A DNA stretch of 64,000 bases, taken from Pseudomonas sp. MUP55. Its GTDB lineage: Bacteria > Pseudomonadota > Gammaproteobacteria > Pseudomonadales > Pseudomonadaceae. The stretch is taken from the NCBI RefSeq assembly GCF_034043515.1, contig NZ_CP138214.1, positions 5,884,020 through 5,948,019 of the forward strand, written 5' to 3'. Of the stretch, positions 1-64,000 are shown piece by piece. Below the pieces are notes generated by a model, which searched no databases, had not been told where the DNA came from, and saw nothing but the letters and a program-made list of their open reading frames with translations. Position 1 is the stretch's first letter; the number at the start of each line of letters is the position of its first letter. The position numbers and the translations under genes were made by a program.

Positions 1-95
1 ACCAGGGCGAAGTGTTCAGCGAAAGCTGGAACATGGAGCGCGCCCAGGGCGACAACCAGCCATGGCTGGTCGCCGGTATCCGCCAGAACGGCTGA
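1..95 (+). CDS. C-terminal end of a Tim44-like domain protein (partial)
   Basis: Only the last 31 codons are in the window, read in frame from base 3 to a TGA at 93-95. The tail has the pattern E-x-W-x(3)-R ... WLVAGI, which is how Tim44-like (TIM44/MBA1-fold) proteins of Pseudomonas end. In these bacteria the family is a membrane-anchored protein of unknown role. A rho-independent terminator follows at once (123-150). The assignment rests on a short stretch and on the usual neighbour, a SMI1/KNR4 gene, so it is moderate. Confidence 0.55.
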   Translation, partial: QGEVFSESWNMERAQGDNQPWLVAGIRQNG

Positions 96-122
96 GACCT
101 GAACGCCTGAACAAGCGGTAAC

Positions 123-150
123 GAAAACCCCGGACATGTCCGGGGTTTTC
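123..150 (+). terminator. Rho-independent terminator after the Tim44-like gene
   Basis: Inverted repeat GAAAACCCCGGACATGTCCGGGGTTTTC. It is a GC-rich stem flanked by A and T runs, 28 bases after the stop codon. The A/T flanks make it usable on both strands. Confidence 0.85.
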
Positions 151-230
151 TATTTCACGGTTGCACTTATAGCGAGCTACTGTATAAAACGCCCCTATAA
201 ACCGCGCCATCTAGCAAGAGGATCCCGGCC

Positions 231-638
231 GTGGAAGAAATCATCGAACAACTGCGTGAAGCCAACGAACCGGTTCCGGTTCCTTTGGAGCTACCTGACG
301 AAGACCAACTGGTGGAAATCGAGGAACAACTGTTCATCGATATTCCGTTTGTGTTCCGCGAATTCCTGCTGACCGTCAGCGACGTGGTCTACGGCAGCCT
401 TGAGCCGGTGACTGTCACCGACCCGCAATCGCACACCTACCTGCCGGACGTTGCCGCCAATGCCTGGGATGCCGGTGTAGACCGCAGCCTGATCCCGATC
501 TGCCAGGACGGCGATGACTACTACTGCGTCGAAGAAGACGGCACCGTGGTGTTGTGGTGCGCCGAGGAAGAGCTGGTCCAGGAAGAAACCTGGGAATCGG
601 TATGGCACTGGGCACGGGACGTCTGGCTGGAAAGCTGA
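231..638 (+). CDS. SMI1/KNR4 (SUKH superfamily) protein
   Basis: This is a 135-residue acidic protein with a GTG start. The order of features fits the SUKH fold: an N-terminal helix rich in E/D, then residues about 35-45 (IDIPFVFREFLLTVSD) matching the SMI1/KNR4 lead motif, then a region with YLPD and DAGVDRSLIPICQDGDDYYCV, where the I-x-DGDDYYC pattern is the typical central strand. The C-terminus has WESVWHWARDVW. SUKH proteins often act as immunity proteins against nuclease toxins, but this solitary chromosomal form is widespread in Pseudomonas and no toxin gene lies beside it. The gene is monocistronic between a terminator and a REP pair. The GTG start is chosen because a purine-rich AGAGGATC lies upstream. 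Confidence 0.8.
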   Translation: MEEIIEQLREANEPVPVPLELPDEDQLVEIEEQLFIDIPFVFREFLLTVSDVVYGSLEPVTVTDPQSHTYLPDVAANAWDAGVDRSLIPICQDGDDYYCVEEDGTVVLWCAEEELVQEETWESVWHWARDVWLES

Positions 639-647
639 GGCCTTTGC

Positions 648-743
648 AGGCGTCGAGCTTGCTCGCGAGAAACCTGAGGGCGCCACGGGGTGTCAGGTTT
701 CCCGCGTAATCGTTAACGATCTTTGCGAGCAAGCTCGCGCCTA
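648..743. repeat. REP doublet, GAGCTTGCTCGC type
   Basis: Two inverted copies of a REP core: CGAGCTTGCTCGCGAGA at 654-670 and TTTGCGAGCAAGCTCGCG at 722-739, about 50 bases apart. The same core recurs at 16.8 kb and 38.6 kb. The right arm reaches the TAG stop codon of the antiporter gene on the minus strand. Paired inverted REPs of this kind (REPINs) are a known feature of P. fluorescens-group genomes. Confidence 0.85.
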
Positions 744-2498
744 CTGCGTATCCTTGTGGTTATCCAGGGTTTCCAGCAGGGCAACCTGCATCCGCGTATG
801 CACGCGGATGAACCAGCGCCAGAGCAACGCCGCCACCGCCGCAGCGACCACAGCGATGAGCACCAGCAACTTGTTGGTCGGTAAGATACTGGCCGACAAG
901 GCTGCCAACAGCAGGAAGATCACCAACAGCGACAGAATGGGGATCAGCTCGGCGATCACCCGTCGCACGCGGTGGGTATGCCGTCCCGCCATTTCCGGCT
1001 TCACGCTCATCTCGGCCAACAGCATCGACAACGCCTTGAGCTTGCGATACGCCGCAATCAGAAACGGCAGCGACAACAGCAACGCCCCGCCCCAAATCAA
1101 CGCTTTCTGCCAGCTTTGATCGCTGATCCAGCCTTCCAGATACCCTCCGATGCGCGCCGCGAAAAAGCTTCCCGCGAAGAAGATGGCGATCACCAGTGCC
1201 AGGTTCACCCCCACTTGCAGAAGGATCTTGCGGATCATCGCCGCCAGCATGGCGCCTTCGCCTTGAGGCTGGATACTGCGCAGCCACTCGCCATACATAC
1301 CGAATACCCGGCTCATGCGCTGGGGCATCACAGCGGCAATTTTCAGTGACAGCGGGTCGGCACCACGGATCAGGTAGGGGGTGAGCAAGGTCGTGATTGC
1401 CGAAACGGCTACCGCCACCGGATACAGAAAATCGCTGGTGACCTGCAGGGTCATCCCCAGCGCCGCGATGATGAAAGAGAATTCGCCAATCTGTGACAGC
1501 CCCATGCCCACCCGCAGCGACGTGCGGCCATCGTTGCCGGCGATAAACGCGCCGAGCCCGCAAGACAGCATCTTGCCCAGCACCACGGCCACGGTAATCA
1601 CCGCAATTGGCCAGGCGTACTGCAGCAGGATCTGCGGGTCGATCATCAGCCCAATGGCCACAAAGAAGATCGCACTGAACATGTCGCGAACCGGTTCGAT
1701 CAGGCGCTCGATCTTAATCAGTTGGCGCGATTCGGCCATGATCGCGCCGATCAGGAACGCCCCCAGCACCATGCTGTATTCAAGCTTGACCACCAGCAGG
1801 CAGAAACCGAAACACAGGCCCAGCACGGTGATCAGCAACATCTCGTTGCTTTCGAACCTGGCGACATAAGCCAGCAGGCGCGGTACCAGCAAAATGCCAA
1901 TCACCAGGGCGACAATCATGAACAGCGACAGCTTGCCCACGGTGGAAAACACCTCGCCGGAACTGACCGTGCCGCTGACGGCAATGCTCGACAGCAAGGC
2001 AATGATGCCGATCCCCAGGATGTCCTCGACGATCAGCACGCCGAATATCAGCTGGGCGAAACGCTGGTTCTTCATCTTCAGGTCATTGAGCGCCTTGACG
2101 ATGATGGTGGTGGAGGAGATCGCCAGGATCGCGCCAAGGAACAGCGAATCCATGGTGTTCCAGTCGAACCACTGGCCAATCTCGTAGCCGATCCAGATCA
2201 TCAGGATGATTTCCAGGAACGCCGCGATAAACGCCGTGGCGCCGACCTTGAACAGCTTGCGCAGGCTGAATTCCAGGCCCAGGCAGAACATCAGGAAGAT
2301 CACCCCCAGCTCAGCCAGGGTCTTGATCGTGTCTTCATCATGAATCAGGCCGAACGGCGGCGTGTGGGGGCCGATGATGAAGCCCGCGACGATATAGCCC
2401 AGCACCACCGGCTGCTTGAGGCGATGGAACAGAATGGTGACCACCCCCGCCACCAGCATGATCACGGCCAAATCCTGGATAAAGCTGATGGCGTGCAT
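741..2498 (-). CDS. Monovalent cation:proton antiporter, CPA2 (Kef-type) family
   Basis: This 585-residue integral membrane protein likely exchanges K+ or Na+ for protons across the inner membrane. Residues 1-380 form the Na+/H+ exchanger domain with about 12 hydrophobic segments; AISSTTIIVKAL near residue 135 is the conserved unwound-helix region of CPA2 antiporters. The C-terminal third carries three or four further hydrophobic segments instead of the cytosolic RCK/TrkA-N domain seen in KefB, KefC and YbaL. Nucleotide or NAD gating of that kind is therefore absent. The start at 2498 (MHAISFIQ) is chosen because AAGGAG lies 9 bases upstream; the open frame runs back to 2645, but that extension is hydrophilic and unlike the family. 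The substrate ion is not known. Confidence 0.88.
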   Translation of the reverse strand: MHAISFIQDLAVIMLVAGVVTILFHRLKQPVVLGYIVAGFIIGPHTPPFGLIHDEDTIKTLAELGVIFLMFCLGLEFSLRKLFKVGATAFIAAFLEIILMIWIGYEIGQWFDWNTMDSLFLGAILAISSTTIIVKALNDLKMKNQRFAQLIFGVLIVEDILGIGIIALLSSIAVSGTVSSGEVFSTVGKLSLFMIVALVIGILLVPRLLAYVARFESNEMLLITVLGLCFGFCLLVVKLEYSMVLGAFLIGAIMAESRQLIKIERLIEPVRDMFSAIFFVAIGLMIDPQILLQYAWPIAVITVAVVLGKMLSCGLGAFIAGNDGRTSLRVGMGLSQIGEFSFIIAALGMTLQVTSDFLYPVAVAVSAITTLLTPYLIRGADPLSLKIAAVMPQRMSRVFGMYGEWLRSIQPQGEGAMLAAMIRKILLQVGVNLALVIAIFFAGSFFAARIGGYLEGWISDQSWQKALIWGGALLLSLPFLIAAYRKLKALSMLLAEMSVKPEMAGRHTHRVRRVIAELIPILSLLVIFLLLAALSASILPTNKLLVLIAVVAAAVAALLWRWFIRVHTRMQVALLETLDNHKDTQ

Positions 2499-2778
2499 GG
2501 CGAGGGGCTCCTTGAAATAGCTGGCGCTTTTCTCACTTCCTGCGTGCGCTAGCGCTGAAAGAAAAGTCTGCCGTGATCGTGAGAAATGCCCCGAGATGGG
2601 CTTTTGAAGGTTAACACCGCGACTTCCGCCGGAAAGCCGGTGCAATATATGGAAACAGATCGGCCCAAGCGTGACGGCAAGCCGCCCGCCGGCGTCCCGT
2701 TAAGGATGGCGCTGCAAAGACCCCAGCACCCGCAGAGGTGCCCTACCCCAACCAATGCCTACAACCCGTGAGTGTGCT

Positions 2779-3264
2779 ATGGAACCCGGAAACGCCCAGC
2801 TGTCGATGACGGTATTGATGACCCCTGACATGGCCAACTTCTCAGGCAATGTCCATGGCGGCACGCTGCTCAAGTACCTCGACGAAGTGGCGTACGCATG
2901 CGCCAGCCGTTATGCCGGCCGCTATGTGGTCACGCTGTCGGTGGACCAGGTGATTTTCCGCGAGCCGATCCATGTCGGCGAGTTGGTGACCTTTCTCGCG
3001 TCGGTCAACTACACCGGCAACACCTCGATGGAAGTAGGCATCAAGGTAGTAACCGAGAACATTCGTGAACGCTCGGTGCGTCATACCAACAGTTGCTTTT
3101 TCACCATGGTGGCGGTGGACGACCAGCGCAAACCGGCCGCCGTACCGCCCTTGCAGCCGCAGAACAGCGAAGACAAGCGCCGCTTCGTGCAGGCCCAGCA
3201 GCGTCGGCAGATTCGACAGGAGCTGGAAAAGCGCTACCAGGAAATCAAGGCCGACGCGCCCTGA
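2779..3264 (+). CDS. Acyl-CoA thioesterase, hotdog fold (YciA/BACH-like)
   Basis: The 161-residue protein hydrolyses acyl-CoA thioesters to free acid and CoA in the cytosol. Residues about 18-35 read NFSGNVHGGTLLKYLDEV, the hotdog active-site signature (N/D-x-x-G-x-x-H-G-G-x-x-L-x-x-x-D) with the catalytic Asp on the long central helix. The C-terminus is a charged tail (RRQIRQELEKRYQEI) found in the Pseudomonas members. The ATG at 2779 is preferred over an in-frame ATG eight codons earlier because the family begins right at MEPGN. The gene is monocistronic, bounded downstream by a REP pair. Chain-length preference cannot be read from sequence. Confidence 0.88.
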   Translation: MEPGNAQLSMTVLMTPDMANFSGNVHGGTLLKYLDEVAYACASRYAGRYVVTLSVDQVIFREPIHVGELVTFLASVNYTGNTSMEVGIKVVTENIRERSVRHTNSCFFTMVAVDDQRKPAAVPPLQPQNSEDKRRFVQAQQRRQIRQELEKRYQEIKADAP

Positions 3265-3287
3265 TTCAAATTCTGCAAACCCAGTCA

Positions 3288-3381
3288 AATGTGGGAGGGG
3301 GCTTGCCCCCGATTGCGATTTATCAGCCGCCATTTCTTTGGCTGAAACACCGCTATCGGGGGCAAGCCCCCTCCCACATTG
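3288..3381. repeat. REP doublet, GTGGGAGGGGGCTTGCCCCC type
   Basis: Inverted pair: TGTGGGAGGGGGCTTGCCCC at 3290-3309 and its complement ending at 3380, with 55 bases between. It lies between two genes that converge. The same doublet appears near 26.2, 32.1 and 41.9 kb with different spacers. Confidence 0.9.
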
Positions 3382-3393
3382 GGTTTTGTGTAG

Positions 3394-4266
3394 TTACAGG
3401 CTGATCGGCGTGGCTTCGAAACGCACGCGGGGGTGGGCGATACGATCCTGCGCCCGCACCAGCTCCAGTTCGTAACTGGCGCAGGCCTGGGTTTCCAGCA
3501 GCACTTCGTGCACCGCCGCTGCAGTGAACTCGAAAGCGGCCACCAGGCTATCGCCCAATAGCACCCGCGCCAGGAACAACCCCGACGTCAGGTCGCCCAC
3601 GCCCACCGGCTGGCGCGGGAATGCCAGCAGCGGTCGACGCAAATGCCAGCTGCCATCGGCCGTCACCAGCAACATCTCGAAGCCGTCCGGCAATTTGCCC
3701 GGGTAATCCAGATGCTTGACCAGCACCGCCTTCGGCCCGCGCGTCAGCAAGGCCTTGGCCATCGCCAGGCAATCGAGCAGCGATTGCGGTTTGCGCCCGG
3801 CAAAGCTGTCCAGTTCCAGCTGGTTAGGGCACAGGAAATCGGCCACGGCCGCCGCCTCGTTGAGCAGGAAATCACTGACTTCCTGCGGCACGATGCAGCC
3901 CTTTTCCGGATGGCCCATCACCGGGTCGCACAGGTACATGACCTTGGGGTTGAGCGCCTTGATGCGCGCCACACCGCTTAGAATTGCACGCCCCTGGTCC
4001 GCACTGCCGAGGTAGCCCGACAGCACCGCATCGCAGTTACCCAGCTCGCCGATCGCCGCGATCCCTTCCACCAGTGCCGGAATTTGCTGCGGGGCCAGCA
4101 CTTCGCCCGCCCAGTGACCATACTGTGTGTGGTTGGAGAACTGCACCGTGTTGAGCGGCCATACATTCACCCCGACCCGCTGCATGGGGAACACGGCGGC
4201 GCTGTTTCCGGCGTGGCCAAAGACCACATGAGACTGGATCGCAAGCAGATGGGGTGTACGTTTCAT
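3394..4266 (-). CDS. pdxY: Pyridoxal kinase PdxY
   Basis: PdxY phosphorylates pyridoxal with ATP, giving pyridoxal 5'-phosphate in the B6 salvage pathway. The product has 290 residues, the normal length of the family. It starts [20 protein letters not shown], with the substrate-binding segment [20 protein letters not shown], and has the ribokinase-fold end motif [13 protein letters not shown], where the GD pair supplies the catalytic Asp. The start at 4266 is preferred to one five codons upstream because it matches the family start. The gene stands alone between a REP pair and a divergent DUF3301 gene. Confidence 0.93.
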
Positions 4267-4383
4267 GCAGGAGATTTCCATAAAGCCGTTGAAATTCTGG
4301 CCGCGCAGTATGCGACTAAACGCAGCCTGTACGACAGACCGGCGACACAGTTAAGCTGCGCTCACTTTGTTGGAGTTCATGGA

Positions 4384-4779
4384 ATGCTGACCCTGGGAAA
4401 CATCTTCGTCTTGATGCTGCTGGCGACCGGCGCGGCTTGGGTCTGGCATAACCATGGCCTGCGCGAGCGGGCGCTGGAGCGGGTCAAGCAGCACTGCGCC
4501 AAGCTCGACATCGAACTGCTCGACGGCGCGGTGGCCTTGAAACGCATCGGTTTCGTGAAAGATGCCAAGGGTCGGCGACGGTTGGCCCGCGTCTACAATT
4601 TCGAGTTCACCGTGACGGGCGAGGCTCGCCACAGCGGGACCATCACCCAGTTTGGCGCCCACAGCGCGCAGATTGAACTGGCGCCCTACCCGTTCGAAGC
4701 CAAGGAGCCGCTGCCCAGCGCCGAGGTCATCGAACTGAGCCAGTGGCGCCAGGACCACGCTACCAAGAACCGTCAGTAA
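4384..4779 (+). CDS. DUF3301 membrane-anchored protein
   Basis: A 131-residue protein with one N-terminal membrane anchor (LGNIFVLMLLATGAAWVW, about residues 4-21) and a basic, then beta-rich, cytoplasmic part containing RRRLARVYNFEFTVTGEARHSG. This arrangement and the YxFEF-x(n)-G motif are typical of DUF3301, a family of unknown function found beside pdxY in pseudomonads. TTGGAG lies just upstream of the ATG. The 3' end overlaps the end of the convergent CobW-like gene by 7 bases. Confidence 0.8.
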   Translation: MLTLGNIFVLMLLATGAAWVWHNHGLRERALERVKQHCAKLDIELLDGAVALKRIGFVKDAKGRRRLARVYNFEFTVTGEARHSGTITQFGAHSAQIELAPYPFEAKEPLPSAEVIELSQWRQDHATKNRQ

Positions 4780-5747
4780 CGGCAGGCCGCCAGTGCGGTC
4801 TGCAATGCCGCCACGTCCTGAGGCACGCTGAAGATCAGCTCGATACGAGAATCACGTCGCCATTCGCTGGGCTGCCAGACCGGCAGGCTGTTATCCACAG
4901 CGTTGGCGGACACCCAGGCATCGCGGCTGTGGATAACCAGTTTGGCGCGACGCCAGTGCAGACTTTTCAGCCACTGGTTCAAGCGCTGCTGGTCAAATTG
5001 CTGGCTCGGATGCCAGCGCCAACCGATGCTCCAGCCGCCCTCCTGAGCCTGGCTCAGGCAGATGGGCAGTGTGGGGTCGTTCCACACCGTCGGCATTGGC
5101 GCCGAACCATTGGGCACCGCAAAGTTATCCACAACCCCGCCCGCCTGAGCTTTCAAGCCAGGTAGCTGTTCAATGGGCAACTGCGCCTGGCGCGTCCAAT
5201 ACAGTGCGTAACCCGATAGCTGCTGCTCGATGGCCTGGCGTTGCAGCGCATCCAGCGCCTCATCCTTGTTCAATACCAGCAGGCCGGCACTGGCCAGCGC
5301 CTCCTGCTGTGCTTGCGGCAAGGGTTTGCCCGCTGCCAGACCCTGGGCGTCCAGCACCAGCACGCACGGCTGAACCGCCAGCACGCCTTGCCATGGCGCT
5401 TGACCCAATTGTTTAAGTAACTGCGCCGGATGGCCCAAGCCCGACGGCTCGATAAACAGCCGATCCGGCCTGGCCTTGCGCAATAACCGGCCCAGGCCCA
5501 CCTGAAACGGCGCGCCGTTCACACAACACAGGCAGCCACCCGCCACTTCGCCCAGGGCAATGCCATCGTCATCTTGAGTGAGCAAGGCAGCGTCCAGGCC
5601 GATCTGGCCGAACTCGTTGATCAGCACCGCCCAGCGCTCGTTGGCCGGGCGTTGGGAAAGCAAGTGTTTGATCAGGCTGGTCTTGCCGGCGCCCAGGGGC
5701 CCGGCAATCACGTGAGTGGGAATGTTCTGCAGCATGGGTGGCATCAT
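4773..5747 (-). CDS. COG0523 (CobW/YjiA-like) GTP-binding metallochaperone
   Basis: This 324-residue G3E-family GTPase is a likely metal chaperone or insertase. It has the Walker A motif GPLGAGKTS (about residues 17-25), the metal-binding CxCC motif as GGCLCCV (about 74-78), the Walker B region FIEPSGLGHP, and NKDE for guanine recognition. The C-terminal CobW_C domain contains GWRWHPSQQF. It is the last gene of the minus-strand zigA/DUF1826/cobW set, 32 bases after the DUF1826 gene, and so should be read from the Zur-box promoter at 7679. COG0523 members in Zur regulons are thought to move scarce zinc to essential enzymes; the client protein here is unknown. The start could also be codon 2 or 5, since three Met codons are close together. 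Confidence 0.85.
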   Translation of the reverse strand: MMPPMLQNIPTHVIAGPLGAGKTSLIKHLLSQRPANERWAVLINEFGQIGLDAALLTQDDDGIALGEVAGGCLCCVNGAPFQVGLGRLLRKARPDRLFIEPSGLGHPAQLLKQLGQAPWQGVLAVQPCVLVLDAQGLAAGKPLPQAQQEALASAGLLVLNKDEALDALQRQAIEQQLSGYALYWTRQAQLPIEQLPGLKAQAGGVVDNFAVPNGSAPMPTVWNDPTLPICLSQAQEGGWSIGWRWHPSQQFDQQRLNQWLKSLHWRRAKLVIHSRDAWVSANAVDNSLPVWQPSEWRRDSRIELIFSVPQDVAALQTALAACRY

Positions 5748-5779
5748 TCAGACCGTCTGGAATGCTTGATCCTACGCGT

Positions 5780-6424
5780 TTATGCCAGCCAATCCAGCGT
5801 GAGGATCAAGCGACGTTCATTCGCTTTCAGTGCCGGCGAGCGATGAATGAGGCCATGGTTTTCATTTCCGTGCCATTTTGTACCCTTGAGCAGCGCCACT
5901 TCACCACACAGGATCTGCTCGATGCGCTCGTTGGGTTCTGCGTCAGGCTGGCTCAACCGGCAGCGGTCCATGACGCCTTCGCGCAGCCACTGGCTGCCGA
6001 CGCCGGCATAGGTGGTGATCAGCCGCACAGGTACATGGTCGACATGAAAGCGCGGGCACATGGCCTTGTCCAGCAGGCGCAAACGCAAGCCGATGCGCTT
6101 GGCGCCAAGCAGGCAGGCAAACGCGCTGACCAGCCAGGACACGTCGGCGATAAAGCCATCATAGCCTTCCAGATCGCGGCAACCGGAGGCCAGACCGTGC
6201 AGGTTCGGCGCGCTGTCTTCGCTGTCCAACTCGATGACCAACGCTTCGGCCAACGGCTCGTCGAGCGCTACCATCAGGGCGCCGAACTCGGCGATGTGCA
6301 CCGGCAATTGGCGCTGCCACAGCGCCAGGTTCACGCCGTCGTCGAGGATGTCAGACAACGCCAGCGGGCTTTCGCCACGGGTCTGGCGAATCACCGGGCG
6401 CAGGGGAGTAACCGGGGCCAGCAT
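5780..6424 (-). CDS. DUF1826 protein of the zinc-starvation operon
   Basis: A 214-residue protein recognised as DUF1826. The most telling stretch is CPRFHVDHVPVRLITTYAG near residue 125, where H-x-D-H and a downstream WHGNENHGLIHRSP (about residue 186) recall the metal ligands of 2-oxoglutarate/Fe(II) oxygenases. That link is an inference from motif spacing, not an established activity. The gene overlaps zigA by one base (TGATG), so translation is coupled. DUF1826 genes next to COG0523 genes under Zur control are a recurrent arrangement in Pseudomonas, so a role in zinc deficiency is likely although the reaction is unknown. Confidence 0.82.
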   Translation of the reverse strand: MLAPVTPLRPVIRQTRGESPLALSDILDDGVNLALWQRQLPVHIAEFGALMVALDEPLAEALVIELDSEDSAPNLHGLASGCRDLEGYDGFIADVSWLVSAFACLLGAKRIGLRLRLLDKAMCPRFHVDHVPVRLITTYAGVGSQWLREGVMDRCRLSQPDAEPNERIEQILCGEVALLKGTKWHGNENHGLIHRSPALKANERRLILTLDWLA

Positions 6425-7632
6425 CAGGCGGCTGCCTCTTCATACCAGGGGCCAAAGGGGTCGACCCATTGGCGCCAACCGTCGACACCCAAGGCCATTT
6501 CCGCGTCAGTGAGCAGGCACTGGTCCAGTTCGGCGCGCATCTTGGCGAAGTCGATGTTCTGCCCGATAAACACCAGTTCCTGACGGCAATCACCGGTGCT
6601 CAGTTGCCAGTTCTCCATGATCGCCGCGACGCTTTCCTGGTCTTGCGGCCACTCGTCTTTGGGCACGAAGCGCCACCAGCGCCCGGCAAAACCATGACGC
6701 ATCAAACCACCGGCCTGAGACCAGCTGCCGGCATCCTGATGTTTGCTGGCCAGCCAGAAGAAGCCTTTGGAACGCAACAGCTTGCCGTTCACCCAGGGGC
6801 GGTCGATGAAGTCAAAAAACCGCTGCGGGTGAAAGGGACGGCGCGCACGGTAAGCGGTAGAGGCAATGCCATATTCTTCGGACTCCGGCACGTGTTCGCC
6901 GCGCATCTCCTGCAGCCAGCCCGGGGCCTGGGCGGCGCGGTCGAAATCAAAGCGCCCGGTATTGAGGATCTTGTCCAGCGGCACCTGGCCCATGACCATC
7001 GGGATGATCTGCGCCTGGGCGTTGAGGCGCTCAAGGATTGCCATCAGCTCTTCGCGCTCGTGGCTGCTGATCAGGTCGATCTTGCTGATCAGGATCACGT
7101 CGGCAAATTCGATCTGTTCGATCAACAGGTCGGTGATCGAGCGTTCATCCTCTTCGCCCAGGGTCTGCCCACGTGAGGCCAGGCTTTCTGCGGCCTGGTA
7201 GTCGAGCAGGAAATTCACGCCGTCGACCACCGTAACCATGGTGTCCAGGCGCGCAATGTCCGCCAGGCTCTGCTCGTTTTCATCGCGAAAGGTGAAGGTT
7301 TCGGCCACCGGCAGCGGTTCGGAGATGCCGGTGGATTCGATCAGCAGGTAATCGAACCGACCTTCCCTGGCGAGCTTGCCGACCTCTTCGAGCAAATCCT
7401 CGCGCAAGGTGCAGCAGATGCAGCCGTTGCTCATCTCCACCAGTTTTTCTTCGGCGCGATTGAGCGTGACGTCGCGCTGGACCTCACTGCCGTCGATGTT
7501 GATTTCGCTCATATCGTTGACGATCACCGCGACCCGCAGGTTTTCGCGGTTGCGCAGCACATAGTTGAGCAGCGTGCTTTTACCGGCGCCGAGAAAGCCG
7601 GACAACACGGTAACGGGTAGACGATTGGGCAT
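6424..7632 (-). CDS. zigA: ZigA-type zinc metallochaperone GTPase (COG0523)
   Basis: The 402-residue GTPase belongs to the zinc-responsive ZigA/YciC group. Walker A is GFLGAGKST (residues 12-20), the CxCC metal motif is NGCICCT (about 69-75), Walker B is ESTGISEP, and guanine specificity comes from SKIDLI (about 183). The C-terminal CobW_C domain has [12 protein letters not shown] and ends near EEAAA. The protein likely binds zinc and uses GTP to hand it to client enzymes under limitation, as reported for ZigA in Acinetobacter. It is first in the operon, 47 bases downstream of a perfect Zur palindrome. It differs from the 324-residue paralogue at the operon end, giving two COG0523 chaperones in one unit. 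Confidence 0.9.
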
Positions 7633-7678
7633 CAGGTCGATCTCATCTGGCTGCCCGGTCGAGCCAGGCTTTGTTTTA

Positions 7679-7693
7679 TGTTATAGTATAACA
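7679..7693. promoter_or_regulatory. Zur box (zinc uptake regulator operator)
   Basis: TGTTATAGTATAACA is a perfect 7-1-7 palindrome matching the gammaproteobacterial Zur consensus GTTATA-n-TATAAC. It lies between divergent zigA (start 7632) and the small secreted protein (start 7772), so it can repress both. Confidence 0.92.
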
Positions 7694-7771
7694 ATACAAA
7701 CAAGCCAACCCCTCTTGTTCCTGGCGACGAAGGGCGCAATGCTTGATCACCTTCCTGCCCTGAGAAACCCG

Positions 7772-8140
7772 ATGAAACGCCTTTGCTACGTCCTGTTATT
7801 GGCAGCGGCAGGACCTGCCTGTGCGCAAACCCCAAGCCTGTTGGCCCACTGCACGCGCAGCGCCAACCTGCTGGCCTGCGTGGACCCGCTGGGCAATGCC
7901 TATAGCGTGGCGACCGTGGGCAGCACCACGTATCTGCGTGGGTTCGAGGTGGTCGGCAAACGCTACTGGGCACAGACCAACAGCCGTTATGGGCAACTGA
8001 CGTTCTTTACCGGGTTGGCGTCGGATGGTGAGGCGTGGGTCGGCTACACCCGGCGCGTAGGCTGGACCACCCTCAACCGGTTCTCCAGTTCAGGCGGAGC
8101 CAGCGCCACGTTCACCTGCAGCCGAATCACCGGCTGTTAG
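7772..8140 (+). CDS. Small secreted protein with four cysteines, Zur-box neighbour
   Basis: This 122-residue protein is not assigned to a family. The N-terminus MKRLCYVLLLAAAGPACA is a signal peptide with probable cleavage after ACA, so the product is likely periplasmic or exported. The mature part has four cysteines (27, 36, 116, 122), enough for two disulfides, and many aromatic residues and glycines in a beta-rich middle (STTYLRGFEVVGKRYW). An in-frame ATG at 7739 is possible but would put hydrophilic residues before the signal peptide. It faces zigA across a Zur box and overlaps the convergent amidase gene by 4 bases. A role in zinc deficiency is inferred from position only. Confidence 0.75.
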   Translation: MKRLCYVLLLAAAGPACAQTPSLLAHCTRSANLLACVDPLGNAYSVATVGSTTYLRGFEVVGKRYWAQTNSRYGQLTFFTGLASDGEAWVGYTRRVGWTTLNRFSSSGGASATFTCSRITGC

Positions 8141-9348
8141 ACCTGGCCGTTCTTCTGCTCCTGCACCCAGGCCATGTAGCTGTTCATCGGCGGGTTCTTC
8201 TCGAAGTATTTTTTCAGCCCGTCGAACAAGCCATCCGCCACCGCCTGTTGATGACGCGCCGTCACCAACCGCTGGGCGTCCTGGCTGTTGGAGATAAACC
8301 CGGTCTCGACCAGGATCGACGGCACGTCCGGCGATTTGAGCACTGCGAAGCCGGCCTGTTCCACGCGTTTCTGATGCAGGCTGGTGATGTTTTGCAGGCT
8401 GCCCAATACCGAGCTGCCCAGTTGCAGGCTCGAGGCGATGGTGGCGTTCATCGACATGTCGAGAATCACCCCCGCGAGCATTGGGTCCTTGTCCTTCAGG
8501 TTGAGCAACGTCGTGGCGCCCAGCAGATCCGCGCCGTTTTCACGCTGCGCCATGAAACGTGCGGTCGCGGAAGTAGCGCCGCCCTCGGACAACGCATACA
8601 CCGAGGCACCCGACGCGGTGAGCCTGGGGGCGGCGTCGGCATGTACCGAGATGAACATGTCGGCTTTGTGCTGGCGGGCGATGTCCACGCGCTTGCGTAA
8701 CGGCACGAAGAAGTCATCGTTGCGCACCAGTTTTACGTCGAAGCCTTTTTCGCGCTTCAACCGCTTGGCCAGCAATTGAGCAATCGACAGCACCACGTCT
8801 TTTTCTCGCTGGCCCTTGGAGCCGATGGCGCCGGGGTCTTTGCCGCCGTGGCCTGGGTCGACCACTACAATGATGTCGCGCTTGGGGTGGGCCTTGTCCA
8901 CCGGCGCGATCAATGGCGCAGGCTCGGCGGCGATCTGACGAGGCGCGCGCGTGGCGCTGCTCAGGTCAAGCACCAGGCGATGGCCCTGACCGTCCTGGGG
9001 CGGCAACAGGAAGCTGTTGAGCTGCATCGGCGCAGCCAGGTCCAGCACGATGCGGGTGTCGTTCTTGCCGAAATGACCGGAACGAATCGAGGTAATCCCG
9101 CTGTTCTTCAGCACCAACTGGGAGAAGTCGCCACTGAGCCCCGCGCCGCTCAGGTCGATGATCACGCGTTCCGGGGCGGCCAGTGAAAAGGTCTTGTATT
9201 GCACCGGGCCGCTGAGATCGAACACCAGCCGCAGCTTATCGTCCGAACGCCACAGCCGCGCATTGCGAATCTGCGTGGCGTACGCCCCCAGCGGCAAGGC
9301 GAACAAGGGGCTGACCAGCAGCAGGTTGAGGAGTTGACGTCTGTGCAT
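8137..9348 (-). CDS. N-acetylmuramoyl-L-alanine amidase (AmiC-like), Zur-associated
   Basis: The enzyme cleaves the amide bond between muramic acid and the stem peptide in peptidoglycan, mainly at septa. Layout of the 403 residues: a twin-arginine type signal (MHRRQLLNLLLVSP), an AMIN septal-targeting domain at about 28-130, and an Amidase_3 domain at about 160-385. Zinc ligands and catalytic residues are visible as DPGHGGKDPGAIG, the E of REKDVVL, SVHADA, and the catalytic Glu in VETGFISN. It lies next to a perfect Zur box shared with folE2, unlike the housekeeping amidase that in Pseudomonas is encoded elsewhere. It is probably a paralogue made when zinc is scarce; whether it uses another metal or simply replaces lost activity is unknown. 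Confidence 0.9.
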   Translation of the reverse strand: MHRRQLLNLLLVSPLFALPLGAYATQIRNARLWRSDDKLRLVFDLSGPVQYKTFSLAAPERVIIDLSGAGLSGDFSQLVLKNSGITSIRSGHFGKNDTRIVLDLAAPMQLNSFLLPPQDGQGHRLVLDLSSATRAPRQIAAEPAPLIAPVDKAHPKRDIIVVVDPGHGGKDPGAIGSKGQREKDVVLSIAQLLAKRLKREKGFDVKLVRNDDFFVPLRKRVDIARQHKADMFISVHADAAPRLTASGASVYALSEGGATSATARFMAQRENGADLLGATTLLNLKDKDPMLAGVILDMSMNATIASSLQLGSSVLGSLQNITSLHQKRVEQAGFAVLKSPDVPSILVETGFISNSQDAQRLVTARHQQAVADGLFDGLKKYFEKNPPMNSYMAWVQEQKNGQV

Positions 9349-9430
9349 GACCTATACCGCAAATAAGGGAGCGTCCCTGCTCGACGTGACTGAAGAAAGG
9401 CTGGAGCAGAAATTTCATCGTGAAAGAGAT

Positions 9431-9445
9431 TGTTATACTATAACA
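9431..9445. promoter_or_regulatory. Zur box between the amidase gene and folE2
   Basis: TGTTATACTATAACA is a perfect 7-1-7 palindrome, identical in its arms to the box at 7679. It is 83 bases upstream of the amidase start and 32 bases upstream of the folE2 start, placing it in the divergent promoter region. Confidence 0.92.
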
Positions 9446-9476
9446 TGTCGAATTATTTCCAACGATGGACCTGCTT

Positions 9477-10367
9477 ATGAATGCGCTGACTCTGCCGGAT
9501 ATCGCCGCGCAGGCTTCACGCCAGGCCTTGCCACTGGATTGGGTAGGCATGTGCGGCATTGCCCTGCCTGTCTTGCTCGATGGCCAACGTCTGCCCGCCA
9601 CCGCCGATGCCGGCGTAAGCCTGGACGATGGCGCGGCCCGTGGCATTCATATGTCACGCCTGTACCTGGCCCTGGAAATGTTCGATCAGCAACCGCTTAC
9701 GCCTGCACTTCTGCGTAATGTACTGCAGCGGTTTCTCGACACACATGAAGATTTATCTAACAACGCCTATCTGCGTATTCACACCGACCTGCTGTTGAAA
9801 CGGCCTGCCCTGGTCAGCGCTTTGGACGGTTGGAAGCGTTACCCGGTGAGTATCGAGGCGCGTCTGGAAAACCAGATGTTCCACGTGGAACTAAAAATTG
9901 ACGTTATTTATTCCTCAACCTGCCCTTGCTCCGCTGCCCTTGCCAGGCAGTTGATTCAGCAGCAGTTTCTCGCCGACTTCGCTAACAAACCGTTGCAGCA
10001 TGCCGAGGTACTGACCTGGCTCGGCAGCGCCGACGGCATCGTTGCCACGCCCCACAGCCAGCGCAGCAGTGCGCAGTTACACGTGCAGATTCAAGGTGAC
10101 GAACTGCCAATACTTGAACTGATCAACGATGCCGAAGCCGCGCTCGGCACAGCCGTGCAAACCGCGGTGAAACGTGCGGACGAACAAGCCTTCGCCCTGG
10201 CCAACGGGCAGAACCTGATGTTCTGCGAAGACGCCGCGCGCCGCCTGAACCTCGCCTTGAAACGCTCGGATGCGGTCAACGCCTTCCACCTCAAAGTGAT
10301 CCACGCCGAAAGCCTGCACGCGCACGATGCCGTGGCTGAAAGCCGCTGGACGAGACCTGCCACATGA
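9477..10367 (+). CDS. folE2: GTP cyclohydrolase FolE2 (zinc-independent type IB)
   Basis: FolE2 converts GTP to dihydroneopterin triphosphate, the first step of folate synthesis. Unlike zinc-requiring FolE it works with other divalent metals. The 296 residues include the diagnostic YSSTCPCSAAL segment, whose Cys149 is the likely catalytic/metal Cys, and the end HLKVIHAESLHAHDAVAES with family-conserved His and Glu. The start at 9477 (MNALTLPDI) is preferred to one four codons earlier because the family begins there. It heads a six-gene operon just downstream of a Zur box and overlaps the next gene by 4 bases. Replacing FolE with FolE2 is a classic zinc-sparing move. A parS-like palindrome lies within the coding sequence at residues 134-139. 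Confidence 0.95.
   Translation: MNALTLPDIAAQASRQALPLDWVGMCGIALPVLLDGQRLPATADAGVSLDDGAARGIHMSRLYLALEMFDQQPLTPALLRNVLQRFLDTHEDLSNNAYLRIHTDLLLKRPALVSALDGWKRYPVSIEARLENQMFHVELKIDVIYSSTCPCSAALARQLIQQQFLADFANKPLQHAEVLTWLGSADGIVATPHSQRSSAQLHVQIQGDELPILELINDAEAALGTAVQTAVKRADEQAFALANGQNLMFCEDAARRLNLALKRSDAVNAFHLKVIHAESLHAHDAVAESRWTRPAT
9877..9892. other. Candidate parS (ParB-binding) site inside folE2
   Basis: TGTTCCACGTGGAACT contains the perfect 14-bp palindrome GTTCCACGTGGAAC. It differs from the canonical parS TGTTCCACGTGGAACA at one terminal base. ParB and ParA are encoded at 50.7-52.4 kb in this window, and oriC is about 54 kb away. Confidence 0.7.
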
Positions 10368-11032
10368 TCACCTGCAACGCGTTGCGCTGGGGCGCTCCGG
10401 GCCAACCGCTCACTCCTGCCATGGATTTCACCCTGGAAAAAGGCAGCCTCACCGGCGTCATCGGCCCCAACGGCTGCGGCAAGAGCAGCCTGCTTAAAGT
10501 CATCGCCGGCCTGCAAAAGCCGCTGGCTGGGAAAGTCAGCGTCGATGTGCCACGCCGCGGCGGCCTGGCGTTCCTCCCCCAGCAACAACACTTGGATCGA
10601 CAGTTTCCCATCAGCCTGCAAGAACTGGTCGCCGCCGGCTTCTGGGGCACCCGGCTCACACCGCAGCAACGCAGCGAACGCCTGCACGCCGTGCTGGAAG
10701 ACTGGTGCCTCGGCGGCCTGGAGCAGCGCCCGCTGATGGCCCTGTCCGGCGGCCAACTGCAACGCGCCCTGCTCGCGCGTATGAGCTTGGCCGACTCACC
10801 GATCCTGTTGCTCGACGAACCTCACGCGGCGCTCGACGAAGAAGGTCAGGCATTGTGCTGGAAACACATTCACGCCTGGCATGACGAAGGCCGCACACTG
10901 ATGGTGGTCTGCCACGACCTGGCGTCGGTGCGCCATCACGCCCCACACGTGCTGCACATCAAAAGCACGGGCTGCGCCCTGGGCCTGAGCAAAGAGCTGA
11001 TCCGCCCCCAACCGCAATTGCAGGTGGCCTGA
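10364..11032 (+). CDS. Metal ABC importer ATPase (ZnuC-like, zinc/manganese family)
   Basis: The 222-residue ATPase powers the importer formed with the next two products. It has Walker A as GPNGCGKSS (about 34-42), Q-loop FLPQQQ, the ABC signature LSGGQLQRALLAR (about 128-140), Walker B with the catalytic Glu as ILLLDEPHAALD, and the H-loop His in VVCHDLASV. It overlaps folE2 (ATGA) and the permease gene (1-2 bases), so the subunits are translationally coupled. The set differs from the canonical znuABC of Pseudomonas, where znuA diverges from zur-znuCB; it is a second, Zur-associated uptake system. Substrate may be zinc or another divalent metal. Confidence 0.9.
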   Translation: MITCNALRWGAPGQPLTPAMDFTLEKGSLTGVIGPNGCGKSSLLKVIAGLQKPLAGKVSVDVPRRGGLAFLPQQQHLDRQFPISLQELVAAGFWGTRLTPQQRSERLHAVLEDWCLGGLEQRPLMALSGGQLQRALLARMSLADSPILLLDEPHAALDEEGQALCWKHIHAWHDEGRTLMVVCHDLASVRHHAPHVLHIKSTGCALGLSKELIRPQPQLQVA

Positions 11033-11898
11033 TGCACTTCGCCGCGCACTTGTGGATGCCCTTTGTCGATTTCGTCTTCATGCGCCGCGCGCTGATCGGT
11101 GGCCTGGTACTCGCCTGCAGCACCGCGCCGCTGGGTGTGTTTTTGATCCTGCGACGCATGAGCCTGATTGGTGATGCCGTGGCCCACGGCATTCTGCCTG
11201 GCGCCGCCCTGGGCTTCTGGTTCGCCGGGTTGAGCCTGCCGGCGCTGACCATCGGCGGCCTGGGGGCGGGGCTGAGCATGGCCGGGCTGTCCGCCTGGAT
11301 CACCCGCCGCACCGGCCTGCGTGAAGACGCCAGCCTCGCCGCCATCTACCCCATCTCCCTCGCCGCCGGCGTGTTGATCCTCGGCATCGCCGGCAAGCGT
11401 CTGGACCTGTTGCACCTGCTGTTCGGCTCCGCCCTGGCGGTGGATGAAACCACCCTCACCGGCATGCTCTGGGTCACCGGTTTCAGCCTGATCGCCATGG
11501 CGCTGATTTACAAACCGCTGCTGCTCGACACCCTCGACCCGCTGTTCCTGCAAACGGTCAGCCGCCTCGGCCCGCTGGCCCACGGGTTGTTCCTGACGCT
11601 GGTGGTGCTGAACCTGGTCATCGGCTTCCAGGCCATCGGCGCCTTGATGGTGGTGGGCTTGATGATGCTGCCGGCCATCGCTTCGCGCTTCTGGAGCCGG
11701 CGCCTGCCGGTGTTGATCGCGGTATCGGCAGTGCTGGGATGCCTGTCGGTGTGGCTGGGTTTGTTGCTGTCGTTCTATTACTCACTGCCCAGCGGCCCGG
11801 CCATCGTGCTGGTGGCGGGCGGCGGGTATTTGCTGTCCGTGGTCTTCGGTCCGGTGCACGGCTTGCTGCGCCGCCCGCCCTTGCTTACATCCCAATGA
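11032..11898 (+). CDS. Metal ABC importer permease (ABC-3/ZnuB-like)
   Basis: This 288-residue membrane protein has about eight hydrophobic segments and the ABC-3 family start, with RRALIGGLVLACSTAPLGVFLILRRMSLIGDAVAHG near residues 18-53 being the coupling region that contacts the ATPase. It forms the channel for the metal delivered by the binding protein encoded next. The start codon overlaps the stop of the ATPase gene, and its own TGA overlaps a possible ATG of the next gene, so the order ATPase-permease-binding protein is tightly coupled. Confidence 0.9.
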   Translation: MHFAAHLWMPFVDFVFMRRALIGGLVLACSTAPLGVFLILRRMSLIGDAVAHGILPGAALGFWFAGLSLPALTIGGLGAGLSMAGLSAWITRRTGLREDASLAAIYPISLAAGVLILGIAGKRLDLLHLLFGSALAVDETTLTGMLWVTGFSLIAMALIYKPLLLDTLDPLFLQTVSRLGPLAHGLFLTLVVLNLVIGFQAIGALMVVGLMMLPAIASRFWSRRLPVLIAVSAVLGCLSVWLGLLLSFYYSLPSGPAIVLVAGGGYLLSVVFGPVHGLLRRPPLLTSQ

Positions 11899-11909
11899 GG
11901 TGTCTCCCG

Positions 11910-12788
11910 ATGCGCGCTCTACTCGTGCTGTTCAGTCTGCTGTTGCCGCTGTCGATGGCCCAGGCTGCCGATAAGCTCCAGGTGGTTACCAGCTTCAGTA
12001 TTCTCGATGACATCACCCACCAGATCGGTGGCGACCACATCCAGATCAGCAACATGGTCGGCCCGGACGCCGACGCCCACACCTACGAACCCACCCCCGA
12101 CGACGCCAAGGCGTTGCTCAAGGCAAAGCTCATCATCAAGAACGGTCTGGGCTTCGAGCCCTGGCTGGACCGCCTGGTGACCAGCACTGAAACCAAGGCC
12201 ACGGTGGTCACTGCCAGCAAAGGCGTGATCTCCCACACCATGGACGAGGACGGCGAAACCATCCCTGACCCCCACGCCTGGCACAACCTGGCCAACGCCG
12301 AGATCTACGTCAACAACATCACCAAAGCGCTGGTCACCGCCGACCCGGCCAACCAGGCGGATTACCTGCGCAACAGCCAGGCCTACCTCAAGCAAATCCA
12401 CCGCGTGCTGGCCGAAGCCAAGACCAAGTTCGGCGCACTGCCCGCAGGCAACCGCCGTATCGTGACCTCCCATGACGCCTTCGGTTACCTGGGCCAGGCC
12501 TATGGCATTCAGTTCCTGGCGCCTCAGGGCCTGTCCACCGAGCGTGAGCCGTCAGCCGCCGAAGTGGCCGCGCTGATCACGCAAATCCGCAAGGACAAGG
12601 TCAAGGCCGTGTTCATGGAGAACATCAAGGACTCGCGCCTGCTCAAGCAAATCGCCGACGAAAGCGGCGCGCAGATTGGCGGCACGCTCTACTCCGACGC
12701 CCTCGCCGCCGAAGGCCCGGCCAGCACCTTTATTGGGCTGTTCGAATACAACCTCAACACCCTGTGCGCGAGCTTAGGCAAACCATGA
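11910..12788 (+). CDS. Metal ABC importer substrate-binding protein (ZnuA/MntA-like, cluster A-I)
   Basis: The 292-residue periplasmic protein captures the metal. A signal peptide (MRALLVLFSLLLPLSMAQA) precedes the mature part. Probable metal ligands are the His of DADAHTYEP, the His residues of DPHAWHN, the His of TSHDAFGYL, and the Asp of YSDALAAEG. This is the usual ligand set of cluster A-I proteins. There is no long His-rich loop of the kind seen in canonical ZnuA, which leaves zinc, manganese or broader specificity open. The ATG at 11910 follows a GAGGTG motif; an ATG at 11895 overlapping the permease stop is the alternative and would add five residues. The end overlaps the gamma-carbonic anhydrase gene by 4 bases. 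Confidence 0.9.
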   Translation: MRALLVLFSLLLPLSMAQAADKLQVVTSFSILDDITHQIGGDHIQISNMVGPDADAHTYEPTPDDAKALLKAKLIIKNGLGFEPWLDRLVTSTETKATVVTASKGVISHTMDEDGETIPDPHAWHNLANAEIYVNNITKALVTADPANQADYLRNSQAYLKQIHRVLAEAKTKFGALPAGNRRIVTSHDAFGYLGQAYGIQFLAPQGLSTEREPSAAEVAALITQIRKDKVKAVFMENIKDSRLLKQIADESGAQIGGTLYSDALAAEGPASTFIGLFEYNLNTLCASLGKP

Positions 12789-13345
12789 TCCGCAAGAACC
12801 CTTCGGGCGATCTGCCGGTGATCGCCGAATCGGCCTACGTCGACAAAACCGCGATCATCTGCGGCAAGGTGATCATCGGCGAGAACGTATTTGTGGGCCC
12901 CTACGCCGTGATCCGCGCCGATGAAGTCAACGCCAGCGGTGCCATGGACCCGATCACCATCGGTGCCAATTCCAATATCCAGGACGGTGTGGTGATCCAC
13001 TCCAAGTCCGGCGCCGCCGTGACCATCGGCGAGTTCACCTCCATCGCCCACCGCTCCATCGTCCACGGGCCCTGCACCGTGGGCGACCGCGTGTTTATCG
13101 GTTTCAACAGCGTGCTGTTCAACTGCGCGGTGGGCGACGGCTCGGTGGTGCGGCACAACTCGGTCGTGGACGGGCGCGACCTGCCCGCCGCCTTCTACGT
13201 GCCCTCCACCACGCGCATCGGGCCCACCACCGACTTGTCGCAGTTCGCGCCGGTGAGCGTCAGCGCCTCGGAGTTTTCCGAAGACGTGGCCCGCACCAAT
13301 GTCGACCTGGTGCGCGGTTACAAAGCCCTGCAAAACGAGTTCTGA
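12785..13345 (+). CDS. Gamma-class carbonic anhydrase (CamH-like)
   Basis: The 186-residue left-handed beta-helix protein contains hexapeptide-type repeats (IICGKVIIGENVFVGPYAVIRAD onward). Three His residues at 72, 89 and 94 have the 17- and 5-residue spacing of metal ligands in CamH-type gamma-carbonic anhydrases. It would hydrate CO2 to bicarbonate. Gamma enzymes can use iron or cobalt, so placing one in a Zur operon fits replacement of the zinc-dependent beta-class enzymes. The ATG overlaps the stop of the binding-protein gene, and the next gene begins 3 bases after the stop. Enzymatic activity in this particular subfamily is inferred from the ligands. Confidence 0.87.
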   Translation: MIRKNPSGDLPVIAESAYVDKTAIICGKVIIGENVFVGPYAVIRADEVNASGAMDPITIGANSNIQDGVVIHSKSGAAVTIGEFTSIAHRSIVHGPCTVGDRVFIGFNSVLFNCAVGDGSVVRHNSVVDGRDLPAAFYVPSTTRIGPTTDLSQFAPVSVSASEFSEDVARTNVDLVRGYKALQNEF

Positions 13346-13348
13346 AGC

Positions 13349-14686
13349 ATGAGCCGCCTATTGATTCGCAACGCCAAACTGGTCAATGAAGGCCGGGAAT
13401 TCGACGCTGATGTGCTGGTGGTCAGTGGCCGCATCGAGAAGATTGCCGGCAGCATCGAACACGCAAACGAACCGGTAGAGATAGACGCCCAAGGTCAATG
13501 GTTGTTGCCTGGGATGATCGATGACCAAGTGCACTTTCGCGAACCCGGTGCGCCGGACAAAGGCAGCTTCTACAGCGAGTCCCGCGCAGCGGTGGCCGGT
13601 GGCATCACCAGCTTCATGGACATGCCCAACACCCACCCGGCCACGCTGAGCCTGGACGCCCTGGCCGATAAAAAGCGCCGCGCCGCGTTGCACTCGGTGG
13701 CCAACTACGGCTTTCACTTTGGCGTGAGTCACGCCAACCTGGACACTGTCGCGGCACTCGATCCTCGTGAAGTGGCGGGCGTAAAAGTGTTCATGGGCGC
13801 CTCCACCGGCAATATGCTGGTGGACGATCCGCAGACGCTGGAGCGCCTGTTTGCCGAGGTGCCAACGATCCTGCTGGCTCACTGCGAACACACGCCGAGC
13901 ATCCAGGCCAACGAACTGCGCCTGCGTGAACGCTTCGGCGAGCGCATCCCTGCCGTGGCCCATGCGCTGATCCGCGATGCCCAGGCGTGCTATCGCTCCT
14001 CATCGCTGGCCGTGGCATTGGCCAAGCGCCATGGCACGCGCTTGCACGTGTTGCACCTGACCAGCGCGCGGGAGTTGGCCCTGTTCGAAGACAAGCCGCT
14101 GACGCAAAAGCACATCACCGCCGAAGTCTGCCTGCACCACCTGCTGTTCGATGACCGCGACTACCAGCGCCTTGGCCACCAGATCAAATGCAATCCGGCG
14201 ATCAAGACCCGCGCCGACCGCGACGCGCTGCGCCTGGCTTTATTGAGTGATCGTCTGGATGTGATTGGCAGTGACCATGCGCCGCATACCTGGGCACAAA
14301 AGCAGTTGGACTATCGCCAGGCGCCGGCCGGTCTGCCCTTGGTGCAACATGCGTTGCCGGCGTTGCTGGAACTGGTGGCAGACGGGCTGCTGCCGCTGAC
14401 CACGCTGGTGGCCAAAACCAGTCATCGCGTCGCCGACCTGTTTGCGATTCCGGACAGAGGTTATCTACGCGAGGGGTATTGGGCCGACCTGGTGCTGATC
14501 AAGCCCGAGCCTGCCGGCAAACCCGTGAGCAGCCAACCGATCCTGGCCCGTTGCGGCTGGACGCCTTTTGCCGAGCGCAGCTTTCGCCACAGCGTCAGCA
14601 CTACCCTGGTGACGGGCCACCTGGCGTGGCACAACGGCCAGGTGGTCGACAGCTGCCAGGGCCTGCCCCTGCACTTCTTGCGTTAA
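13349..14686 (+). CDS. pyrC: Dihydroorotase paralogue PyrC2 of the zinc-starvation operon
   Basis: The 445-residue amidohydrolase closes carbamoyl-aspartate to dihydroorotate in pyrimidine synthesis. Active-site pieces seen: MIDDQVHFREPG (about 56-67), the Lys expected to be carboxylated in GVKVFMGASTGN, HCEH, the His residues of RLHVLHLTSARE, and GSDHAPHTWAQK. In most type I enzymes the first motif reads D-x-H-x-H-x-R; here the first His is Gln60, so one metal ligand of the binuclear zinc site is changed. That fits a paralogue made to work with less or other metal. It is last in the folE2 operon. A 4-base convergent overlap joins it to the DUF3617 gene. Confidence 0.88.
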   Translation: MSRLLIRNAKLVNEGREFDADVLVVSGRIEKIAGSIEHANEPVEIDAQGQWLLPGMIDDQVHFREPGAPDKGSFYSESRAAVAGGITSFMDMPNTHPATLSLDALADKKRRAALHSVANYGFHFGVSHANLDTVAALDPREVAGVKVFMGASTGNMLVDDPQTLERLFAEVPTILLAHCEHTPSIQANELRLRERFGERIPAVAHALIRDAQACYRSSSLAVALAKRHGTRLHVLHLTSARELALFEDKPLTQKHITAEVCLHHLLFDDRDYQRLGHQIKCNPAIKTRADRDALRLALLSDRLDVIGSDHAPHTWAQKQLDYRQAPAGLPLVQHALPALLELVADGLLPLTTLVAKTSHRVADLFAIPDRGYLREGYWADLVLIKPEPAGKPVSSQPILARCGWTPFAERSFRHSVSTTLVTGHLAWHNGQVVDSCQGLPLHFLR

Positions 14687-15204
14687 GCGCGGGGCTTGAC
14701 GGTACCGCAGTCGTTACCCAGCCACTGCGCGTGGGTGTCCAGGCTGCCCTTTTGCTGGATGCCGGTGGCATTGAAGGTGCCGTTGACAGTGGTGGTGAAT
14801 TCCTTCTGGCTCTGGAAGGTCGCCACGCCCGTGCCTTGGGCTTTCGGGCAGCTGAAGCGGAATTTCCACTGGTTGCCGGTCTTGTCGGTCACTTCCTGTT
14901 TGCAACCCGATTGCGGGTCAGTCAGGGGAATGGAATCGGAGGCGACCTGGGCTGGCGTGAGGCACACCTGCACGCCTTTACCGGCCATGGTGATGCCCTG
15001 TTTTTCCAGCATGGCGCGCTGTTCAGGGGTCATCTGTTGCTTGAGCTGACCCAGGATCAGCGACAAGTCCGGCAGGTCCTGGTTGTCGACTTTCATATTG
15101 CTCGTAGTCAGTTCCCACAAGCCCGGCGCCAACATCTGCGCGTGTGCCGCCAGCGGCAGCGACAAACCAACAACCATGGACAAACAGAGCAGACGAGCAT
15201 TCAT
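14683..15204 (-). CDS. DUF3617 periplasmic protein
   Basis: The 173-residue product begins with a signal peptide (MNARLLCLSMVVGLSLPLAAHA) and continues with the DUF3617 hallmarks: APGLWELTTSNM shortly after cleavage, a central CLTP, and a paired Cys further on in SGCKQEV and FSCPKAQGTG. The family is periplasmic and of unknown function. The ATG at 15204 (MNARLL) is chosen because it starts the signal peptide; the frame runs to 15222. It is convergent with the zinc operon and diverges from the cardiolipin synthase gene. Confidence 0.82.
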   Translation of the reverse strand: MNARLLCLSMVVGLSLPLAAHAQMLAPGLWELTTSNMKVDNQDLPDLSLILGQLKQQMTPEQRAMLEKQGITMAGKGVQVCLTPAQVASDSIPLTDPQSGCKQEVTDKTGNQWKFRFSCPKAQGTGVATFQSQKEFTTTVNGTFNATGIQQKGSLDTHAQWLGNDCGTVKPRA

Positions 15205-15334
15205 CGGGTAACTCCTGGGCAATAGTGGGCGTTAGACGCCGCAAAGCCGCCAGTGTTGCACGGCAAATAAAATAGCGACATTCAGGGTGGAACATGGTCT
15301 GTTACGCATTGGACTGCCCGGAGTAATGTCGTTC

Positions 15335-16774
15335 ATGGATTTTTTTGGCCCGCACCTGCTCGCCTACTTCATTGCCACGCTGCATTTTCTCGGGAGCCTC
15401 GCCGCCATCCATGCGGTACTGACCGTCAGAACCGCCCAAGGCTCGATTGCCTGGGCGCTGTCGCTGATGTTCATGCCTTATCTCACGCTGATTCCCTACC
15501 TGATTTTTGGTCGCAGCACCTTCGATGCCTACATCCAGGCGCGGCGCCAGGCCAACCAGGAAATGCACAGGGCCATCGCCGAATTGAACTGGCGCCCGTG
15601 GGTCGAGGAAGCGCTGGCCGCGCGCAACTCCAGTGCCTACGCCTCGTTGCGCGCCATGCCCAAACTGGGCCGCATGCCGTGCCTTGCCAATAACCAGGTG
15701 CAGTTGCTGATCAATGGCGATGCCACCTTCAGCGCCATCTTCGAAGCCATCGGCAACGCGGAAACCGCCGTGCTGTTCCAGTTTTTCATCATTCACGACG
15801 ATGACCTCGGCCGCCAACTGCACCGGTTGCTCAGCGCAAAAGCGGCCGAAGGCGTGGACATCTACGTGCTCTACGACCGCATCGGCAGCCACGCCCTGCC
15901 CCATCACTACGTGCAATCGCTGCGCGACGCCGGGGTCAAGGTCAAAGCCTTCGCCACCCGCAGCGGCTGGTTGAACCGCTTCCAGGTCAACTTCCGCAAC
16001 CACCGCAAGATCGTGGTGGTGGACGGCATTACCGGGTTCGTTGGCGGGCATAACGTGGGTGATGAGTACCTGGGCAAGAAACCGCCGTTGGCGCCGTGGC
16101 GCGATACACACGTACAGGTCACCGGCCCGGTGGTCGCGTGCTTGCAGGAGTCGTTCGCCGAGGATTGGTTCTGGGCTGCGCGGGAACTGCCGCCGCTGAT
16201 CCTGCCGGACGCTTACCCGGAAGACGGCGTGCTCTGCCAATTGCTCGCCAGCGGCCCGGCGGACCCGTATGAAACCTGCTCGCTGTTTTTTGTCGAGGCC
16301 ATTCACGCCGCGACCGAACGCGTGTGGATCACCAGCCCGTATTTCATCCCCGACGAAGCGGTGTTTGCCGCCCTGCGCCTGGCCGTGCTGCGCGGCGTGG
16401 ACGTGCGTGTTCTGCTGCCCTCGCGACCGGACCACCGCATCGTGTATGCCGCCTCCAGCCTCTATGCCATCGAAGCGGTACGCGCCGGCGTGCGGGTGTT
16501 CCGCTACACGCCCGGGTTTGTGCACCAAAAAGTGGTGTTGGTGGACAGCGAAATCAGCGCCATCGGCAGCGCCAACATGGACAACCGTTCATTCCGGCTG
16601 AATTTTGAAGTGATGTTGCTGACGGTCGACGAGGCCTTCGCCAAGCAGGTGGAGCAGATGCTGCTGGACGACTTCGCCCTGGCCCATGAAGTGAGCCAGG
16701 AAGAAAGCCGCGAAACCCGGCGCCTGCAGCAGCTGGGCATGCGCGTGGCGCGCTTGATCTCACCGATTCTCTAA
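15335..16774 (+). CDS. cls: Cardiolipin synthase
   Basis: The inner-membrane enzyme joins two phosphatidylglycerols into cardiolipin plus glycerol. The 479-residue length matches Pseudomonas Cls. Two N-terminal transmembrane helices (about 3-60) precede two phospholipase-D domains with HKD motifs: [19 protein letters not shown] (about 220) and [20 protein letters not shown] (about 398). The ATG at 15335 follows GGAG by 11 bases and starts the expected MDFFGPH; two in-frame ATGs further up (15326, 15287) are less suited. The gene is alone, with a REP pair after it. Confidence 0.92.
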
Positions 16775-16798
16775 CAGACGGCAAGCCCTTGCTTCACT

Positions 16799-16896
16799 GT
16801 AGGAGCGAGCTTGCTCGCGAAAAACGTCCAGGCAACGCGTTCATCCTGAATAAACTCGCAACCCAGAGTTCTTCGCGAGCAAGCTCGCTCCTACAA
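16799..16896. repeat. REP doublet, GAGCGAGCTTGCTCGCG type
   Basis: TGTAGGAGCGAGCTTGCTCG at 16799-16818 and its inverted copy ending TCGCTCCTACA at 16896, with about 50 bases between. It lies between the ends of convergent cls and the Cfa-like gene. Confidence 0.9.
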
Positions 16897-16931
16897 AAAG
16901 CAGGGCGAGCCTCCTCTCTCATCAAGCGGTT

Positions 16932-18116
16932 TCAGCGGTACAGATCTTCCCGCGTCCACGGCAGTTCATGGCTGCCATCAGCATGGGGTTTCACTGCCAG
17001 GATCTGGTGCAGGTTGATCCAGCCCCGTGCAAACGCGTAGGCGCAACCCGCCAGGTACAGGCGCCAGATACGCAAGGCATGCTCCGGCACCATTTTCGCC
17101 GCGGCTTCGAGGTTGTCCTCCAGCCGCTCGCTCCAATGGTCCAGCGTACGGGCGTAGTGCAGCCGCAAGCTTTCGACATCCACCACTTCCAGCCCGACTT
17201 CGCTGATTTCGGCGGTCATCATCGCCAGGTGCGGCAGCTCGCCGTTGGGGAAGACATAGCGCTCGATAAAGTCCCCGGCGCCACGCCCCACTGCACGCCC
17301 GTCGGTGTGTTTGGCGGTGATGCCATGGTTCATCACCAGGCCGCCTTCACGCACGGCGCCGTACAGAATCTGACAGTATTGCGCCAGGTTGGCGTGGCCG
17401 ACGTGTTCAAACATGCCCACGCTCACCACTTTGTCGAAACGACCGTCCTGAGGCAGGTCGCGGTAGTCGAGCAGTTGCAGCTCGACCTGGTCCTCCAGGC
17501 CCTCGGCCTTGACCCGCTCATTGGCCAGCGCCAGTTGTTCCTTGCTCAAGGTAATGCCGAACACCTTGACCCCGAATTCCCGCGCGGCAAACCGTGCAAG
17601 GCCGCCCCAGCCACAGCCCACGTCGAGCAGATACTCGCCCGGCTGCAGCCGCAACTTGCGACACAGATGGCGAAATTTGTCTTGTTGGGCCTGGTCGATG
17701 GACTCGCTGCCGGTTTCGAAATAACCGCAGGAATACGCCATGTCCTGGTCCAGCCACAGCTGGTAGAACTCGTTGGACAGGTCGTAATGGTAGGAAATGG
17801 CCGCCGCGTCGGTCGCCTTGTCGTGGATCGAGCGCACCGGAGGCGGCCCGTCTTCGTCGTCGACCAGGGCATGACTGAGTTCGTCACACACCCTGATCAC
17901 CTCGGCGATAGAGCCTTCCAGCTCCAGCTTGCCCTCGACGAAGGCTTCGCCCAGTGAGTCGAGCGTGGGATGGGTCAGTTGTGTGACGACCGCAGGGTCC
18001 TTCACCACGATGGTCACACTGGGCTCGGGGCCCAGGTTGAATTCATGGCCGTCCCAGAGTCGAAGACGCAGCGGTAGCTGAAGATTCTGTAAGGCCGGTG
18101 GAAGTTGCGCGAGCAT
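16932..18116 (-). CDS. Cyclopropane-fatty-acyl-phospholipid synthase family protein
   Basis: A SAM-dependent methyltransferase of 394 residues that adds a methylene bridge to unsaturated acyl chains in membrane phospholipids. SAM site: LLDVGCGWGGLARFAA (about 170-185). Family features include YHYDLSNEFYQLWLDQDMAYSCGYF (about 110-134), GMFEHVGHANL, and the C-terminal LHYARTLDHW...WRLYLAGCAYAFARGWINLHQ. The length and an N-terminal SCP2-like segment are shared with the short Pseudomonas homologues rather than with E. coli Cfa, so the exact product is not certain. It is placed tail to tail with cls, another membrane-lipid gene. Confidence 0.87.
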   Translation of the reverse strand: MLAQLPPALQNLQLPLRLRLWDGHEFNLGPEPSVTIVVKDPAVVTQLTHPTLDSLGEAFVEGKLELEGSIAEVIRVCDELSHALVDDEDGPPPVRSIHDKATDAAAISYHYDLSNEFYQLWLDQDMAYSCGYFETGSESIDQAQQDKFRHLCRKLRLQPGEYLLDVGCGWGGLARFAAREFGVKVFGITLSKEQLALANERVKAEGLEDQVELQLLDYRDLPQDGRFDKVVSVGMFEHVGHANLAQYCQILYGAVREGGLVMNHGITAKHTDGRAVGRGAGDFIERYVFPNGELPHLAMMTAEISEVGLEVVDVESLRLHYARTLDHWSERLEDNLEAAAKMVPEHALRIWRLYLAGCAYAFARGWINLHQILAVKPHADGSHELPWTREDLYR

Positions 18117-18202
18117 GAGTGGTCCCCCCTTGTTTCAGACGTCTGCTGTGAGGGTAGATCATCCAAAATAAAGTAGGAAGCTATCGGTTAAACAGCCGCC
18201 CG

Positions 18203-18991
18203 CTAAGAAGCCCGACGCTCGAGCAACCCGTCCTGGACCCACTGTTTCAACCACGTGGCCGCTTGCAGTGGTGCACCCTCTCCATAAGTGACTGCCAACT
18301 CGATGCACAGTTCTGAAAAGTTCCAGCCGGTGGCGACCATACCCGCCAGCGCACGGGCTTGAGCAGGCTCCAGAGTGCGGTATCGGCAAAGGTTCTGATG
18401 GCGCCACACCAGGCAGACCTGTGCAGGTTCCAGCGCCTGGCTGCCGGGAAAGTTCGACTCATCCTTGTGGGCCCGCCAGATATTCACCGTATTGAACCGG
18501 CACACCAGGTGCTGGACGGAAGGCACCAGCGATACGCGTAAACCCGGCCAGTCTTCATGCGCCAGTTGTGCCATGTGATCGAAGCTCAACGGTTCGCCCG
18601 CAGGCGCGTCGAATGCCAGGGTGAACGCCCACTCCAACTGCGCCAGTTCCGCCAGCGGCGCACTTTGTTCGGCCACCAGATACTCAAGGATAAAGGCGGC
18701 GAAGCGCTCGCCCAGCCAGCGCAGGCTGTAATGCTGCGAGGGATAACGACGAATGTAGGCCTGGCTCAGCGCGGCAAATTCCTCGTCCCCCAGCCAGTAC
18801 CGGATGGCGCCGAAGTCATGCCGTAACACTTCCTGCAGTCGGGACAGGTAGGCGTTGTGATAAATCGCCAGACCCGTGTCCACATCCAGCGTGGGGCCGC
18901 CGAGCAAGGTGTCGGTAAAGCCACTGTTGGCGGCGCAGTTTTCCGATAAAAGGTGCGCCTCGAAGGCCAGTTGCCAGTCGATCAGACGCAT
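18203..18991 (-). CDS. bufC: BufC: DUF2063 partner protein of the bufferin system
   Basis: The 262-residue protein has the N-terminal DUF2063 fold (LIDWQLAFEAHLL ... YHNAYLSRLQEVLRHDFGAIRYWLGDEEFAALSQAYIRRYPS) and a C-terminal helical domain. In bufferin operons this family assists the MNIO enzyme in modifying the precursor peptide. The start at 18991 overlaps the bufB stop by 10 bases, so the two are coupled. It is the last gene of the operon; the spacer to the Cfa-like gene (18117-18202) holds no further gene. A DoxX-type bufD, common in other bufferin loci, is missing. Confidence 0.87.
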   Translation of the reverse strand: MRLIDWQLAFEAHLLSENCAANSGFTDTLLGGPTLDVDTGLAIYHNAYLSRLQEVLRHDFGAIRYWLGDEEFAALSQAYIRRYPSQHYSLRWLGERFAAFILEYLVAEQSAPLAELAQLEWAFTLAFDAPAGEPLSFDHMAQLAHEDWPGLRVSLVPSVQHLVCRFNTVNIWRAHKDESNFPGSQALEPAQVCLVWRHQNLCRYRTLEPAQARALAGMVATGWNFSELCIELAVTYGEGAPLQAATWLKQWVQDGLLERRAS

Positions 18992-19830
18992 GACGCCCTC
19001 CTGGCCAAAGCCGTCGCCCCCAGTGCCCGCGCCTTGCCCAATTCGCTCAGCAGCTCTTCGAAGGGTGGAAAGTGATCGTCGCGTTCCAACAGCGTCGACA
19101 CCGGCCCCAGATGTTCCAGCGTGCGCTGATAAAGCGCCCACACCGGATCGCACACCGGGTGATCGTGGGTATCGACCACATAATCGCCATAGTCCATATG
19201 CCCCGCCAGATGCAGCTGGCGGATGCTCTCAGGCGGCAGGTTTTGAATAAACGTCCAGGCATCAAAGCCATGATTGCGCGAGCTGACGTACACGTTGTTC
19301 ACGTCCAGCAGCAATTGGCATCCGGTCAAATGCGCCAGGGCATTGAGAAATGCCCACTCGGTGAGCTCATCGTTCCTGGAGCGCACGTAGCTGGAGACGT
19401 TTTCCAGCACCAGCGGGCGTTGCAACACGTCTTGCACCTGCCGCACGCGAGCGGCCACGTGGTACAGGCTTTCTTCGGTGTACGGCAGGGGCAGCAGGTC
19501 ATGCAACTGATGTGCGCTGCCACGGCTCCAGCACAGGTGATCGGAAACCCACGCCGGCTGGATGCGCTCGGCAAGCTGTTGGATCTGTTTGAGGTAGTCG
19601 GTATCGATGGCATGGGGGCCGCCGATCGACAAGGACACGCCGTGCATCACCAGGGGGTAGCGTTCGGCTATTGCGTCCAGGTAGTACAAGGCTTTGCCGC
19701 CCTGCACCAGGTAGTTTTCGGAGATCACTTCGAACCAATCCACCGCAGGGGATTGCGCGAGGATCTGCTCGTAGTATTCGTTGCGTAGTCCCAGGCCGTA
19801 ACCCAGGAAGGGAAAAGAACGGGCCATCAT
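18982..19830 (-). CDS. bufB: BufB: DUF692 multinuclear iron oxidase (MNIO) modifying bufferin cysteines
   Basis: The 282-residue TIM-barrel enzyme belongs to DUF692/MNIO, which uses two or three iron atoms and O2 to turn peptide cysteines into thiooxazole or related groups. Likely metal ligands: His63 (VMHGVSLS), Asp97-His98 (SDHLCW), Glu143 (LENVSSY), Asp176 (LLLDVNN), His207 and His211 (LHLAGH), Asp220-His222-His224 (DTHDHP), and Glu/Asp in LLERDDHFP. It lies between the precursor gene bufA and bufC in one minus-strand operon. The ATG at 19830 (MMARSF) or the next codon could start it. Confidence 0.9.
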   Translation of the reverse strand: MMARSFPFLGYGLGLRNEYYEQILAQSPAVDWFEVISENYLVQGGKALYYLDAIAERYPLVMHGVSLSIGGPHAIDTDYLKQIQQLAERIQPAWVSDHLCWSRGSAHQLHDLLPLPYTEESLYHVAARVRQVQDVLQRPLVLENVSSYVRSRNDELTEWAFLNALAHLTGCQLLLDVNNVYVSSRNHGFDAWTFIQNLPPESIRQLHLAGHMDYGDYVVDTHDHPVCDPVWALYQRTLEHLGPVSTLLERDDHFPPFEELLSELGKARALGATALARRASCV

Positions 19831-19890
19831 GCGCTCCTGGAAAGTGTCCGCAGCGGCGCAAGGTCCGCTGCGGTTGCACTCGCGGGTCGG

Positions 19891-20142
19891 TTACTCGCCG
19901 ACTTTGCCACCGGCCTTGTCGCACTCAGCCTGGGTCATGGATTTGAAGCCGTGGCCCTTGCACACCGCTTGGCCTTTGCAGGCGTTTTCAGCGGTCTTGC
20001 AATCGTTCATGCCTTTGCAGGAGGTGACGCCGTAGCAATGAACCGGCGCGTCGGCGGCCTGTACCTGGGTGGCGACGCCGGCGAACATGGAAGCGGCAGC
20101 GATAGCCAGGGCAGCACCGGAAACGGCGTTTTTGATATTCAT
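19891..20142 (-). CDS. bufA: BufA2-type bufferin precursor, periplasmic metallophore peptide
   Basis: The 83-residue precursor has a signal peptide (about 1-30, ending TQVQAA) and a short Cys-rich mature part. Six cysteines (36, 42, 48, 55, 61, 74) sit in repeated C-K-G/C-K-T units: [15 protein letters not shown], then [14 protein letters not shown]. This is the BufA2 pattern. Known bufferins are modified by the MNIO enzyme and exported to the periplasm, where they chelate copper or other metals. The start at 20142 is the only one that gives a signal peptide. The 118-base spacer to the upstream P-type ATPase gene holds the promoter, but read-through from that operon is also possible. Confidence 0.9.
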
Positions 20143-20259
20143 GGTGTAGTCCTCAACGGTCAGTGGTGGTGTCGGTCTGAACGGATTGCCCAGTCTCGAC
20201 ACACCACTAGAGTGAGGTGCCCTTTTAGCGTTACAGCCCTGTACAAAGATTTGTGAAAA
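20143..20259 (-). promoter_or_regulatory. Leader/promoter region of the bufferin operon
   Basis: This 117-base spacer contains the imperfect inverted pair GGTGGTGTCGG (about 20165-20175) and CGACACACCAC (about 20197-20207) close to the start of bufA. Read on the minus strand it also has GTAACG (20229-20234), which resembles a -35 element used by some ECF sigma factors on bufferin promoters, but I could not find a matching -10. Treat it as a region to test. Confidence 0.35.
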
Positions 20260-22146
20260 TTATTCGTCAAGCTTCAACAGCGGCTCCTGAAAGCGCAGCA
20301 ACCGCCCGGCGTTACCCAGGACCAGCAAGGTACTGAGGTTGTGCAACACCGCAGCGATCATGGCGCCGGCCGCGCCCAGCCAGCCGAAGGCGGCGAACAC
20401 CACGATAGCCAGCGTCCAGCCCAGGCCGATGATCACGTTGACCTGCAAGGTGTGCCGGCACTGGCGACTCAAGCGCACGCAGGTACCCAGGCGGCGCAGG
20501 TCGCTGCCGATCAGCACCACGTCTGCCGAGGCCAGGGCGATATCGGCGCCGCCCGCCCCCATCGCCACGCCGACCACCCCGGCTTTGAGCGCCAGGGAGT
20601 CGTTGATCCCGTCGCCCACCACCATCGGCCGGAAGCCGCTGCCGATCTCCCCCAGCACACGGTTGAGTTTGTCTTCCGGCAACGCCTGGGCCTGGACCTC
20701 CGCGATGCCCACGTTCACGGCCAGGCTGTCGGCCACGCTCTGACGGTCGCCGGTGAGCAGCAGTTGGCGGCCCAGCCCCAGGTCGCGCAACTCCTGCAGG
20801 GCCTGGCGAGCTTCCGGTTTGACGCTATCGGCCAACAGCAGCCAGGCCAGGAATTGTCCGTTCAGCGCCAGCCCGGCAATCGGGCCGTCGTGATGCGGGA
20901 CCGCGGCGGTGACAATACCCAGTTGCTCGAACAGTTCGGGGCGACCCAACGCCGCCTCGCCCTGTTCAGTGTGCGCCACCACACCCAACCCCTGGCGCTC
21001 GCGGATATCGGTCAGCGCCACCCGCTGTTCCTGTGTCGCCAGCCCCGCCAGCGCACGGCTGACCGGGTGGCTGCTGGCCGAACCGAGGCTGGCCGCAAGG
21101 TTAAGCAAAGCCTGGCGATCGGTCGATGCGGCTTCGATGGACTGCAAGCGCAAGGTGCCGAAGGTCAAGGTACCGGTCTTGTCGACCACCAGTGAGGTGA
21201 GGTCCGCCAGCTCTTCCAGAAACGCCGAGCTGCGAATCAGAATCCCATGCCGTGCCGCCACCGCGATCCCGGCAATCGCCGTGGCCGGTGCCGACAACAC
21301 CAACGCACACGGGCACGCCGCCACCAGCACCGCAAGCATCGCCTGGGCGTCGTTGGTGACAAACCAGGTGACCGCCGCCAGCAACAGCACCAGCACCATG
21401 TAGCTGCCGGCATAGCGCTCCAGCAACCGGGTGATCGGCGGTTTGGAACGCTCGGCGTTCTGCATCAGCGCGATCACCTTGCCCAGGGTCGACTCATTGC
21501 CCGTGCGCGTCACTTCAAGGCGCAGCAGGCCGTCCAGGTTGATCGCACCGCCAAACACCTGGACGCCCGCGCTGGCTTCCAGCGGCACCGATTCACCGGT
21601 GATGGGCGCCGTGTCCAGACTGGCCTGGCCCGACAGCACCACGCCGTCGGCAGGCACGCGGTCGCCGGCGCGCACCTCGACCACATCGCCGGTGTTCAGC
21701 GTACTGTTGTCCACTTCCACAATGCTGCCGTCGGCCTGCACCAGGCGCGCGTGGCTGCGCGTGAGCTTGCCCAGCGCATGGATCGCTTCCTGGGAGCCGA
21801 TCACGCTGCGCTCTTCGAGCACGTGCCCGAAAATCATGATGATCGGCAGCAACGCGGCGGTGAGCAGATCGCCCGTGGCCCAGGCGCCAATCATCGCCAG
21901 CGCGATCAACTGGTCAGTGATGCCATGCAGGCTCGGGTAGCGCAGGCTGTACCAGGCAGAGCGCATGACCGGCACGGCCACCAACAGCGAGGCCACACCG
22001 AGCAGCAGTTGGCTGACCCCGCCCTGGTCCGCCGCCAGCCAGCGCCACACCAGGCCCAATAGCAGTAAACCCAGGGCCAGCATGGCCAGAGTCAGTTGCC
22101 GGGCAGCGCTGCGCTGCTCGGCGGAAGTCAGCATGGGTGCGCTCAT
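20260..22146 (-). CDS. Heavy-metal P1B-type ATPase without N-terminal metal-binding domain
   Basis: The 628-residue inner-membrane pump moves a transition metal ion with ATP. Visible motifs: actuator TGES (about 190), ion-path ACPCALVLSAPA (about 277), phosphorylation site DKTGTLT (about 322), ATP-domain SSHPVSRAL (about 360), and hinge GDGINDS (about 520). There is no N-terminal HMA domain or CxxC. The last helix reads LHNLSTLLVLGNAGRLL; it lacks the D-G pair expected in Zn/Cd/Pb pumps (P1B-2), so the substrate cannot be assigned by rule. Its start overlaps the second HflK-like gene by 4 bases, making it the fourth gene of an SPFH/ATPase operon with a Zur-like box in front. Confidence 0.88.
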   Translation of the reverse strand: MSAPMLTSAEQRSAARQLTLAMLALGLLLLGLVWRWLAADQGGVSQLLLGVASLLVAVPVMRSAWYSLRYPSLHGITDQLIALAMIGAWATGDLLTAALLPIIMIFGHVLEERSVIGSQEAIHALGKLTRSHARLVQADGSIVEVDNSTLNTGDVVEVRAGDRVPADGVVLSGQASLDTAPITGESVPLEASAGVQVFGGAINLDGLLRLEVTRTGNESTLGKVIALMQNAERSKPPITRLLERYAGSYMVLVLLLAAVTWFVTNDAQAMLAVLVAACPCALVLSAPATAIAGIAVAARHGILIRSSAFLEELADLTSLVVDKTGTLTFGTLRLQSIEAASTDRQALLNLAASLGSASSHPVSRALAGLATQEQRVALTDIRERQGLGVVAHTEQGEAALGRPELFEQLGIVTAAVPHHDGPIAGLALNGQFLAWLLLADSVKPEARQALQELRDLGLGRQLLLTGDRQSVADSLAVNVGIAEVQAQALPEDKLNRVLGEIGSGFRPMVVGDGINDSLALKAGVVGVAMGAGGADIALASADVVLIGSDLRRLGTCVRLSRQCRHTLQVNVIIGLGWTLAIVVFAAFGWLGAAGAMIAAVLHNLSTLLVLGNAGRLLRFQEPLLKLDE

Positions 22147-23177
22147 TGCTCGGCTCCCTGAATGATCAAACGGGAGTCGTCTTTCGGATCGACCGTGGTC
22201 ACCGAACCGGCCTGGCCCAGAATCTTCGGCAGTCGCTCACGGTACAGGCGCAGCAGCAAGCCGGGGTCGTTGACTTGCGCCAGACTGGCGACGGTGGCGG
22301 TTTGCGCCTGGGCATTGGCCAGACGCTCGCTGGCCTGGGCATGGGCGACCTGCACCTGGCGGTCAGCCTCCTGGTTGGCGGTTTGGGTGAGTTTTTCCGC
22401 ATCGGTACGTGCGTTGGCCACCGCTTTGTCGGCTTGCTGGCTGGCGGTAAGTACCGCATTGAAGGCATTCACCGCCGGGCCCGGCAGGCTCGACTGCACG
22501 TCGACCCGCGTCACTTCGATGCCCAGCCCCAACCCGCTGGCGGTCAGCTGCGCCAAGCGCTGGTTGATACCTTGCACCAGGTCGCCGCGCAGACGTTCGC
22601 GGCGCTCGGCGGCGCCGTTGTCAGTGCCGATCAGCTCGGGGCGCGCCACCAGGATGGTGTCCAGGTCTCGCGCCGCCGTCAGTGCAACGGCACTGCGGGT
22701 CACCAGGCGGTCCAGCGCGGGCAGCACATGCTCGCCCTGCAATACAAAGGCATAGGGCTCGGTGACCTTGTAGAACACGCGAACATCCAGCTGCACGATG
22801 CCGGCATCGCCGGTCAGCAAATAGCCGGAACCGGCCAGCGTGTCGCTCAAGGGTGTGGCGAAACTGGCGACACGATCAGCCTGTACCGCCGCGTCTGAAC
22901 GCAACAGGTTTTCTACCCGACGCTCGATCACCCGGTCTGCCGCTGGCAGCAACACCACCTGTTCGAACGGTTGCGGCCAGGCCAGCAGCAACCCGGCATT
23001 CTGGATGCGGTCCAGGACGCCGAAGTGCAGCACCATGGCGCGGTTCTGCGGGTCGATCTGGCGCACATTGGAAAACGCCCAGGCCAACGCCGCCAACACG
23101 GTGACCGCGTACAGCGCCAGGAAGGTCAGGCGCCCGGCCTGGATCCATGGGCTGTCCGGGCTGTCACGCTCGCTCAT
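22143..23177 (-). CDS. SPFH/HflK-like membrane protein
   Basis: This 344-residue protein has one N-terminal transmembrane helix (about 15-36), an SPFH/band-7 domain (about 40-230) and a long Ala/Gln/Glu-rich coiled-coil (SQQADKAVANARTDAEKLTQTANQEADRQVQ, about 245-300). It resembles HflK and HflC, which form a cage around the FtsH protease. It is not the housekeeping hflKC pair, which in Pseudomonas lies near hfq/hflX; this is a paralogous set coupled to a metal pump. It overlaps the genes on both sides by 4 bases (ATGA). Confidence 0.82.
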   Translation of the reverse strand: MSERDSPDSPWIQAGRLTFLALYAVTVLAALAWAFSNVRQIDPQNRAMVLHFGVLDRIQNAGLLLAWPQPFEQVVLLPAADRVIERRVENLLRSDAAVQADRVASFATPLSDTLAGSGYLLTGDAGIVQLDVRVFYKVTEPYAFVLQGEHVLPALDRLVTRSAVALTAARDLDTILVARPELIGTDNGAAERRERLRGDLVQGINQRLAQLTASGLGLGIEVTRVDVQSSLPGPAVNAFNAVLTASQQADKAVANARTDAEKLTQTANQEADRQVQVAHAQASERLANAQAQTATVASLAQVNDPGLLLRLYRERLPKILGQAGSVTTVDPKDDSRLIIQGAEQ

Positions 23178-24163
23178 GGTTGAACATCCTTGGGCCCATC
23201 CACCAGCGCGCGAAACGGTGCGGCATCGGTACGCAGGATGATCTTGGTGCCGGGCGTCACCACCGTGCCCAGGGTATCCAAGGAGCGCAGCAGGTTGTAC
23301 AGCTGCGGATTACCCGCGTAGGCACGTCCGTAAATCTGCGCCGCTTCAACCCGTGATTGCGCTTCTATATCAGCGGCTTTCACCGTGGCATCGGCTTGCA
23401 CGATGCGTGCGTCACGTTCGGCCGCCGAGCGGATCTGCGCCGCCTCGCGCTTGCCCACGGCGGTGCGTTCGGTGGCGATGGTTTCACGTTCGGCCCGCAT
23501 GCGGTCGACCGTGGCGGTGAGGGTCACCGAGGGCAATGTCAGCCGTTCGATACCCACCTGGGCCACCCGTACGCCATAGGTGGCGAGCAATTGCTGGTCG
23601 ATCTGCTGGCGCAGTTGAGCTTCGAAATCGGCGATGCGCACCTGGCTGGCGTCGGTATTGATCAGGCTGGACAGGTCGAAACTGGCCGCCGTGGTTTCCA
23701 GCGCCGAGCCGACGAAGGTGCGGATCTGCCGCGCCGCTTCATCCGGCTGGTTCTGCACCGCGCGCATGAAGCGCTGCACATTGTCGGTATCGCCTTGCAC
23801 CTGCCACGCCACGTAGGCCTGCACGATGATCCGCAGGCCATCGCGTGTGCCCACGTCCTGCAAACCGCTGGAGGTGGTGCGCAGGCGCAGGTCAACCGGG
23901 ATCGCCGCTTCAAACGGCGCCGGCCAGCGCCAGCCCAGGCCCGGTTCCAGCAGCACCCGCACCGGGTTGCCGAAGCGGGTAATCACCGTGGCCTCGCCGG
24001 AGCGCACTTGCACCAGGCTCGCCGCCGCGATGGCAAACAGCACGAGCACTACTGCCCAGGCCATTCGCCGCCAGGGAAAAGGGCTTTCGACCTGTTCGTC
24101 ACCATGATGGTGATGGTGACCGTGATGATGGTGATGACCGTGATCGTGAGAATGAGCGCTCAA
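23174..24163 (-). CDS. SPFH/HflC-like protein with a His-rich N-terminus
   Basis: The 329-residue protein starts MSAHSHDHGHHHHHGHHHHHG, with 13 His in the first 20 residues. That reads as a cytosolic metal-binding tail. A transmembrane helix (about 34-50), an SPFH domain (about 50-225) and a charged helical region (RAERETIATERTAVGKREAAQIRSAAERDARIVQAD) follow. A His tail of this kind is not part of ordinary HflC. With a heavy-metal ATPase two genes downstream, a role in holding or sensing zinc or nickel at the membrane is plausible but inferred. Confidence 0.83.
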   Translation of the reverse strand: MSAHSHDHGHHHHHGHHHHHGDEQVESPFPWRRMAWAVVLVLFAIAAASLVQVRSGEATVITRFGNPVRVLLEPGLGWRWPAPFEAAIPVDLRLRTTSSGLQDVGTRDGLRIIVQAYVAWQVQGDTDNVQRFMRAVQNQPDEAARQIRTFVGSALETTAASFDLSSLINTDASQVRIADFEAQLRQQIDQQLLATYGVRVAQVGIERLTLPSVTLTATVDRMRAERETIATERTAVGKREAAQIRSAAERDARIVQADATVKAADIEAQSRVEAAQIYGRAYAGNPQLYNLLRSLDTLGTVVTPGTKIILRTDAAPFRALVDGPKDVQP

Positions 24164-24175
24164 CAGACAGACTCC

Positions 24176-26080
24176 TTATTGAACGGCTTTACGCGGCACC
24201 GAGGGATCGGCCGGCAAGGTAAAAGATCGCAGATCGATCGTCGGCGCGCTGTCGGCGCCCAGGCGATGATCCAGAATAAGCAATTTGGCGTGGGCCAGGC
24301 CCTGGCTGAGTTGGCCCAGGTACTGCTCCAGCACGAAGGCGCGGCCCGCTGCGGCATAGGCTTTTTGTTCGGCAACGAACCGCAGGTTGGCCGCTTGGGC
24401 ACCGGCATTCACTTCGCGAGCGGTGGCCTGGGCCTGGTCGCGGGCCGTGCTGGCTTGCAGCAACGCCTGGTTGGTCTGCTCGCTGGCCGCGCCGCGCTCG
24501 CGAGCGATCAACGCCTGGGCGCCGATCTGCGCAGCTTGCACGCCGTGGTAGGCATTGGCGGCGCCGGCCGGTGGGTGGATCGCTTCGACGACCGTGGCAA
24601 GAATTTCCACACCGCTGTCGAGTTTTTGCAGGTCCGCTTCCACGCTGCGACCAATTTCATCGGCAAGGCTGGTGCGCTGTTCGCCGAGCAGTTCATCGAG
24701 GGTGCGCGAGGCAAAGTCGTGCACCAGAATCCGACTGGCGGTGCTGCGGATCAGGGTCGGCACATCGGCGCTGTTGTAGGTGGCAGCCAGCGCGGCGTGG
24801 TCCGTCAGGCCGATGCGGTAGACGAAGCGCACGTCCATATTGACGATCTGGAAGCTCTGCTTGTCGCCGCTGCTGCTGGCGATGACCTGGGATTTGTCAT
24901 TCACGTGGCTGGCGTCCCACAGACGGTTGGCGATCGACGGCGCCGGGCCTTCGGCACTGGCCAGCTCGGTTGCGGCACCTTCGCTGACGCTGGTTGCCAA
25001 CTCATGCACCACGCCATTCTCTACGTTCAGCACGCGGCCCAGCGGCCAGGGCAACCCGGCGTGCAGGCCCGGGCCGAACACTTCGACCGGTTTGCCGAAA
25101 CGTTCATAAATCCCACGGCCCTGCAGCGGGACTTCATGCACGCCGGTCAACGCCCAGCCCACCGCGAGCACCACCAGCAGCACCGGCAGGAACGCACGGC
25201 GCATGTAGGTAAATGCCCAGATCTGGCGCAGGTCGATGCCGAAGCGGTTGTGCAGCTCATGCTGCAAGGCCTGCAAGGGTTGCGGCGGCCAACGCAGCAG
25301 GCCGGCGACAAAACTCTGCGCCATCAGGCGTGGTTCAACACGCGGCTGGCGTGGGCTGAACAGTGACAACACGCCACGCAGCAGAAACTCCAGCGCCACC
25401 AGCGCGGGCAACAGACCGATGAGTGTCGCCAACCGCAGCGGCCACACCGATTGGGCGCCGGCAAACAACAGGCACACCGCACTGATCACCAGGCAAATGA
25501 TCGCCACTCGGCTCAACTGTGCCAGCTGCGAGGCTTCCGGCCACTGCGCGGCCGTCTCCTGGGCCATGCGCCGCTCGAACACCAGCAACCCGAACGCCAG
25601 CGCCAACCCCAGCGCCGCGCCGATGCTGGCGGATTGACCGACGGCCGCAGCAGGGAGCGCCAGGTTCCAGAATTCGATGATGCTGACCAGCGCCAGCAAT
25701 GACCAACCGCACAGCCACAACACCGGCGCGCCGATCTGCTTGCCGAAGCGCTCCGCCAGACGCGCGTAGCGGCCCGTGTCGGCCACCGGCACTTCAACCA
25801 CCGGTTCTTCCAACGCCTGGGCACGCCAATCGGCCACCCACCACGCCGATTGCAACCCGGCGATCAGAACGAGCAAGGCCGACGAGCCATTGATCAACAC
25901 CACCGGCCAGATCGAGACCGGTGCAAACAGCGCCACAAAGAGCGCCAGCACCCAACCGGTGATGGCCAGGGCCGTCAGGCTGATGCCGGCTTGCCTCAGT
26001 CGGCGGGCATGGAACAGCCCCTGCTGAAAACGCGGCAGGCCTTCAACCGAAGCGCCGTCAGCTTCTAGATCCACTTGCAT
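24176..26080 (-). CDS. Large HflK-like SPFH protein with polytopic N-terminal domain
   Basis: The 634-residue protein combines two parts. Residues 1-270 hold about six hydrophobic segments of unknown role. A further helix (about 292-312, AFLPVLLVVLAVGWAL) is followed by an SPFH/HflK domain (GRGIYERFGKPVEVFGPGLHAGLPWPLGRV) and a coiled-coil of Ala/Gln repeats (about 520-590). Ordinary HflK has a single anchor, so this is an enlarged or fused form. It is first in the operon HflK(large)-HflC-HflK-ATPase. A degenerate Zur-type box lies 29 bases upstream of its start. Confidence 0.8.
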   Translation of the reverse strand: MQVDLEADGASVEGLPRFQQGLFHARRLRQAGISLTALAITGWVLALFVALFAPVSIWPVVLINGSSALLVLIAGLQSAWWVADWRAQALEEPVVEVPVADTGRYARLAERFGKQIGAPVLWLCGWSLLALVSIIEFWNLALPAAAVGQSASIGAALGLALAFGLLVFERRMAQETAAQWPEASQLAQLSRVAIICLVISAVCLLFAGAQSVWPLRLATLIGLLPALVALEFLLRGVLSLFSPRQPRVEPRLMAQSFVAGLLRWPPQPLQALQHELHNRFGIDLRQIWAFTYMRRAFLPVLLVVLAVGWALTGVHEVPLQGRGIYERFGKPVEVFGPGLHAGLPWPLGRVLNVENGVVHELATSVSEGAATELASAEGPAPSIANRLWDASHVNDKSQVIASSSGDKQSFQIVNMDVRFVYRIGLTDHAALAATYNSADVPTLIRSTASRILVHDFASRTLDELLGEQRTSLADEIGRSVEADLQKLDSGVEILATVVEAIHPPAGAANAYHGVQAAQIGAQALIARERGAASEQTNQALLQASTARDQAQATAREVNAGAQAANLRFVAEQKAYAAAGRAFVLEQYLGQLSQGLAHAKLLILDHRLGADSAPTIDLRSFTLPADPSVPRKAVQ

Positions 26081-26108
26081 CCACTCAACGCCCGCTTATA
26101 CATAATTC

Positions 26109-26121
26109 GTTACGATATAAC
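26109..26121 (-). promoter_or_regulatory. Degenerate Zur-like box upstream of the SPFH/P-type ATPase operon
   Basis: GTTACGATATAAC matches GTTATA-n-TATAAC at 10 of the 12 specified positions; one arm is perfect and the other has CG for TA. It is 29 bases upstream of the first gene of the operon, a position expected for a repressor site. It is weaker than the boxes at 7679 and 9431. Confidence 0.6.
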
Positions 26122-26168
26122 ACGGGGCGTGAAATTTTTGTTCGCTTTTGGCTACAGCGTTGGTCCCC

Positions 26169-26259
26169 TGTGGGAGGGGGCTTGCCCCCGATAGCGGTGG
26201 GTCAGCCAGCACCTTTATCAACTGACCCTGCGCCATCGAGGGCAAGCCCCCTCCCACAT
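26169..26259. repeat. REP doublet, GTGGGAGGGGGCTTGCCCCC type
   Basis: TGTGGGAGGGGGCTTGCCCC at 26169-26188 and the inverted copy ending CCTCCCACA at 26258. It sits between two divergent operons, in a 309-base spacer that otherwise contains the Zur-like box and no gene. Confidence 0.9.
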
Positions 26260-26389
26260 TGTCTGCCGGCGCTTCCTGAATTGTGACTAACCCCCATAAA
26301 CACGAGACATCACTGGTGCACGCCAGAATTAATCGGCACACTCCAGAACAGTTTTTCGTGGCTCCACGGACAAGGAAGCGTCACCCTTC

Positions 26390-27013
26390 ATGATCTCCAT
26401 CTATCAACTCAAACCGCGCTTTCAAAACCTGCTGCGACCCCTCGTGCAGCGCCTCTATGACAACGGCACCACCGCCAACCAGATCACCGTGCTGGCCGGC
26501 GTGATTTCCGTGCTGGTAGGCCTGCTGATCGCCGGCTTCGCTCAGCACCTGTGGCTGTTTGCGCTGATCCCGCTGTGGATGATCGCGCGCATGGCCCTCA
26601 ATGCCATCGACGGCATGCTCGCGCGGGAATTCGGCCAGCAATCACGTCTGGGCGCCTACCTCAATGAACTGTGCGATGTGATCGCCGACAGCGCGCTGAT
26701 TCTGCCGTTTGCGCTGATCCCCGGCGTGAGTCTGGCGCCCGTACTGTTGGTGACGCTGCTGGCGGTGTTCAGCGAGTACGCCGGCGTGCTGGGGCCGATG
26801 GTGGGTGCATCGCGCCGCTACGACGGGCCGATGGGCAAAAGCGATCGGGCGTTCGTGCTCGGCGTGCTGGCCACCGGCGTGGCGCTGGGCTGGCTCGGTG
26901 CCGGGTGGGTCGACACGGTGATGTGGCTGGTCGCCGCGCTGCTGGCGTACACCCTGGTCAACCGGGTGCGTCAGGGCCTCAAGGAACACTCAGAAACCTC
27001 ACCGATTGCATAA
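26390..27013 (+). CDS. CDP-alcohol phosphatidyltransferase (YnbA-like)
   Basis: The 207-residue membrane enzyme has the catalytic CDP-alcohol motif D-G-x2-A-R-x8-G-x3-D-x3-D as IDGMLAREFGQQSRLGAYLNELCDVIAD (about 66-93) and about six hydrophobic helices. It would swap CMP on CDP-diacylglycerol or a CDP-polyol for an alcohol. It is the first gene of a six-gene lipid operon resembling E. coli ynbABCD, where the physiological product is also unknown. AAGGA lies upstream of the ATG. Confidence 0.85.
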   Translation: MISIYQLKPRFQNLLRPLVQRLYDNGTTANQITVLAGVISVLVGLLIAGFAQHLWLFALIPLWMIARMALNAIDGMLAREFGQQSRLGAYLNELCDVIADSALILPFALIPGVSLAPVLLVTLLAVFSEYAGVLGPMVGASRRYDGPMGKSDRAFVLGVLATGVALGWLGAGWVDTVMWLVAALLAYTLVNRVRQGLKEHSETSPIA

Positions 27014-27024
27014 GGATCCTTGCG

Positions 27025-28773
27025 ATGCGCGAACAGCAACAGCACACCTTCAGCACCCACGACGGTGTCGAGCTTTTTTACCGGCACTGGCCGGCCACGA
27101 CAGGCGCCGGGCCGCGCAAGGCTGTTGTGTTGTTCCACAGAGGTCATGAGCACTCAGGGCGTATCGCACACCTGGTGGATGAGCTGGGTCTGCCCGACTT
27201 TGACTTTTTCGCCTGGGACGCCCGTGGCCACGGCCAATCCCCGGGCGAGCGCGGCGACAGCCCCAGCTTTGCAACCAGCGCCCGCGACGTGCAGACCTTC
27301 CACGACCACATAGGCGCCACCTACGCTATCGCAGAGGACAATATTGCCGTGGTCGCCCAAAGCGTCGGCGCTGTGATCGCGGCCACCTGGGTACATGACT
27401 ACGCACCGAAGATCCGCGCCCTGGTGCTCGCCTCCCCAGCCTTCAAGGTCAAGCTGTACGTGCCTTTCGCCCGCCCGGGCCTGGCACTGATGCGCAGGTT
27501 TCGCGGCAATTTTTTCGTCAACAGCTACGTCAAGGCCAAGTTCCTCAGCCATGACCCGGAGCGCGTGGCGTCCTACGACAGCGATCCGCTGATCACCAAA
27601 GCCATCTCGGTAAATGTGCTGCTGGGCCTGTACGAAGCGGCGGACCGAGTGGTCGCCGACGCCCAGGCGATTCAGGTGCCGACGCAATTGCTGATCTCCG
27701 GCTCCGACTTCGTGGTGCACCGTAAACCCCAGCAGCAGTTCTTTGACCGACTCGGCAGCCTGAAAAAAGAGCTGCATATCCTCCCCGGTTTCTTTCACGA
27801 CACCCTCGGCGAACGTGACCGCGTGGTGGCCGTCAACAGCGCCAGGCGCTTTATCCTGCAGAACTTCGAGCAGCCGCTGGACCGCGCCTCGCTGCTGGAC
27901 GCCGACAAACTGGGCGCCACCTGCGCCGAATCCGAAGCCCTCGCCGCACCGCTGCCGCGCAATTCCCTGCGTGACCTGTATTGGCGGATGACCCGCGCCA
28001 GCATGGGCCTGGGCAAGAACCTGTCGGAGGGGGTGAAACTGGGCTTCGACACCGGTTTCGATTCCGGCAGCACCCTGGATTACGTGTACCGCAATACGCC
28101 CACCGGCAAAGGCGCGCTGGGGCGGATGATCGACACCAACTACCTCAACTCGATTGGCTGGCGCGGTATTCGTCAGCGCAAGCTGAACGTCGAAGAACTG
28201 CTGCGCCTGGCCATGGCCACGTTGCGCGCGGACGAGCGCGAAGTGCGTATCGTGGATATTGCGGCCGGCCATGGCCGTTACATCCTGGAGGCGTTGCAGG
28301 GTGTGTCGCCGCTGCCGGAATCGATCCTGCTGCGCGACTACAGCGACATCAACGTGCGCGACGGTGGTGCCCTGATCCGTGAAAAGGGTCTGGGCGATAT
28401 TGCCCAGTTCGTCAAAGGCGATGCATTTGACCGGGATAACCTGGCAGCGCTGGAGCCGAAACCGACGCTGGCAGTGGTGTCCGGTCTCTATGAATTGTTT
28501 GCCGATAACGCCATGGTCGGCGGTTCGTTGGCGGGCCTGGCCGAAGCGGTGGAGCCCGGCGGTTATCTGGTCTATACCGGCCAACCGTGGCACCCGCAGC
28601 TGGAACTGATCGCCCGCGCCTTGACCAGCCACCGCCAGGGCCAGGCCTGGGTGATGCGTCGGCGCAGCCAGGCGGAAATGGACCAGTTGGTGGAAGCGGC
28701 GGGCTTTCGCAAGATCACCCAGCGTGTGGATGAATGGGGCATTTTCACGGTGTCCCTGGCGCAGAAGATCTGA
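27025..28773 (+). CDS. Bifunctional alpha/beta hydrolase - class I methyltransferase (YnbC-like)
   Basis: This 582-residue protein has two domains. Residues 1-290 form an alpha/beta hydrolase: VVLFHRGHEHSGR, WDARGHGQSPG, the nucleophile elbow VAQSVGAVIA with the serine, and the late His in GFFHDTLGE. Residues about 340-582 form a SAM-dependent methyltransferase, with VDIAAGHGRYILEAL as the SAM-binding loop. E. coli YnbC has the same size and arrangement. It begins 11 bases after the CDP-alcohol transferase gene. A role in trimming and methylating a lipid head group is an inference. Confidence 0.87.
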   Translation: MREQQQHTFSTHDGVELFYRHWPATTGAGPRKAVVLFHRGHEHSGRIAHLVDELGLPDFDFFAWDARGHGQSPGERGDSPSFATSARDVQTFHDHIGATYAIAEDNIAVVAQSVGAVIAATWVHDYAPKIRALVLASPAFKVKLYVPFARPGLALMRRFRGNFFVNSYVKAKFLSHDPERVASYDSDPLITKAISVNVLLGLYEAADRVVADAQAIQVPTQLLISGSDFVVHRKPQQQFFDRLGSLKKELHILPGFFHDTLGERDRVVAVNSARRFILQNFEQPLDRASLLDADKLGATCAESEALAAPLPRNSLRDLYWRMTRASMGLGKNLSEGVKLGFDTGFDSGSTLDYVYRNTPTGKGALGRMIDTNYLNSIGWRGIRQRKLNVEELLRLAMATLRADEREVRIVDIAAGHGRYILEALQGVSPLPESILLRDYSDINVRDGGALIREKGLGDIAQFVKGDAFDRDNLAALEPKPTLAVVSGLYELFADNAMVGGSLAGLAEAVEPGGYLVYTGQPWHPQLELIARALTSHRQGQAWVMRRRSQAEMDQLVEAAGFRKITQRVDEWGIFTVSLAQKI

Positions 28774-28775
28774 GC

Positions 28776-30074
28776 ATGCGCGAACCCGGCCTGTTCAAAC
28801 CCGCGCTGCTGTGGCTGCTGCTGTTGGCGCCGCTGTTTTTCAGCACCTACGGCCTCGCCACCTGGGTGACCAACCAGCGCAGCGATGTGGGCACGCTGGC
28901 GTTCGGCTGGGAAACCCATATGCCGTTCTGGGCCTGGACCATCGTGCCCTATTGGTCCATCGACCTGCTCTACGGCTTTTCCCTGTTGCTGCCGAGCACC
29001 CGCCACGAACTCAAGCAACACGCCCTGCGCCTGCTGACGGCCCAAGTGATTGCCGTCAGTTGCTTCCTGATCTGGCCGCTGCGCTTCACCTTCGAACGGC
29101 CGGAGCTGGATGGTGTGTTCGGCTGGTTGTTCGCCGTGCTGGCCGGCTTCGACAAGCCGTTCAACCAGGCGCCTTCCCTGCATATCGCGCTGCTGGTGAT
29201 CCTGTGGGTCATGTACCAGCGCCATACCCAGGGCTTCTGGCGCTGGGTGGTACACGGCTGGTTTGCGCTGATCGGTGTTTCGGTACTCACCACTTATCAA
29301 CATCACTTTGTCGACTTACCCACAGGCGCCCTCGCAGGTTGGTTGTGTGTGTGGCTGTGGCCGGTGGAACATGCCAGCCCGCTGCTCAGTGCGCGACTGA
29401 CGCGGGACCGCAAACGCGGCTGGCTGGGCGCACGCTACGGCCTTGGCGCGCTGGCGTTGGTGTTGCTGGCGCTGACTCTGGGCGGCTGGGGGTTATGGCT
29501 GCTATGGCCGGCGGTGTCCCTCGCGCTGGTAGCAGCCAATTACTGGCTGCTTGGCGCCGAGGGCTTTCAGAAACGCGACGATGGCCAGCTGACGCCGGCA
29601 GCGCGCTGGCTGTATGCACCCTACCTGGCCGCCGCCTGGATCAATTCGCGGCTGTGGACGCGGCGCCATCCACAGCCCGACCTGATTGTGGATAACGTCT
29701 GGCTAGGGCGAATTCCTGCGCAGGGCGAGCAGCAGCCTTTCAAGGCCATCGTCGACCTCTGCGCCGAATTACCGATTCATCCACAGGGCCGTGCCTATCA
29801 GTGCATGCCGGTGCTGGACTTGATTGCGCCAACCGCCGCCGAATGCCGACAAGCCGCCGAAGCCATCGAACGCTTGCGCTCGAATGGCCCGCTGCTGGTG
29901 TGCTGCGCCCTGGGCTACTCGCGCAGCGCCACGGCGATTGCGGCCTGGCTGTTGCACACTGGGCGCGCGACGACGGTGGATCAGGCGCTGGCTATTATTC
30001 GTACAGCGCGGGCCCGTGTGGTCCTGCATCCCGCACACCGTATAGCTTTGGAGGGTTTGCCCCATGCCCGCTGA
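28776..30074 (+). CDS. PAP2-like membrane domain fused to a dual-specificity phosphatase (YnbD-like)
   Basis: The 432-residue protein has an N-terminal membrane domain of several helices with PAP2-like features, including PSLHIALLVILW (about 130) and HHFVDLPTGALAGW (about 178). It is followed by a cytosolic dual-specificity phosphatase at about 290-432. The catalytic C-x5-R loop is LVCCALGYSRSATAIAAWLL. It probably dephosphorylates a lipid phosphate such as phosphatidylglycerophosphate. The start is 2 bases after the upstream stop, and the end overlaps the next gene by 11 bases. Confidence 0.86.
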   Translation: MREPGLFKPALLWLLLLAPLFFSTYGLATWVTNQRSDVGTLAFGWETHMPFWAWTIVPYWSIDLLYGFSLLLPSTRHELKQHALRLLTAQVIAVSCFLIWPLRFTFERPELDGVFGWLFAVLAGFDKPFNQAPSLHIALLVILWVMYQRHTQGFWRWVVHGWFALIGVSVLTTYQHHFVDLPTGALAGWLCVWLWPVEHASPLLSARLTRDRKRGWLGARYGLGALALVLLALTLGGWGLWLLWPAVSLALVAANYWLLGAEGFQKRDDGQLTPAARWLYAPYLAAAWINSRLWTRRHPQPDLIVDNVWLGRIPAQGEQQPFKAIVDLCAELPIHPQGRAYQCMPVLDLIAPTAAECRQAAEAIERLRSNGPLLVCCALGYSRSATAIAAWLLHTGRATTVDQALAIIRTARARVVLHPAHRIALEGLPHAR

Positions 30075-30507
30075 TATGGAACTGCAAGTGGTCGCCAGCC
30101 TGCTGCGCCGTGGACGTTCCCTGGACCAGTTATCCACAGGGCTGACACTAGTGGGTGTGCTGTTCGGTCTTATCCAGTTGTTGATGCCGAGTGTTTCAAT
30201 CATCTGCCTGTTGCTTGCCTTGTGGATGATCATCCTCGGGCTTTTGCAGAAATACTGGGCGCTGCGTGTTGCGTTCGACGCCGACTTGTTCGCCCTGCTG
30301 GCCCGCGACACCGGCCGCACGGCCGACCTCGACCAAGCCCTGCAAACCCTTGGCCTGCAATCGGCCAAGCGCGCCGGCAGGCAGTGGACCGAACGCCGTC
30401 GTGGTGCACTTAAACTGCTGCGCAAGCAAGCCTGGTTGCTCGGCGCCCAAGCGCTGCTGACCCTGGGCGTGATCCTTGCCAGCCCTTGGCTACCTTTCGC
30501 CGGATAA
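30064..30507 (+). CDS. Unrecognised two-helix membrane protein in the lipid operon
   Basis: I do not recognise a family for this 147-residue protein. It has a hydrophobic hairpin at about 26-62 (LTLVGVLFGLIQLLM and IICLLLALWMIILGLL), a helical cytosolic middle rich in Leu, Ala and Arg (LARDTGRTADLDQALQTLGL), and a C-terminal hydrophobic segment (about 125-143). GGAGGG lies 8 bases before the ATG. It overlaps the phosphatase gene by 11 bases and precedes an acyltransferase gene by 9, so it is part of the same transcript. It may be an accessory subunit of one of the lipid enzymes. Confidence 0.72.
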   Translation: MPADMELQVVASLLRRGRSLDQLSTGLTLVGVLFGLIQLLMPSVSIICLLLALWMIILGLLQKYWALRVAFDADLFALLARDTGRTADLDQALQTLGLQSAKRAGRQWTERRRGALKLLRKQAWLLGAQALLTLGVILASPWLPFAG

Positions 30508-30516
30508 GGAATTCCC

Positions 30517-31137
30517 ATGTTCGAACCCGTGGTCGCCACGCTGATTACCTCCATGGCCCGCACCGTCACCGGCGCCCGCAGCCTGTGGCTGGGTTGCGCT
30601 CCCGTGCCGGTGCAACGCATCTACTTCGCCAATCACAGCAGCCACGGCGACTTTGTGCTGGTGTGGGCCTCATTGCCGCAGAACCTGCGCAAATTCACTC
30701 GCCCCGTGGCCGGCAGCGATTACTGGAACAAGAGCGCACTGCGCCGCTACATCATCAATCGCGTGTTCAACGGCGTGCTGATTGACCGTGAGCGCAAGGA
30801 GCCTGTGGATAACCCCCTGCAGCCGATGCTGGCCGCGCTGGAAGGCGGCGACTCGCTGATCATCTTTCCCGAAGGGACGCGCAATCTGGAGGATGGCTTG
30901 CTGCCGTTCAAAAGCGGCCTGTACCACTTGGCAAAAAGTTACCCACAGGCCGAGCTGATCCCGGTGTGGATAGCCAACCTCAACCGTGTCATGCCCAAAG
31001 GCCGCGTCCTGCCATTGCCTTTGTTATGCACCACCAGCTTCGGCGCTCCACTGCACCTGGAAGAAGGCGAAGACAAAACCGCGTTCCTTGCCCGCACCCG
31101 CGACGCCCTGCTCGCCCTCGCCCCGGAGCATTCCTGA
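30517..31137 (+). CDS. 1-acyl-glycerol-3-phosphate acyltransferase family protein (PlsC-like)
   Basis: The 206-residue acyltransferase has the HX4D catalytic motif as ANHSSHGDF (about 36-44) and the FPEGTRN substrate motif (about 117). It would transfer an acyl chain onto a lysophospholipid or similar lipid. No clear membrane helix is visible beyond the N-terminal amphipathic part. It sits just upstream of the CdsA-like gene, which uses the product of a PlsC reaction, phosphatidic acid. Confidence 0.87.
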   Translation: MFEPVVATLITSMARTVTGARSLWLGCAPVPVQRIYFANHSSHGDFVLVWASLPQNLRKFTRPVAGSDYWNKSALRRYIINRVFNGVLIDRERKEPVDNPLQPMLAALEGGDSLIIFPEGTRNLEDGLLPFKSGLYHLAKSYPQAELIPVWIANLNRVMPKGRVLPLPLLCTTSFGAPLHLEEGEDKTAFLARTRDALLALAPEHS

Positions 31138-31138
31138 G

Positions 31139-32071
31139 ATGGATAGCCAAACCTTGATGTTATTCGGCGGGATCGGCGCGATTCTGGTGACCGCCTCACT
31201 GATCGGCCTGATCCTAAAGCTGCGAACCCGTGGCACACCCAATGCAGTGATCGACAACCTCAACGCCCGCATCAACGCCTGGTGGGTGATGGTGGTGGTG
31301 ATCGGTATCGCCTTCTGGCTTGGCACCGGCGCGGTGATCCTGCTGTTCTATGCCGTGTCGTTCTATGCCTTGCGCGAATTCCTCACCCTCACGCCGACCC
31401 GGCGCAGCGACTACCCGGCCCTGGTAGCAGCGTTCTACCTTGCCCTGCCTCTGCAGTACGTGCTGATCTACGCCGACTGGTACGGGCTGTTCTCGATCTT
31501 CATCCCGGTCTACGTGTTCCTGCTGCTGCCGATACTCGCCTCGCTGGGCGGCGACAGCACCCACTTCCTGGAGCGCGCATCGAAGGTGCAATGGGGGCTG
31601 ATGATCGCGGTGTTCTGCGTGTCGTTCGTCCCGGCGCTACTGACCCTGGACATCCCGGGCTATGAGGGCCGCAACCTGCTGCTGATCGCCTACCTGGTGA
31701 TCGTGGTGCAGCTGTCGGACGTGCTGCAGTACGTGTGCGGCAAGCTGTTCGGCAAACACAAGATCGCGCCCAACCTCTCGCCGTCCAAAACCGTGGAAGG
31801 TTTTGTCGGCGGGATCCTGTTGTCGTCCCTGATCGGTGCAGCGTTGTGGTGGACCACACCGTTCAACCCCTGGCAGTCGTTCTTGATCGCGCTGTTGATC
31901 AACCTGCTGGGGTTTGCCGGTGGCATCGTGATGTCGGCGATCAAGCGCGATCGCGGCGTAAAGGACTGGGGGCATATGATCGAAGGCCACGGCGGCATGC
32001 TGGATCGACTGGATTCAGTGTGCTTCGCGGCACCGATCTTCTTCCACCTCGTGCGTTACTGGTGGACCTGA
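31139..32071 (+). CDS. Phosphatidate cytidylyltransferase (CdsA/YnbB-like)
   Basis: The 310-residue membrane protein has about eight helices and the CTP-transferase signature SDVLQYVCGKLFGKHKIAPNLSPSKTVEGFVGG (about 198-230), ending in SAIKRDRGVKDWGHMIEGHGGMLDRLDS. It converts phosphatidic acid and CTP to CDP-diacylglycerol, the donor for the first gene of this operon. The ATG follows the upstream stop by 1 base. The operon therefore codes for acylation, CDP activation, head-group transfer, hydrolysis/methylation and dephosphorylation: a whole side branch of phospholipid synthesis parallel to the housekeeping one. Confidence 0.88.
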   Translation: MDSQTLMLFGGIGAILVTASLIGLILKLRTRGTPNAVIDNLNARINAWWVMVVVIGIAFWLGTGAVILLFYAVSFYALREFLTLTPTRRSDYPALVAAFYLALPLQYVLIYADWYGLFSIFIPVYVFLLLPILASLGGDSTHFLERASKVQWGLMIAVFCVSFVPALLTLDIPGYEGRNLLLIAYLVIVVQLSDVLQYVCGKLFGKHKIAPNLSPSKTVEGFVGGILLSSLIGAALWWTTPFNPWQSFLIALLINLLGFAGGIVMSAIKRDRGVKDWGHMIEGHGGMLDRLDSVCFAAPIFFHLVRYWWT

Positions 32072-32103
32072 GTCCCAGCCCTCAAGCCCAACAAAGAACA
32101 AAA

Positions 32104-32193
32104 TGTGGGAGGGGGCTTGCCCCCGATGGCAGAGTGTCAGTCACCGGATGGGTTGGCTGATACACCGCTATCGGGGGCAAGCCCCCTCCCACC
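32104..32193. repeat. REP doublet, GTGGGAGGGGGCTTGCCCCC type
   Basis: TGTGGGAGGGGGCTTGCCCC from 32104 and its inverted copy ending CCCTCCCACC at 32193, just after the lipid operon. The rest of the 286-base spacer to the next gene shows no ORF. Confidence 0.9.
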
Positions 32194-32357
32194 TTGGTTT
32201 TGTGGTGCCTTCAAGTTTAGGCAAGTCGGAAAACCGCTGCTTCTTGATCACCTAATCACTTGAAACACAGTTCATAAACCGTGCTTTCACGCTTGGCCTA
32301 TTGCGGCTGGGTTCGGTTGATCTCAGGATTCAGCCAGCCCCCTCATGGAGTCGAATC

Positions 32358-33242
32358 ATGTTCGCTGGTTTCCAGAAACAACAGCGCCAGGTCAATGGCC
32401 TGAACATCAGCTACCGCATCGGTGGCACCGGTCCGGCGCTGTTGCTTTTGCACGGCCACCCTCAGACCCACGTCATCTGGCACAAGGTCGCCGAACGGTT
32501 GGCTGCTGAATTTACCGTGGTCGCCGCTGACTTGCGTGGCTATGGCGATAGCGGCAGGCCGGTTGCCGATGCGCAGCATTCAAATTATTCAAAGCGTGAG
32601 ATGGCGCTCGATAGTGTTGAGTTGATGAAGTCGCTGGGCTTTGAGCAGTTCAGCGTGCTTGCCCATGATCGCGGGGCGAGAGTGGCGCACCGCCTGGCCC
32701 TCGACCATCCCCGCGCGGTCAAGCAAATCGTGCTGCTGGATATCGCCCCTACCCTGTCGATGTATACACAAACGAACGAAGCCTTCGCCCGTGCCTACTG
32801 GCACTGGTTTTTCCTCATCCGGCCGGCGCCGTTGCCGGAGAGCCTTATCGAGGCCAACCCCGAGCTCTATCTGCGCAGTGTGATGGGCAGCCGCAGCGCT
32901 GGCCTGCAGCCCTTCACCGCAGAAGCATTCGGCGAGTACCTGCGATGCCTGCAACTGCCCGGCAGCGCACGGGGCATTTGCGAGGATTACCGCGCCTCGG
33001 CCGGTATCGATCTGGAACATGATCGCGTGGATATCAACGCCGGCAATCAGCTAACGCAGCCGCTGTTGGTGCTATGGGGCGCCGAAGGCACCGTGGGGCG
33101 CTGTTTCGATCCATTAACGGAATGGCAGCAGGTAGCGACTGATGTACGCGGCAAAGCCTTACCTTGCGGCCATTACATCGCTGAGCAAGTGCCAGAACTA
33201 TTGCTTGAAGAAGTGCTGAGCTTTTTCGCAAGACCGATGTAG
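32358..33242 (+). CDS. Alpha/beta hydrolase, haloacetate-dehalogenase-like
   Basis: The 294-residue enzyme shows the haloacetate/fluoroacetate dehalogenase layout: LLLHGHPQTHVIW (oxyanion region), DLRGYGDSGRP, the nucleophile Asp in LAHDRGARVAHRLALDHP (about 103-120) followed by Arg residues, and a late catalytic His in LPCGHYIAEQVPELL. Having an Asp nucleophile instead of Ser, within HDRGAR, separates this group from esterases. It may act on a haloacid or on another activated carboxylate. It precedes dctA by 87 bases on the same strand, so a link to uptake of small carboxylates is possible. Confidence 0.83.
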   Translation: MFAGFQKQQRQVNGLNISYRIGGTGPALLLLHGHPQTHVIWHKVAERLAAEFTVVAADLRGYGDSGRPVADAQHSNYSKREMALDSVELMKSLGFEQFSVLAHDRGARVAHRLALDHPRAVKQIVLLDIAPTLSMYTQTNEAFARAYWHWFFLIRPAPLPESLIEANPELYLRSVMGSRSAGLQPFTAEAFGEYLRCLQLPGSARGICEDYRASAGIDLEHDRVDINAGNQLTQPLLVLWGAEGTVGRCFDPLTEWQQVATDVRGKALPCGHYIAEQVPELLLEEVLSFFARPM

Positions 33243-33329
33243 CCAAGCCACTGGAAAAACCGCCTCGCAGGCACAGCCAGTGCCTTCGAGCGCTTTTGCT
33301 CGCCCGAAAAAAGCCTGGAGATAATAACA

Positions 33330-34634
33330 ATGACAATAAGAAAACTGCTGGGAACGCTCTATGTACAGGTGATTATCGCCATCGCCCTGGGCATTGCCGT
33401 TGGTCATTACTGGCCCCAGGTGGGGGTCGACCTCAAACCCCTGGGTGACGGTTTTATCAAACTCATCAAAATGATCATCGGCCCGATCATTTTTTGTACG
33501 GTGGTATCGGGTATCACCAGCATGCACGACGTCAAGCAGGTGGGTCGCGTCGGCGGCAAGGCGCTGCTGTATTTTGAGGTGGTGTCCACCGTAGCGTTGA
33601 TGATCGGGCTGCTCGCTGCGCATCTGATACGCCCTGGCGCGGGGTTCAATATCGATGTAAACAGCCTCGACAGCTCGGCGATTGCCGGCTTTGTGGGGCA
33701 GGCCGAACATGGCGAAGGCATTGTCGGCTTTTTACTTCATGTGATCCCTACGACCTTCTTCAACGCCTTTGCGCAGGGCGAAATACTGCCGGTACTGTTC
33801 GTTTCGATCCTCTTCGGTGTGGCGTTGGTCATTGTTGGCGAGAAAGCGCGTCCGCTGGTGAACGTGATTCACCAGGCCAGTGAGGTGTTCTTTCGTATTG
33901 TCGGCATGATCAGTCGCGTTGCGCCCATTGGTGCCTTCGGCGCTATTGCGTTCACCATCGGCAAATACGGGTTGGGCGCACTGCTGCCGCTGCTGAAACT
34001 GGTGGGCACTTTTTACATCGCAGGCCTGTTCTTTGTGGTGGTTGTACTGGGCAGCATCGCTCGCTGTGCCGGGGTAAATATCTTCAAGCTGCTGGGCTAC
34101 ATCAAGGCTGAACTACTGATCGTGCTGGGCACCAGTTCCTCGGAATCGGCGCTGCCGCAGATCATTCAGAAACTGGAAAGCCTGGGCGCTTCCAAGGGCG
34201 TCGTGGGCATCGTGGTGCCCACCGGGTATACGTTCAACCTGGACGGCACCAACATTTACATGACGCTCGCCGTGCTGTTTCTGGCTCAGGCCACCAACAC
34301 CGATTTGAGCCTGGAGCAGCAGCTCACCTTGTTGGCGGTGGCGATGCTGACGTCCAAAGGCGCAGGGGCGGTGGTCGGTGCGGGCTTCGTAGCGCTAGCT
34401 GCCAGCCTGGCCGTAGTGCCTACCGTGCCAGTGGCTGCCATGGTGCTGATTCTGGGCGTTGACCGCTTCATGGCTGAGTGCCGCTCACTGACCAACATCA
34501 TTGGCAACGCGGTAGCGGCGCTGGTGATCGCCGCTTGGGAAGGAGAACTGGACCGGCGCCTGCTCGCGCCAGTGGCGACAAAGCGCAGCGTGCCCGCTGC
34601 GCTGAATCAGCCGGAGCACGCCGCCGCCGACTAA
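33330..34634 (+). CDS. dctA: C4-dicarboxylate:cation symporter DctA
   Basis: The 434-residue inner-membrane symporter (DAACS family) takes up succinate, fumarate and malate with protons or Na+. It starts [29 protein letters not shown] and has family motifs in order: [17 protein letters not shown], the hairpin region [14 protein letters not shown] (about 270), [29 protein letters not shown], and the substrate-contacting [16 protein letters not shown] (about 375-391). GGAGATAAT lies before the ATG. The genome probably has other DctA copies, and this one lies beside a LysR regulator and a hydro-lyase pair. Confidence 0.9.
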
Positions 34635-34743
34635 GCGCATGAGTGGGCGCATGAATGGGCGCAACAACCGTCCTTCCAGGCGATGTTATCCTCGCGGCTC
34701 ACGCCGCCACGTAGCTCTTTTGATGATCTACAAGAAAGACTCC

Positions 34744-35637
34744 ATGCCCCTTCCCGAAGACCTGCGGGTGTTCCTGACCGTGATCCGCAAGGCCAGCTTT
34801 GCCGCGGCCGCCGATGAGCTTGGCTTGTCGGCGGCTTACGTCAGCAAGCGTATCCAGATCCTCGAAAATACCCTGGCGACACGTTTGCTGCACCGTACCA
34901 GCCGACGTGTCACGCTGACCGACGATGGCGAGCGGGTAAAGGACTGGGCGGCGCGCATTCTGGAGGACTTCCAGCATCTGGCCGATGAGTTGGTCGATGC
35001 CCATGACAGCCCCCGTGGCCGACTGCATATCTGCAGCAGCTTCGGCTTCGGCCGCAATCACGTGGCGCCTGCCCTGGCGTTGCTGGCTGATCGTTACCCC
35101 GAGCTGGAAATCCGCCTGGACCTGTTCGATCGGGTGGTGGATATCGTCAGCGAAGGGTTCGACCTGGAAATTCGTGTCGGCGACGACATCCCCGGCCAGC
35201 ACATCGGCCGTCAACTGGTCAGCAACCGCCGCATCTTGTGCGCCGCCCCCAGCTACCTGGAACGCCACGGGACACCCGCGCAGCTGAGTGACCTGGAGCA
35301 CCATGAATGCCTGGTCTTGAAGGAGCGCGACAACGCCTTCGGCGTCTGGGTATTGGAGCGCGACGGCAAGCAGGAGAGCGTGCGGGTGGGAGGGCCGTTG
35401 TCATCCAACAGCGGCGAGATCGTCTTGCAGTGGGCGTTGCACGGGCGGGGGGTGCTGCTGCGTTCGCTGTGGGATGCCAAACCGTTGCTCGAACAGGGCG
35501 AGCTGGTTCAGGTTCTGCATGACTATGGGCAAAGCGCCAACGTGTGGGCCGTCTACCCCACGCGTCTTGCTCACTCGGGAAAGCTGCGGGCCTGTGTCGA
35601 ATTTCTGCAGGCGCATTTTGCGGGGTTGTCGATTTGA
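34744..35637 (+). CDS. LysR-family regulator (DmlR-like)
   Basis: The 297-residue regulator has an N-terminal winged helix-turn-helix (about 3-60: LRVFLTVIRKASFAAAADELGLSAAYVSKRIQILENTL) and a periplasmic-binding-protein-like effector domain from about 90. The sequence resembles the DmlR/CrgA group; E. coli DmlR controls D-malate use. It is on the same strand as dctA, 109 bases downstream, and converges on the leuD-like gene. It likely controls dctA and the hydro-lyase genes in response to their substrate. The ATG at 34744 is used because it starts the HTH domain; the frame is open to 34639. Confidence 0.85.
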   Translation: MPLPEDLRVFLTVIRKASFAAAADELGLSAAYVSKRIQILENTLATRLLHRTSRRVTLTDDGERVKDWAARILEDFQHLADELVDAHDSPRGRLHICSSFGFGRNHVAPALALLADRYPELEIRLDLFDRVVDIVSEGFDLEIRVGDDIPGQHIGRQLVSNRRILCAAPSYLERHGTPAQLSDLEHHECLVLKERDNAFGVWVLERDGKQESVRVGGPLSSNSGEIVLQWALHGRGVLLRSLWDAKPLLEQGELVQVLHDYGQSANVWAVYPTRLAHSGKLRACVEFLQAHFAGLSI

Positions 35638-35646
35638 GCCAAGCAA

Positions 35647-35666
35647 GGCGCACAGGATTGTGCGCC
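35647..35666. terminator. Hairpin between convergent LysR and LeuD-like genes
   Basis: GGCGCACA-GGAT-TGTGCGCC, an 8-bp perfect stem with a 4-base loop. Read on the minus strand it is followed by TTGCTT, a weak U tract suited to ending the leuCD-like transcript. Confidence 0.55.
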
Positions 35667-35697
35667 AGCCAGCGCGGCTATCGGGACAGCCGTCTGG

Positions 35698-36312
35698 TCA
35701 CGACAGCCATGGGTTAGCGGCCAGATGGTCGCGCTCGAACTCTCGAATTTCATCGCTGCGCTGCAAGGTACTGCCAATGGCATCCAGGCCGAGTAACAGC
35801 GCGGTTTTGCGCAGGGTATCGATCTGGAAGGGAACCACTTCGCCGCCGTGCAGCACGATGGTTTGTTCGTTCAGGTCGATTGAAATCTCAGCCGTCTGTG
35901 GCTGCCCGACGATGTCGCCGATGCGCTGCACGGTGGCGGCTTCAAGGCTGATCAGCAGCACGCCGTTACGCTGGCAGTTGTCATAAAAAATACCGGCGAA
36001 GCTGCTGCCGATCAGCGCGCGCATGCCCCTTTGCTTGAGGCCCCAAACCGCATGCTCGCGACTGGAACCGCAGCCAAAGTTGGGGCCCACCACCAAAAAG
36101 CATGCGCTCTGCCAGGGGGGCATATTGAGCACAAAGGCAGGGTCTGGCTGCCCTGAGGGCAAAAAGCGCACGTCATGAAACAGCCCCTGTTCCAGGCCAT
36201 TGCGGTCAATGCCTTTGAGGAACTGCTTGGGCATGATCACGTCGGTGTCGATATTGGCCGCCAACATCGGCGCCGCTGGGCCGGTGACGTGGGTAAAGGA
36301 ATGGTTGCTCAT
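35698..36312 (-). CDS. LeuD-like small subunit of a second aconitase-family hydro-lyase
   Basis: The 204-residue small subunit carries the swivel domain: MLAANIDTDVIMPKQFLKGIDRNGL (about 16-40) and VVGPNFGCGSSREHAVWGLKQRGMRALIGSSFAGIFYDNCQRNG (about 75-118). It works with the LeuC-like subunit encoded upstream, and the genes overlap (ATGA). The homology is to 3-isopropylmalate dehydratase, but the neighbours are dctA and a DmlR-like regulator rather than leuB. The substrate may therefore be maleate, citraconate/methylmalate or a related diacid. The substrate cannot be told from sequence alone. Confidence 0.85.
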   Translation of the reverse strand: MSNHSFTHVTGPAAPMLAANIDTDVIMPKQFLKGIDRNGLEQGLFHDVRFLPSGQPDPAFVLNMPPWQSACFLVVGPNFGCGSSREHAVWGLKQRGMRALIGSSFAGIFYDNCQRNGVLLISLEAATVQRIGDIVGQPQTAEISIDLNEQTIVLHGGEVVPFQIDTLRKTALLLGLDAIGSTLQRSDEIREFERDHLAANPWLS

Positions 36313-37730
36313 ACGCGCTCCCCGATTTGCCGAACATCCGTCAGATGCCCGCTTATTGCAGCGGCTGCCACCATTGCCGGACTCATCAGGTGTGTACGGG
36401 CTCCGGCGCCCTGGCGGCCTTCGAAATTGCGGTTGGTGCTGGAGGCGCAACGGTCTCCCGGCGCGAGCACGTCGTCGTTCATGGCCAGGCACATGGAACA
36501 GCCCGATTGACGCCATTCGAACCCCGCGTTCCGAAAAATAGCGGCCAAGCCCTCAGCCTCGGCCTGATCGCGAACTTCGGTGGAGCCCGGCACGACCATC
36601 GCACGCACGTGCGGGGCGACGCGCCTGCCGCCGATTACGCGGGCGGCATCGCGCAGGTCTTCGATACGGGCGTTGGTGCACGAGCCGATGAACGCATGGC
36701 TGATCACCACTTCATTTAACGGCTCGCCCGCCTTGAGCCCCATGTAAGTCAGGGCACGTTGCATGTCCCGGCGCAGAATCAGGTCGCTGACCTGCAGCGG
36801 GTCTGGAACCCGCCCGTTAATGGCGACGACCTGATCAGGGCTCGTGCCCCATGTGACCATCGGCAGCAGCCTGCTGACGTCCAGCGTAACCTCATGATCG
36901 AACACGGCACCCTCGTCGCTGTGCAAGTTGCGCCACACGGCCACTGCTCGGCGCCATTGCTCGCCTTTGGGCGCGCGCGGCTTACCCTCGAGGTAGTCGA
37001 ACACCTTCTGGTCCGGCGCCATGAACGCGCCACGCGCGCCAGCTTCAACAGCCATGTTGCACATGGTCATGCGTGCCTCGACGCTCAGGGCATCAATGGT
37101 TGAACCGACAAATTCGATAGCGAAACCCGTGGCCCCGGAGGCGCCGATTTGGCCGATCAGGGCCATGATGACGTCCTTGGATGTCAGGCCCGGCGACAAC
37201 GCGCCCACGACCCTGACCCGCATGGTTCTCAGGCGTTTGTAGACCAGGGTTTGCGAGGCCAGCAGGTGCTCGATTTCCGACGTGCCGATGCCAAACCCGA
37301 AGGCACCGAGGGCGCCATACGTGGTGGTGTGACTGTCACCCGCCGCAATCACCATCCCCGGAAGGATGAACCCCTGTTCGGGCGCGATAACGTGCTCGAT
37401 ACCCTGACGCTTATCCAGGATATCCAACAGTTCGATACCGAAATCCTGGCAATTGCGCGACAGGTAGGAGACTTGCCGCGCGCCCCCCGCATCGGGCATC
37501 ACGGCGGTACGTTCAGGCGCGGTGGGGTTCACGTGATCAACGACCGCCAACGCCGTTCCAGGACGCCATACCGGGCGCCCGGCTTCACGCAGACCGCTGA
37601 ACGCCTGCGGGCTGGTGTATTCGTTGACGACCTGACGATCGATGTACAACAGGACATGGCCCTGCTCGTCCAGCGAGCAGACCGTGTGCGAATCGATGTG
37701 CTTTTGATAGAGGGTTTTGGGGCTGCTCAT
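36309..37730 (-). CDS. LeuC-like large subunit of a second aconitase-family hydro-lyase
   Basis: The 473-residue subunit binds a [4Fe-4S] cluster. Cluster cysteines are in SCTNARIEDL (about 350) and QSGCSMCLAMN (about 410-420), and typical motifs are DSHTVCSLDEQG near the start, DSHTTTYGALGAFGFGIGTSE (about 130) and GKPRAPKGEQW. Together with the small subunit it adds or removes water across a C=C bond of a dicarboxylate. Lying beside a C4-dicarboxylate symporter and DmlR-like regulator, it is more likely catabolic than leucine-biosynthetic. Confidence 0.87.
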   Translation of the reverse strand: MSSPKTLYQKHIDSHTVCSLDEQGHVLLYIDRQVVNEYTSPQAFSGLREAGRPVWRPGTALAVVDHVNPTAPERTAVMPDAGGARQVSYLSRNCQDFGIELLDILDKRQGIEHVIAPEQGFILPGMVIAAGDSHTTTYGALGAFGFGIGTSEIEHLLASQTLVYKRLRTMRVRVVGALSPGLTSKDVIMALIGQIGASGATGFAIEFVGSTIDALSVEARMTMCNMAVEAGARGAFMAPDQKVFDYLEGKPRAPKGEQWRRAVAVWRNLHSDEGAVFDHEVTLDVSRLLPMVTWGTSPDQVVAINGRVPDPLQVSDLILRRDMQRALTYMGLKAGEPLNEVVISHAFIGSCTNARIEDLRDAARVIGGRRVAPHVRAMVVPGSTEVRDQAEAEGLAAIFRNAGFEWRQSGCSMCLAMNDDVLAPGDRCASSTNRNFEGRQGAGARTHLMSPAMVAAAAISGHLTDVRQIGERV

Positions 37731-37870
37731 TAAGCGTTCTCACTCACGGGGACACCTTCGACAGGATAGGGACCGGGGAGTGGTCATCAAGAGCAGCTCT
37801 GGAATACATGGCTCTACAGTTCGTGTATCACCGACGGGCCGATGACGCGAACGGCAACCGGAGAAATGCC

Positions 37871-38005
37871 TCAGCGCTTCCATCGAAGATGGTTGAATCG
37901 TGAGTCGCTGAAGAGCCAGTCATCGTTGTTATAGCGATGTTGCCAAATGTCGCCGACGGCGTCTTTGTAGCGACCGGCCCCCTCCTTGTTTAGCTCTTTC
38001 AGGAT
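37871..38005 (-). pseudogene. Gene fossil: 44-codon C-terminal remnant
   Basis: On the minus strand an open stretch from an in-frame TAA (38006-38008) to a TGA (37871-37873) encodes ILKELNKEGAGRYKDAVGDI and then WQHRYNNDDWLFSDSRFNHLRWKR. The composition is protein-like (Trp and paired Asn/Asp) and there is no start codon, so it looks like the tail of a gene whose front is lost or frameshifted. I do not recognise the family. It lies upstream of the leuC-like gene in the same direction, at the edge of that accessory cluster. Confidence 0.45.
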
Positions 38006-38142
38006 TTAAGCAAAGTCTGAAACCGGTGCTCCTACCTCCACGTCCCTTTCTTTCGCAGGACATTTCCGAGAGAATCCCGAGCGCTTGTGTCCCGCTTTTG
38101 CGATGGTTAGTCTGCGTCCGTCACTACTAATTCAGTGACCGG

Positions 38143-38204
38143 GTTTAGCAGCTCGAACGTTAACATTGGGCGCACAAGCGCCATCACAAGCATGGCGTTT
38201 TTTT
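38143..38204 (+). terminator. Terminator with competing hairpin at the start of the DUF3077 leader
   Basis: CGCCAT (38179-38184) pairs with ATGGCG (38192-38197), followed by seven T. An alternative hairpin, GGCGC-ACAA-GCGCC (38169-38182), uses the same CGCC bases, so the two cannot form together. The segment begins with GTTTAGCAGC (38143-38152), repeated exactly at 38302-38311. Confidence 0.65.
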
Positions 38205-38219
38205 CTGCCAACGCTTTAT

Positions 38220-38297
38220 GGTGGCTGTGCGCAGGGCACCTTCGGGTGCGTCGGATTCCCAATGTTCCGGCCTGCTAACCTGCGTACAGCTGCCACC
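38220..38297 (+). ncRNA. Structured leader RNA element, three-way junction
   Basis: A closing stem of 16 pairs forms between 38220-38235 (GGTGGCTGTGCGCAGG) and 38279-38297 (CCTGCGTACAGCTGCCACC), with a 3-base bulge (38289-38291) and one G-U pair. Inside are a perfect hairpin GCACC-TTCG-GGTGC (38236-38249) with a UUCG tetraloop, and a second hairpin CGGA...TCCG (38252-38269). The single-stranded CTGCTAA (38272-38278) is complementary to the TTAGCAG of both flanking repeats. I recognise no named RNA family; similar sequences may occur upstream of other small Pseudomonas genes. Confidence 0.65.
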
Positions 38298-38323
38298 CAT
38301 TGTTTAGCAGCGATGTCTGGCAG

Positions 38324-38344
38324 CTCCAATTAATTACATTGGAG
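38324..38344 (+). promoter_or_regulatory. Shine-Dalgarno-masking hairpin before the DUF3077-like gene
   Basis: CTCCAAT (38324-38330) pairs perfectly with ATTGGAG (38338-38344) across a 7-base A/T loop. The second arm contains the GGAG ribosome-binding site, which lies 8 bases before the ATG at 38353. The hairpin would lower translation until opened by heat, a ligand, or pairing elsewhere. Confidence 0.65.
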
Positions 38345-38352
38345 TTACCATA

Positions 38353-38565
38353 ATGAGCAAAGTAAGGCCTGATCCACCGTACCCGTTTTTCATCACCCAT
38401 CCCGAACTCAGCTTCGAGGATGCCTTGGCCTACGCCTCCGATTTACTTCACTGCGCCGAGCAGTTACTCGATTCCCGGCAGGCAGCCGGTTATCTGGTTG
38501 AAATGGCCAAGGTGATGGTAGACCGCTCGCTGGACTGCATTGCTTCAGCAGACGTGAGCGCATAG
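38353..38565 (+). CDS. Small DUF3077-like protein
   Basis: The 70-residue helical protein reads MSKVRPDPPYPFFITHPELS then FEDALAYASDLLHCAEQL and ends in a second helix (YLVEMAKVMVDRSLDC). The pattern 'P-x-P-P ... F-x-V/T ... DAL-x-x-AS-x-LL-x-x-A' is that of the small DUF3077/DUF6124-like proteins, many copies of which occur in Pseudomonas genomes. Function unknown. Its long structured leader (38143-38352) suggests strong post-transcriptional control. No partner gene is in the same direction nearby; a REP pair follows at once. Confidence 0.72.
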   Translation: MSKVRPDPPYPFFITHPELSFEDALAYASDLLHCAEQLLDSRQAAGYLVEMAKVMVDRSLDCIASADVSA

Positions 38566-38569
38566 CGTC

Positions 38570-38661
38570 GTAGGAGCGCGCTTGCTGGCGAGGGACGTAA
38601 CGCGCAGAGATTGGTGCCAGGTGGCGTTCTCAGGTTTTTCGCGAGCAAGCTCGCTCCTACA
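38570..38661. repeat. REP doublet, GAGCGAGCTTGCTCGCG type, one arm diverged
   Basis: The right arm TTCGCGAGCAAGCTCGCTCCTACA (ending 38661) is canonical. The left arm TAGGAGCGCGCTTGCTGGCG has several changes. It lies directly after the DUF3077-like gene. Confidence 0.8.
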
Positions 38662-38699
38662 GTAAATTCGGTGCAGCCTAACCCTGAACTACGGGCTCT

Positions 38700-39059
38700 T
38701 TAAGCAGTGATCTCGACGTAGTTAGACGCTCCGCCTCCTGTCGTACCCGACAACCAGCCCCAAACAAAACTCAACGTCGTGCGCCCGGCGCCATCAACGC
38801 CAACCGTGCCACGTGACCAGCCAGCAAGCAGTTCTCCCTCTAGGGTCAGGCACTGGTACAGGAGCTCGAAGGTATCTGGGCCGGTCACTCGTCCGACTTG
38901 CGTGCCCAGGCAAATCCGGCCCCCCTGATAAGTGCTCGAAATCGCGTCATCTTCGACTCGGTAGTGAAATACGGTACCGGTGCCGGACAGCCCCTGAGCG
39001 TTGTCGGCGACCACAAACCGGCGATTGTGCAGACGTGCGTAGACACTAGGATTTTGCAT
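38700..39059 (-). CDS. Small cytosolic protein of the 'N-acetylglutamate synthase-like' hypothetical family
   Basis: The 119-residue beta-rich protein has RRFVVADNAQG, then TVFHYRVEDDAISSTYQGGRICLGTQVGRV, LLYQCLTLEGELLAGWSRG and a closing SFVWGW...YVEI. This order of strands (FHY-x-ED-x-I-x-x-x-Y-x-G-G-x-I, then Y-x-x-x-x-x-x-GEL) matches a widespread short family often labelled 'N-acetylglutamate synthase', a label with no proven basis for a protein this small. It is monocistronic and ends before a REP pair. Confidence 0.7.
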   Translation of the reverse strand: MQNPSVYARLHNRRFVVADNAQGLSGTGTVFHYRVEDDAISSTYQGGRICLGTQVGRVTGPDTFELLYQCLTLEGELLAGWSRGTVGVDGAGRTTLSFVWGWLSGTTGGGASNYVEITA

Positions 39060-39095
39060 CAGTCGGCATCCTTGAATTGAGCGAATTCAAAACGT

Positions 39096-39129
39096 AAAAA
39101 AAGGGGCTGTTGAAAACAGCCCCTTTTTG
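39096..39129. terminator. Rho-independent terminator of glmS
   Basis: AAAAAAAGGGGCTGTTGAAAACAGCCCCTTTTT: a 9-bp stem (39103-39111 with 39115-39123), loop GAA, and flanking A and T runs. It lies just after the glmS stop on the minus strand and between it and the small gene at 38700. Confidence 0.9.
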
Positions 39130-39145
39130 GGTGCGTCAGTAAGGC

Positions 39146-40978
39146 TTACTCCACCGTCACCGACTTCGCCAGGTTGCGCGGCTGGTCGACGTCGGTGCCT
39201 TTAAGCACGGCAACGTAGTACGACAGCAACTGCAGCGGAATGGTGTAGAGGATCGGCGACAGGGTGTCGTGGATGTGCGGCATGTTGATCACGTGAGTAC
39301 CTTCACCGTTGGTCATGCCGGCCTTTTCGTCGGCAAACACGATCAACTGGCCGCCCCGGGCGCGTACTTCCTGCAGGTTGGATTTGAGCTTTTCCAGCAG
39401 CTCGTTGTTCGGCGCCACGGTGACCACTGGCATGTCGTCATCCACCAGGGCCAACGGGCCGTGTTTCAGCTCGCCGGCCGGGTAGGCTTCGGCGTGGATG
39501 TACGAGATTTCCTTGAGTTTCAGCGAACCTTCCATTGCCACCGGGTACTGCGCGCCACGGCCAAGGAACAGGGTGTGGTTTTTGTCGGCAAACAGCTCGG
39601 CGACTTTTTCCACGGTGCTGTCCATGGCCAGGGCTTCACCCAGGCGGGTCGGCAGGCGGCGCAGCTCTTCCACCAGGGTGGCTTCGACGCCTTCGGCCAG
39701 GGTGCCGCGCACTTGGCCAAGGGACAAGGTCAGCAGCAACAGGCCGACAAGCTGGGTGGTGAAGGCTTTGGTCGAGGCTACACCGATTTCACGGCCGGCC
39801 TGGGTCAGCAGGGTCAGGTCGGACTCGCGCACCAGGGAGCTGATGCTCACGTTGCAGATCGCCAGGCTGCCGAGGAAGCCCAGCTCCTTGGCGTTACGCA
39901 AAGCAGCCAGGGTGTCGGCGGTTTCGCCGGACTGGGAGATGGTCACGAACAGGGTGTCGGGCTGCACCACCACCTTGCGGTAGCGGAATTCGCTGGCGAC
40001 TTCGACCTGGCACGGGATGCCGGCCAGTTCTTCCAGCCAGTAACGCGCAACCATGCCGGCGTGGTAGCTGGTGCCGCAGGCGACGATTTGCACGTTGCGC
40101 ACTTTAGCGAAGAGCTCGGCGGCTTGTGGGCCGAAGGCGTTGACCAACACCTGGTTCTGGCTCAGGCGACCTTCCAGGGTGCGCTGCACCACGGACGGCT
40201 GCTCGTGGATTTCCTTGAGCATGAAGTGGCGGAACTCGCCTTTGTCGGCGGCTTCGGCGCCGTCGCGGTATTGCACGGCTTCGCGCTCGACGGACTGACC
40301 GTTCACGTCCCAGATCTGTACGCTTTCACGGCGGATGTCGGCAATGTCGCCTTCTTCCAGGTACATGAAGCGGTCGGTGACCTGGCGCAGGGCGAGTTGG
40401 TCGGAGGCGAGGAAGTTTTCCCCCAGGCCAAGGCCGATCACCAACGGGCTGCCACTGCGCGCGGCAACCAGGCGGTCAGGTTGGCTGGCGCTGATCACAG
40501 CCAGACCGTAGGCACCGTGCAGTTCCTTGACCGTGGCTTTGAGGGCGGTGGTCAGGTCGCTATGGTCCTTGAGCTTGTGGTTGAGCAGGTGGGCGATGAC
40601 TTCGGTGTCGGTGTCCGAGGTGAATACATAACCCAGGCCCTTGAGTTGCTCACGCAGCACTTCGTGGTTTTCGATGATGCCGTTGTGCACCACCGCCAGG
40701 TCGCCCGAGAAATGCGGGTGAGCGTTACGCTCGCACGGTGCGCCATGGGTGGCCCAACGGGTGTGGGCGATGCCCAGGCGGCCAACCAGCGGCTCGCCGG
40801 CCAGGGCCTGGTCCAACTCGCTGACTTTGCCCGGACGACGCGTACGCTCCAGCTTGCCGGCGTTGGTGAAGACGGCCACACCGGCGCTGTCGTAGCCACG
40901 GTATTCCAGGCGCTTGAGGCCTTCGATCAGGATGGCGGTTACATTACGTTCGGCGACTGCGCCAACAATTCCACACAT
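39146..40978 (-). CDS. glmS: Glutamine-fructose-6-phosphate aminotransferase GlmS
   Basis: GlmS makes glucosamine-6-phosphate from fructose-6-phosphate and glutamine, the entry to UDP-GlcNAc, peptidoglycan and LPS. The 610-residue length is normal. Cys2 of [12 protein letters not shown] is the N-terminal nucleophile of the glutaminase domain. Two SIS domains bind the sugar ([14 protein letters not shown] and [13 protein letters not shown]), and the protein ends NLAKSVTVE. No glmS ribozyme is seen upstream; the 10-base gap to the DeoR-type gene makes co-transcription likely. Confidence 0.97.
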
Positions 40979-40988
40979 GGTATTTCTC

Positions 40989-41756
40989 CTAGATGATTGC
41001 CGCGCATATCAGCGTAATGCCGCGGGCTTGGATCTGGTCGCGGGCCTCGAGCGGCAGGCGATCATCGGTGATAAGGGTATGGACGCTGCTCCAAGGCAGT
41101 TCCAGGTTTGGAATCTTGCGGCCGATCTTGTCGGATTCGACCATCACTACCACTTCGCGGGCGACCTCGGCCATGACACGGCTCAGGCCCAACAACTCGT
41201 TGAAGGTGGTGGTACCGCGCTGCAAATCGATGCCGTCGGCGCCGATGAACAGTTGATCAAAGTCATAGGAACGCAGCACCTGCTCGGCGACCTGGCCCTG
41301 GAACGAATCCGAATGCGGGTCCCAGGTGCCGCCGGTCATCAGCAGCACCGGCTCATGCTCCAGTTCGCTCAGGGCACGGGCCACGTTCAGGGAATTGGTC
41401 ATGACCACCAGGCCGGGCTGGTGGCCCAGCTCAGGAATCATTGCGGCGGTGGTGCTGCCGCTGTCGATGATGATGCGCGCGTGCTCACGCAGGCGAACCA
41501 CGGCCGCACGGGCGATGGCGCGCTTGTAGGCCGAGACCGGTTGTGCCGCATCGCCCACCAGTTCCTGCGGCATGGTGATCGCGCCACCGTAGCGGCGCAG
41601 GAGCAAGCCGTTACTTTCGAGCGCGGCCAAGTCCTTGCGGATGGTGACTTCCGATGTTTCGAAACGCTTGGCCAGTTCGTCCACGCTGACTTCGCCCTGT
41701 TCATTGAGCAAGGTCAGGATGTTGTGGCGACGCTGAGGGGTATTTCGTTTCGACAT
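40989..41756 (-). CDS. DeoR-family transcriptional regulator next to glmS
   Basis: The 255-residue regulator has an N-terminal DeoR helix-turn-helix (about 5-60: [42 protein letters not shown]) and a C-terminal sugar-phosphate sensor domain ([26 protein letters not shown]). It lies between glmU and glmS in the same direction. A likely role is to tune amino-sugar synthesis in response to a phosphorylated hexosamine. The start at 41756 (MSKRNTPQ) fits the family; the frame extends 13 codons further. Confidence 0.87.
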
Positions 41757-41859
41757 GGTGACGGTAAGTTTCGTTTCGAAAGATAACGAAGGCAATCAAA
41801 ACCTATTGGCGAAAGATCGTCAAGCGGTACACCTCATTTTTTAAGCTGTACACAAACAA

Positions 41860-41952
41860 ATGTGGGAGGGGGCTTGCTCCCGATGGCGGAAGATCAGTCA
41901 ATTTTTACGTCGACTGGATCACCGCTATCAGGGGCAAGCCCCCTCCCACATT
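41860..41952. repeat. REP doublet, GTGGGAGGGGGCTTGCCCCC type
   Basis: TGTGGGAGGGGGCTTGCTCC from 41861 and the inverted copy GGGGCAAGCCCCCTCCCACA ending at 41950, in the spacer between the DeoR-type gene and glmU. Confidence 0.88.
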
Positions 41953-41984
41953 TGGATACCACGTTTTTTGAAACTGTGGATAAC

Positions 41985-43352
41985 TTAGGTCTTTTTGATT
42001 TTGACTGGGCGTTTCCAGCCGTCGATGTTGCGTTGGCGGGCGCGGGCGACGCCGAGTTGCAAGTTATCCACATCTTGGTTGATGGTAGAACCAGCAGCCG
42101 TGGTGGCGCCATCACCGACGTTCACTGGGGCAACCAGCGAATTATTGGAACCGATGAATACGTCTTCACCCAATACCGTCTTGTGCTTATTGGCACCATC
42201 GTAGTTACAGGTGATCGTGCCGGCGCCAATGTTGGTGCGAGCACCAATCACCGCATCGCCCAGGTAGGTGAGATGCCCAGCTTTGGCGCCTTCGCCCAGG
42301 CGAGCATTTTTCAGTTCCACGAAGTTACCTACATGGGCCTTGGCTTCTAGCACAGTGCCCGGACGCAGCCGCGCAAACGGACCCGCATCGCTGCCCCCGC
42401 CCATTACCGCGCCATCGATGTGACTGTTGGCCTTGACCACCACGCCTTTGCGCAGCGTGCTGTCCTTGATCACGCAATTGGGACCAATCACCACGTCGTC
42501 TTCGATGATTACTCGGCCTTCCAGGATCACGTTGATGTCGATCAGCACATCGCGGCCCACGGTCACCTCACCACGCACATCGAAACGCGCCGGGTCGCGC
42601 AAGGTCACGCCTTGGGCCATCAGGCGGCGGCCTTCACGCAGCTGATAGTGACGCTCCAGTTCGGCCAGTTGCTTACGGTCGTTGGCGCCCTGCACTTCCA
42701 TCGGGTCGTGGGGCTGTTCAGTGGCAACCACGAGGCCGTCACTGACCGCCATCTCGATGACATCAGTGAGGTAGTACTCGCCTTGGGCGTTGTTGTTGGA
42801 CAGGCGGCTCATCCAGTCGGCCAGGCGATCGGCAGGCACCGCGAGGATACCGGTGTTGCCTTCGGTGATGGCGCGCTGGGCTTCGCTGGCGTCCTTGTGC
42901 TCGACGATAGCCGCTACCTTGCCCTCGGCGTCACGCACGATGCGCCCGTAGCCGGTGGGGTCGTCCAGCTCGACGGTGAGCAGGCCCATCTGGTCAGGCA
43001 CCACGTGCTTGAGCAGGCGTTGCAGGGTTTCCACTTCGATCAGAGGCACGTCGCCGTAAAGGATCAGCACGGTGTCAGCGGTAATGAACGGCACCGCTTG
43101 GGCAGTGGCGTGGCCGGTGCCCAGTTGCTTGTCCTGCAAGACGAAATTCAAGTCGTCTGCGGCCAGACGCTCGCGTACCACATCGGCACCGTGCCCGATG
43201 ACGACGTGAATGCGCTGTGGGTCCAACTGCCGGGCACTGTGGATAACATGACCCAGCATGGAATTGCCTGCGACCGGGTGCAGCACCTTGGGCAGGGCTG
43301 AGCGCATGCGGGTGCCCTGGCCTGCGGCGAGAATTACGATTTCAAGAGACAT
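41985..43352 (-). CDS. glmU: Bifunctional GlmU: GlcNAc-1-P uridyltransferase / glucosamine-1-P acetyltransferase
   Basis: GlmU makes UDP-GlcNAc in two steps: acetylation of GlcN-1-P by the C-terminal domain, then uridylylation by the N-terminal one. The 455 residues start [18 protein letters not shown] with the nucleotidyltransferase loop. The second half is a left-handed beta-helix (from about 250: [25 protein letters not shown]) with the acetyltransferase site near [19 protein letters not shown]. It is separated from the atp operon by a shared terminator and from the DeoR-type gene by a REP pair. Confidence 0.96.
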
Positions 43353-43412
43353 GAATGGCTACCAATCCTGGGCGGTCCGACTTCAGACCAAAGAAGTGTT
43401 TTGCAAAAAAAG

Positions 43413-43440
43413 AAAAAGGGTAGCCGAGGCTACCCTTTTT
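43413..43440. terminator. Terminator of the atp operon
   Basis: AAAAAGGGTAGCC-GA-GGCTACCCTTTTT: a long stem with A and T flanks, 36 bases after the atpC stop on the minus strand. Confidence 0.9.
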
Positions 43441-43475
43441 AATCAATCACGCGTGAAGCGCAACGGCCAGGCCGC

Positions 43476-43892
43476 TTACTTCTTGCGGATCTGCTGGAGC
43501 GTCCGCAGCTGGGCTGCGGCTTCGGCCAGACGGACTGCAGCAGCGCTGTAGTCGAAGTCTGCGCCTTTTTCGTTCAGCGCCTTCTCGGCAGCCTTTACGG
43601 CTTCCTGAGCGGAGGCTTCATCCAGGTCGCCAGCACGTTGCACGGTGTCGGCAAGTACCTTGACCATGTTCGGCTGAACCTCGAGGAAACCACCGGAGAT
43701 GTAAAACACCTCCTTTTCCCCGCCTTGCTTGGTCAGAGTGATCGGACCTGGCTTCAAGCTGGTGATCAACGGCGCGTGGCCCATGGCAATACCCAGGTCA
43801 CCGAGTTCGCCGTGTGCAATCACCATTTCTACCAGACCGGAGAAGATTTCCCCTTCCGCGCTGACGATATCGCAATGGACTGTCATAGCCAT
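43476..43892 (-). CDS. atpC: ATP synthase epsilon subunit AtpC
   Basis: The 138-residue F1 subunit has an N-terminal beta-sandwich ([32 protein letters not shown]) and a C-terminal helical hairpin ([19 protein letters not shown] and [22 protein letters not shown]). It links rotor to catalytic ring and inhibits ATP hydrolysis. It is the last gene of the operon; a hairpin lies in the 44-base gap from atpD. Confidence 0.96.
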
Positions 43893-43913
43893 CTGATTGC
43901 CTCAACCTGATGA

Positions 43914-43931
43914 GCGCCCGTTTCCGGGCGC
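43914..43931 (-). other. Intercistronic hairpin atpD-atpC
   Basis: GCGCCCG (43914-43920) and CGGGCGC (43925-43931) around a 4-base loop. On the transcribed strand the loop is GAAA, a GNRA tetraloop. No U tract follows, so it is not a terminator. Confidence 0.65.
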
Positions 43932-43936
43932 CAGGA

Positions 43937-45340
<1,404 letters not shown>

Positions 45341-46201
45341 TTAAACCGCGGCAGCGCCGCCGACGATTTCCGAGATCTCTTGGGTGATCGCAGCCTGACG
45401 CGCCTTGTTGTAGATCAGCTGCAAATCGCTGATCAGATCACCGGCGTTATCGGTAGCGTTTTTCATCGCGATCATCCGCGCCGCTTGTTCAGCTGCGTTG
45501 TTCTCGACCACCGCTTGGTACACCTGCGACTCCACGTAGCGCACCATCAAGCCGTCAAGCAGCTCTTTGGCGTCTGGTTCGTAGAGGTAGTCCCAGTGGT
45601 GCTTGAGTTCCTGATCCGGAGTCGCCACCAGTGGGATCAATTGCTCCACGGTTGGCTGCTGGGTCATGGTGTTGATGAACTTGTTGGATACCACGGACAG
45701 GCGGTCAATCCGGCCCTCCAGGTACGCATCCAGCATCACCTTCACACTGCCGATCAAATCATTGATCGACGGCTCTTCACCCAGGTGGCTGATAGCTGCA
45801 ACGACGTTACCGCCGAAGTTACGGAAAAAGGCCGCACCCTTGCTACCAACAACACACAGATCGATCTCGACGCCCTTTTCGCGGTTTACCGCCATGTCCT
45901 TGACCAGGGCCTTGAACAGGTTGGTATTCAGACCACCGCACAACCCACGGTCACTGCTCACTACCACATAACCCACACGCTTGACTTCGCGGTCGATCAT
46001 GAACGGGTGGCGGTATTCCGGGTTGGCGTTGGCCAGATGCCCAATTACCTGGCGGATACGCTCCGCATAAGGACGGCTAGCAGCCATGCGCATTTGTGCC
46101 TTGCGCATTTTGCTGACCGCCACTTTTTCCATGGCGCTGGTAATCTTTTGCGTGCTTTTGATGCTCGCAATCTTACTGCGAATCTCTTTTGCGCCTGCCA
46201 T
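45341..46201 (-). CDS. atpG: ATP synthase gamma subunit AtpG
   Basis: The 286-residue central shaft of F1. The N-terminal helix ([35 protein letters not shown]) and the C-terminal helix ([41 protein letters not shown]) form the rotating coiled-coil inside the alpha-beta ring, and [10 protein letters not shown] lies between them. It is 50 bases after atpA, with a strong hairpin in the gap. Confidence 0.97.
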
Positions 46202-46222
46202 GTAACACCTATCAGGTTAGCA

Positions 46223-46246
46223 AGCGGGAGCCTTGCGGCTCCCGCT
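46223..46246 (-). other. Intercistronic hairpin atpA-atpG
   Basis: AGCGGGAGCC (46223-46232) pairs with GGCTCCCGCT (46237-46246), a 10-bp stem with a 4-base loop that reads GCAA (GNRA) on the transcribed strand. No U tract. Confidence 0.7.
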
Positions 46247-46251
46247 GCGGC

Positions 46252-47796
46252 TTACCAGGTTTGGGTGGCCTTGAACTTCTCGATACCGGCTTTCATGCCA
46301 GCGTCGATATCGTCATTGAAGTCACCCTTCACGTTGATCTTCGCCATCAATTCGGCGTGATCGCGGTTGAAGTAAGCAATCAGCGCTTGTTCAAAGCTGC
46401 CGACCTTGGCGATTTCAACGTCGGTCAGGAACCCACGCTCAGCGGCATACAGCGACAACGCCATGTCAGCGATCGACATTGGGGCGTATTGCTTCTGCTT
46501 CATCAGCTCGGTAACGCGCTGACCATGCTCAAGTTGCTTGCGGGTCGCTTCGTCCAGGTCAGAAGCGAACTGGGCGAATGCCGCCAGTTCACGGTACTGA
46601 GCCAGAGCGGTACGGATACCACCGGAGAGCTTCTTGATGATCTTGGTCTGAGCGGCACCACCCACACGGGATACCGAAACACCGGCGTTCACTGCAGGGC
46701 GGATGCCCGAGTTGAACATGGCCGATTCCAGGAAGATCTGACCGTCGGTGATCGAGATCACGTTGGTCGGAACGAACGCGGAAACGTCGCCAGCCTGGGT
46801 TTCGATGATCGGCAGTGCGGTCAGGGAACCGGTTTTGCCGGTCACTGCGCCGTTGGTGAACTTCTCTACGTACTCTTCGGAAACGCGGGATGCGCGCTCC
46901 AGCAGACGGGAGTGGAGATAGAACACGTCGCCTGGGTAGGCTTCACGGCCTGGTGGACGGCGCAGCAGCAGGGAAATCTGGCGGTAAGCCACTGCTTGCT
47001 TGGACAGATCGTCATAAACGATCAGCGCGTCTTCACCGCGGTCGCGGAAGAATTCACCCATGGTGCAACCGGAGTACGGTGCCAGGAATTGCAGCGCAGG
47101 AGATTCCGAAGCACTGGCAGCCACGATGATCGTGTTGGCCAGGGCGCCGTTTTCTTCCAGCTTGCGAACCACGTTGGCGATGGTCGATTGCTTCTGACCG
47201 ATGGCTACGTAGACGCAGAAAATGCCGCTGTTCTTCTGGTTGATGATCGCGTCGATCGCCAGAGCGGTTTTACCGATCTGACGGTCACCGATGATCAGCT
47301 CACGCTGGCCACGGCCGACCGGGATCATGGCATCGACAGCCTTGTAGCCAGTCTGTACAGGCTGGTCTACCGACTTACGCCAGATCACGCCTGGAGCAAC
47401 TTTCTCGACCGCGTCGGTCTCGGTGTTGCCCAGTGGACCTTTGCCGTCAACAGGGTTACCCAGTGCGTCGACTACGCGACCCAGCAGTTCCTTACCCACC
47501 GGAACTTCCAGGATGCGGCCTGTGCACTTGGCGCTCATGCCTTCAGCCAGACTGGTGTACGCGCCCAATACAACGGCACCTACGGAGTCTTGCTCCAGGT
47601 TGAGGGCCATACCGTAGACGCCGCCCGGAAACTCGATCATCTCGCCGTACATAACGTCGGCCAGACCGTGAATCCGCACGATGCCGTCAGATACGCTGAC
47701 GACAGTGCCTTCGTTACGGGCTTGGGAGGTCACATCGAGCTTGTCGATGCGGCCCTTGATAATTTCACTTATTTCGGAAGGATTGAGTTGCTGCAT
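46252..47796 (-). CDS. atpA: ATP synthase alpha subunit AtpA
   Basis: The 514-residue F1 subunit begins [17 protein letters not shown] and has the non-catalytic P-loop GDRQIGKTA (about 169-177), [14 protein letters not shown] and [23 protein letters not shown]. It alternates with beta in the catalytic ring. Spacing to atpH is 21 bases. Confidence 0.98.
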
Positions 47797-47817
47797 TGCT
47801 CTGCTGCCCCTTCAAAC

Positions 47818-48354
47818 TCAAGATTTCAATGCTTCGGCAAGTTTCGCGATTTTGCCGCGAATCGAGCCATCGATAACCAGGTCGCCGGCACGGATAACGA
47901 CACCACCAATCAGGGATGCGTCCTCCGAAGCTTGCAGGCGCACTTCCCGATTGAGTCGTGCACTGAGAACCTTGGCGAGTTTGTCTTGCTGTTCTTGGTT
48001 CAATGCAAAAGCACTGGTCACTTCAACGTCTACCGACTTCTCTGCTTCGGCCTTGTAAAGGTCGAACAGAGCGGCAATCTCCGGCAACAGCGGGAGACGG
48101 TCGTTTTCGGCAATGACGTGGATGAAGTTCTGCACTTTCACATCAAACTTGTCGCCGCACACTTCAATAAAAGTGGCGGCCTTGTCTGCGCTCGTCAGGC
48201 GCGGGGCCTTGAGCACGCGCTGCATGGTGTCGTCTTGCGACACTGCTGCAGCCAGGCCGAGCATGGCTGACCAAGAGGCCAGTTGCTGGTGGGCCTGGGC
48301 GTGCTCGAAGGCTGCCTTAGCGTAAGGTCGAGCCAACGTGGTCAGTTCTGCCAT
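47818..48354 (-). CDS. atpH: ATP synthase delta subunit AtpH
   Basis: The 178-residue stator subunit (OSCP-type) starts [19 protein letters not shown] and has the late signature [40 protein letters not shown]. It ties the b-dimer to the top of F1. It is 12 bases after atpF. Confidence 0.96.
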
Positions 48355-48366
48355 GATCGCCCTCGC

Positions 48367-48837
48367 TTAAATTTCAGCAGCCAGTTTGTTAACCAGCTCC
48401 GCGTGCGCGTTTTGATCGATTGTGGCACCGAGGATCTTCTCAGCACCGCCGACCGCCAGAGCACCCAGTTGGGCACGCAGCGCGTCTTTGACGCCGTTCA
48501 GTTCCTGTTCGATCTCGGCATGAGCCGAAGCCTTCACACGGTCAGCTTCGACGCGGGCTTTTTCAACAGCCTCTTCGACGATCTGGTTACCGCGCTTCTT
48601 GGCTTGCTCAATGATCTCAGCTGCCTGTGCCTTAGCTTCGCGCAGTTGATGACCCACTTTCTCTTGGGCCAACTCCAGGTCGCGAGCTGCACGGCTGGCA
48701 GCGTCCAAACCATCCGCGATCTTCTTCTGACGTTCGTGCAAAGCCGCGATGACCGGAGGCCACACGAACTTCATGCAAAACACTACAAAAATGAAGAACG
48801 CAACGGATTGGCCAATCAGGGTTGCATTAATGTTCAC
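48367..48837 (-). CDS. atpF: ATP synthase b subunit AtpF
   Basis: The 156-residue stator stalk has one N-terminal membrane helix (about 6-27, [22 protein letters not shown]) and a long charged coiled-coil ([40 protein letters not shown] onward). Two copies link F0 to F1. It is preceded by a strong hairpin that overlaps the end of atpE. Confidence 0.96.
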
Positions 48838-48869
48838 GCCAACACCTCGCTCATTCGTTGTCCATCACC

Positions 48870-49166
<297 letters not shown>

Positions 49167-49238
49167 TTACGTCGTATGGTTTAGGTTTTTTAGATTTTAA
49201 AGCGGTAAAACAAATCGTTTCATAGCCCTGAAGGGCCA

Positions 49239-49260
49239 CCTTCCCGTTTCACCGGGAAGG
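49239..49260 (-). other. Intercistronic hairpin atpB-atpE
   Basis: CCTTCCCG (49239-49246) and CGGGAAGG (49253-49260), an 8-bp stem with a 6-base loop in the 133-base gap before atpE. No other gene is visible in the gap. Confidence 0.65.
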
Positions 49261-49284
49261 ACATCAGACTAGTCGAGACTGGTC

Positions 49285-50578
<1,294 letters not shown>

Positions 50579-50655
50579 CACTCTTGCTCCTCAATGGTCG
50601 GCTGCCGGAAATCAATAACTTGGCATACTTTGTGCCGACAAAATGCGCGCAGAGT

Positions 50656-50677
50656 ATAGGGGCGGTTCTGCCCCTAT
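50656..50677. other. Hairpin in the parB-atpI spacer
   Basis: ATAGGGGC (50656-50663) and GCCCCTAT (50670-50677) form an 8-bp stem. There is no U tract on either side, so it may be a weak terminator after parB or part of the atp promoter region. Confidence 0.45.
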
Positions 50678-50738
50678 TCAACTGCCGGGTAGTGATTTCC
50701 GATCACGCGCTACATGAGTAAATGTTTCAGCGAATGTT

Positions 50739-51611
50739 TCAACGGATATGGGCAAGGACGCCTTGAAGCTCGTCGAGGGAGTTATAGCCGATGACCAATT
50801 GCCCTTTGCCTTTCTTGCCATGGCGGATTTGCACCGCAGAGCCTAGGCGCTCGGCCAGGCGCTGCTCCAGGCGAGCGATATCCGGATCAGCTTTGGCGGT
50901 TTCGACCGGTGCAGGTTTGCCACTCAACCATTGGCGAACCAAGGCCTCGGTCTGACGAACGGTAAGCCCGCGTGCGACAACGTGTCGCGCCCCTTCAACC
51001 TGTTGATTTTCCGGCAAACCGAGCAAAGCGCGGGCGTGACCCATCTCCAGGTCGCCGTGGGACAACATGGTCTTGATGACTTCCGGCAGCGCGATCAAGC
51101 GCAGCAAGTTGGACACGGTCACGCGGGATTTGCCCACCGCATCGGCCACTTGTTGCTGGGTCAACTGGAATTCGTGCTGCAACCGTTGCAACGCGATCGC
51201 TTCTTCGATCGGGTTGAGGTCTTCACGTTGGATGTTTTCGATCAGCGCCATGGCAATCGCGGTTTCATCCGGCACATCGCGCACCATCGCCGGGATGGTT
51301 TCCTTGCCGGCTTGCTGACTGGCGCGCCAGCGGCGTTCGCCAGCGATGATTTCAAAGCGGCCGCTGCCGATCGGGCGTACCACGATCGGTTGCATGACGC
51401 CCTGGGCCTTGATCGAGTTGGCCAGCTCTTCCAGCGCCTGCGGGTCCATGTCCCGGCGCGGCTGGTATTTGCCGCGCTGGATCAGGTCCAGGGGCAAGTG
51501 CTGCAGCTCACGTTCATCGGCCTGCACCGCTTGCTCTTCCAGCGAAGTGACGGTCGGACCACTCAGGAGTGCATCCAGTCCACGTCCGAGACCTCGTTTT
51601 TTGACGGCCAT
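50739..51611 (-). CDS. parB: Chromosome partitioning protein ParB
   Basis: The 290-residue CTP-dependent DNA clamp loads at parS and spreads. It begins MAVKKRGLGRGLDALL, then LPLDLIQRGKYQPRRDMD (ParB box I) and the CTP motif IAGERRWRAS (about 88-97). Next comes the helix-turn-helix region (LTQQQVADAVGKSRVTVSNLLRLIALP, about 150-177), and finally the dimerisation domain. It is coupled to parA by a 9-base gap. A near-canonical parS lies at 9877 in this window. Confidence 0.97.
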   Translation of the reverse strand: MAVKKRGLGRGLDALLSGPTVTSLEEQAVQADERELQHLPLDLIQRGKYQPRRDMDPQALEELANSIKAQGVMQPIVVRPIGSGRFEIIAGERRWRASQQAGKETIPAMVRDVPDETAIAMALIENIQREDLNPIEEAIALQRLQHEFQLTQQQVADAVGKSRVTVSNLLRLIALPEVIKTMLSHGDLEMGHARALLGLPENQQVEGARHVVARGLTVRQTEALVRQWLSGKPAPVETAKADPDIARLEQRLAERLGSAVQIRHGKKGKGQLVIGYNSLDELQGVLAHIR

Positions 51612-51620
51612 GGGGATTCC

Positions 51621-52418
51621 TTAAGTTGGCTGGGCTGCAGCGGTGCGTGAATTGCGACGTTGGCGACGCACCATCTCGCCGGCCAGCGCCAGGTAGGCAA
51701 TGGCGCCACGGGATGACTTGTCGTAGGCCAGCGCCGGCATGCCATAGCTTGGCGCTTCGGCCAGGCGAATGTTGCGTGGAATCACCGTGTCGTAGAGCTG
51801 GTCGCCGAAGTGTTCCTTGAGCTGCGCCGACACATCGTTCATCAGGCTCAGACGTGGATCGAACATGGTCCTGAGCAAACCTTCGATCTGCAGCTTCGGG
51901 TTGAGCAGTTCGGCGATACGCTTGATGTTATCCACAAGGTCGCTCAAGCCTTCGAGCGCGTAGTACTCGCACTGCATGGGGATAATCACCCCATCGGCGG
52001 CCACCAGGGCGTTGAGCGTCAGCATCGACAATGACGGCGGGCAGTCGATCAGGATGTAGTCGTAGTTCTCACGGATCGGCGCCAAGGCGCTGCGCAGACG
52101 GCTTTCTTTCATCTGCATTTCCAGCAACACCACTTCCGCCGCGGTCAGGTCGCGGTTGGCCGGCAGCAGTTGATAACCGCCGTGTTCGGAATAGTGCATG
52201 GCCTGGGCCAGGTCGCACTCACCGATCAGCAAGTCGTAGACCGAGTTTTCCAGGCCGTGTTTATCCACACCGCTACCCATGGTGGCGTTGCCCTGTGGAT
52301 CGAGATCGATCAACAGCACCCGGCGCTTGGTCGCGACCAGGGATGCTGCGAGGTTGATGCAGGTGGTGGTTTTGCCCACGCCACCTTTCTGGTTCGCAAT
52401 CGCGAATACCTTAGCCAT
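51621..52418 (-). CDS. parA: Chromosome partitioning ATPase ParA (Soj)
   Basis: The 265-residue ATPase has the deviant Walker A KGGVGKTTT (residues 10-18), DLDPQGNATMG (about 40), and Walker A'/B segments (DYILIDCPPSLSML). It moves ParB-parS complexes to cell poles. The ATG at 52418 (MAKVFAIANQKGG) is the family start; the frame also has an ATG six codons earlier. It is 18 bases after rsmG. Confidence 0.96.
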   Translation of the reverse strand: MAKVFAIANQKGGVGKTTTCINLAASLVATKRRVLLIDLDPQGNATMGSGVDKHGLENSVYDLLIGECDLAQAMHYSEHGGYQLLPANRDLTAAEVVLLEMQMKESRLRSALAPIRENYDYILIDCPPSLSMLTLNALVAADGVIIPMQCEYYALEGLSDLVDNIKRIAELLNPKLQIEGLLRTMFDPRLSLMNDVSAQLKEHFGDQLYDTVIPRNIRLAEAPSYGMPALAYDKSSRGAIAYLALAGEMVRRQRRNSRTAAAQPT

Positions 52419-52436
52419 TCTTGCTTGTGTTCCCAA

Positions 52437-53081
52437 TCATGCCGTGCGGCGCAGTATCAGCAGATGGCGTTGGCCTTGGCAACCGGGTACGGCCAAGGCG
52501 TGTTCGCTATCGAGGTGGAAGTCTGCCGGCAATGCTAACAGCTCGTCGCTTGGATGGACGCCCTTCATTGCCAGCCAGCGGGTGTCGCGATCGCCCAGGT
52601 GGCGTGTCCAGTTGCTGAAATTCTCCATGCTGCTGAACGCCCGGGAAACAATTCCGTTGAAGGGCTGCTCAGGCGTAAAGGATTCAACGCGACTGTGGAT
52701 AACGTGCAGGTTGTCCAGCTTGAGTTCAAGTTTGACCTGGGTCAGGAAGCGGGTTTTCTTGCCGTTGCTGTCCAGGCAAGTGACCTGCGACTCCGGGAAA
52801 AGGATGGCGAGCGGAATGCCAGGCATGCCGCCGCCACTGCCGACGTCCAGCCAGCGACCGTTCTCGATAAACGGCATCACGCTCAAACTGTCGAGCAAAT
52901 GCCGCGAGACCATTTCGTCCGGATCGCGCACTGCCGTCAGGTTGTAGGCCTTGTTCCACTTGATCAACAGGGCCAGATAGCCCATCAGCAAGGCGTGCTG
53001 GGCTTCGGTCAGGTCGACGCCCAACTGGCGTGCACCTGTGGATAACTCTTCGGCGTGTTGCGAGGTGACCAACGAACTCAA
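52437..53081 (-). CDS. rsmG: 16S rRNA (guanine527-N7)-methyltransferase RsmG
   Basis: The 214-residue SAM enzyme methylates G527 of 16S rRNA. SAM loop: [20 protein letters not shown] (about 77-96); the substrate part follows at [28 protein letters not shown] (about 38-65). Formerly gidB. It overlaps the end of mnmG by 4 bases. Confidence 0.96.
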
Positions 53082-54973
53082 GCGCTTTGCTCCAACTGAC
53101 GGCCCGCGCCGCGTTTTTTCAAATGAATCATCAACAGCGAAATTGCTGCCGGAGTGACACCCGGTATACGCGAAGCCTGGCCTAGCGTTTCCGGCCGAGT
53201 TATCCCCAGCTTGCTTTGAATTTCCTTGGACAGCCCGGAAATCCCGGTGTAGTCGATATCCACAGGCAGCTTGGTATCTTCGCTGGCGCGCAGGCGAGCG
53301 ATCTCGTCCTGCTGACGGTCGATGTAACCGGCGTACTTGGTCTTGATTTCGACCTGCTCGGCGACTTGCGGATCTTCTGCGCCGCCACCGGTCACTTCGA
53401 CCAAGCCGGCGTAGTCAATTTCCGGACGGGAGAGCAGGTTCAGCAGATTGTATTCGTGAGTCAGCGGCGTGCCGAATTTTTCGGCGATCGCATCACCCTG
53501 TTCCGTGCCAGGGCGGACCCAGGTGCTTTTCAGCCGCTGCTCTTCGAGCGTGATGCTTTCGCGTTTTTTGCAGAAGGCCGCCCAGCGCGCGTCATCGACC
53601 AACCCCAGCTCGCGACCTTTTTCGGTCAAGCGCAGATCGGCGTTGTCTTCGCGCAGGATCAGACGGTATTCCGCCCTGGACGTGAACATCCGGTACGGTT
53701 CCTGGGTGCCCAGGGTGATCAGGTCGTCGACCAATACGCCGATGTACGCCTCATCGCGACGCGGGCACCAGCTGTCTTTGCCCTGTGCACGCAATGCCGC
53801 GTTGGTTCCGGCCAGCAAACCCTGGGCGCCGGCTTCTTCGTAACCGGTGGTGCCGTTGATTTGCCCGGCGAAGAACAGGCCACCGATCACTTTGGTTTCC
53901 AAGCTGTACTTCAGGTCACGCGGGTCGAAGTAGTCGTACTCGATGGCGTAGCCAGGGCGAACGATATGCGCATTTTCCATGCCGCGAATCGACTGAACGA
54001 TCTGGATTTGCACATCGAACGGCAGGGAAGTGGAAATCCCGTTCGGGTACAGCTCATGGGTAGTCAAACCTTCCGGCTCGATGAAGACCTGATGGCTTTC
54101 CTTGTCGGCAAAGCGATGGATCTTGTCTTCAATCGACGGGCAATAACGCGGGCCGATGCCTTCGATTACCCCGGAGTACATCGGCGAACGGTCGAGGTTC
54201 GCGGCGATGATTTCGTGAGTGCGGGCATTGGTATGGGTGATCCAGCAACTGACCTGTTTCGGATGCTGTTCCTTGGAACCCATGAACGACATGACCGGGA
54301 TCGGTGTATCGCCGGCTTGTTCGGTCATTACCGAGAAATCCACAGAACGCCCGTCAATTCGCGGCGGGGTTCCGGTTTTCAAGCGGCCGACACGCAGTGG
54401 CAACTCACGCAGCCTTTTTGCCAAGGCAATCGAGGGCGGATCACCGGCGCGACCACCGGAGTAGTTCTGCATGCCGATGTGGATAAGTCCGCCGAGAAAG
54501 GTACCGGTGGTCAACACCACAGATTCTGCGAAGAAACGCAGACCCATTTGCGTGACAACACCGCGCACCTGGTCGTGCTCGACAATCAGGTCGTCCGCTG
54601 CCTGTTGAAATATCCACAGGTTCGGCTGGTTTTCCAGGGTTTCGCGCACCGCGGCCTTGTACAGGATGCGGTCAGCTTGTGCCCGAGTGGCGCGTACGGC
54701 CGGGCCTTTACGGCTGTTGAGCACACGAAATTGAATACCACCTTTGTCGGTAGCCATGGCCATCACGCCGCCAAGGGCATCGATTTCCTTGACCAGATGG
54801 CTTTTGCCGATACCACCGATGGCAGGGTTGCAACTCATGGCACCGAGGGTTTCCACGTTATGCGTGAGCAACAGGGTTTTTACGCCCATGCGTGCTGACG
54901 CCAGTGCTGCCTCGGTACCGGCATGACCGCCGCCGATGACGATCACTTCAAAACGGGAAGGGAAATCCACCAC
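53078..54973 (-). CDS. mnmG: tRNA uridine 5-carboxymethylaminomethyl modification enzyme MnmG (GidA)
   Basis: The 631-residue FAD/NADH enzyme, with MnmE, modifies U34 of several tRNAs. The FAD motif is [21 protein letters not shown] (about 10-30); other signatures are [22 protein letters not shown] (about 48) and the GidA pair [35 protein letters not shown]. It begins the minus-strand run mnmG-rsmG-parA-parB. Its upstream spacer is AT-rich with DnaA-type boxes, and an accessory iron operon separates it from its partner mnmE. Confidence 0.97.
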
Positions 54974-55440
54974 GCACCTCGTGCCTGCTTATGTAGGTAA
55001 TCAGGAATTGTTTGTTGAAAGAGTTTTAGAGCTTTGGCGGCAAGTATAGGGACTTAGCCCTTCCTAAAGAACCCTTTGCACAAAATTTAACCAGCTGTGG
55101 ATGAATCACGGACAATAGAAATTAAAAGAGAGAAATTTATTAAATCTTTGTTTTTATGTTTATTTATACTGAGCATCATTTCTGTGGATAGATTGCTACA
55201 GGCCTTTATATACGTAGTGTACAGAGATTCAAAAGTCTGTGGCCAGGTAGCAATGAGAGGCTTGGATAAGTGCCTTAAGCCTGTGGATTAAAACGATGGT
55301 TATCCACAGAGCGGGTTTTGCTCAGGTTTCAGGCATGGTTATCAACCGGGCACAAGGGCGGTTACTCACAGGGCTTAACCTGGGAAAAAAGCTGAATCGA
55401 GGCCCAACGAACGACGGAATCGATGCTGATTCGTCCTCAA
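54974..55440. other. AT-rich spacer with DnaA-type boxes upstream of mnmG
   Basis: There is no gene in this spacer (a 64-codon AT-rich frame at 55097 has no homology I recognise). It contains a perfect DnaA box TTATCCACA (55300-55308), near matches TGTGGATTA (55282), TGTGGATAG (55183), TGTGGATGA (55096) and TTACTCACA (55362), and an A/T-rich block (55120-55175). It also has the promoter of mnmG on the minus strand. Confidence 0.6.
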
Positions 55441-55475
55441 GACATCTATTGTGGGAATACACGTGGGCAGTTAAT

Positions 55476-55494
55476 AATAGCGATTATCATTAAC
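55476..55494 (+). promoter_or_regulatory. Putative Fur box before the ECF sigma gene
   Basis: AATAGCGATTATCATTAAC matches 14 of 19 bases of the Fur consensus GATAATGATAATCATTATC, with a perfect central ATCATTA half. It ends 15 bases before the ATG of the sigma factor gene. Confidence 0.6.
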
Positions 55495-55509
55495 TCACTT
55501 ATCGCGCCT

Positions 55510-56016
55510 ATGTCTCCTCCATCCCACACGGCAGCTGTGCAGCGCATCTACGAGCAACACCATTCGTGGTTGCAAGGGTGGCTCAAAGGCAAATTGCATG
55601 ACGCCTGCGATGCGGCCGATGTAGCCCACGATACGTTCGTGCGTATTCTGGGTGGACGGGACGCCGTGCAGATTCTCGAACCAAGGGATTACCTGGCGAC
55701 TATCGCCAGAGGTCTGGTGATTGATCGCTATCGCCGGCATGCCATCGAGCAGGCTTACAAACAAACCCTGGCTGAGCGTCCTGAAGCCACTGCCATCAGT
55801 GAAGAGGAAAAGGCGATCATCATTGAAACGCTGGTGGCTGTGGATAAGGCGCTGTCTGGTTTGGGTGAACGAGCACGCCGGATCTTCATGCTGTCGCAAA
55901 TCGAAGGCCTGACTTATCAACAGATCGCCGATCAATTGCAGGTGTCGTTGACCACAGTGAAGAAACACATGATCCGCGCTCTTACCGAGTGTTCACTGAT
56001 CATGGCCGGTTTGTAA
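55510..56016 (+). CDS. FecI-like ECF sigma factor for iron uptake
   Basis: The 168-residue sigma factor has region 2 (LQGWLKGKLHDACDAADVAHDTFVRILGG, ARGLVIDRYRRHAIEQAY) and region 4 with a helix-turn-helix (LTYQQIADQLQVSLTTVKKHMIRALTEC). FecI-type factors direct RNA polymerase to a TonB-receptor gene when the receptor binds its ligand. The ATG at 55510 follows a putative Fur box. The stop overlaps the start of the FecR gene by 1 base. Confidence 0.9.
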   Translation: MSPPSHTAAVQRIYEQHHSWLQGWLKGKLHDACDAADVAHDTFVRILGGRDAVQILEPRDYLATIARGLVIDRYRRHAIEQAYKQTLAERPEATAISEEEKAIIIETLVAVDKALSGLGERARRIFMLSQIEGLTYQQIADQLQVSLTTVKKHMIRALTECSLIMAGL

Positions 56017-56960
56017 TGCCAGCACCCGACCGCAAGACATTCGAGGCGGCTGCCAGTTGGTACGTGCAGTTCCAGGCACAATCGCCGACGCCCGCCGAGC
56101 GGCTGGCGTGGCAACAATGGCTCAATGGAGACCCTTCCCATCAGGCTGCCTGGAACCAGCTTGAGCAGCTTCAGCGTAGCCTTGGCGCCTTGCCCCAGGA
56201 CGTCACACGCCGCGCGTTGACCGCCACGCAGCAACGCCGGCAAGTCCTCAAATGGATGCTGGTACTCGGCGGCACCGGGTATCTGGGCTGGAATGTGCAA
56301 CAACATACATCCCTGGGGAACGTATGGGCTGACTACCGAACGCCTGTGGGTAAACGTCGACACATCGAGCTGGTCGATGGCACTCAGGTCTATCTCAACA
56401 CTAATACGGCCATTGATGTGATATTCGACTCTCGCCAACGTTTGATCCGCCTTCGCGAGGGCGAGGTACTTATCCACAGCGGCAAGCGCGGTGGGCAAAC
56501 ACCCTTGTATGTGGAGACTCGCCATGGTCGGGTGGAAGCATTGGGCACCCGGTTTACGGTGCGTCAGTTCGCGGATTCCACTCGGGTAGGCGTTCTGGAA
56601 GACCGGGTCAGGCTGTCTCCAATTGATCAGCCGGACCACAACCGAACCCTTGGCGCCGGCCAAGGCGCGGATTTTGATCGACGCCACATAAGCGTGACCC
56701 AGCGTTATGGCGGAACACAGGCGGCCTGGGTCGACGGCCAATTGGTTGTGCTCGATGCCAGGCTGGGCGACGTCATCGATGAATTGGCGCGCTATCGGCC
56801 GGGCTTGCTGCAGTGTGACCAAGCCTCAGCTCGCCTGCGTGTTTCCGGCGCGTTCCGGCTGGATTCCACCGATGCGGTATTGGCCAACCTGCAAGCAACC
56901 CTGCCGATCCAGGTGAACTATTTCACGCGCTATTGGGTGTCAGTCAAACGAATCGGCTGA
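56016..56960 (+). CDS. FecR-family anti-sigma/sensor
   Basis: The 314-residue inner-membrane regulator has an N-terminal DUF4880 sigma-binding domain (AAASWYVQFQAQSPTPAERLAWQQWL), one transmembrane helix (about 77-95, VLKWMLVLGGTGYLGWNV), and a periplasmic FecR domain from about 110 (YRTPVGKRRHIELVDGTQVYLNTNTAI). It takes the signal from the STN domain of the receptor encoded next and controls the sigma factor before it. TAATG coupling links it to the sigma gene. Confidence 0.92.
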   Translation: MPAPDRKTFEAAASWYVQFQAQSPTPAERLAWQQWLNGDPSHQAAWNQLEQLQRSLGALPQDVTRRALTATQQRRQVLKWMLVLGGTGYLGWNVQQHTSLGNVWADYRTPVGKRRHIELVDGTQVYLNTNTAIDVIFDSRQRLIRLREGEVLIHSGKRGGQTPLYVETRHGRVEALGTRFTVRQFADSTRVGVLEDRVRLSPIDQPDHNRTLGAGQGADFDRRHISVTQRYGGTQAAWVDGQLVVLDARLGDVIDELARYRPGLLQCDQASARLRVSGAFRLDSTDAVLANLQATLPIQVNYFTRYWVSVKRIG

Positions 56961-57051
56961 GTGGGAAAAATTACCCACAGGGGGTTATCTTTTTTTGGCC
57001 TGGTTCGGCCCTGCTGATAATCACGACGCTATCTTCAGGGCTTACCCACCT

Positions 57052-59484
57052 ATGTGCCTTCCCCCCAAGCTACGCCAGCGACTCTCCTGCCATGCCATCA
57101 GCTACGCATTGCTGCTCACCACCACGGGCGGCGCGTTGTTGTCCCCCACTGCCATGGCTGCCAGCGCGACGCAACACTACGCTATCGCTGCCGGCCCACT
57201 GGATAGAGCGCTAAGCCAGTTTGCCGCCAGGGCCAACGTGATTCTGTCCTTCTCGCCCCAGCAGACTTCGCGCCTGACCACGCCCGGTTTGGACGGCGAT
57301 TATTCGGTGGACCAAGGTTTCGTGCTGTTGCTGCGAGACTCCGGTTTGCAAGCAGTTGCCCAGGCGCCCGGCAGCTATGGATTGCAAGCGGTGCCCACAG
57401 GGCAGCTCACCCTTGCACCGACAACTGTGAGTGGCTATCAACAGGATGGATTCAGTCAGGACAGTGTTGGGGACGTAGGCTACAAGGCGCAGAACAGCCG
57501 CATTGGCACCAAGACCAGCACGCCACTGTCAGAGACGCCTCGTTCGGTATCGGTGGTGACCGGGCAGCGTATCAAGGACCAGAAATCCCAGACACTGACT
57601 GAAGTACTGGGCTATGTACCCGGCATTTTCGCGCCGCCTTTTGCCGCCGGCGACGGGCTGGCAGGCGATCTGTTTTTCATTCGAGGCTTCAACGCTACGG
57701 ACTACGGCTACGGTCTGCTCAGAGACGGACTGCGCGTGCAAGGCAACCGGTACGACACCACCAGTGAGCCTTATGGCCTGGAGCGCGTCGAAGTGTTCCG
57801 CGGTCCGTCTTCGCTGCTCTACGGTGAAAACGCCCCGGGCGGTTTGGTCAATCTGGTCAGCAAACACCCAACCGCCAATCCACAGGGCGAGGTGCAATTG
57901 GGGTATGGCTCAAACAACCGCCGCCAGGTGGGTGTGGATATCTCCGGGCCGCTCAATGACAGCGACAATATCCTTGGCCGCCTGGTGATGCTTGGCCGCA
58001 AATCCGATACCCAGACCGACCACGTACCGGATGATCGCGTTTACATCGCGCCTTCTCTCACGCTCAATTTCGACGACTACAACACCCTGACCCTGTTGGC
58101 CAACTACCAGAAGGACCACACCAACCTGGAGCTCGGTCTGCCAGCTGCAGGCACGCTGCTCAGCAATCCCAACGGTAAACTGTCCAAGCACACCATGCTC
58201 GGCGATCCGGATTGGAATACTTTCGAGCGCGAATCCTGGAGCACCGGCTACGAGTTCAGCCACAGCTTCAACGACGATTGGCAGTTGCGCCAAAATTCGC
58301 GATACATGCAGTCACGCGTCAACCGCCATGAGACCTGGCCGAGCGCGCTGAATAACCGGGGCTTTGGTACCCAACTGAACATGACTGCCTACGATCGCTA
58401 CAACAAGTCGATGGTCTATTCGCTGGATAACCAGCTCGAAGGCAAATTCCAGGTTGGCGGCCTGGAAAACACGGTGCTGTTCGGCGCCAGCTACGACCGT
58501 ACCTCGTTCAGCCAGGACTGGGATGCCGGCTCCGCCGGTACCATCAATGTGTATAACCCGGTGTACCTGCGGGACCCGCTCACGCCAATCGCCGTGCAGA
58601 ACACCTTGCTTGAGCAGCAGATGAAAGGCGTTTACGCCCAGATCCAGAGCAAGTACGACCACTGGCTGTTCCTGCTCGGTGGCCGACAGGACTGGGTCGA
58701 CAGCGATTTTCGCGACAAGGTGAACAAGGCCAGCGACATCAGCACCGACGACCGCAAATTCACCTACCAGGGCGGCGTGATGTACCAGTTCGACAACGGC
58801 GTGACGCCGTATGTCAGCTATTCCACCGCGTTCGTCCCCGTACAGCAGATCTCCAACGCCGGTTCGCCGTTGAAGCCGATCACCAGCAGCCAATATGAAG
58901 TGGGTGTGAAGTACGAGCCAATCGGTTGGGACACGGCCATGACGCTGTCGGTGTACGACTTGCGCAAACAGGACGATACCTACCTGGACGCCACCACCAA
59001 CAGCTATCGCCAGGTAGGTGAGAGTCGGGCCAAAGGCGTGGAAGTGGAAGTCAACAGCAACCTTACGCCGAACCTGAATGTGACGGCGGCTTACACCTAC
59101 ACCGACGCACGCATTACCAAGGATTCTGCCACCTCCCTGGTAGAAGGCCACCAGATGACCGGCGTTCCCCGCAACCAGGCTTCCGTGTGGAGCAAGTATC
59201 GCTTCCTTGACGGTCAACTCAAGGGACTGTCCGTAGGCGGCGGCGTGCGCTATTTCGACAGCACCTTCTCCTACACCGCACCTACGCTGTACGGGAAGTT
59301 GGACGCCGGCAGTGTCACGTTGGTAGACGCGTCGGTGGGCTATCAGATCGACCCGCACTGGTCGGTGGATGTGAACGCCAAGAACCTGTTCGACAAGGAA
59401 TATGTGTCCGGTTGCAACGATGCGGGGCGCTGCTATTGGGGTGACAGCCGTACCTTGCTGGGTACGGTGTCGTACAACTGGTAA
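57052..59484 (+). CDS. TonB-dependent siderophore receptor with signalling (STN) domain
   Basis: The 810-residue outer-membrane transducer starts with a signal peptide (about 1-36). Next are an STN domain (HYAIAAGPLDRALSQFAARANVILSFSPQQ, about 42-95), the plug (TPRSVSVVTGQRIKDQKSQTLTEVLGYVPGIF, about 162), and a 22-strand barrel ending LLGTVSYNW with C-terminal Trp. The end segment (GCNDAGRCYWGDSRTLLG) resembles the FhuA/FhuE-FiuA hydroxamate group, so a ferrichrome-type or other hydroxamate siderophore is the best guess. It converges on mnmE with a 12-base gap. Confidence 0.9.
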   Translation: MCLPPKLRQRLSCHAISYALLLTTTGGALLSPTAMAASATQHYAIAAGPLDRALSQFAARANVILSFSPQQTSRLTTPGLDGDYSVDQGFVLLLRDSGLQAVAQAPGSYGLQAVPTGQLTLAPTTVSGYQQDGFSQDSVGDVGYKAQNSRIGTKTSTPLSETPRSVSVVTGQRIKDQKSQTLTEVLGYVPGIFAPPFAAGDGLAGDLFFIRGFNATDYGYGLLRDGLRVQGNRYDTTSEPYGLERVEVFRGPSSLLYGENAPGGLVNLVSKHPTANPQGEVQLGYGSNNRRQVGVDISGPLNDSDNILGRLVMLGRKSDTQTDHVPDDRVYIAPSLTLNFDDYNTLTLLANYQKDHTNLELGLPAAGTLLSNPNGKLSKHTMLGDPDWNTFERESWSTGYEFSHSFNDDWQLRQNSRYMQSRVNRHETWPSALNNRGFGTQLNMTAYDRYNKSMVYSLDNQLEGKFQVGGLENTVLFGASYDRTSFSQDWDAGSAGTINVYNPVYLRDPLTPIAVQNTLLEQQMKGVYAQIQSKYDHWLFLLGGRQDWVDSDFRDKVNKASDISTDDRKFTYQGGVMYQFDNGVTPYVSYSTAFVPVQQISNAGSPLKPITSSQYEVGVKYEPIGWDTAMTLSVYDLRKQDDTYLDATTNSYRQVGESRAKGVEVEVNSNLTPNLNVTAAYTYTDARITKDSATSLVEGHQMTGVPRNQASVWSKYRFLDGQLKGLSVGGGVRYFDSTFSYTAPTLYGKLDAGSVTLVDASVGYQIDPHWSVDVNAKNLFDKEYVSGCNDAGRCYWGDSRTLLGTVSYNW

Positions 59485-59496
59485 CCAAGAGCCTGG

Positions 59497-60867
59497 CTAT
59501 TTACCGATACAGAAGCTGGAAAAGATTCGCCCCAGCAAGTCATCGGAGCTGAAGGCACCGGTAATCTCGCCCAACAGCTGCTGCGCCTGGCGCAAGTCTT
59601 CGGCCAGCAGCTCCCCTGCGCCCGCCAGGGTCAGCTGTGCCCGCCCGTGCTCCAGCGCTGCGCTGGCGTGGCGAAGCGCCTCCAGATGCCTGCGACGCGC
59701 ACTGAAGCTGCTTTCAGAGGTTTGCTCATAACCCATGCAGGCCTTGAGATGGTCACGTAGCAACTCCAGGCCATCCCCTGCCGATTTGGCACTGAGGCTG
59801 ATAGTCACGTGGCCATCCTCGCTGGTTTCCATGGCGATGGCTTCACCTGTCAGGTCGGCCTTGTTACGGATCAAGGTGACTTTGGCCGGGTCTGGCCGAT
59901 GTTCAAGGAATTCCGGCCACAACGCGAAAGGATCCACAGCCTCGGGGGCAGTTGCGTCCACCACCAACAACACTCGATCTGCTTCGCCGATGGCTTTGAG
60001 CGCGCGTTCCACGCCGATCTTCTCCACCTGGTCGTCGGTATCGCGCAACCCGGCTGTGTCCACCACGTGCAACGGCATGCCATCGATGTGGATATGTTCG
60101 CGCAGAATATCGCGGGTGGTACCGGCAATTTCAGTAACGATCGCCGCTTCGCGCCCCGCCAAAGCATTAAGCAGGCTGGATTTACCGGCGTTGGGACGTC
60201 CGGCAATCACCACGGTCATGCCATCGCGCAACAATGCGCCCTGCCCGGCTTCTCGCAGCACTGTGGATAACTCCTCACGGACTTTATCCAGCATTGCCAG
60301 GACGTGGCCATCGGCCAAAAAGTCGATTTCCTCTTCCGGGAAGTCAATGGCCGCCTCGACGTAGATGCGCAGGCTGATCAACTGCTCGGTCAGGTTATGC
60401 ACACGCAGGGAAAAAGCCCCCTGCAACGAGCGCAATGCGTTGCGCGCAGCTTGTGCAGAACTGGCTTCGATCAGGTCGGCAATCGCCTCGGCCTGGGCCA
60501 GGTCAAGTTTGTCGTTGAGGAATGCCCGCTCGCTGAACTCTCCCGGCCGGGCCAGGCGGCAGCCCAACTGCAGGCAACGCTGCAGCAGCATATCCAATAC
60601 CACCGGACCACCATGCCCCTGCAGTTCCAGCACATCTTCGCCAGTGAAAGAGTTGGGGCCCGGGAAGTACAGGGCCAGGCCCTCATCCAGCACACTGTCA
60701 TCCGCGTCCAGAAACGCGCCGTAATGGGCAAACCGGGGTTTGAGTTCACGCCCGCTGATCGCCTTGGCGGCCACACTTGCGAGCGGCCCGGAAATTCGAA
60801 CGATACCCACGCCACCACGACCTTGAGCGGTGGCGACAGCAGCGATGGTTTCACGAGGAGCGCTCAT
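59497..60867 (-). CDS. mnmE: tRNA modification GTPase MnmE (TrmE)
   Basis: The 456-residue GTPase works with MnmG on U34 of tRNA. It has an N-terminal tetrahydrofolate domain ([23 protein letters not shown]) and a G domain at about 215-375 with [22 protein letters not shown] and NKAD. The C-terminal end FCIGK includes the essential Cys. It lies next to yidC in the conserved origin order. Confidence 0.97.
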
Positions 60868-60902
60868 CAGCAGGTTCCAGAATTAAAGTGTCGGAAAGCA
60901 AA

Positions 60903-60921
60903 ACGCCCCACTAGGGGGCGT
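60903..60921 (-). terminator. Terminator after yidC
   Basis: ACGCCCC (60903-60909) and GGGGCGT (60915-60921) form a 7-bp stem. On the minus strand it is followed by TTTTGC, so it ends the rpmH-rnpA-yidD-yidC transcript ahead of mnmE. Confidence 0.8.
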
Positions 60922-60946
60922 CTTGAGTGGTTATCCACAGAGTAAA

Positions 60947-62629
60947 TTACGCCTCGGCTTTTTTGGTAGCCGCTTCGATTTTACGTGTGATGTACCACTG
61001 TTGGGAGATCGACAACACGTTGTTGACTACCCAGTACAGCACCAGACCCGCAGGGAACCACAGGAAGAAGAAGGTGAAGATGATGGGCATCATTTTCATC
61101 ACCTTGGCCTGCATCGGATCCGGCGGAGTCGGGTTCAGGCGCTGCTGGATAAACATAGTCGCGCCCATGATGATCGGCAGGATAAAGAACGGGTCTTTGA
61201 TCGACAGGTCAGTTATCCACAGCATGAACGGCGCCTGGCGCATTTCCACGCTTTCCAGGAGTACCCAGTAAAGCGACAGGAACACCGGCATCTGCACCAG
61301 AATCGGCAAGCAACCACCCAACGGGTTGATCTTCTCTTTCTTGTACAGCTCCATCATGGCCTGCGACATTTTCTGCCGGTCGTCACCATGTTGCTCTTTC
61401 AGCGCAGCCAGTTTCGGCGCGACGGCACGCATGCGCGCCATCGACTTGTAGCTGGCGGCCGACAGCGGGAAGAAGATCCCCTTGATCAGCATGGTCAGGA
61501 AGATGATCGAGAAGCCCCAGTTACCCACAATGCTGTGGATATGTTGCAGCAGCCAGAAAATCGGCTGGGCAATGAACCACAGGAAGCCGTAATCCACAGT
61601 CAATTCCAGACCTGGGGACAACTCTTTCAGTACAGCCTGGCTTTTCGGGCCGGCGTACAGGGTAGCGCTGGTTTCAGCCTTGGCACCTGGTGCGACGGTC
61701 AACGCCGGGCCAGTAAAGCCAATGATGTAGTTGCCTTGGCTGTCCTTGCGGGTTTGAACCAGGTTCGCGTCACCCTTGTTCGGGATCCATGCGGTCACGA
61801 AGTAGTGCTGCAGCCAGGCGACCCAGCCACCTTGAACGGTTTCCTTCAGCGCGCCCTTGTCGATGTCTTTCATCGACACTTTTTTGTACGGTTCGCTACT
61901 TGTCCACAGGGCGGCGCCCAGGTAAGTCGCGGTGCCGGTGGCAGTGCTGGAGGAAGGATCAGAGCTGGCGTCACGCTTGAGCTGGGCAAACAGGTTGCCG
62001 CTCCAGGCTTTGTCGCTGGTGTTGTCGATCAGGTAAGTGACCTTCAGATCGTACAAACCACGAGTGAAGCTGAAACGCTTGATGTAATTGACGCCGTCGA
62101 GGCTGAATTTCAGGTCGACGTTCAACTGGTTCTGGCCGTCAGCCAGTTGATAAGACTTCTGCTCGGTCGAATAAATCGGACGACCGGTAGCACGTGCATC
62201 CGGGCCATTGGTGCCGGTCAGCCCGCTTTGTGCCAGATAAGTACGTTCACCGCCGTTATCGAACAGCTGGAACGGAACATCCGGGTGGTCTTGGCGACGT
62301 GGATAAAGCGGCAGCTTCAGCTGTGCGATATCACCACCCTGTGGGTCGATAGCCAGGTCGAGCACATCCGTTTTGACGTGGATGAGGTCTTTGTTGGTGA
62401 CCACTGGCGTTTCTAACGGGGCACTTGTCTCGCCATTCGCGCTGGGAACATCGGCACTCGCGGACGCATTGTTACCCAGCGGGGTGTCCGGAATAGCCGG
62501 CGCAGCCTGATTGGCAGCAACATTCTGAGTCGGCAGGGCAGCCTGGCCGTAGTCTTGGTTCCATTTCAGGACCATGACGTAGGACACGATTGCCAGGGCG
62601 ACGATCAGGATCGTGCGTTTAATATCCAT
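60947..62629 (-). CDS. yidC: Membrane protein insertase YidC
   Basis: The 560-residue insertase folds and places proteins in the inner membrane. It has an N-terminal helix (MDIKRTILIVALAIVSYVMVL), a large periplasmic domain (about 40-340), and a core of five helices, with the hydrophilic groove region NWGFSIIFLTMLIKGIFFPLSAASYKSMARMRAVAPKLAAL (about 365-405) and QMPVFLSLYWVLLESVE. It is separated from yidD by 2 bases. Confidence 0.97.
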   Translation of the reverse strand: MDIKRTILIVALAIVSYVMVLKWNQDYGQAALPTQNVAANQAAPAIPDTPLGNNASASADVPSANGETSAPLETPVVTNKDLIHVKTDVLDLAIDPQGGDIAQLKLPLYPRRQDHPDVPFQLFDNGGERTYLAQSGLTGTNGPDARATGRPIYSTEQKSYQLADGQNQLNVDLKFSLDGVNYIKRFSFTRGLYDLKVTYLIDNTSDKAWSGNLFAQLKRDASSDPSSSTATGTATYLGAALWTSSEPYKKVSMKDIDKGALKETVQGGWVAWLQHYFVTAWIPNKGDANLVQTRKDSQGNYIIGFTGPALTVAPGAKAETSATLYAGPKSQAVLKELSPGLELTVDYGFLWFIAQPIFWLLQHIHSIVGNWGFSIIFLTMLIKGIFFPLSAASYKSMARMRAVAPKLAALKEQHGDDRQKMSQAMMELYKKEKINPLGGCLPILVQMPVFLSLYWVLLESVEMRQAPFMLWITDLSIKDPFFILPIIMGATMFIQQRLNPTPPDPMQAKVMKMMPIIFTFFFLWFPAGLVLYWVVNNVLSISQQWYITRKIEAATKKAEA

Positions 62630-62631
62630 GA

Positions 62632-62877
62632 TTACTCGGCCATCGAAGAAGAACGGGAGGTAGGGATAGGCGGAACCGGGTCATAACCACCGGGATTCCA
62701 CGGATGACAGCGACCTAAACGACGAAAGGTCAGCCAGCCACCGCGCAGAAGACCATGATTTTCTATGGCCTCTAACGCGTAGCAGGAACAACTGGGGTAG
62801 AAACGACAGTGGCTGGCCATCAGAGGACTAATGGCATAGCGATAAAACTGGATCGGAACGAGGGCCAGTTTACGCAT
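62632..62877 (-). CDS. yidD: Membrane protein insertion efficiency factor YidD
   Basis: The 81-residue protein contains the conserved [21 protein letters not shown] (about 22-42) and [15 protein letters not shown]. It helps YidC-dependent insertion. It overlaps rnpA by 8 bases. Confidence 0.95.
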
Positions 62878-63274
62878 CGCTACTGTCTACCCCTACAGTT
62901 TCGGTGCTGACTGCTGGTGCTGGTTTGTGGGTACGCGCCAGACGTTTCCAGAGCTTGCCGAAATGCTGAATCAATTCGGGGTTTTCTACATCCCCCAAGC
63001 CTTTGCGCGCGACGATAACAATATCCCAACCAACCAGAGTCTCCTGGTGGAGGCGAAACGATTCGCGCATCAGACGCTTGAGGCGATTGCGCTCAACGGA
63101 GAGCTTTACGCTCTTCTTGCCGATCACCAACCCGAGACGGGGGTGATCAAGATCGTTGTTACGCGCAAGGAGCAGGAGATTTTTCCCCGGAACCTTGCCG
63201 GTGGGGGAGTCAAAGACTGCCTTGAAGTGCCGGGGGGTTAGCAGACGCTTTTCCCGACTGAAGTCCTGACTCAC
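62870..63274 (-). CDS. rnpA: Ribonuclease P protein component RnpA
   Basis: The 134-residue basic protein assists the RNase P RNA in removing tRNA 5' leaders. The RNP motif is [15 protein letters not shown] (about 60-74), and the start [21 protein letters not shown] is at a GTG at 63274. The open frame runs back to 63370 through rpmH, but the family start is this GTG. It is 16 bases after rpmH. Confidence 0.95.
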
Positions 63275-63290
63275 CACCAGTACCGGATTA

Positions 63291-63425
63291 TCAAACTGCC
63301 AGACGCGCACGACCTTTGGCGCGGCGACGCGACAGGACAGCACGGCCGTTCTTGGTAGCCATGCGAGCACGGAAGCCGTGAGTACGGGCGCGTTTGATGG
63401 TGCTTGGTTGGAAAGTACGTTTCAT
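63291..63425 (-). CDS. rpmH: 50S ribosomal protein L34
   Basis: The 44-residue protein [20 protein letters not shown]... ends in [12 protein letters not shown], the universal bL34 pattern. It begins the origin-proximal operon rpmH-rnpA-yidD-yidC, and its promoter is in the right-hand spacer that also holds oriC. Confidence 0.97.
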
Positions 63426-63489
63426 GGCGTTGTTACCTGGTTCGTCCACAACGGGCCGGAATGGCCCCCGTTTTAAGAGACCGGCGATT

Positions 63490-64000
63490 CTAGAGAAAGC
63501 AAGCCTCTAGGTCAATTTCCAACCAGCTTTTCCTTCAATTAGATCACTTGAGGCCACGCCGCCTCTTTTTCCCTGCTTGCCGTTCGTGAGCAATGCCATA
63601 GATATAAAAATAAAGAAGGAAGGTATTTAAAGCTTTTCTGTAAAGCTTATAAAAGCTAGAGAGCCATTCATCTGTGGATAACTGCCTTCAGGCCATATTC
63701 TGCAAGCTGTACAGAGAATGACAACACGGGGGAGAAACGGTGTTCTGCCTGTGCTGCGCTATCGGATAAGCTGTGTGTGGAATGGGTTGTTATCCACAGG
63801 CCAGTTACCCACAGACTTTCGCACCCACTTGTGCAACGAGCTCAGGTGCGGTTATCCACAGAGCTTATCCACTGACCGCTGGTCGACTTTTTTAGGGTTA
63901 AGACGTTGATTTTGGCTGGCCTGTGAGCAACCTACATGTGGATAAGTGGGCGGCTGATCGCTACAATGGCGGCTGTTTTTGCCTCACCGGCTTTCAACTT
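63490..64000. other. Chromosomal replication origin oriC (partial, runs out of the window)
   Basis: No gene is visible between rpmH and the window end. Perfect DnaA boxes: TGTGGATAA at 63673-63681, TTATCCACA at 63790-63798 and 63852-63860, TGTGGATAA at 63937-63945. One-mismatch boxes: TTACCCACA at 63805-63813 and TTATCCACT at 63865-63873. An A/T-rich block (63598-63658) near rpmH is the likely unwinding element. The position between rpmH and dnaA is that of the known Pseudomonas origin. Confidence 0.9.

Follow-up and report, generated by a model that had tools for sequence, protein, structure and literature searches.

The leader of a 70-codon DUF3077 gene in Pseudomonas sp. MUP55 was found to carry an antisense RNA of the C4 family at positions 38214-38300 of the window (the whole 64,000-nucleotide stretch analysed here), and 20 C4 copies above the cut-off were found in the same genome. 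The a' and b' segments of the window RNA are complementary to two target sites, a1/b1 before it and a2/b2 behind it. We put the probability at roughly 85% that this is a C4 antisense RNA which is likely excised from the leader to pair with a2/b2 across the Shine-Dalgarno sequence, leaving the DUF3077 gene untranslated. Four points come from the sequence and from comparison: how the RNA folds, which segments are complementary, that b2 overlaps the Shine-Dalgarno sequence, and that copies match their own targets. Taken singly, the RNA is an ordinary C4; its many copies and their matched keys are the points of interest.

The family assignment came from Rfam. RF01695 matched 38214-38300 with 79.3 bits, far above its cut-off of 45, and this was the sole Rfam match above cut-off in the 64-kb window. 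Because the RNA belongs to an established family, the claim of the initial annotation that the element fits no named family and is undescribed fails. In the 5' part of the leader, a search at a lax threshold gave 44.6 bits for c4-a1b1 (RF03163), below the cut-off of 46.7; genome-wide, five matches to this model reached the cut-off, and 19 of the 20 C4 units of this genome have some match (E up to 1). The C4 fold is supported by covariation among the same 20 copies, in which standard pairs make up 99.6% of the cells at C4 stem pairs. The compensatory changes that the initial annotation had proposed to look for were found across the three-stem fold, with two-sided changes in 10 of the 27 stem pairs and none of 500 shuffles as good.

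All features of the window unit lie on the forward (+) strand. The 210-base leader (38143-38352) folds at -89 kcal/mol, compared with a mean of -64.9 kcal/mol for 200 dinucleotide shuffles, all of which it beats (z -5.4). A c4-a1b1-like region with two small hairpins (38107-38159) contains a1 (GTTTAGCAGC, 38143-38152) and is followed by b1 (AACATTGGG, 38162-38170), the exact 9-nt complement of b'. Behind these sites lie an alternative hairpin (GGCGCACAAGCGCC, 38169-38182) and the terminator that it overlaps (38176-38204, with the hairpin at 38176-38200 and a 7-T tract at 38198-38204). The C4 RNA itself consists of a closing stem, a TTCG hairpin and a second hairpin that presents b' (CCCAATGTT, 38258-38266) in its loop, and a' (CTGCTAA, 38272-38278) lies in the junction. 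Downstream, a2 (GTTTAGCAGC, 38302-38311) is, like a1, complementary to a', and b2 (38336-38344) includes ACATTGG (38336-38342), 7 nt complementary to b'. The b2 site overlaps the Shine-Dalgarno sequence GGAG (38341-38344) of the DUF3077 gene (38353-38565), and it is also the 3' arm of a hairpin covering that sequence (pairing probability 1.0 in the local fold).

Several of these parts had been noticed before. The terminator with its 7-T tract and overlapping alternative hairpin is present, as is the exact 10-base direct repeat formed by a1 and a2; the junction segment described as complementary to both repeats is the a' of the C4, and the repeats are its targets. The three-way junction with its TTCG hairpin and second hairpin was likewise recovered, with the correction that the closing stem, counted earlier as 16 pairs, has 17 in the RNAfold and Rfam models. 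The earlier reading overlooked b1, b' and b2, the overlap of b2 with the Shine-Dalgarno sequence, and the c4-a1b1-like region that starts upstream at 38107. Near the 5' end of the C4, GGT at 38220-38222 resembles the GGW motif given in PMC5320573. The window terminator taken alone is not above chance (1 found against 0.8 expected in a consensus scan), but an alignment showed it to be kept in the four relatives with C4 at one other site (L174-L177).

Upstream of the leader, a genome pattern search marked a conserved 21-base element (GGACATTTCCGAGAGAATCCC, 38058-38078), possibly an operator or part of a promoter. With up to three mismatches allowed, the pattern GGACRTTTCCGAGANAATCCC has seven matches genome-wide, and each of them, including the one in the window, precedes a C4 unit; read backwards, it has no match in the genome. 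Since the pattern was drawn by eye at C4 units, its presence there is not independent, and its absence elsewhere is. On sequence grounds it is a fair guess that a common regulator may serve these 7 of the 20 units through this element. A putative promoter (TTGTGT-16-TTAGTC, 38085-38112), picked by eye from the aligned copies of this genome, would drive the leader; a consensus scan found no promoter at 38085-38112.

The matching of C4 to target was then quantified over the 20 copies of this genome. Every copy has an a' match to a2 of 6-8 nt and a b' match of 7-13 nt to the Shine-Dalgarno region ahead of the start codon, with G-U pairs allowed. Duplexes of a' and b' with the copy's own a2 and b2 had a mean of -24.2 kcal/mol, compared with -14.9 kcal/mol after the targets were re-dealt (z -12.6), and none of 100,000 permutations reached the strength of the own pairing. 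The own target ranked first for 18 of the 20 C4s, and from the other side 17 of the 20 targets had their own C4 in first place; when a' or b' was used alone, the own target still ranked first in 15 of 20 copies each. The a1/b1 side was weaker (z -8.2, own target first in 10 of 20). The window C4 pairs best with its own target (-19.0, with the runner-up at -16.7) but ranks second from the target's side. All b' loops share anti-Shine-Dalgarno letters, which were retained in the permutations and therefore cannot explain the keyed pairing. Two other Pseudomonas genomes behaved similarly: for the 14 best listed of 55 copies in G049 the z score was -9.2 and the own target came first in all 14, and for the 18 best listed of 37 copies in G119 it was -10.3 and the own target came first in 15, a' alone hardly discriminating in G119 (own target first in 4 of 18). 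Since each copy is complementary to its own downstream leader, the 20 copies likely work as separately keyed switches, and would do so with little cross-talk. In one locus (L014:6109-6976), two C4 units stand in tandem about 780 bp apart with near-identical proteins, the same a' and different b' loops.

The RNA is common in the genus. C4 was above the cut-off in 137 of 149 same-genus genomes, in a search that scored up to 27 candidates per genome and thus gave copy counts of the form "at least". A fuller search of 14 same-genus genomes, picked because they had reached this limit of 27, yielded 28 to 55 C4 matches each. In a sample of 115 genomes from the order, C4 was present in 14 apart from the present one, at 1 to 6 copies each. 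For comparison of the units, we assembled 149 loci, consisting of the 20 of this genome and 129 from the top of the ranked lists; a second copy of the window locus (L061), three antistrand matches and five duplicates were left out. In this set a' is an exact 7-nt match to a2 in 145 loci, compared with 27 of 2980 cross-pairs, and to a1 in 142 loci, and the helix of b' with b2 reaches at least 8 nt in 131 loci, compared with 457 of 2980 cross-pairs. The set holds 26 different a cores and 88 different b loops, which vary together with their targets.

By analogy with phages P1 and P7 as described in PMC5320573 and PMC12197685, we infer that the main step is translational repression by the released C4, with attenuation and relief by a short RNA as extra steps in part of the copies. 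RNase P cleavage at the GGT at 38220 would release the C4, which would then pair with a2/b2 in the cell and block translation of the DUF3077 gene. A stop of transcription at 38204 may yield a short IsrK-like a1/b1 RNA that soaks up C4 and so relieves repression, and C4 bound to b1 may favour the terminator in many copies, by prediction not in the window copy. Translational repression is taken as the main step because the predicted effect on the terminator is mixed and the window leader is unaffected. Against this reading stand the relatives and the two DUF genes of this genome without C4, the middling fit of the window copy, the weaker a1/b1 side, the poor discrimination by a' alone in G119, the unchanged prediction for the window terminator and the frame problems in 3 of the 20 copies. 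Moreover, a local hairpin takes in the Shine-Dalgarno sequence in most of 126 loci (mean pairing 0.89, compared with 0.57 when the upstream part was shuffled; in this genome the copies at 3889401, 5205005 and 546352 are exceptions). The b' segment would therefore meet b2 in or beside a hairpin, and since the Shine-Dalgarno sequence is already covered, C4 may add little.

The initial annotation had offered a riboswitch, an attenuator or an independent small RNA. Of these, the small RNA or the attenuator, with pairings that exclude one another, agrees with the findings, because C4 is an antisense RNA cut from leaders and b1 adjoins the terminator; the riboswitch part found no support. The order of the two steps could nonetheless be the reverse of ours, such that C4 on b1 mainly drives termination at 38204, in the manner of the phage P4 CI RNA, with translational control secondary. 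For 88 non-identical leaders that have a T tract, blocking a1 and b1 raised the predicted pairing of the terminator arm from 0.56 to 0.74, compared with 0.51 for random blocks (Wilcoxon p 1e-10, overstated since the loci are related). However, the predicted window terminator is unchanged by b1 binding (0.99 and 0.99), the terminator is weakened by prediction in 12 of 89 leaders, a T tract of at least 5 between a1 and C4 is missing in 53 of the 148 loci with a located a1, and a T tract was seen by eye in only 7 of the 20 copies of this genome, so we regard termination as an unlikely primary step. A little less probable again is a scheme in which the long transcript silences itself and is opened in trans by the short a1/b1 RNA that termination yields, C4 being structural only. 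The Gifsy-1 isrK locus of a Salmonella prophage works by such activation according to PMC4825925, and the leader resembles it in having a hairpin, a terminator and, by prediction, read-through into a small ORF controlled by RNA pairing; the hairpin over the Shine-Dalgarno sequence points the same way. The isrK model (RF01394) aligned at 38120-38205 with an E value of 5.5e-7, yet its 39.7 bits fall under the cut-off of 50, the downstream protein differs from that described there, and many copies are without the terminator needed to make a short RNA.

That the units are decaying remnants of phage immunity with no present role appears improbable: C4 losses in relatives and the frame problems in three copies are what such decay might leave, but the concerted changes of a1, a' and a2, the keyed pairing in three genomes and the purifying selection on the gene argue otherwise. 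A riboswitch sensing a metabolite is the least credible of the alternatives. The leader is indeed long and structured and has alternative pairings; the match, however, is to an antisense RNA family, and the parts expected to be single-stranded vary with their targets across the 149 loci, unlike a fixed ligand pocket. This co-variation of the unpaired parts removed the riboswitch as a leading idea.

We next examined the genes behind the C4 units. The 70-codon window gene matched DUF3077 (PF11275) with 28.4 bits, above the cut-off of 21, and with 24 bits over the stretch that the genome search evaluated. Purifying selection acts on the gene, as judged from dN/dS values of 0.04-0.27 (19 of 21 pairs of relatives computable), synonymous sites being near saturation in pairs that include the window gene. 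AlphaFold modelled the 70-aa protein as a two-helix hairpin (mean pLDDT 73, pTM 0.55), and comparison of the model with the PDB gave no match at E 0.001 or better. Pfam annotates DUF3077 and DUF6124 as of unknown function only. In this genome, a DUF3077 or DUF6124 gene above the Pfam cut-off follows in 15 of the 20 units, at a distance of about 500 nt in one of them, and one just under it follows in two, and the remaining three are followed by genes with neither; two further DUF genes have no C4. Three units (C4 at 4846991, 5057767 and 5483476) have a start codon after b2 that does not lead in frame into the expected gene. Among the 149 loci, sorted by seeds chosen in this analysis and not by Pfam, the first downstream gene was DUF3077/DUF6124-like in 86, of a 52-aa MHALN type in 32, MNRYMP in 10, Bro-N in 9 and MTTQYP in 1, with other or no genes in 11. 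Phage antirepressors commonly carry Bro-N. A first gene that looks like Bro-N was seen in the same-genus C4 units L051, L054, L042 (41.2 bits), L144, L044, L047 and L127, and Bro-N also stands behind the C4 of phage PAJU2.

The left neighbour of the window unit is an aconitase-family gene. Beside 18 of the 20 units of this genome lie 30 large ORFs, 21 of them with Pfam matches, mostly metabolic, transport or regulatory; the neighbours being mostly non-phage genes, most units look chromosomal. One unit alone (L012; C4 at 854321, or 6022-6108 in L012) stands beside a phage-type primase, and in it a 52-aa ORF precedes DUF3077, which lies about 500 nt downstream. Others lie near a transposase-like integrase, a restriction enzyme or a toxin-44 domain. 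Nine phage records match the leader at 60-80% identity, and a tblastn search of the 70-aa protein against phage records found none. In the P. fluorescens phage record DVM-2008 (L188:2501-2984), C4 is followed by a DUF6124 gene, beside prtR.

In phages P1 and P7, the parts stand in the order a1b1-C4-a2b2-gene. The C4 antisense RNA is known from these phages (PMC5320573, PMC12197685), and the units here share its fold, its a' and b' segments, that order and the position of b2 at the ribosome-binding site; they differ in that the gene is DUF3077 and not an antirepressor, that they are chromosomal, and that many copies occur, each keyed to its own gene. The nearest array is in Acinetobacter baumannii AB5075, whose genome encodes 21 C4-like RNAs, the group 1 sRNAs, that differ in their a' regions and for which RNA-seq suggests processing at a GGW motif (PMC5320573); the parts of that paper drawn on here name no cis target per copy, whereas 20 of 20 copies here have a matched target just downstream. 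The phage P4 CI RNA with seqA and seqC is another RNA, but as discussed in PMC4825925 it has a similar plan: it is antisense, is excised from a leader in which target sites flank it, and acts on termination. A report of a C4 array in Pseudomonas was not found among the portions of the open-licence literature consulted.

Alignment with relatives indicated how the units change. The alignment of the window unit with L174-L177 spans about 37997-38540, and from the rest of window positions 33000-44000 only a short repeat near 41.9 kb aligns; the alignment being limited to the unit, the unit occupies a different site there. The flanks of L174-L177 are shared among themselves at 89-96%, as at an orthologous site. 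At that site a1, a' and a2 read TTTAGCAG in L174 and L175 and TTTAGTCG in L176 and L177, so that three sites differ in concert. Twelve of the gene's 19 named relatives carry C4, four are without it and still have the gene start and the a1/b1 part, and three are without the gene start as well. The initial annotation had reckoned leaders that keep the gene and lose the pairings as evidence against it; the gene is indeed kept without C4 in those 4 of 19, where the entire RNA is absent rather than its pairings being eroded inside a kept RNA. L181 and L182 are without the equivalent of 38170-38340 (terminator, C4 and a2) and retain the promoter region, a1, b1, the Shine-Dalgarno GGAG and the gene, with a b2 that no longer fits b'. 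In L066 and L178 the leader is gone together with the first codons of the gene.

Collectively, it seems an even bet that Pseudomonas took over a phage immunity RNA and built from it arrays of up to 55 mutually indifferent C4 switches, each addressed through two segments (7-nt a, about 8-nt b) to a single small-protein gene, mostly DUF3077 or DUF6124, in units of about 540 bp that move as cassettes, swap addresses in threes and occasionally drop C4, freeing the gene. If so, the arrays would keep renewing a stock of RNA switches, insulated from one another, for a small-protein family, and they would attach a named mechanism, as predicted here, to the expression of DUF3077 and DUF6124. Tens of paralogous, copy-matched antisense switches per chromosome would further make a natural test of how cross-talk is avoided, and a ready source of keyed translational switches for Pseudomonas.

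Natural C4-less alleles with a1, b1, the Shine-Dalgarno sequence and the gene are available in L181:5800-6170, L182, L191, L194, L198 and L199, of which L182 and L191 are probably the same strain. Recombination between b1 and b2 was considered as the cause of C4 loss and rejected, as the junctions do not fit exactly. A short stretch of the window (41854-41957), which looks like a REP-type repeat, has similar copies beside the units of relatives. An orphan a1b1 site (L091; G000:C1:2749036-2749084, minus strand) immediately precedes an MNRYMP-type small gene, and no C4 separates the two.
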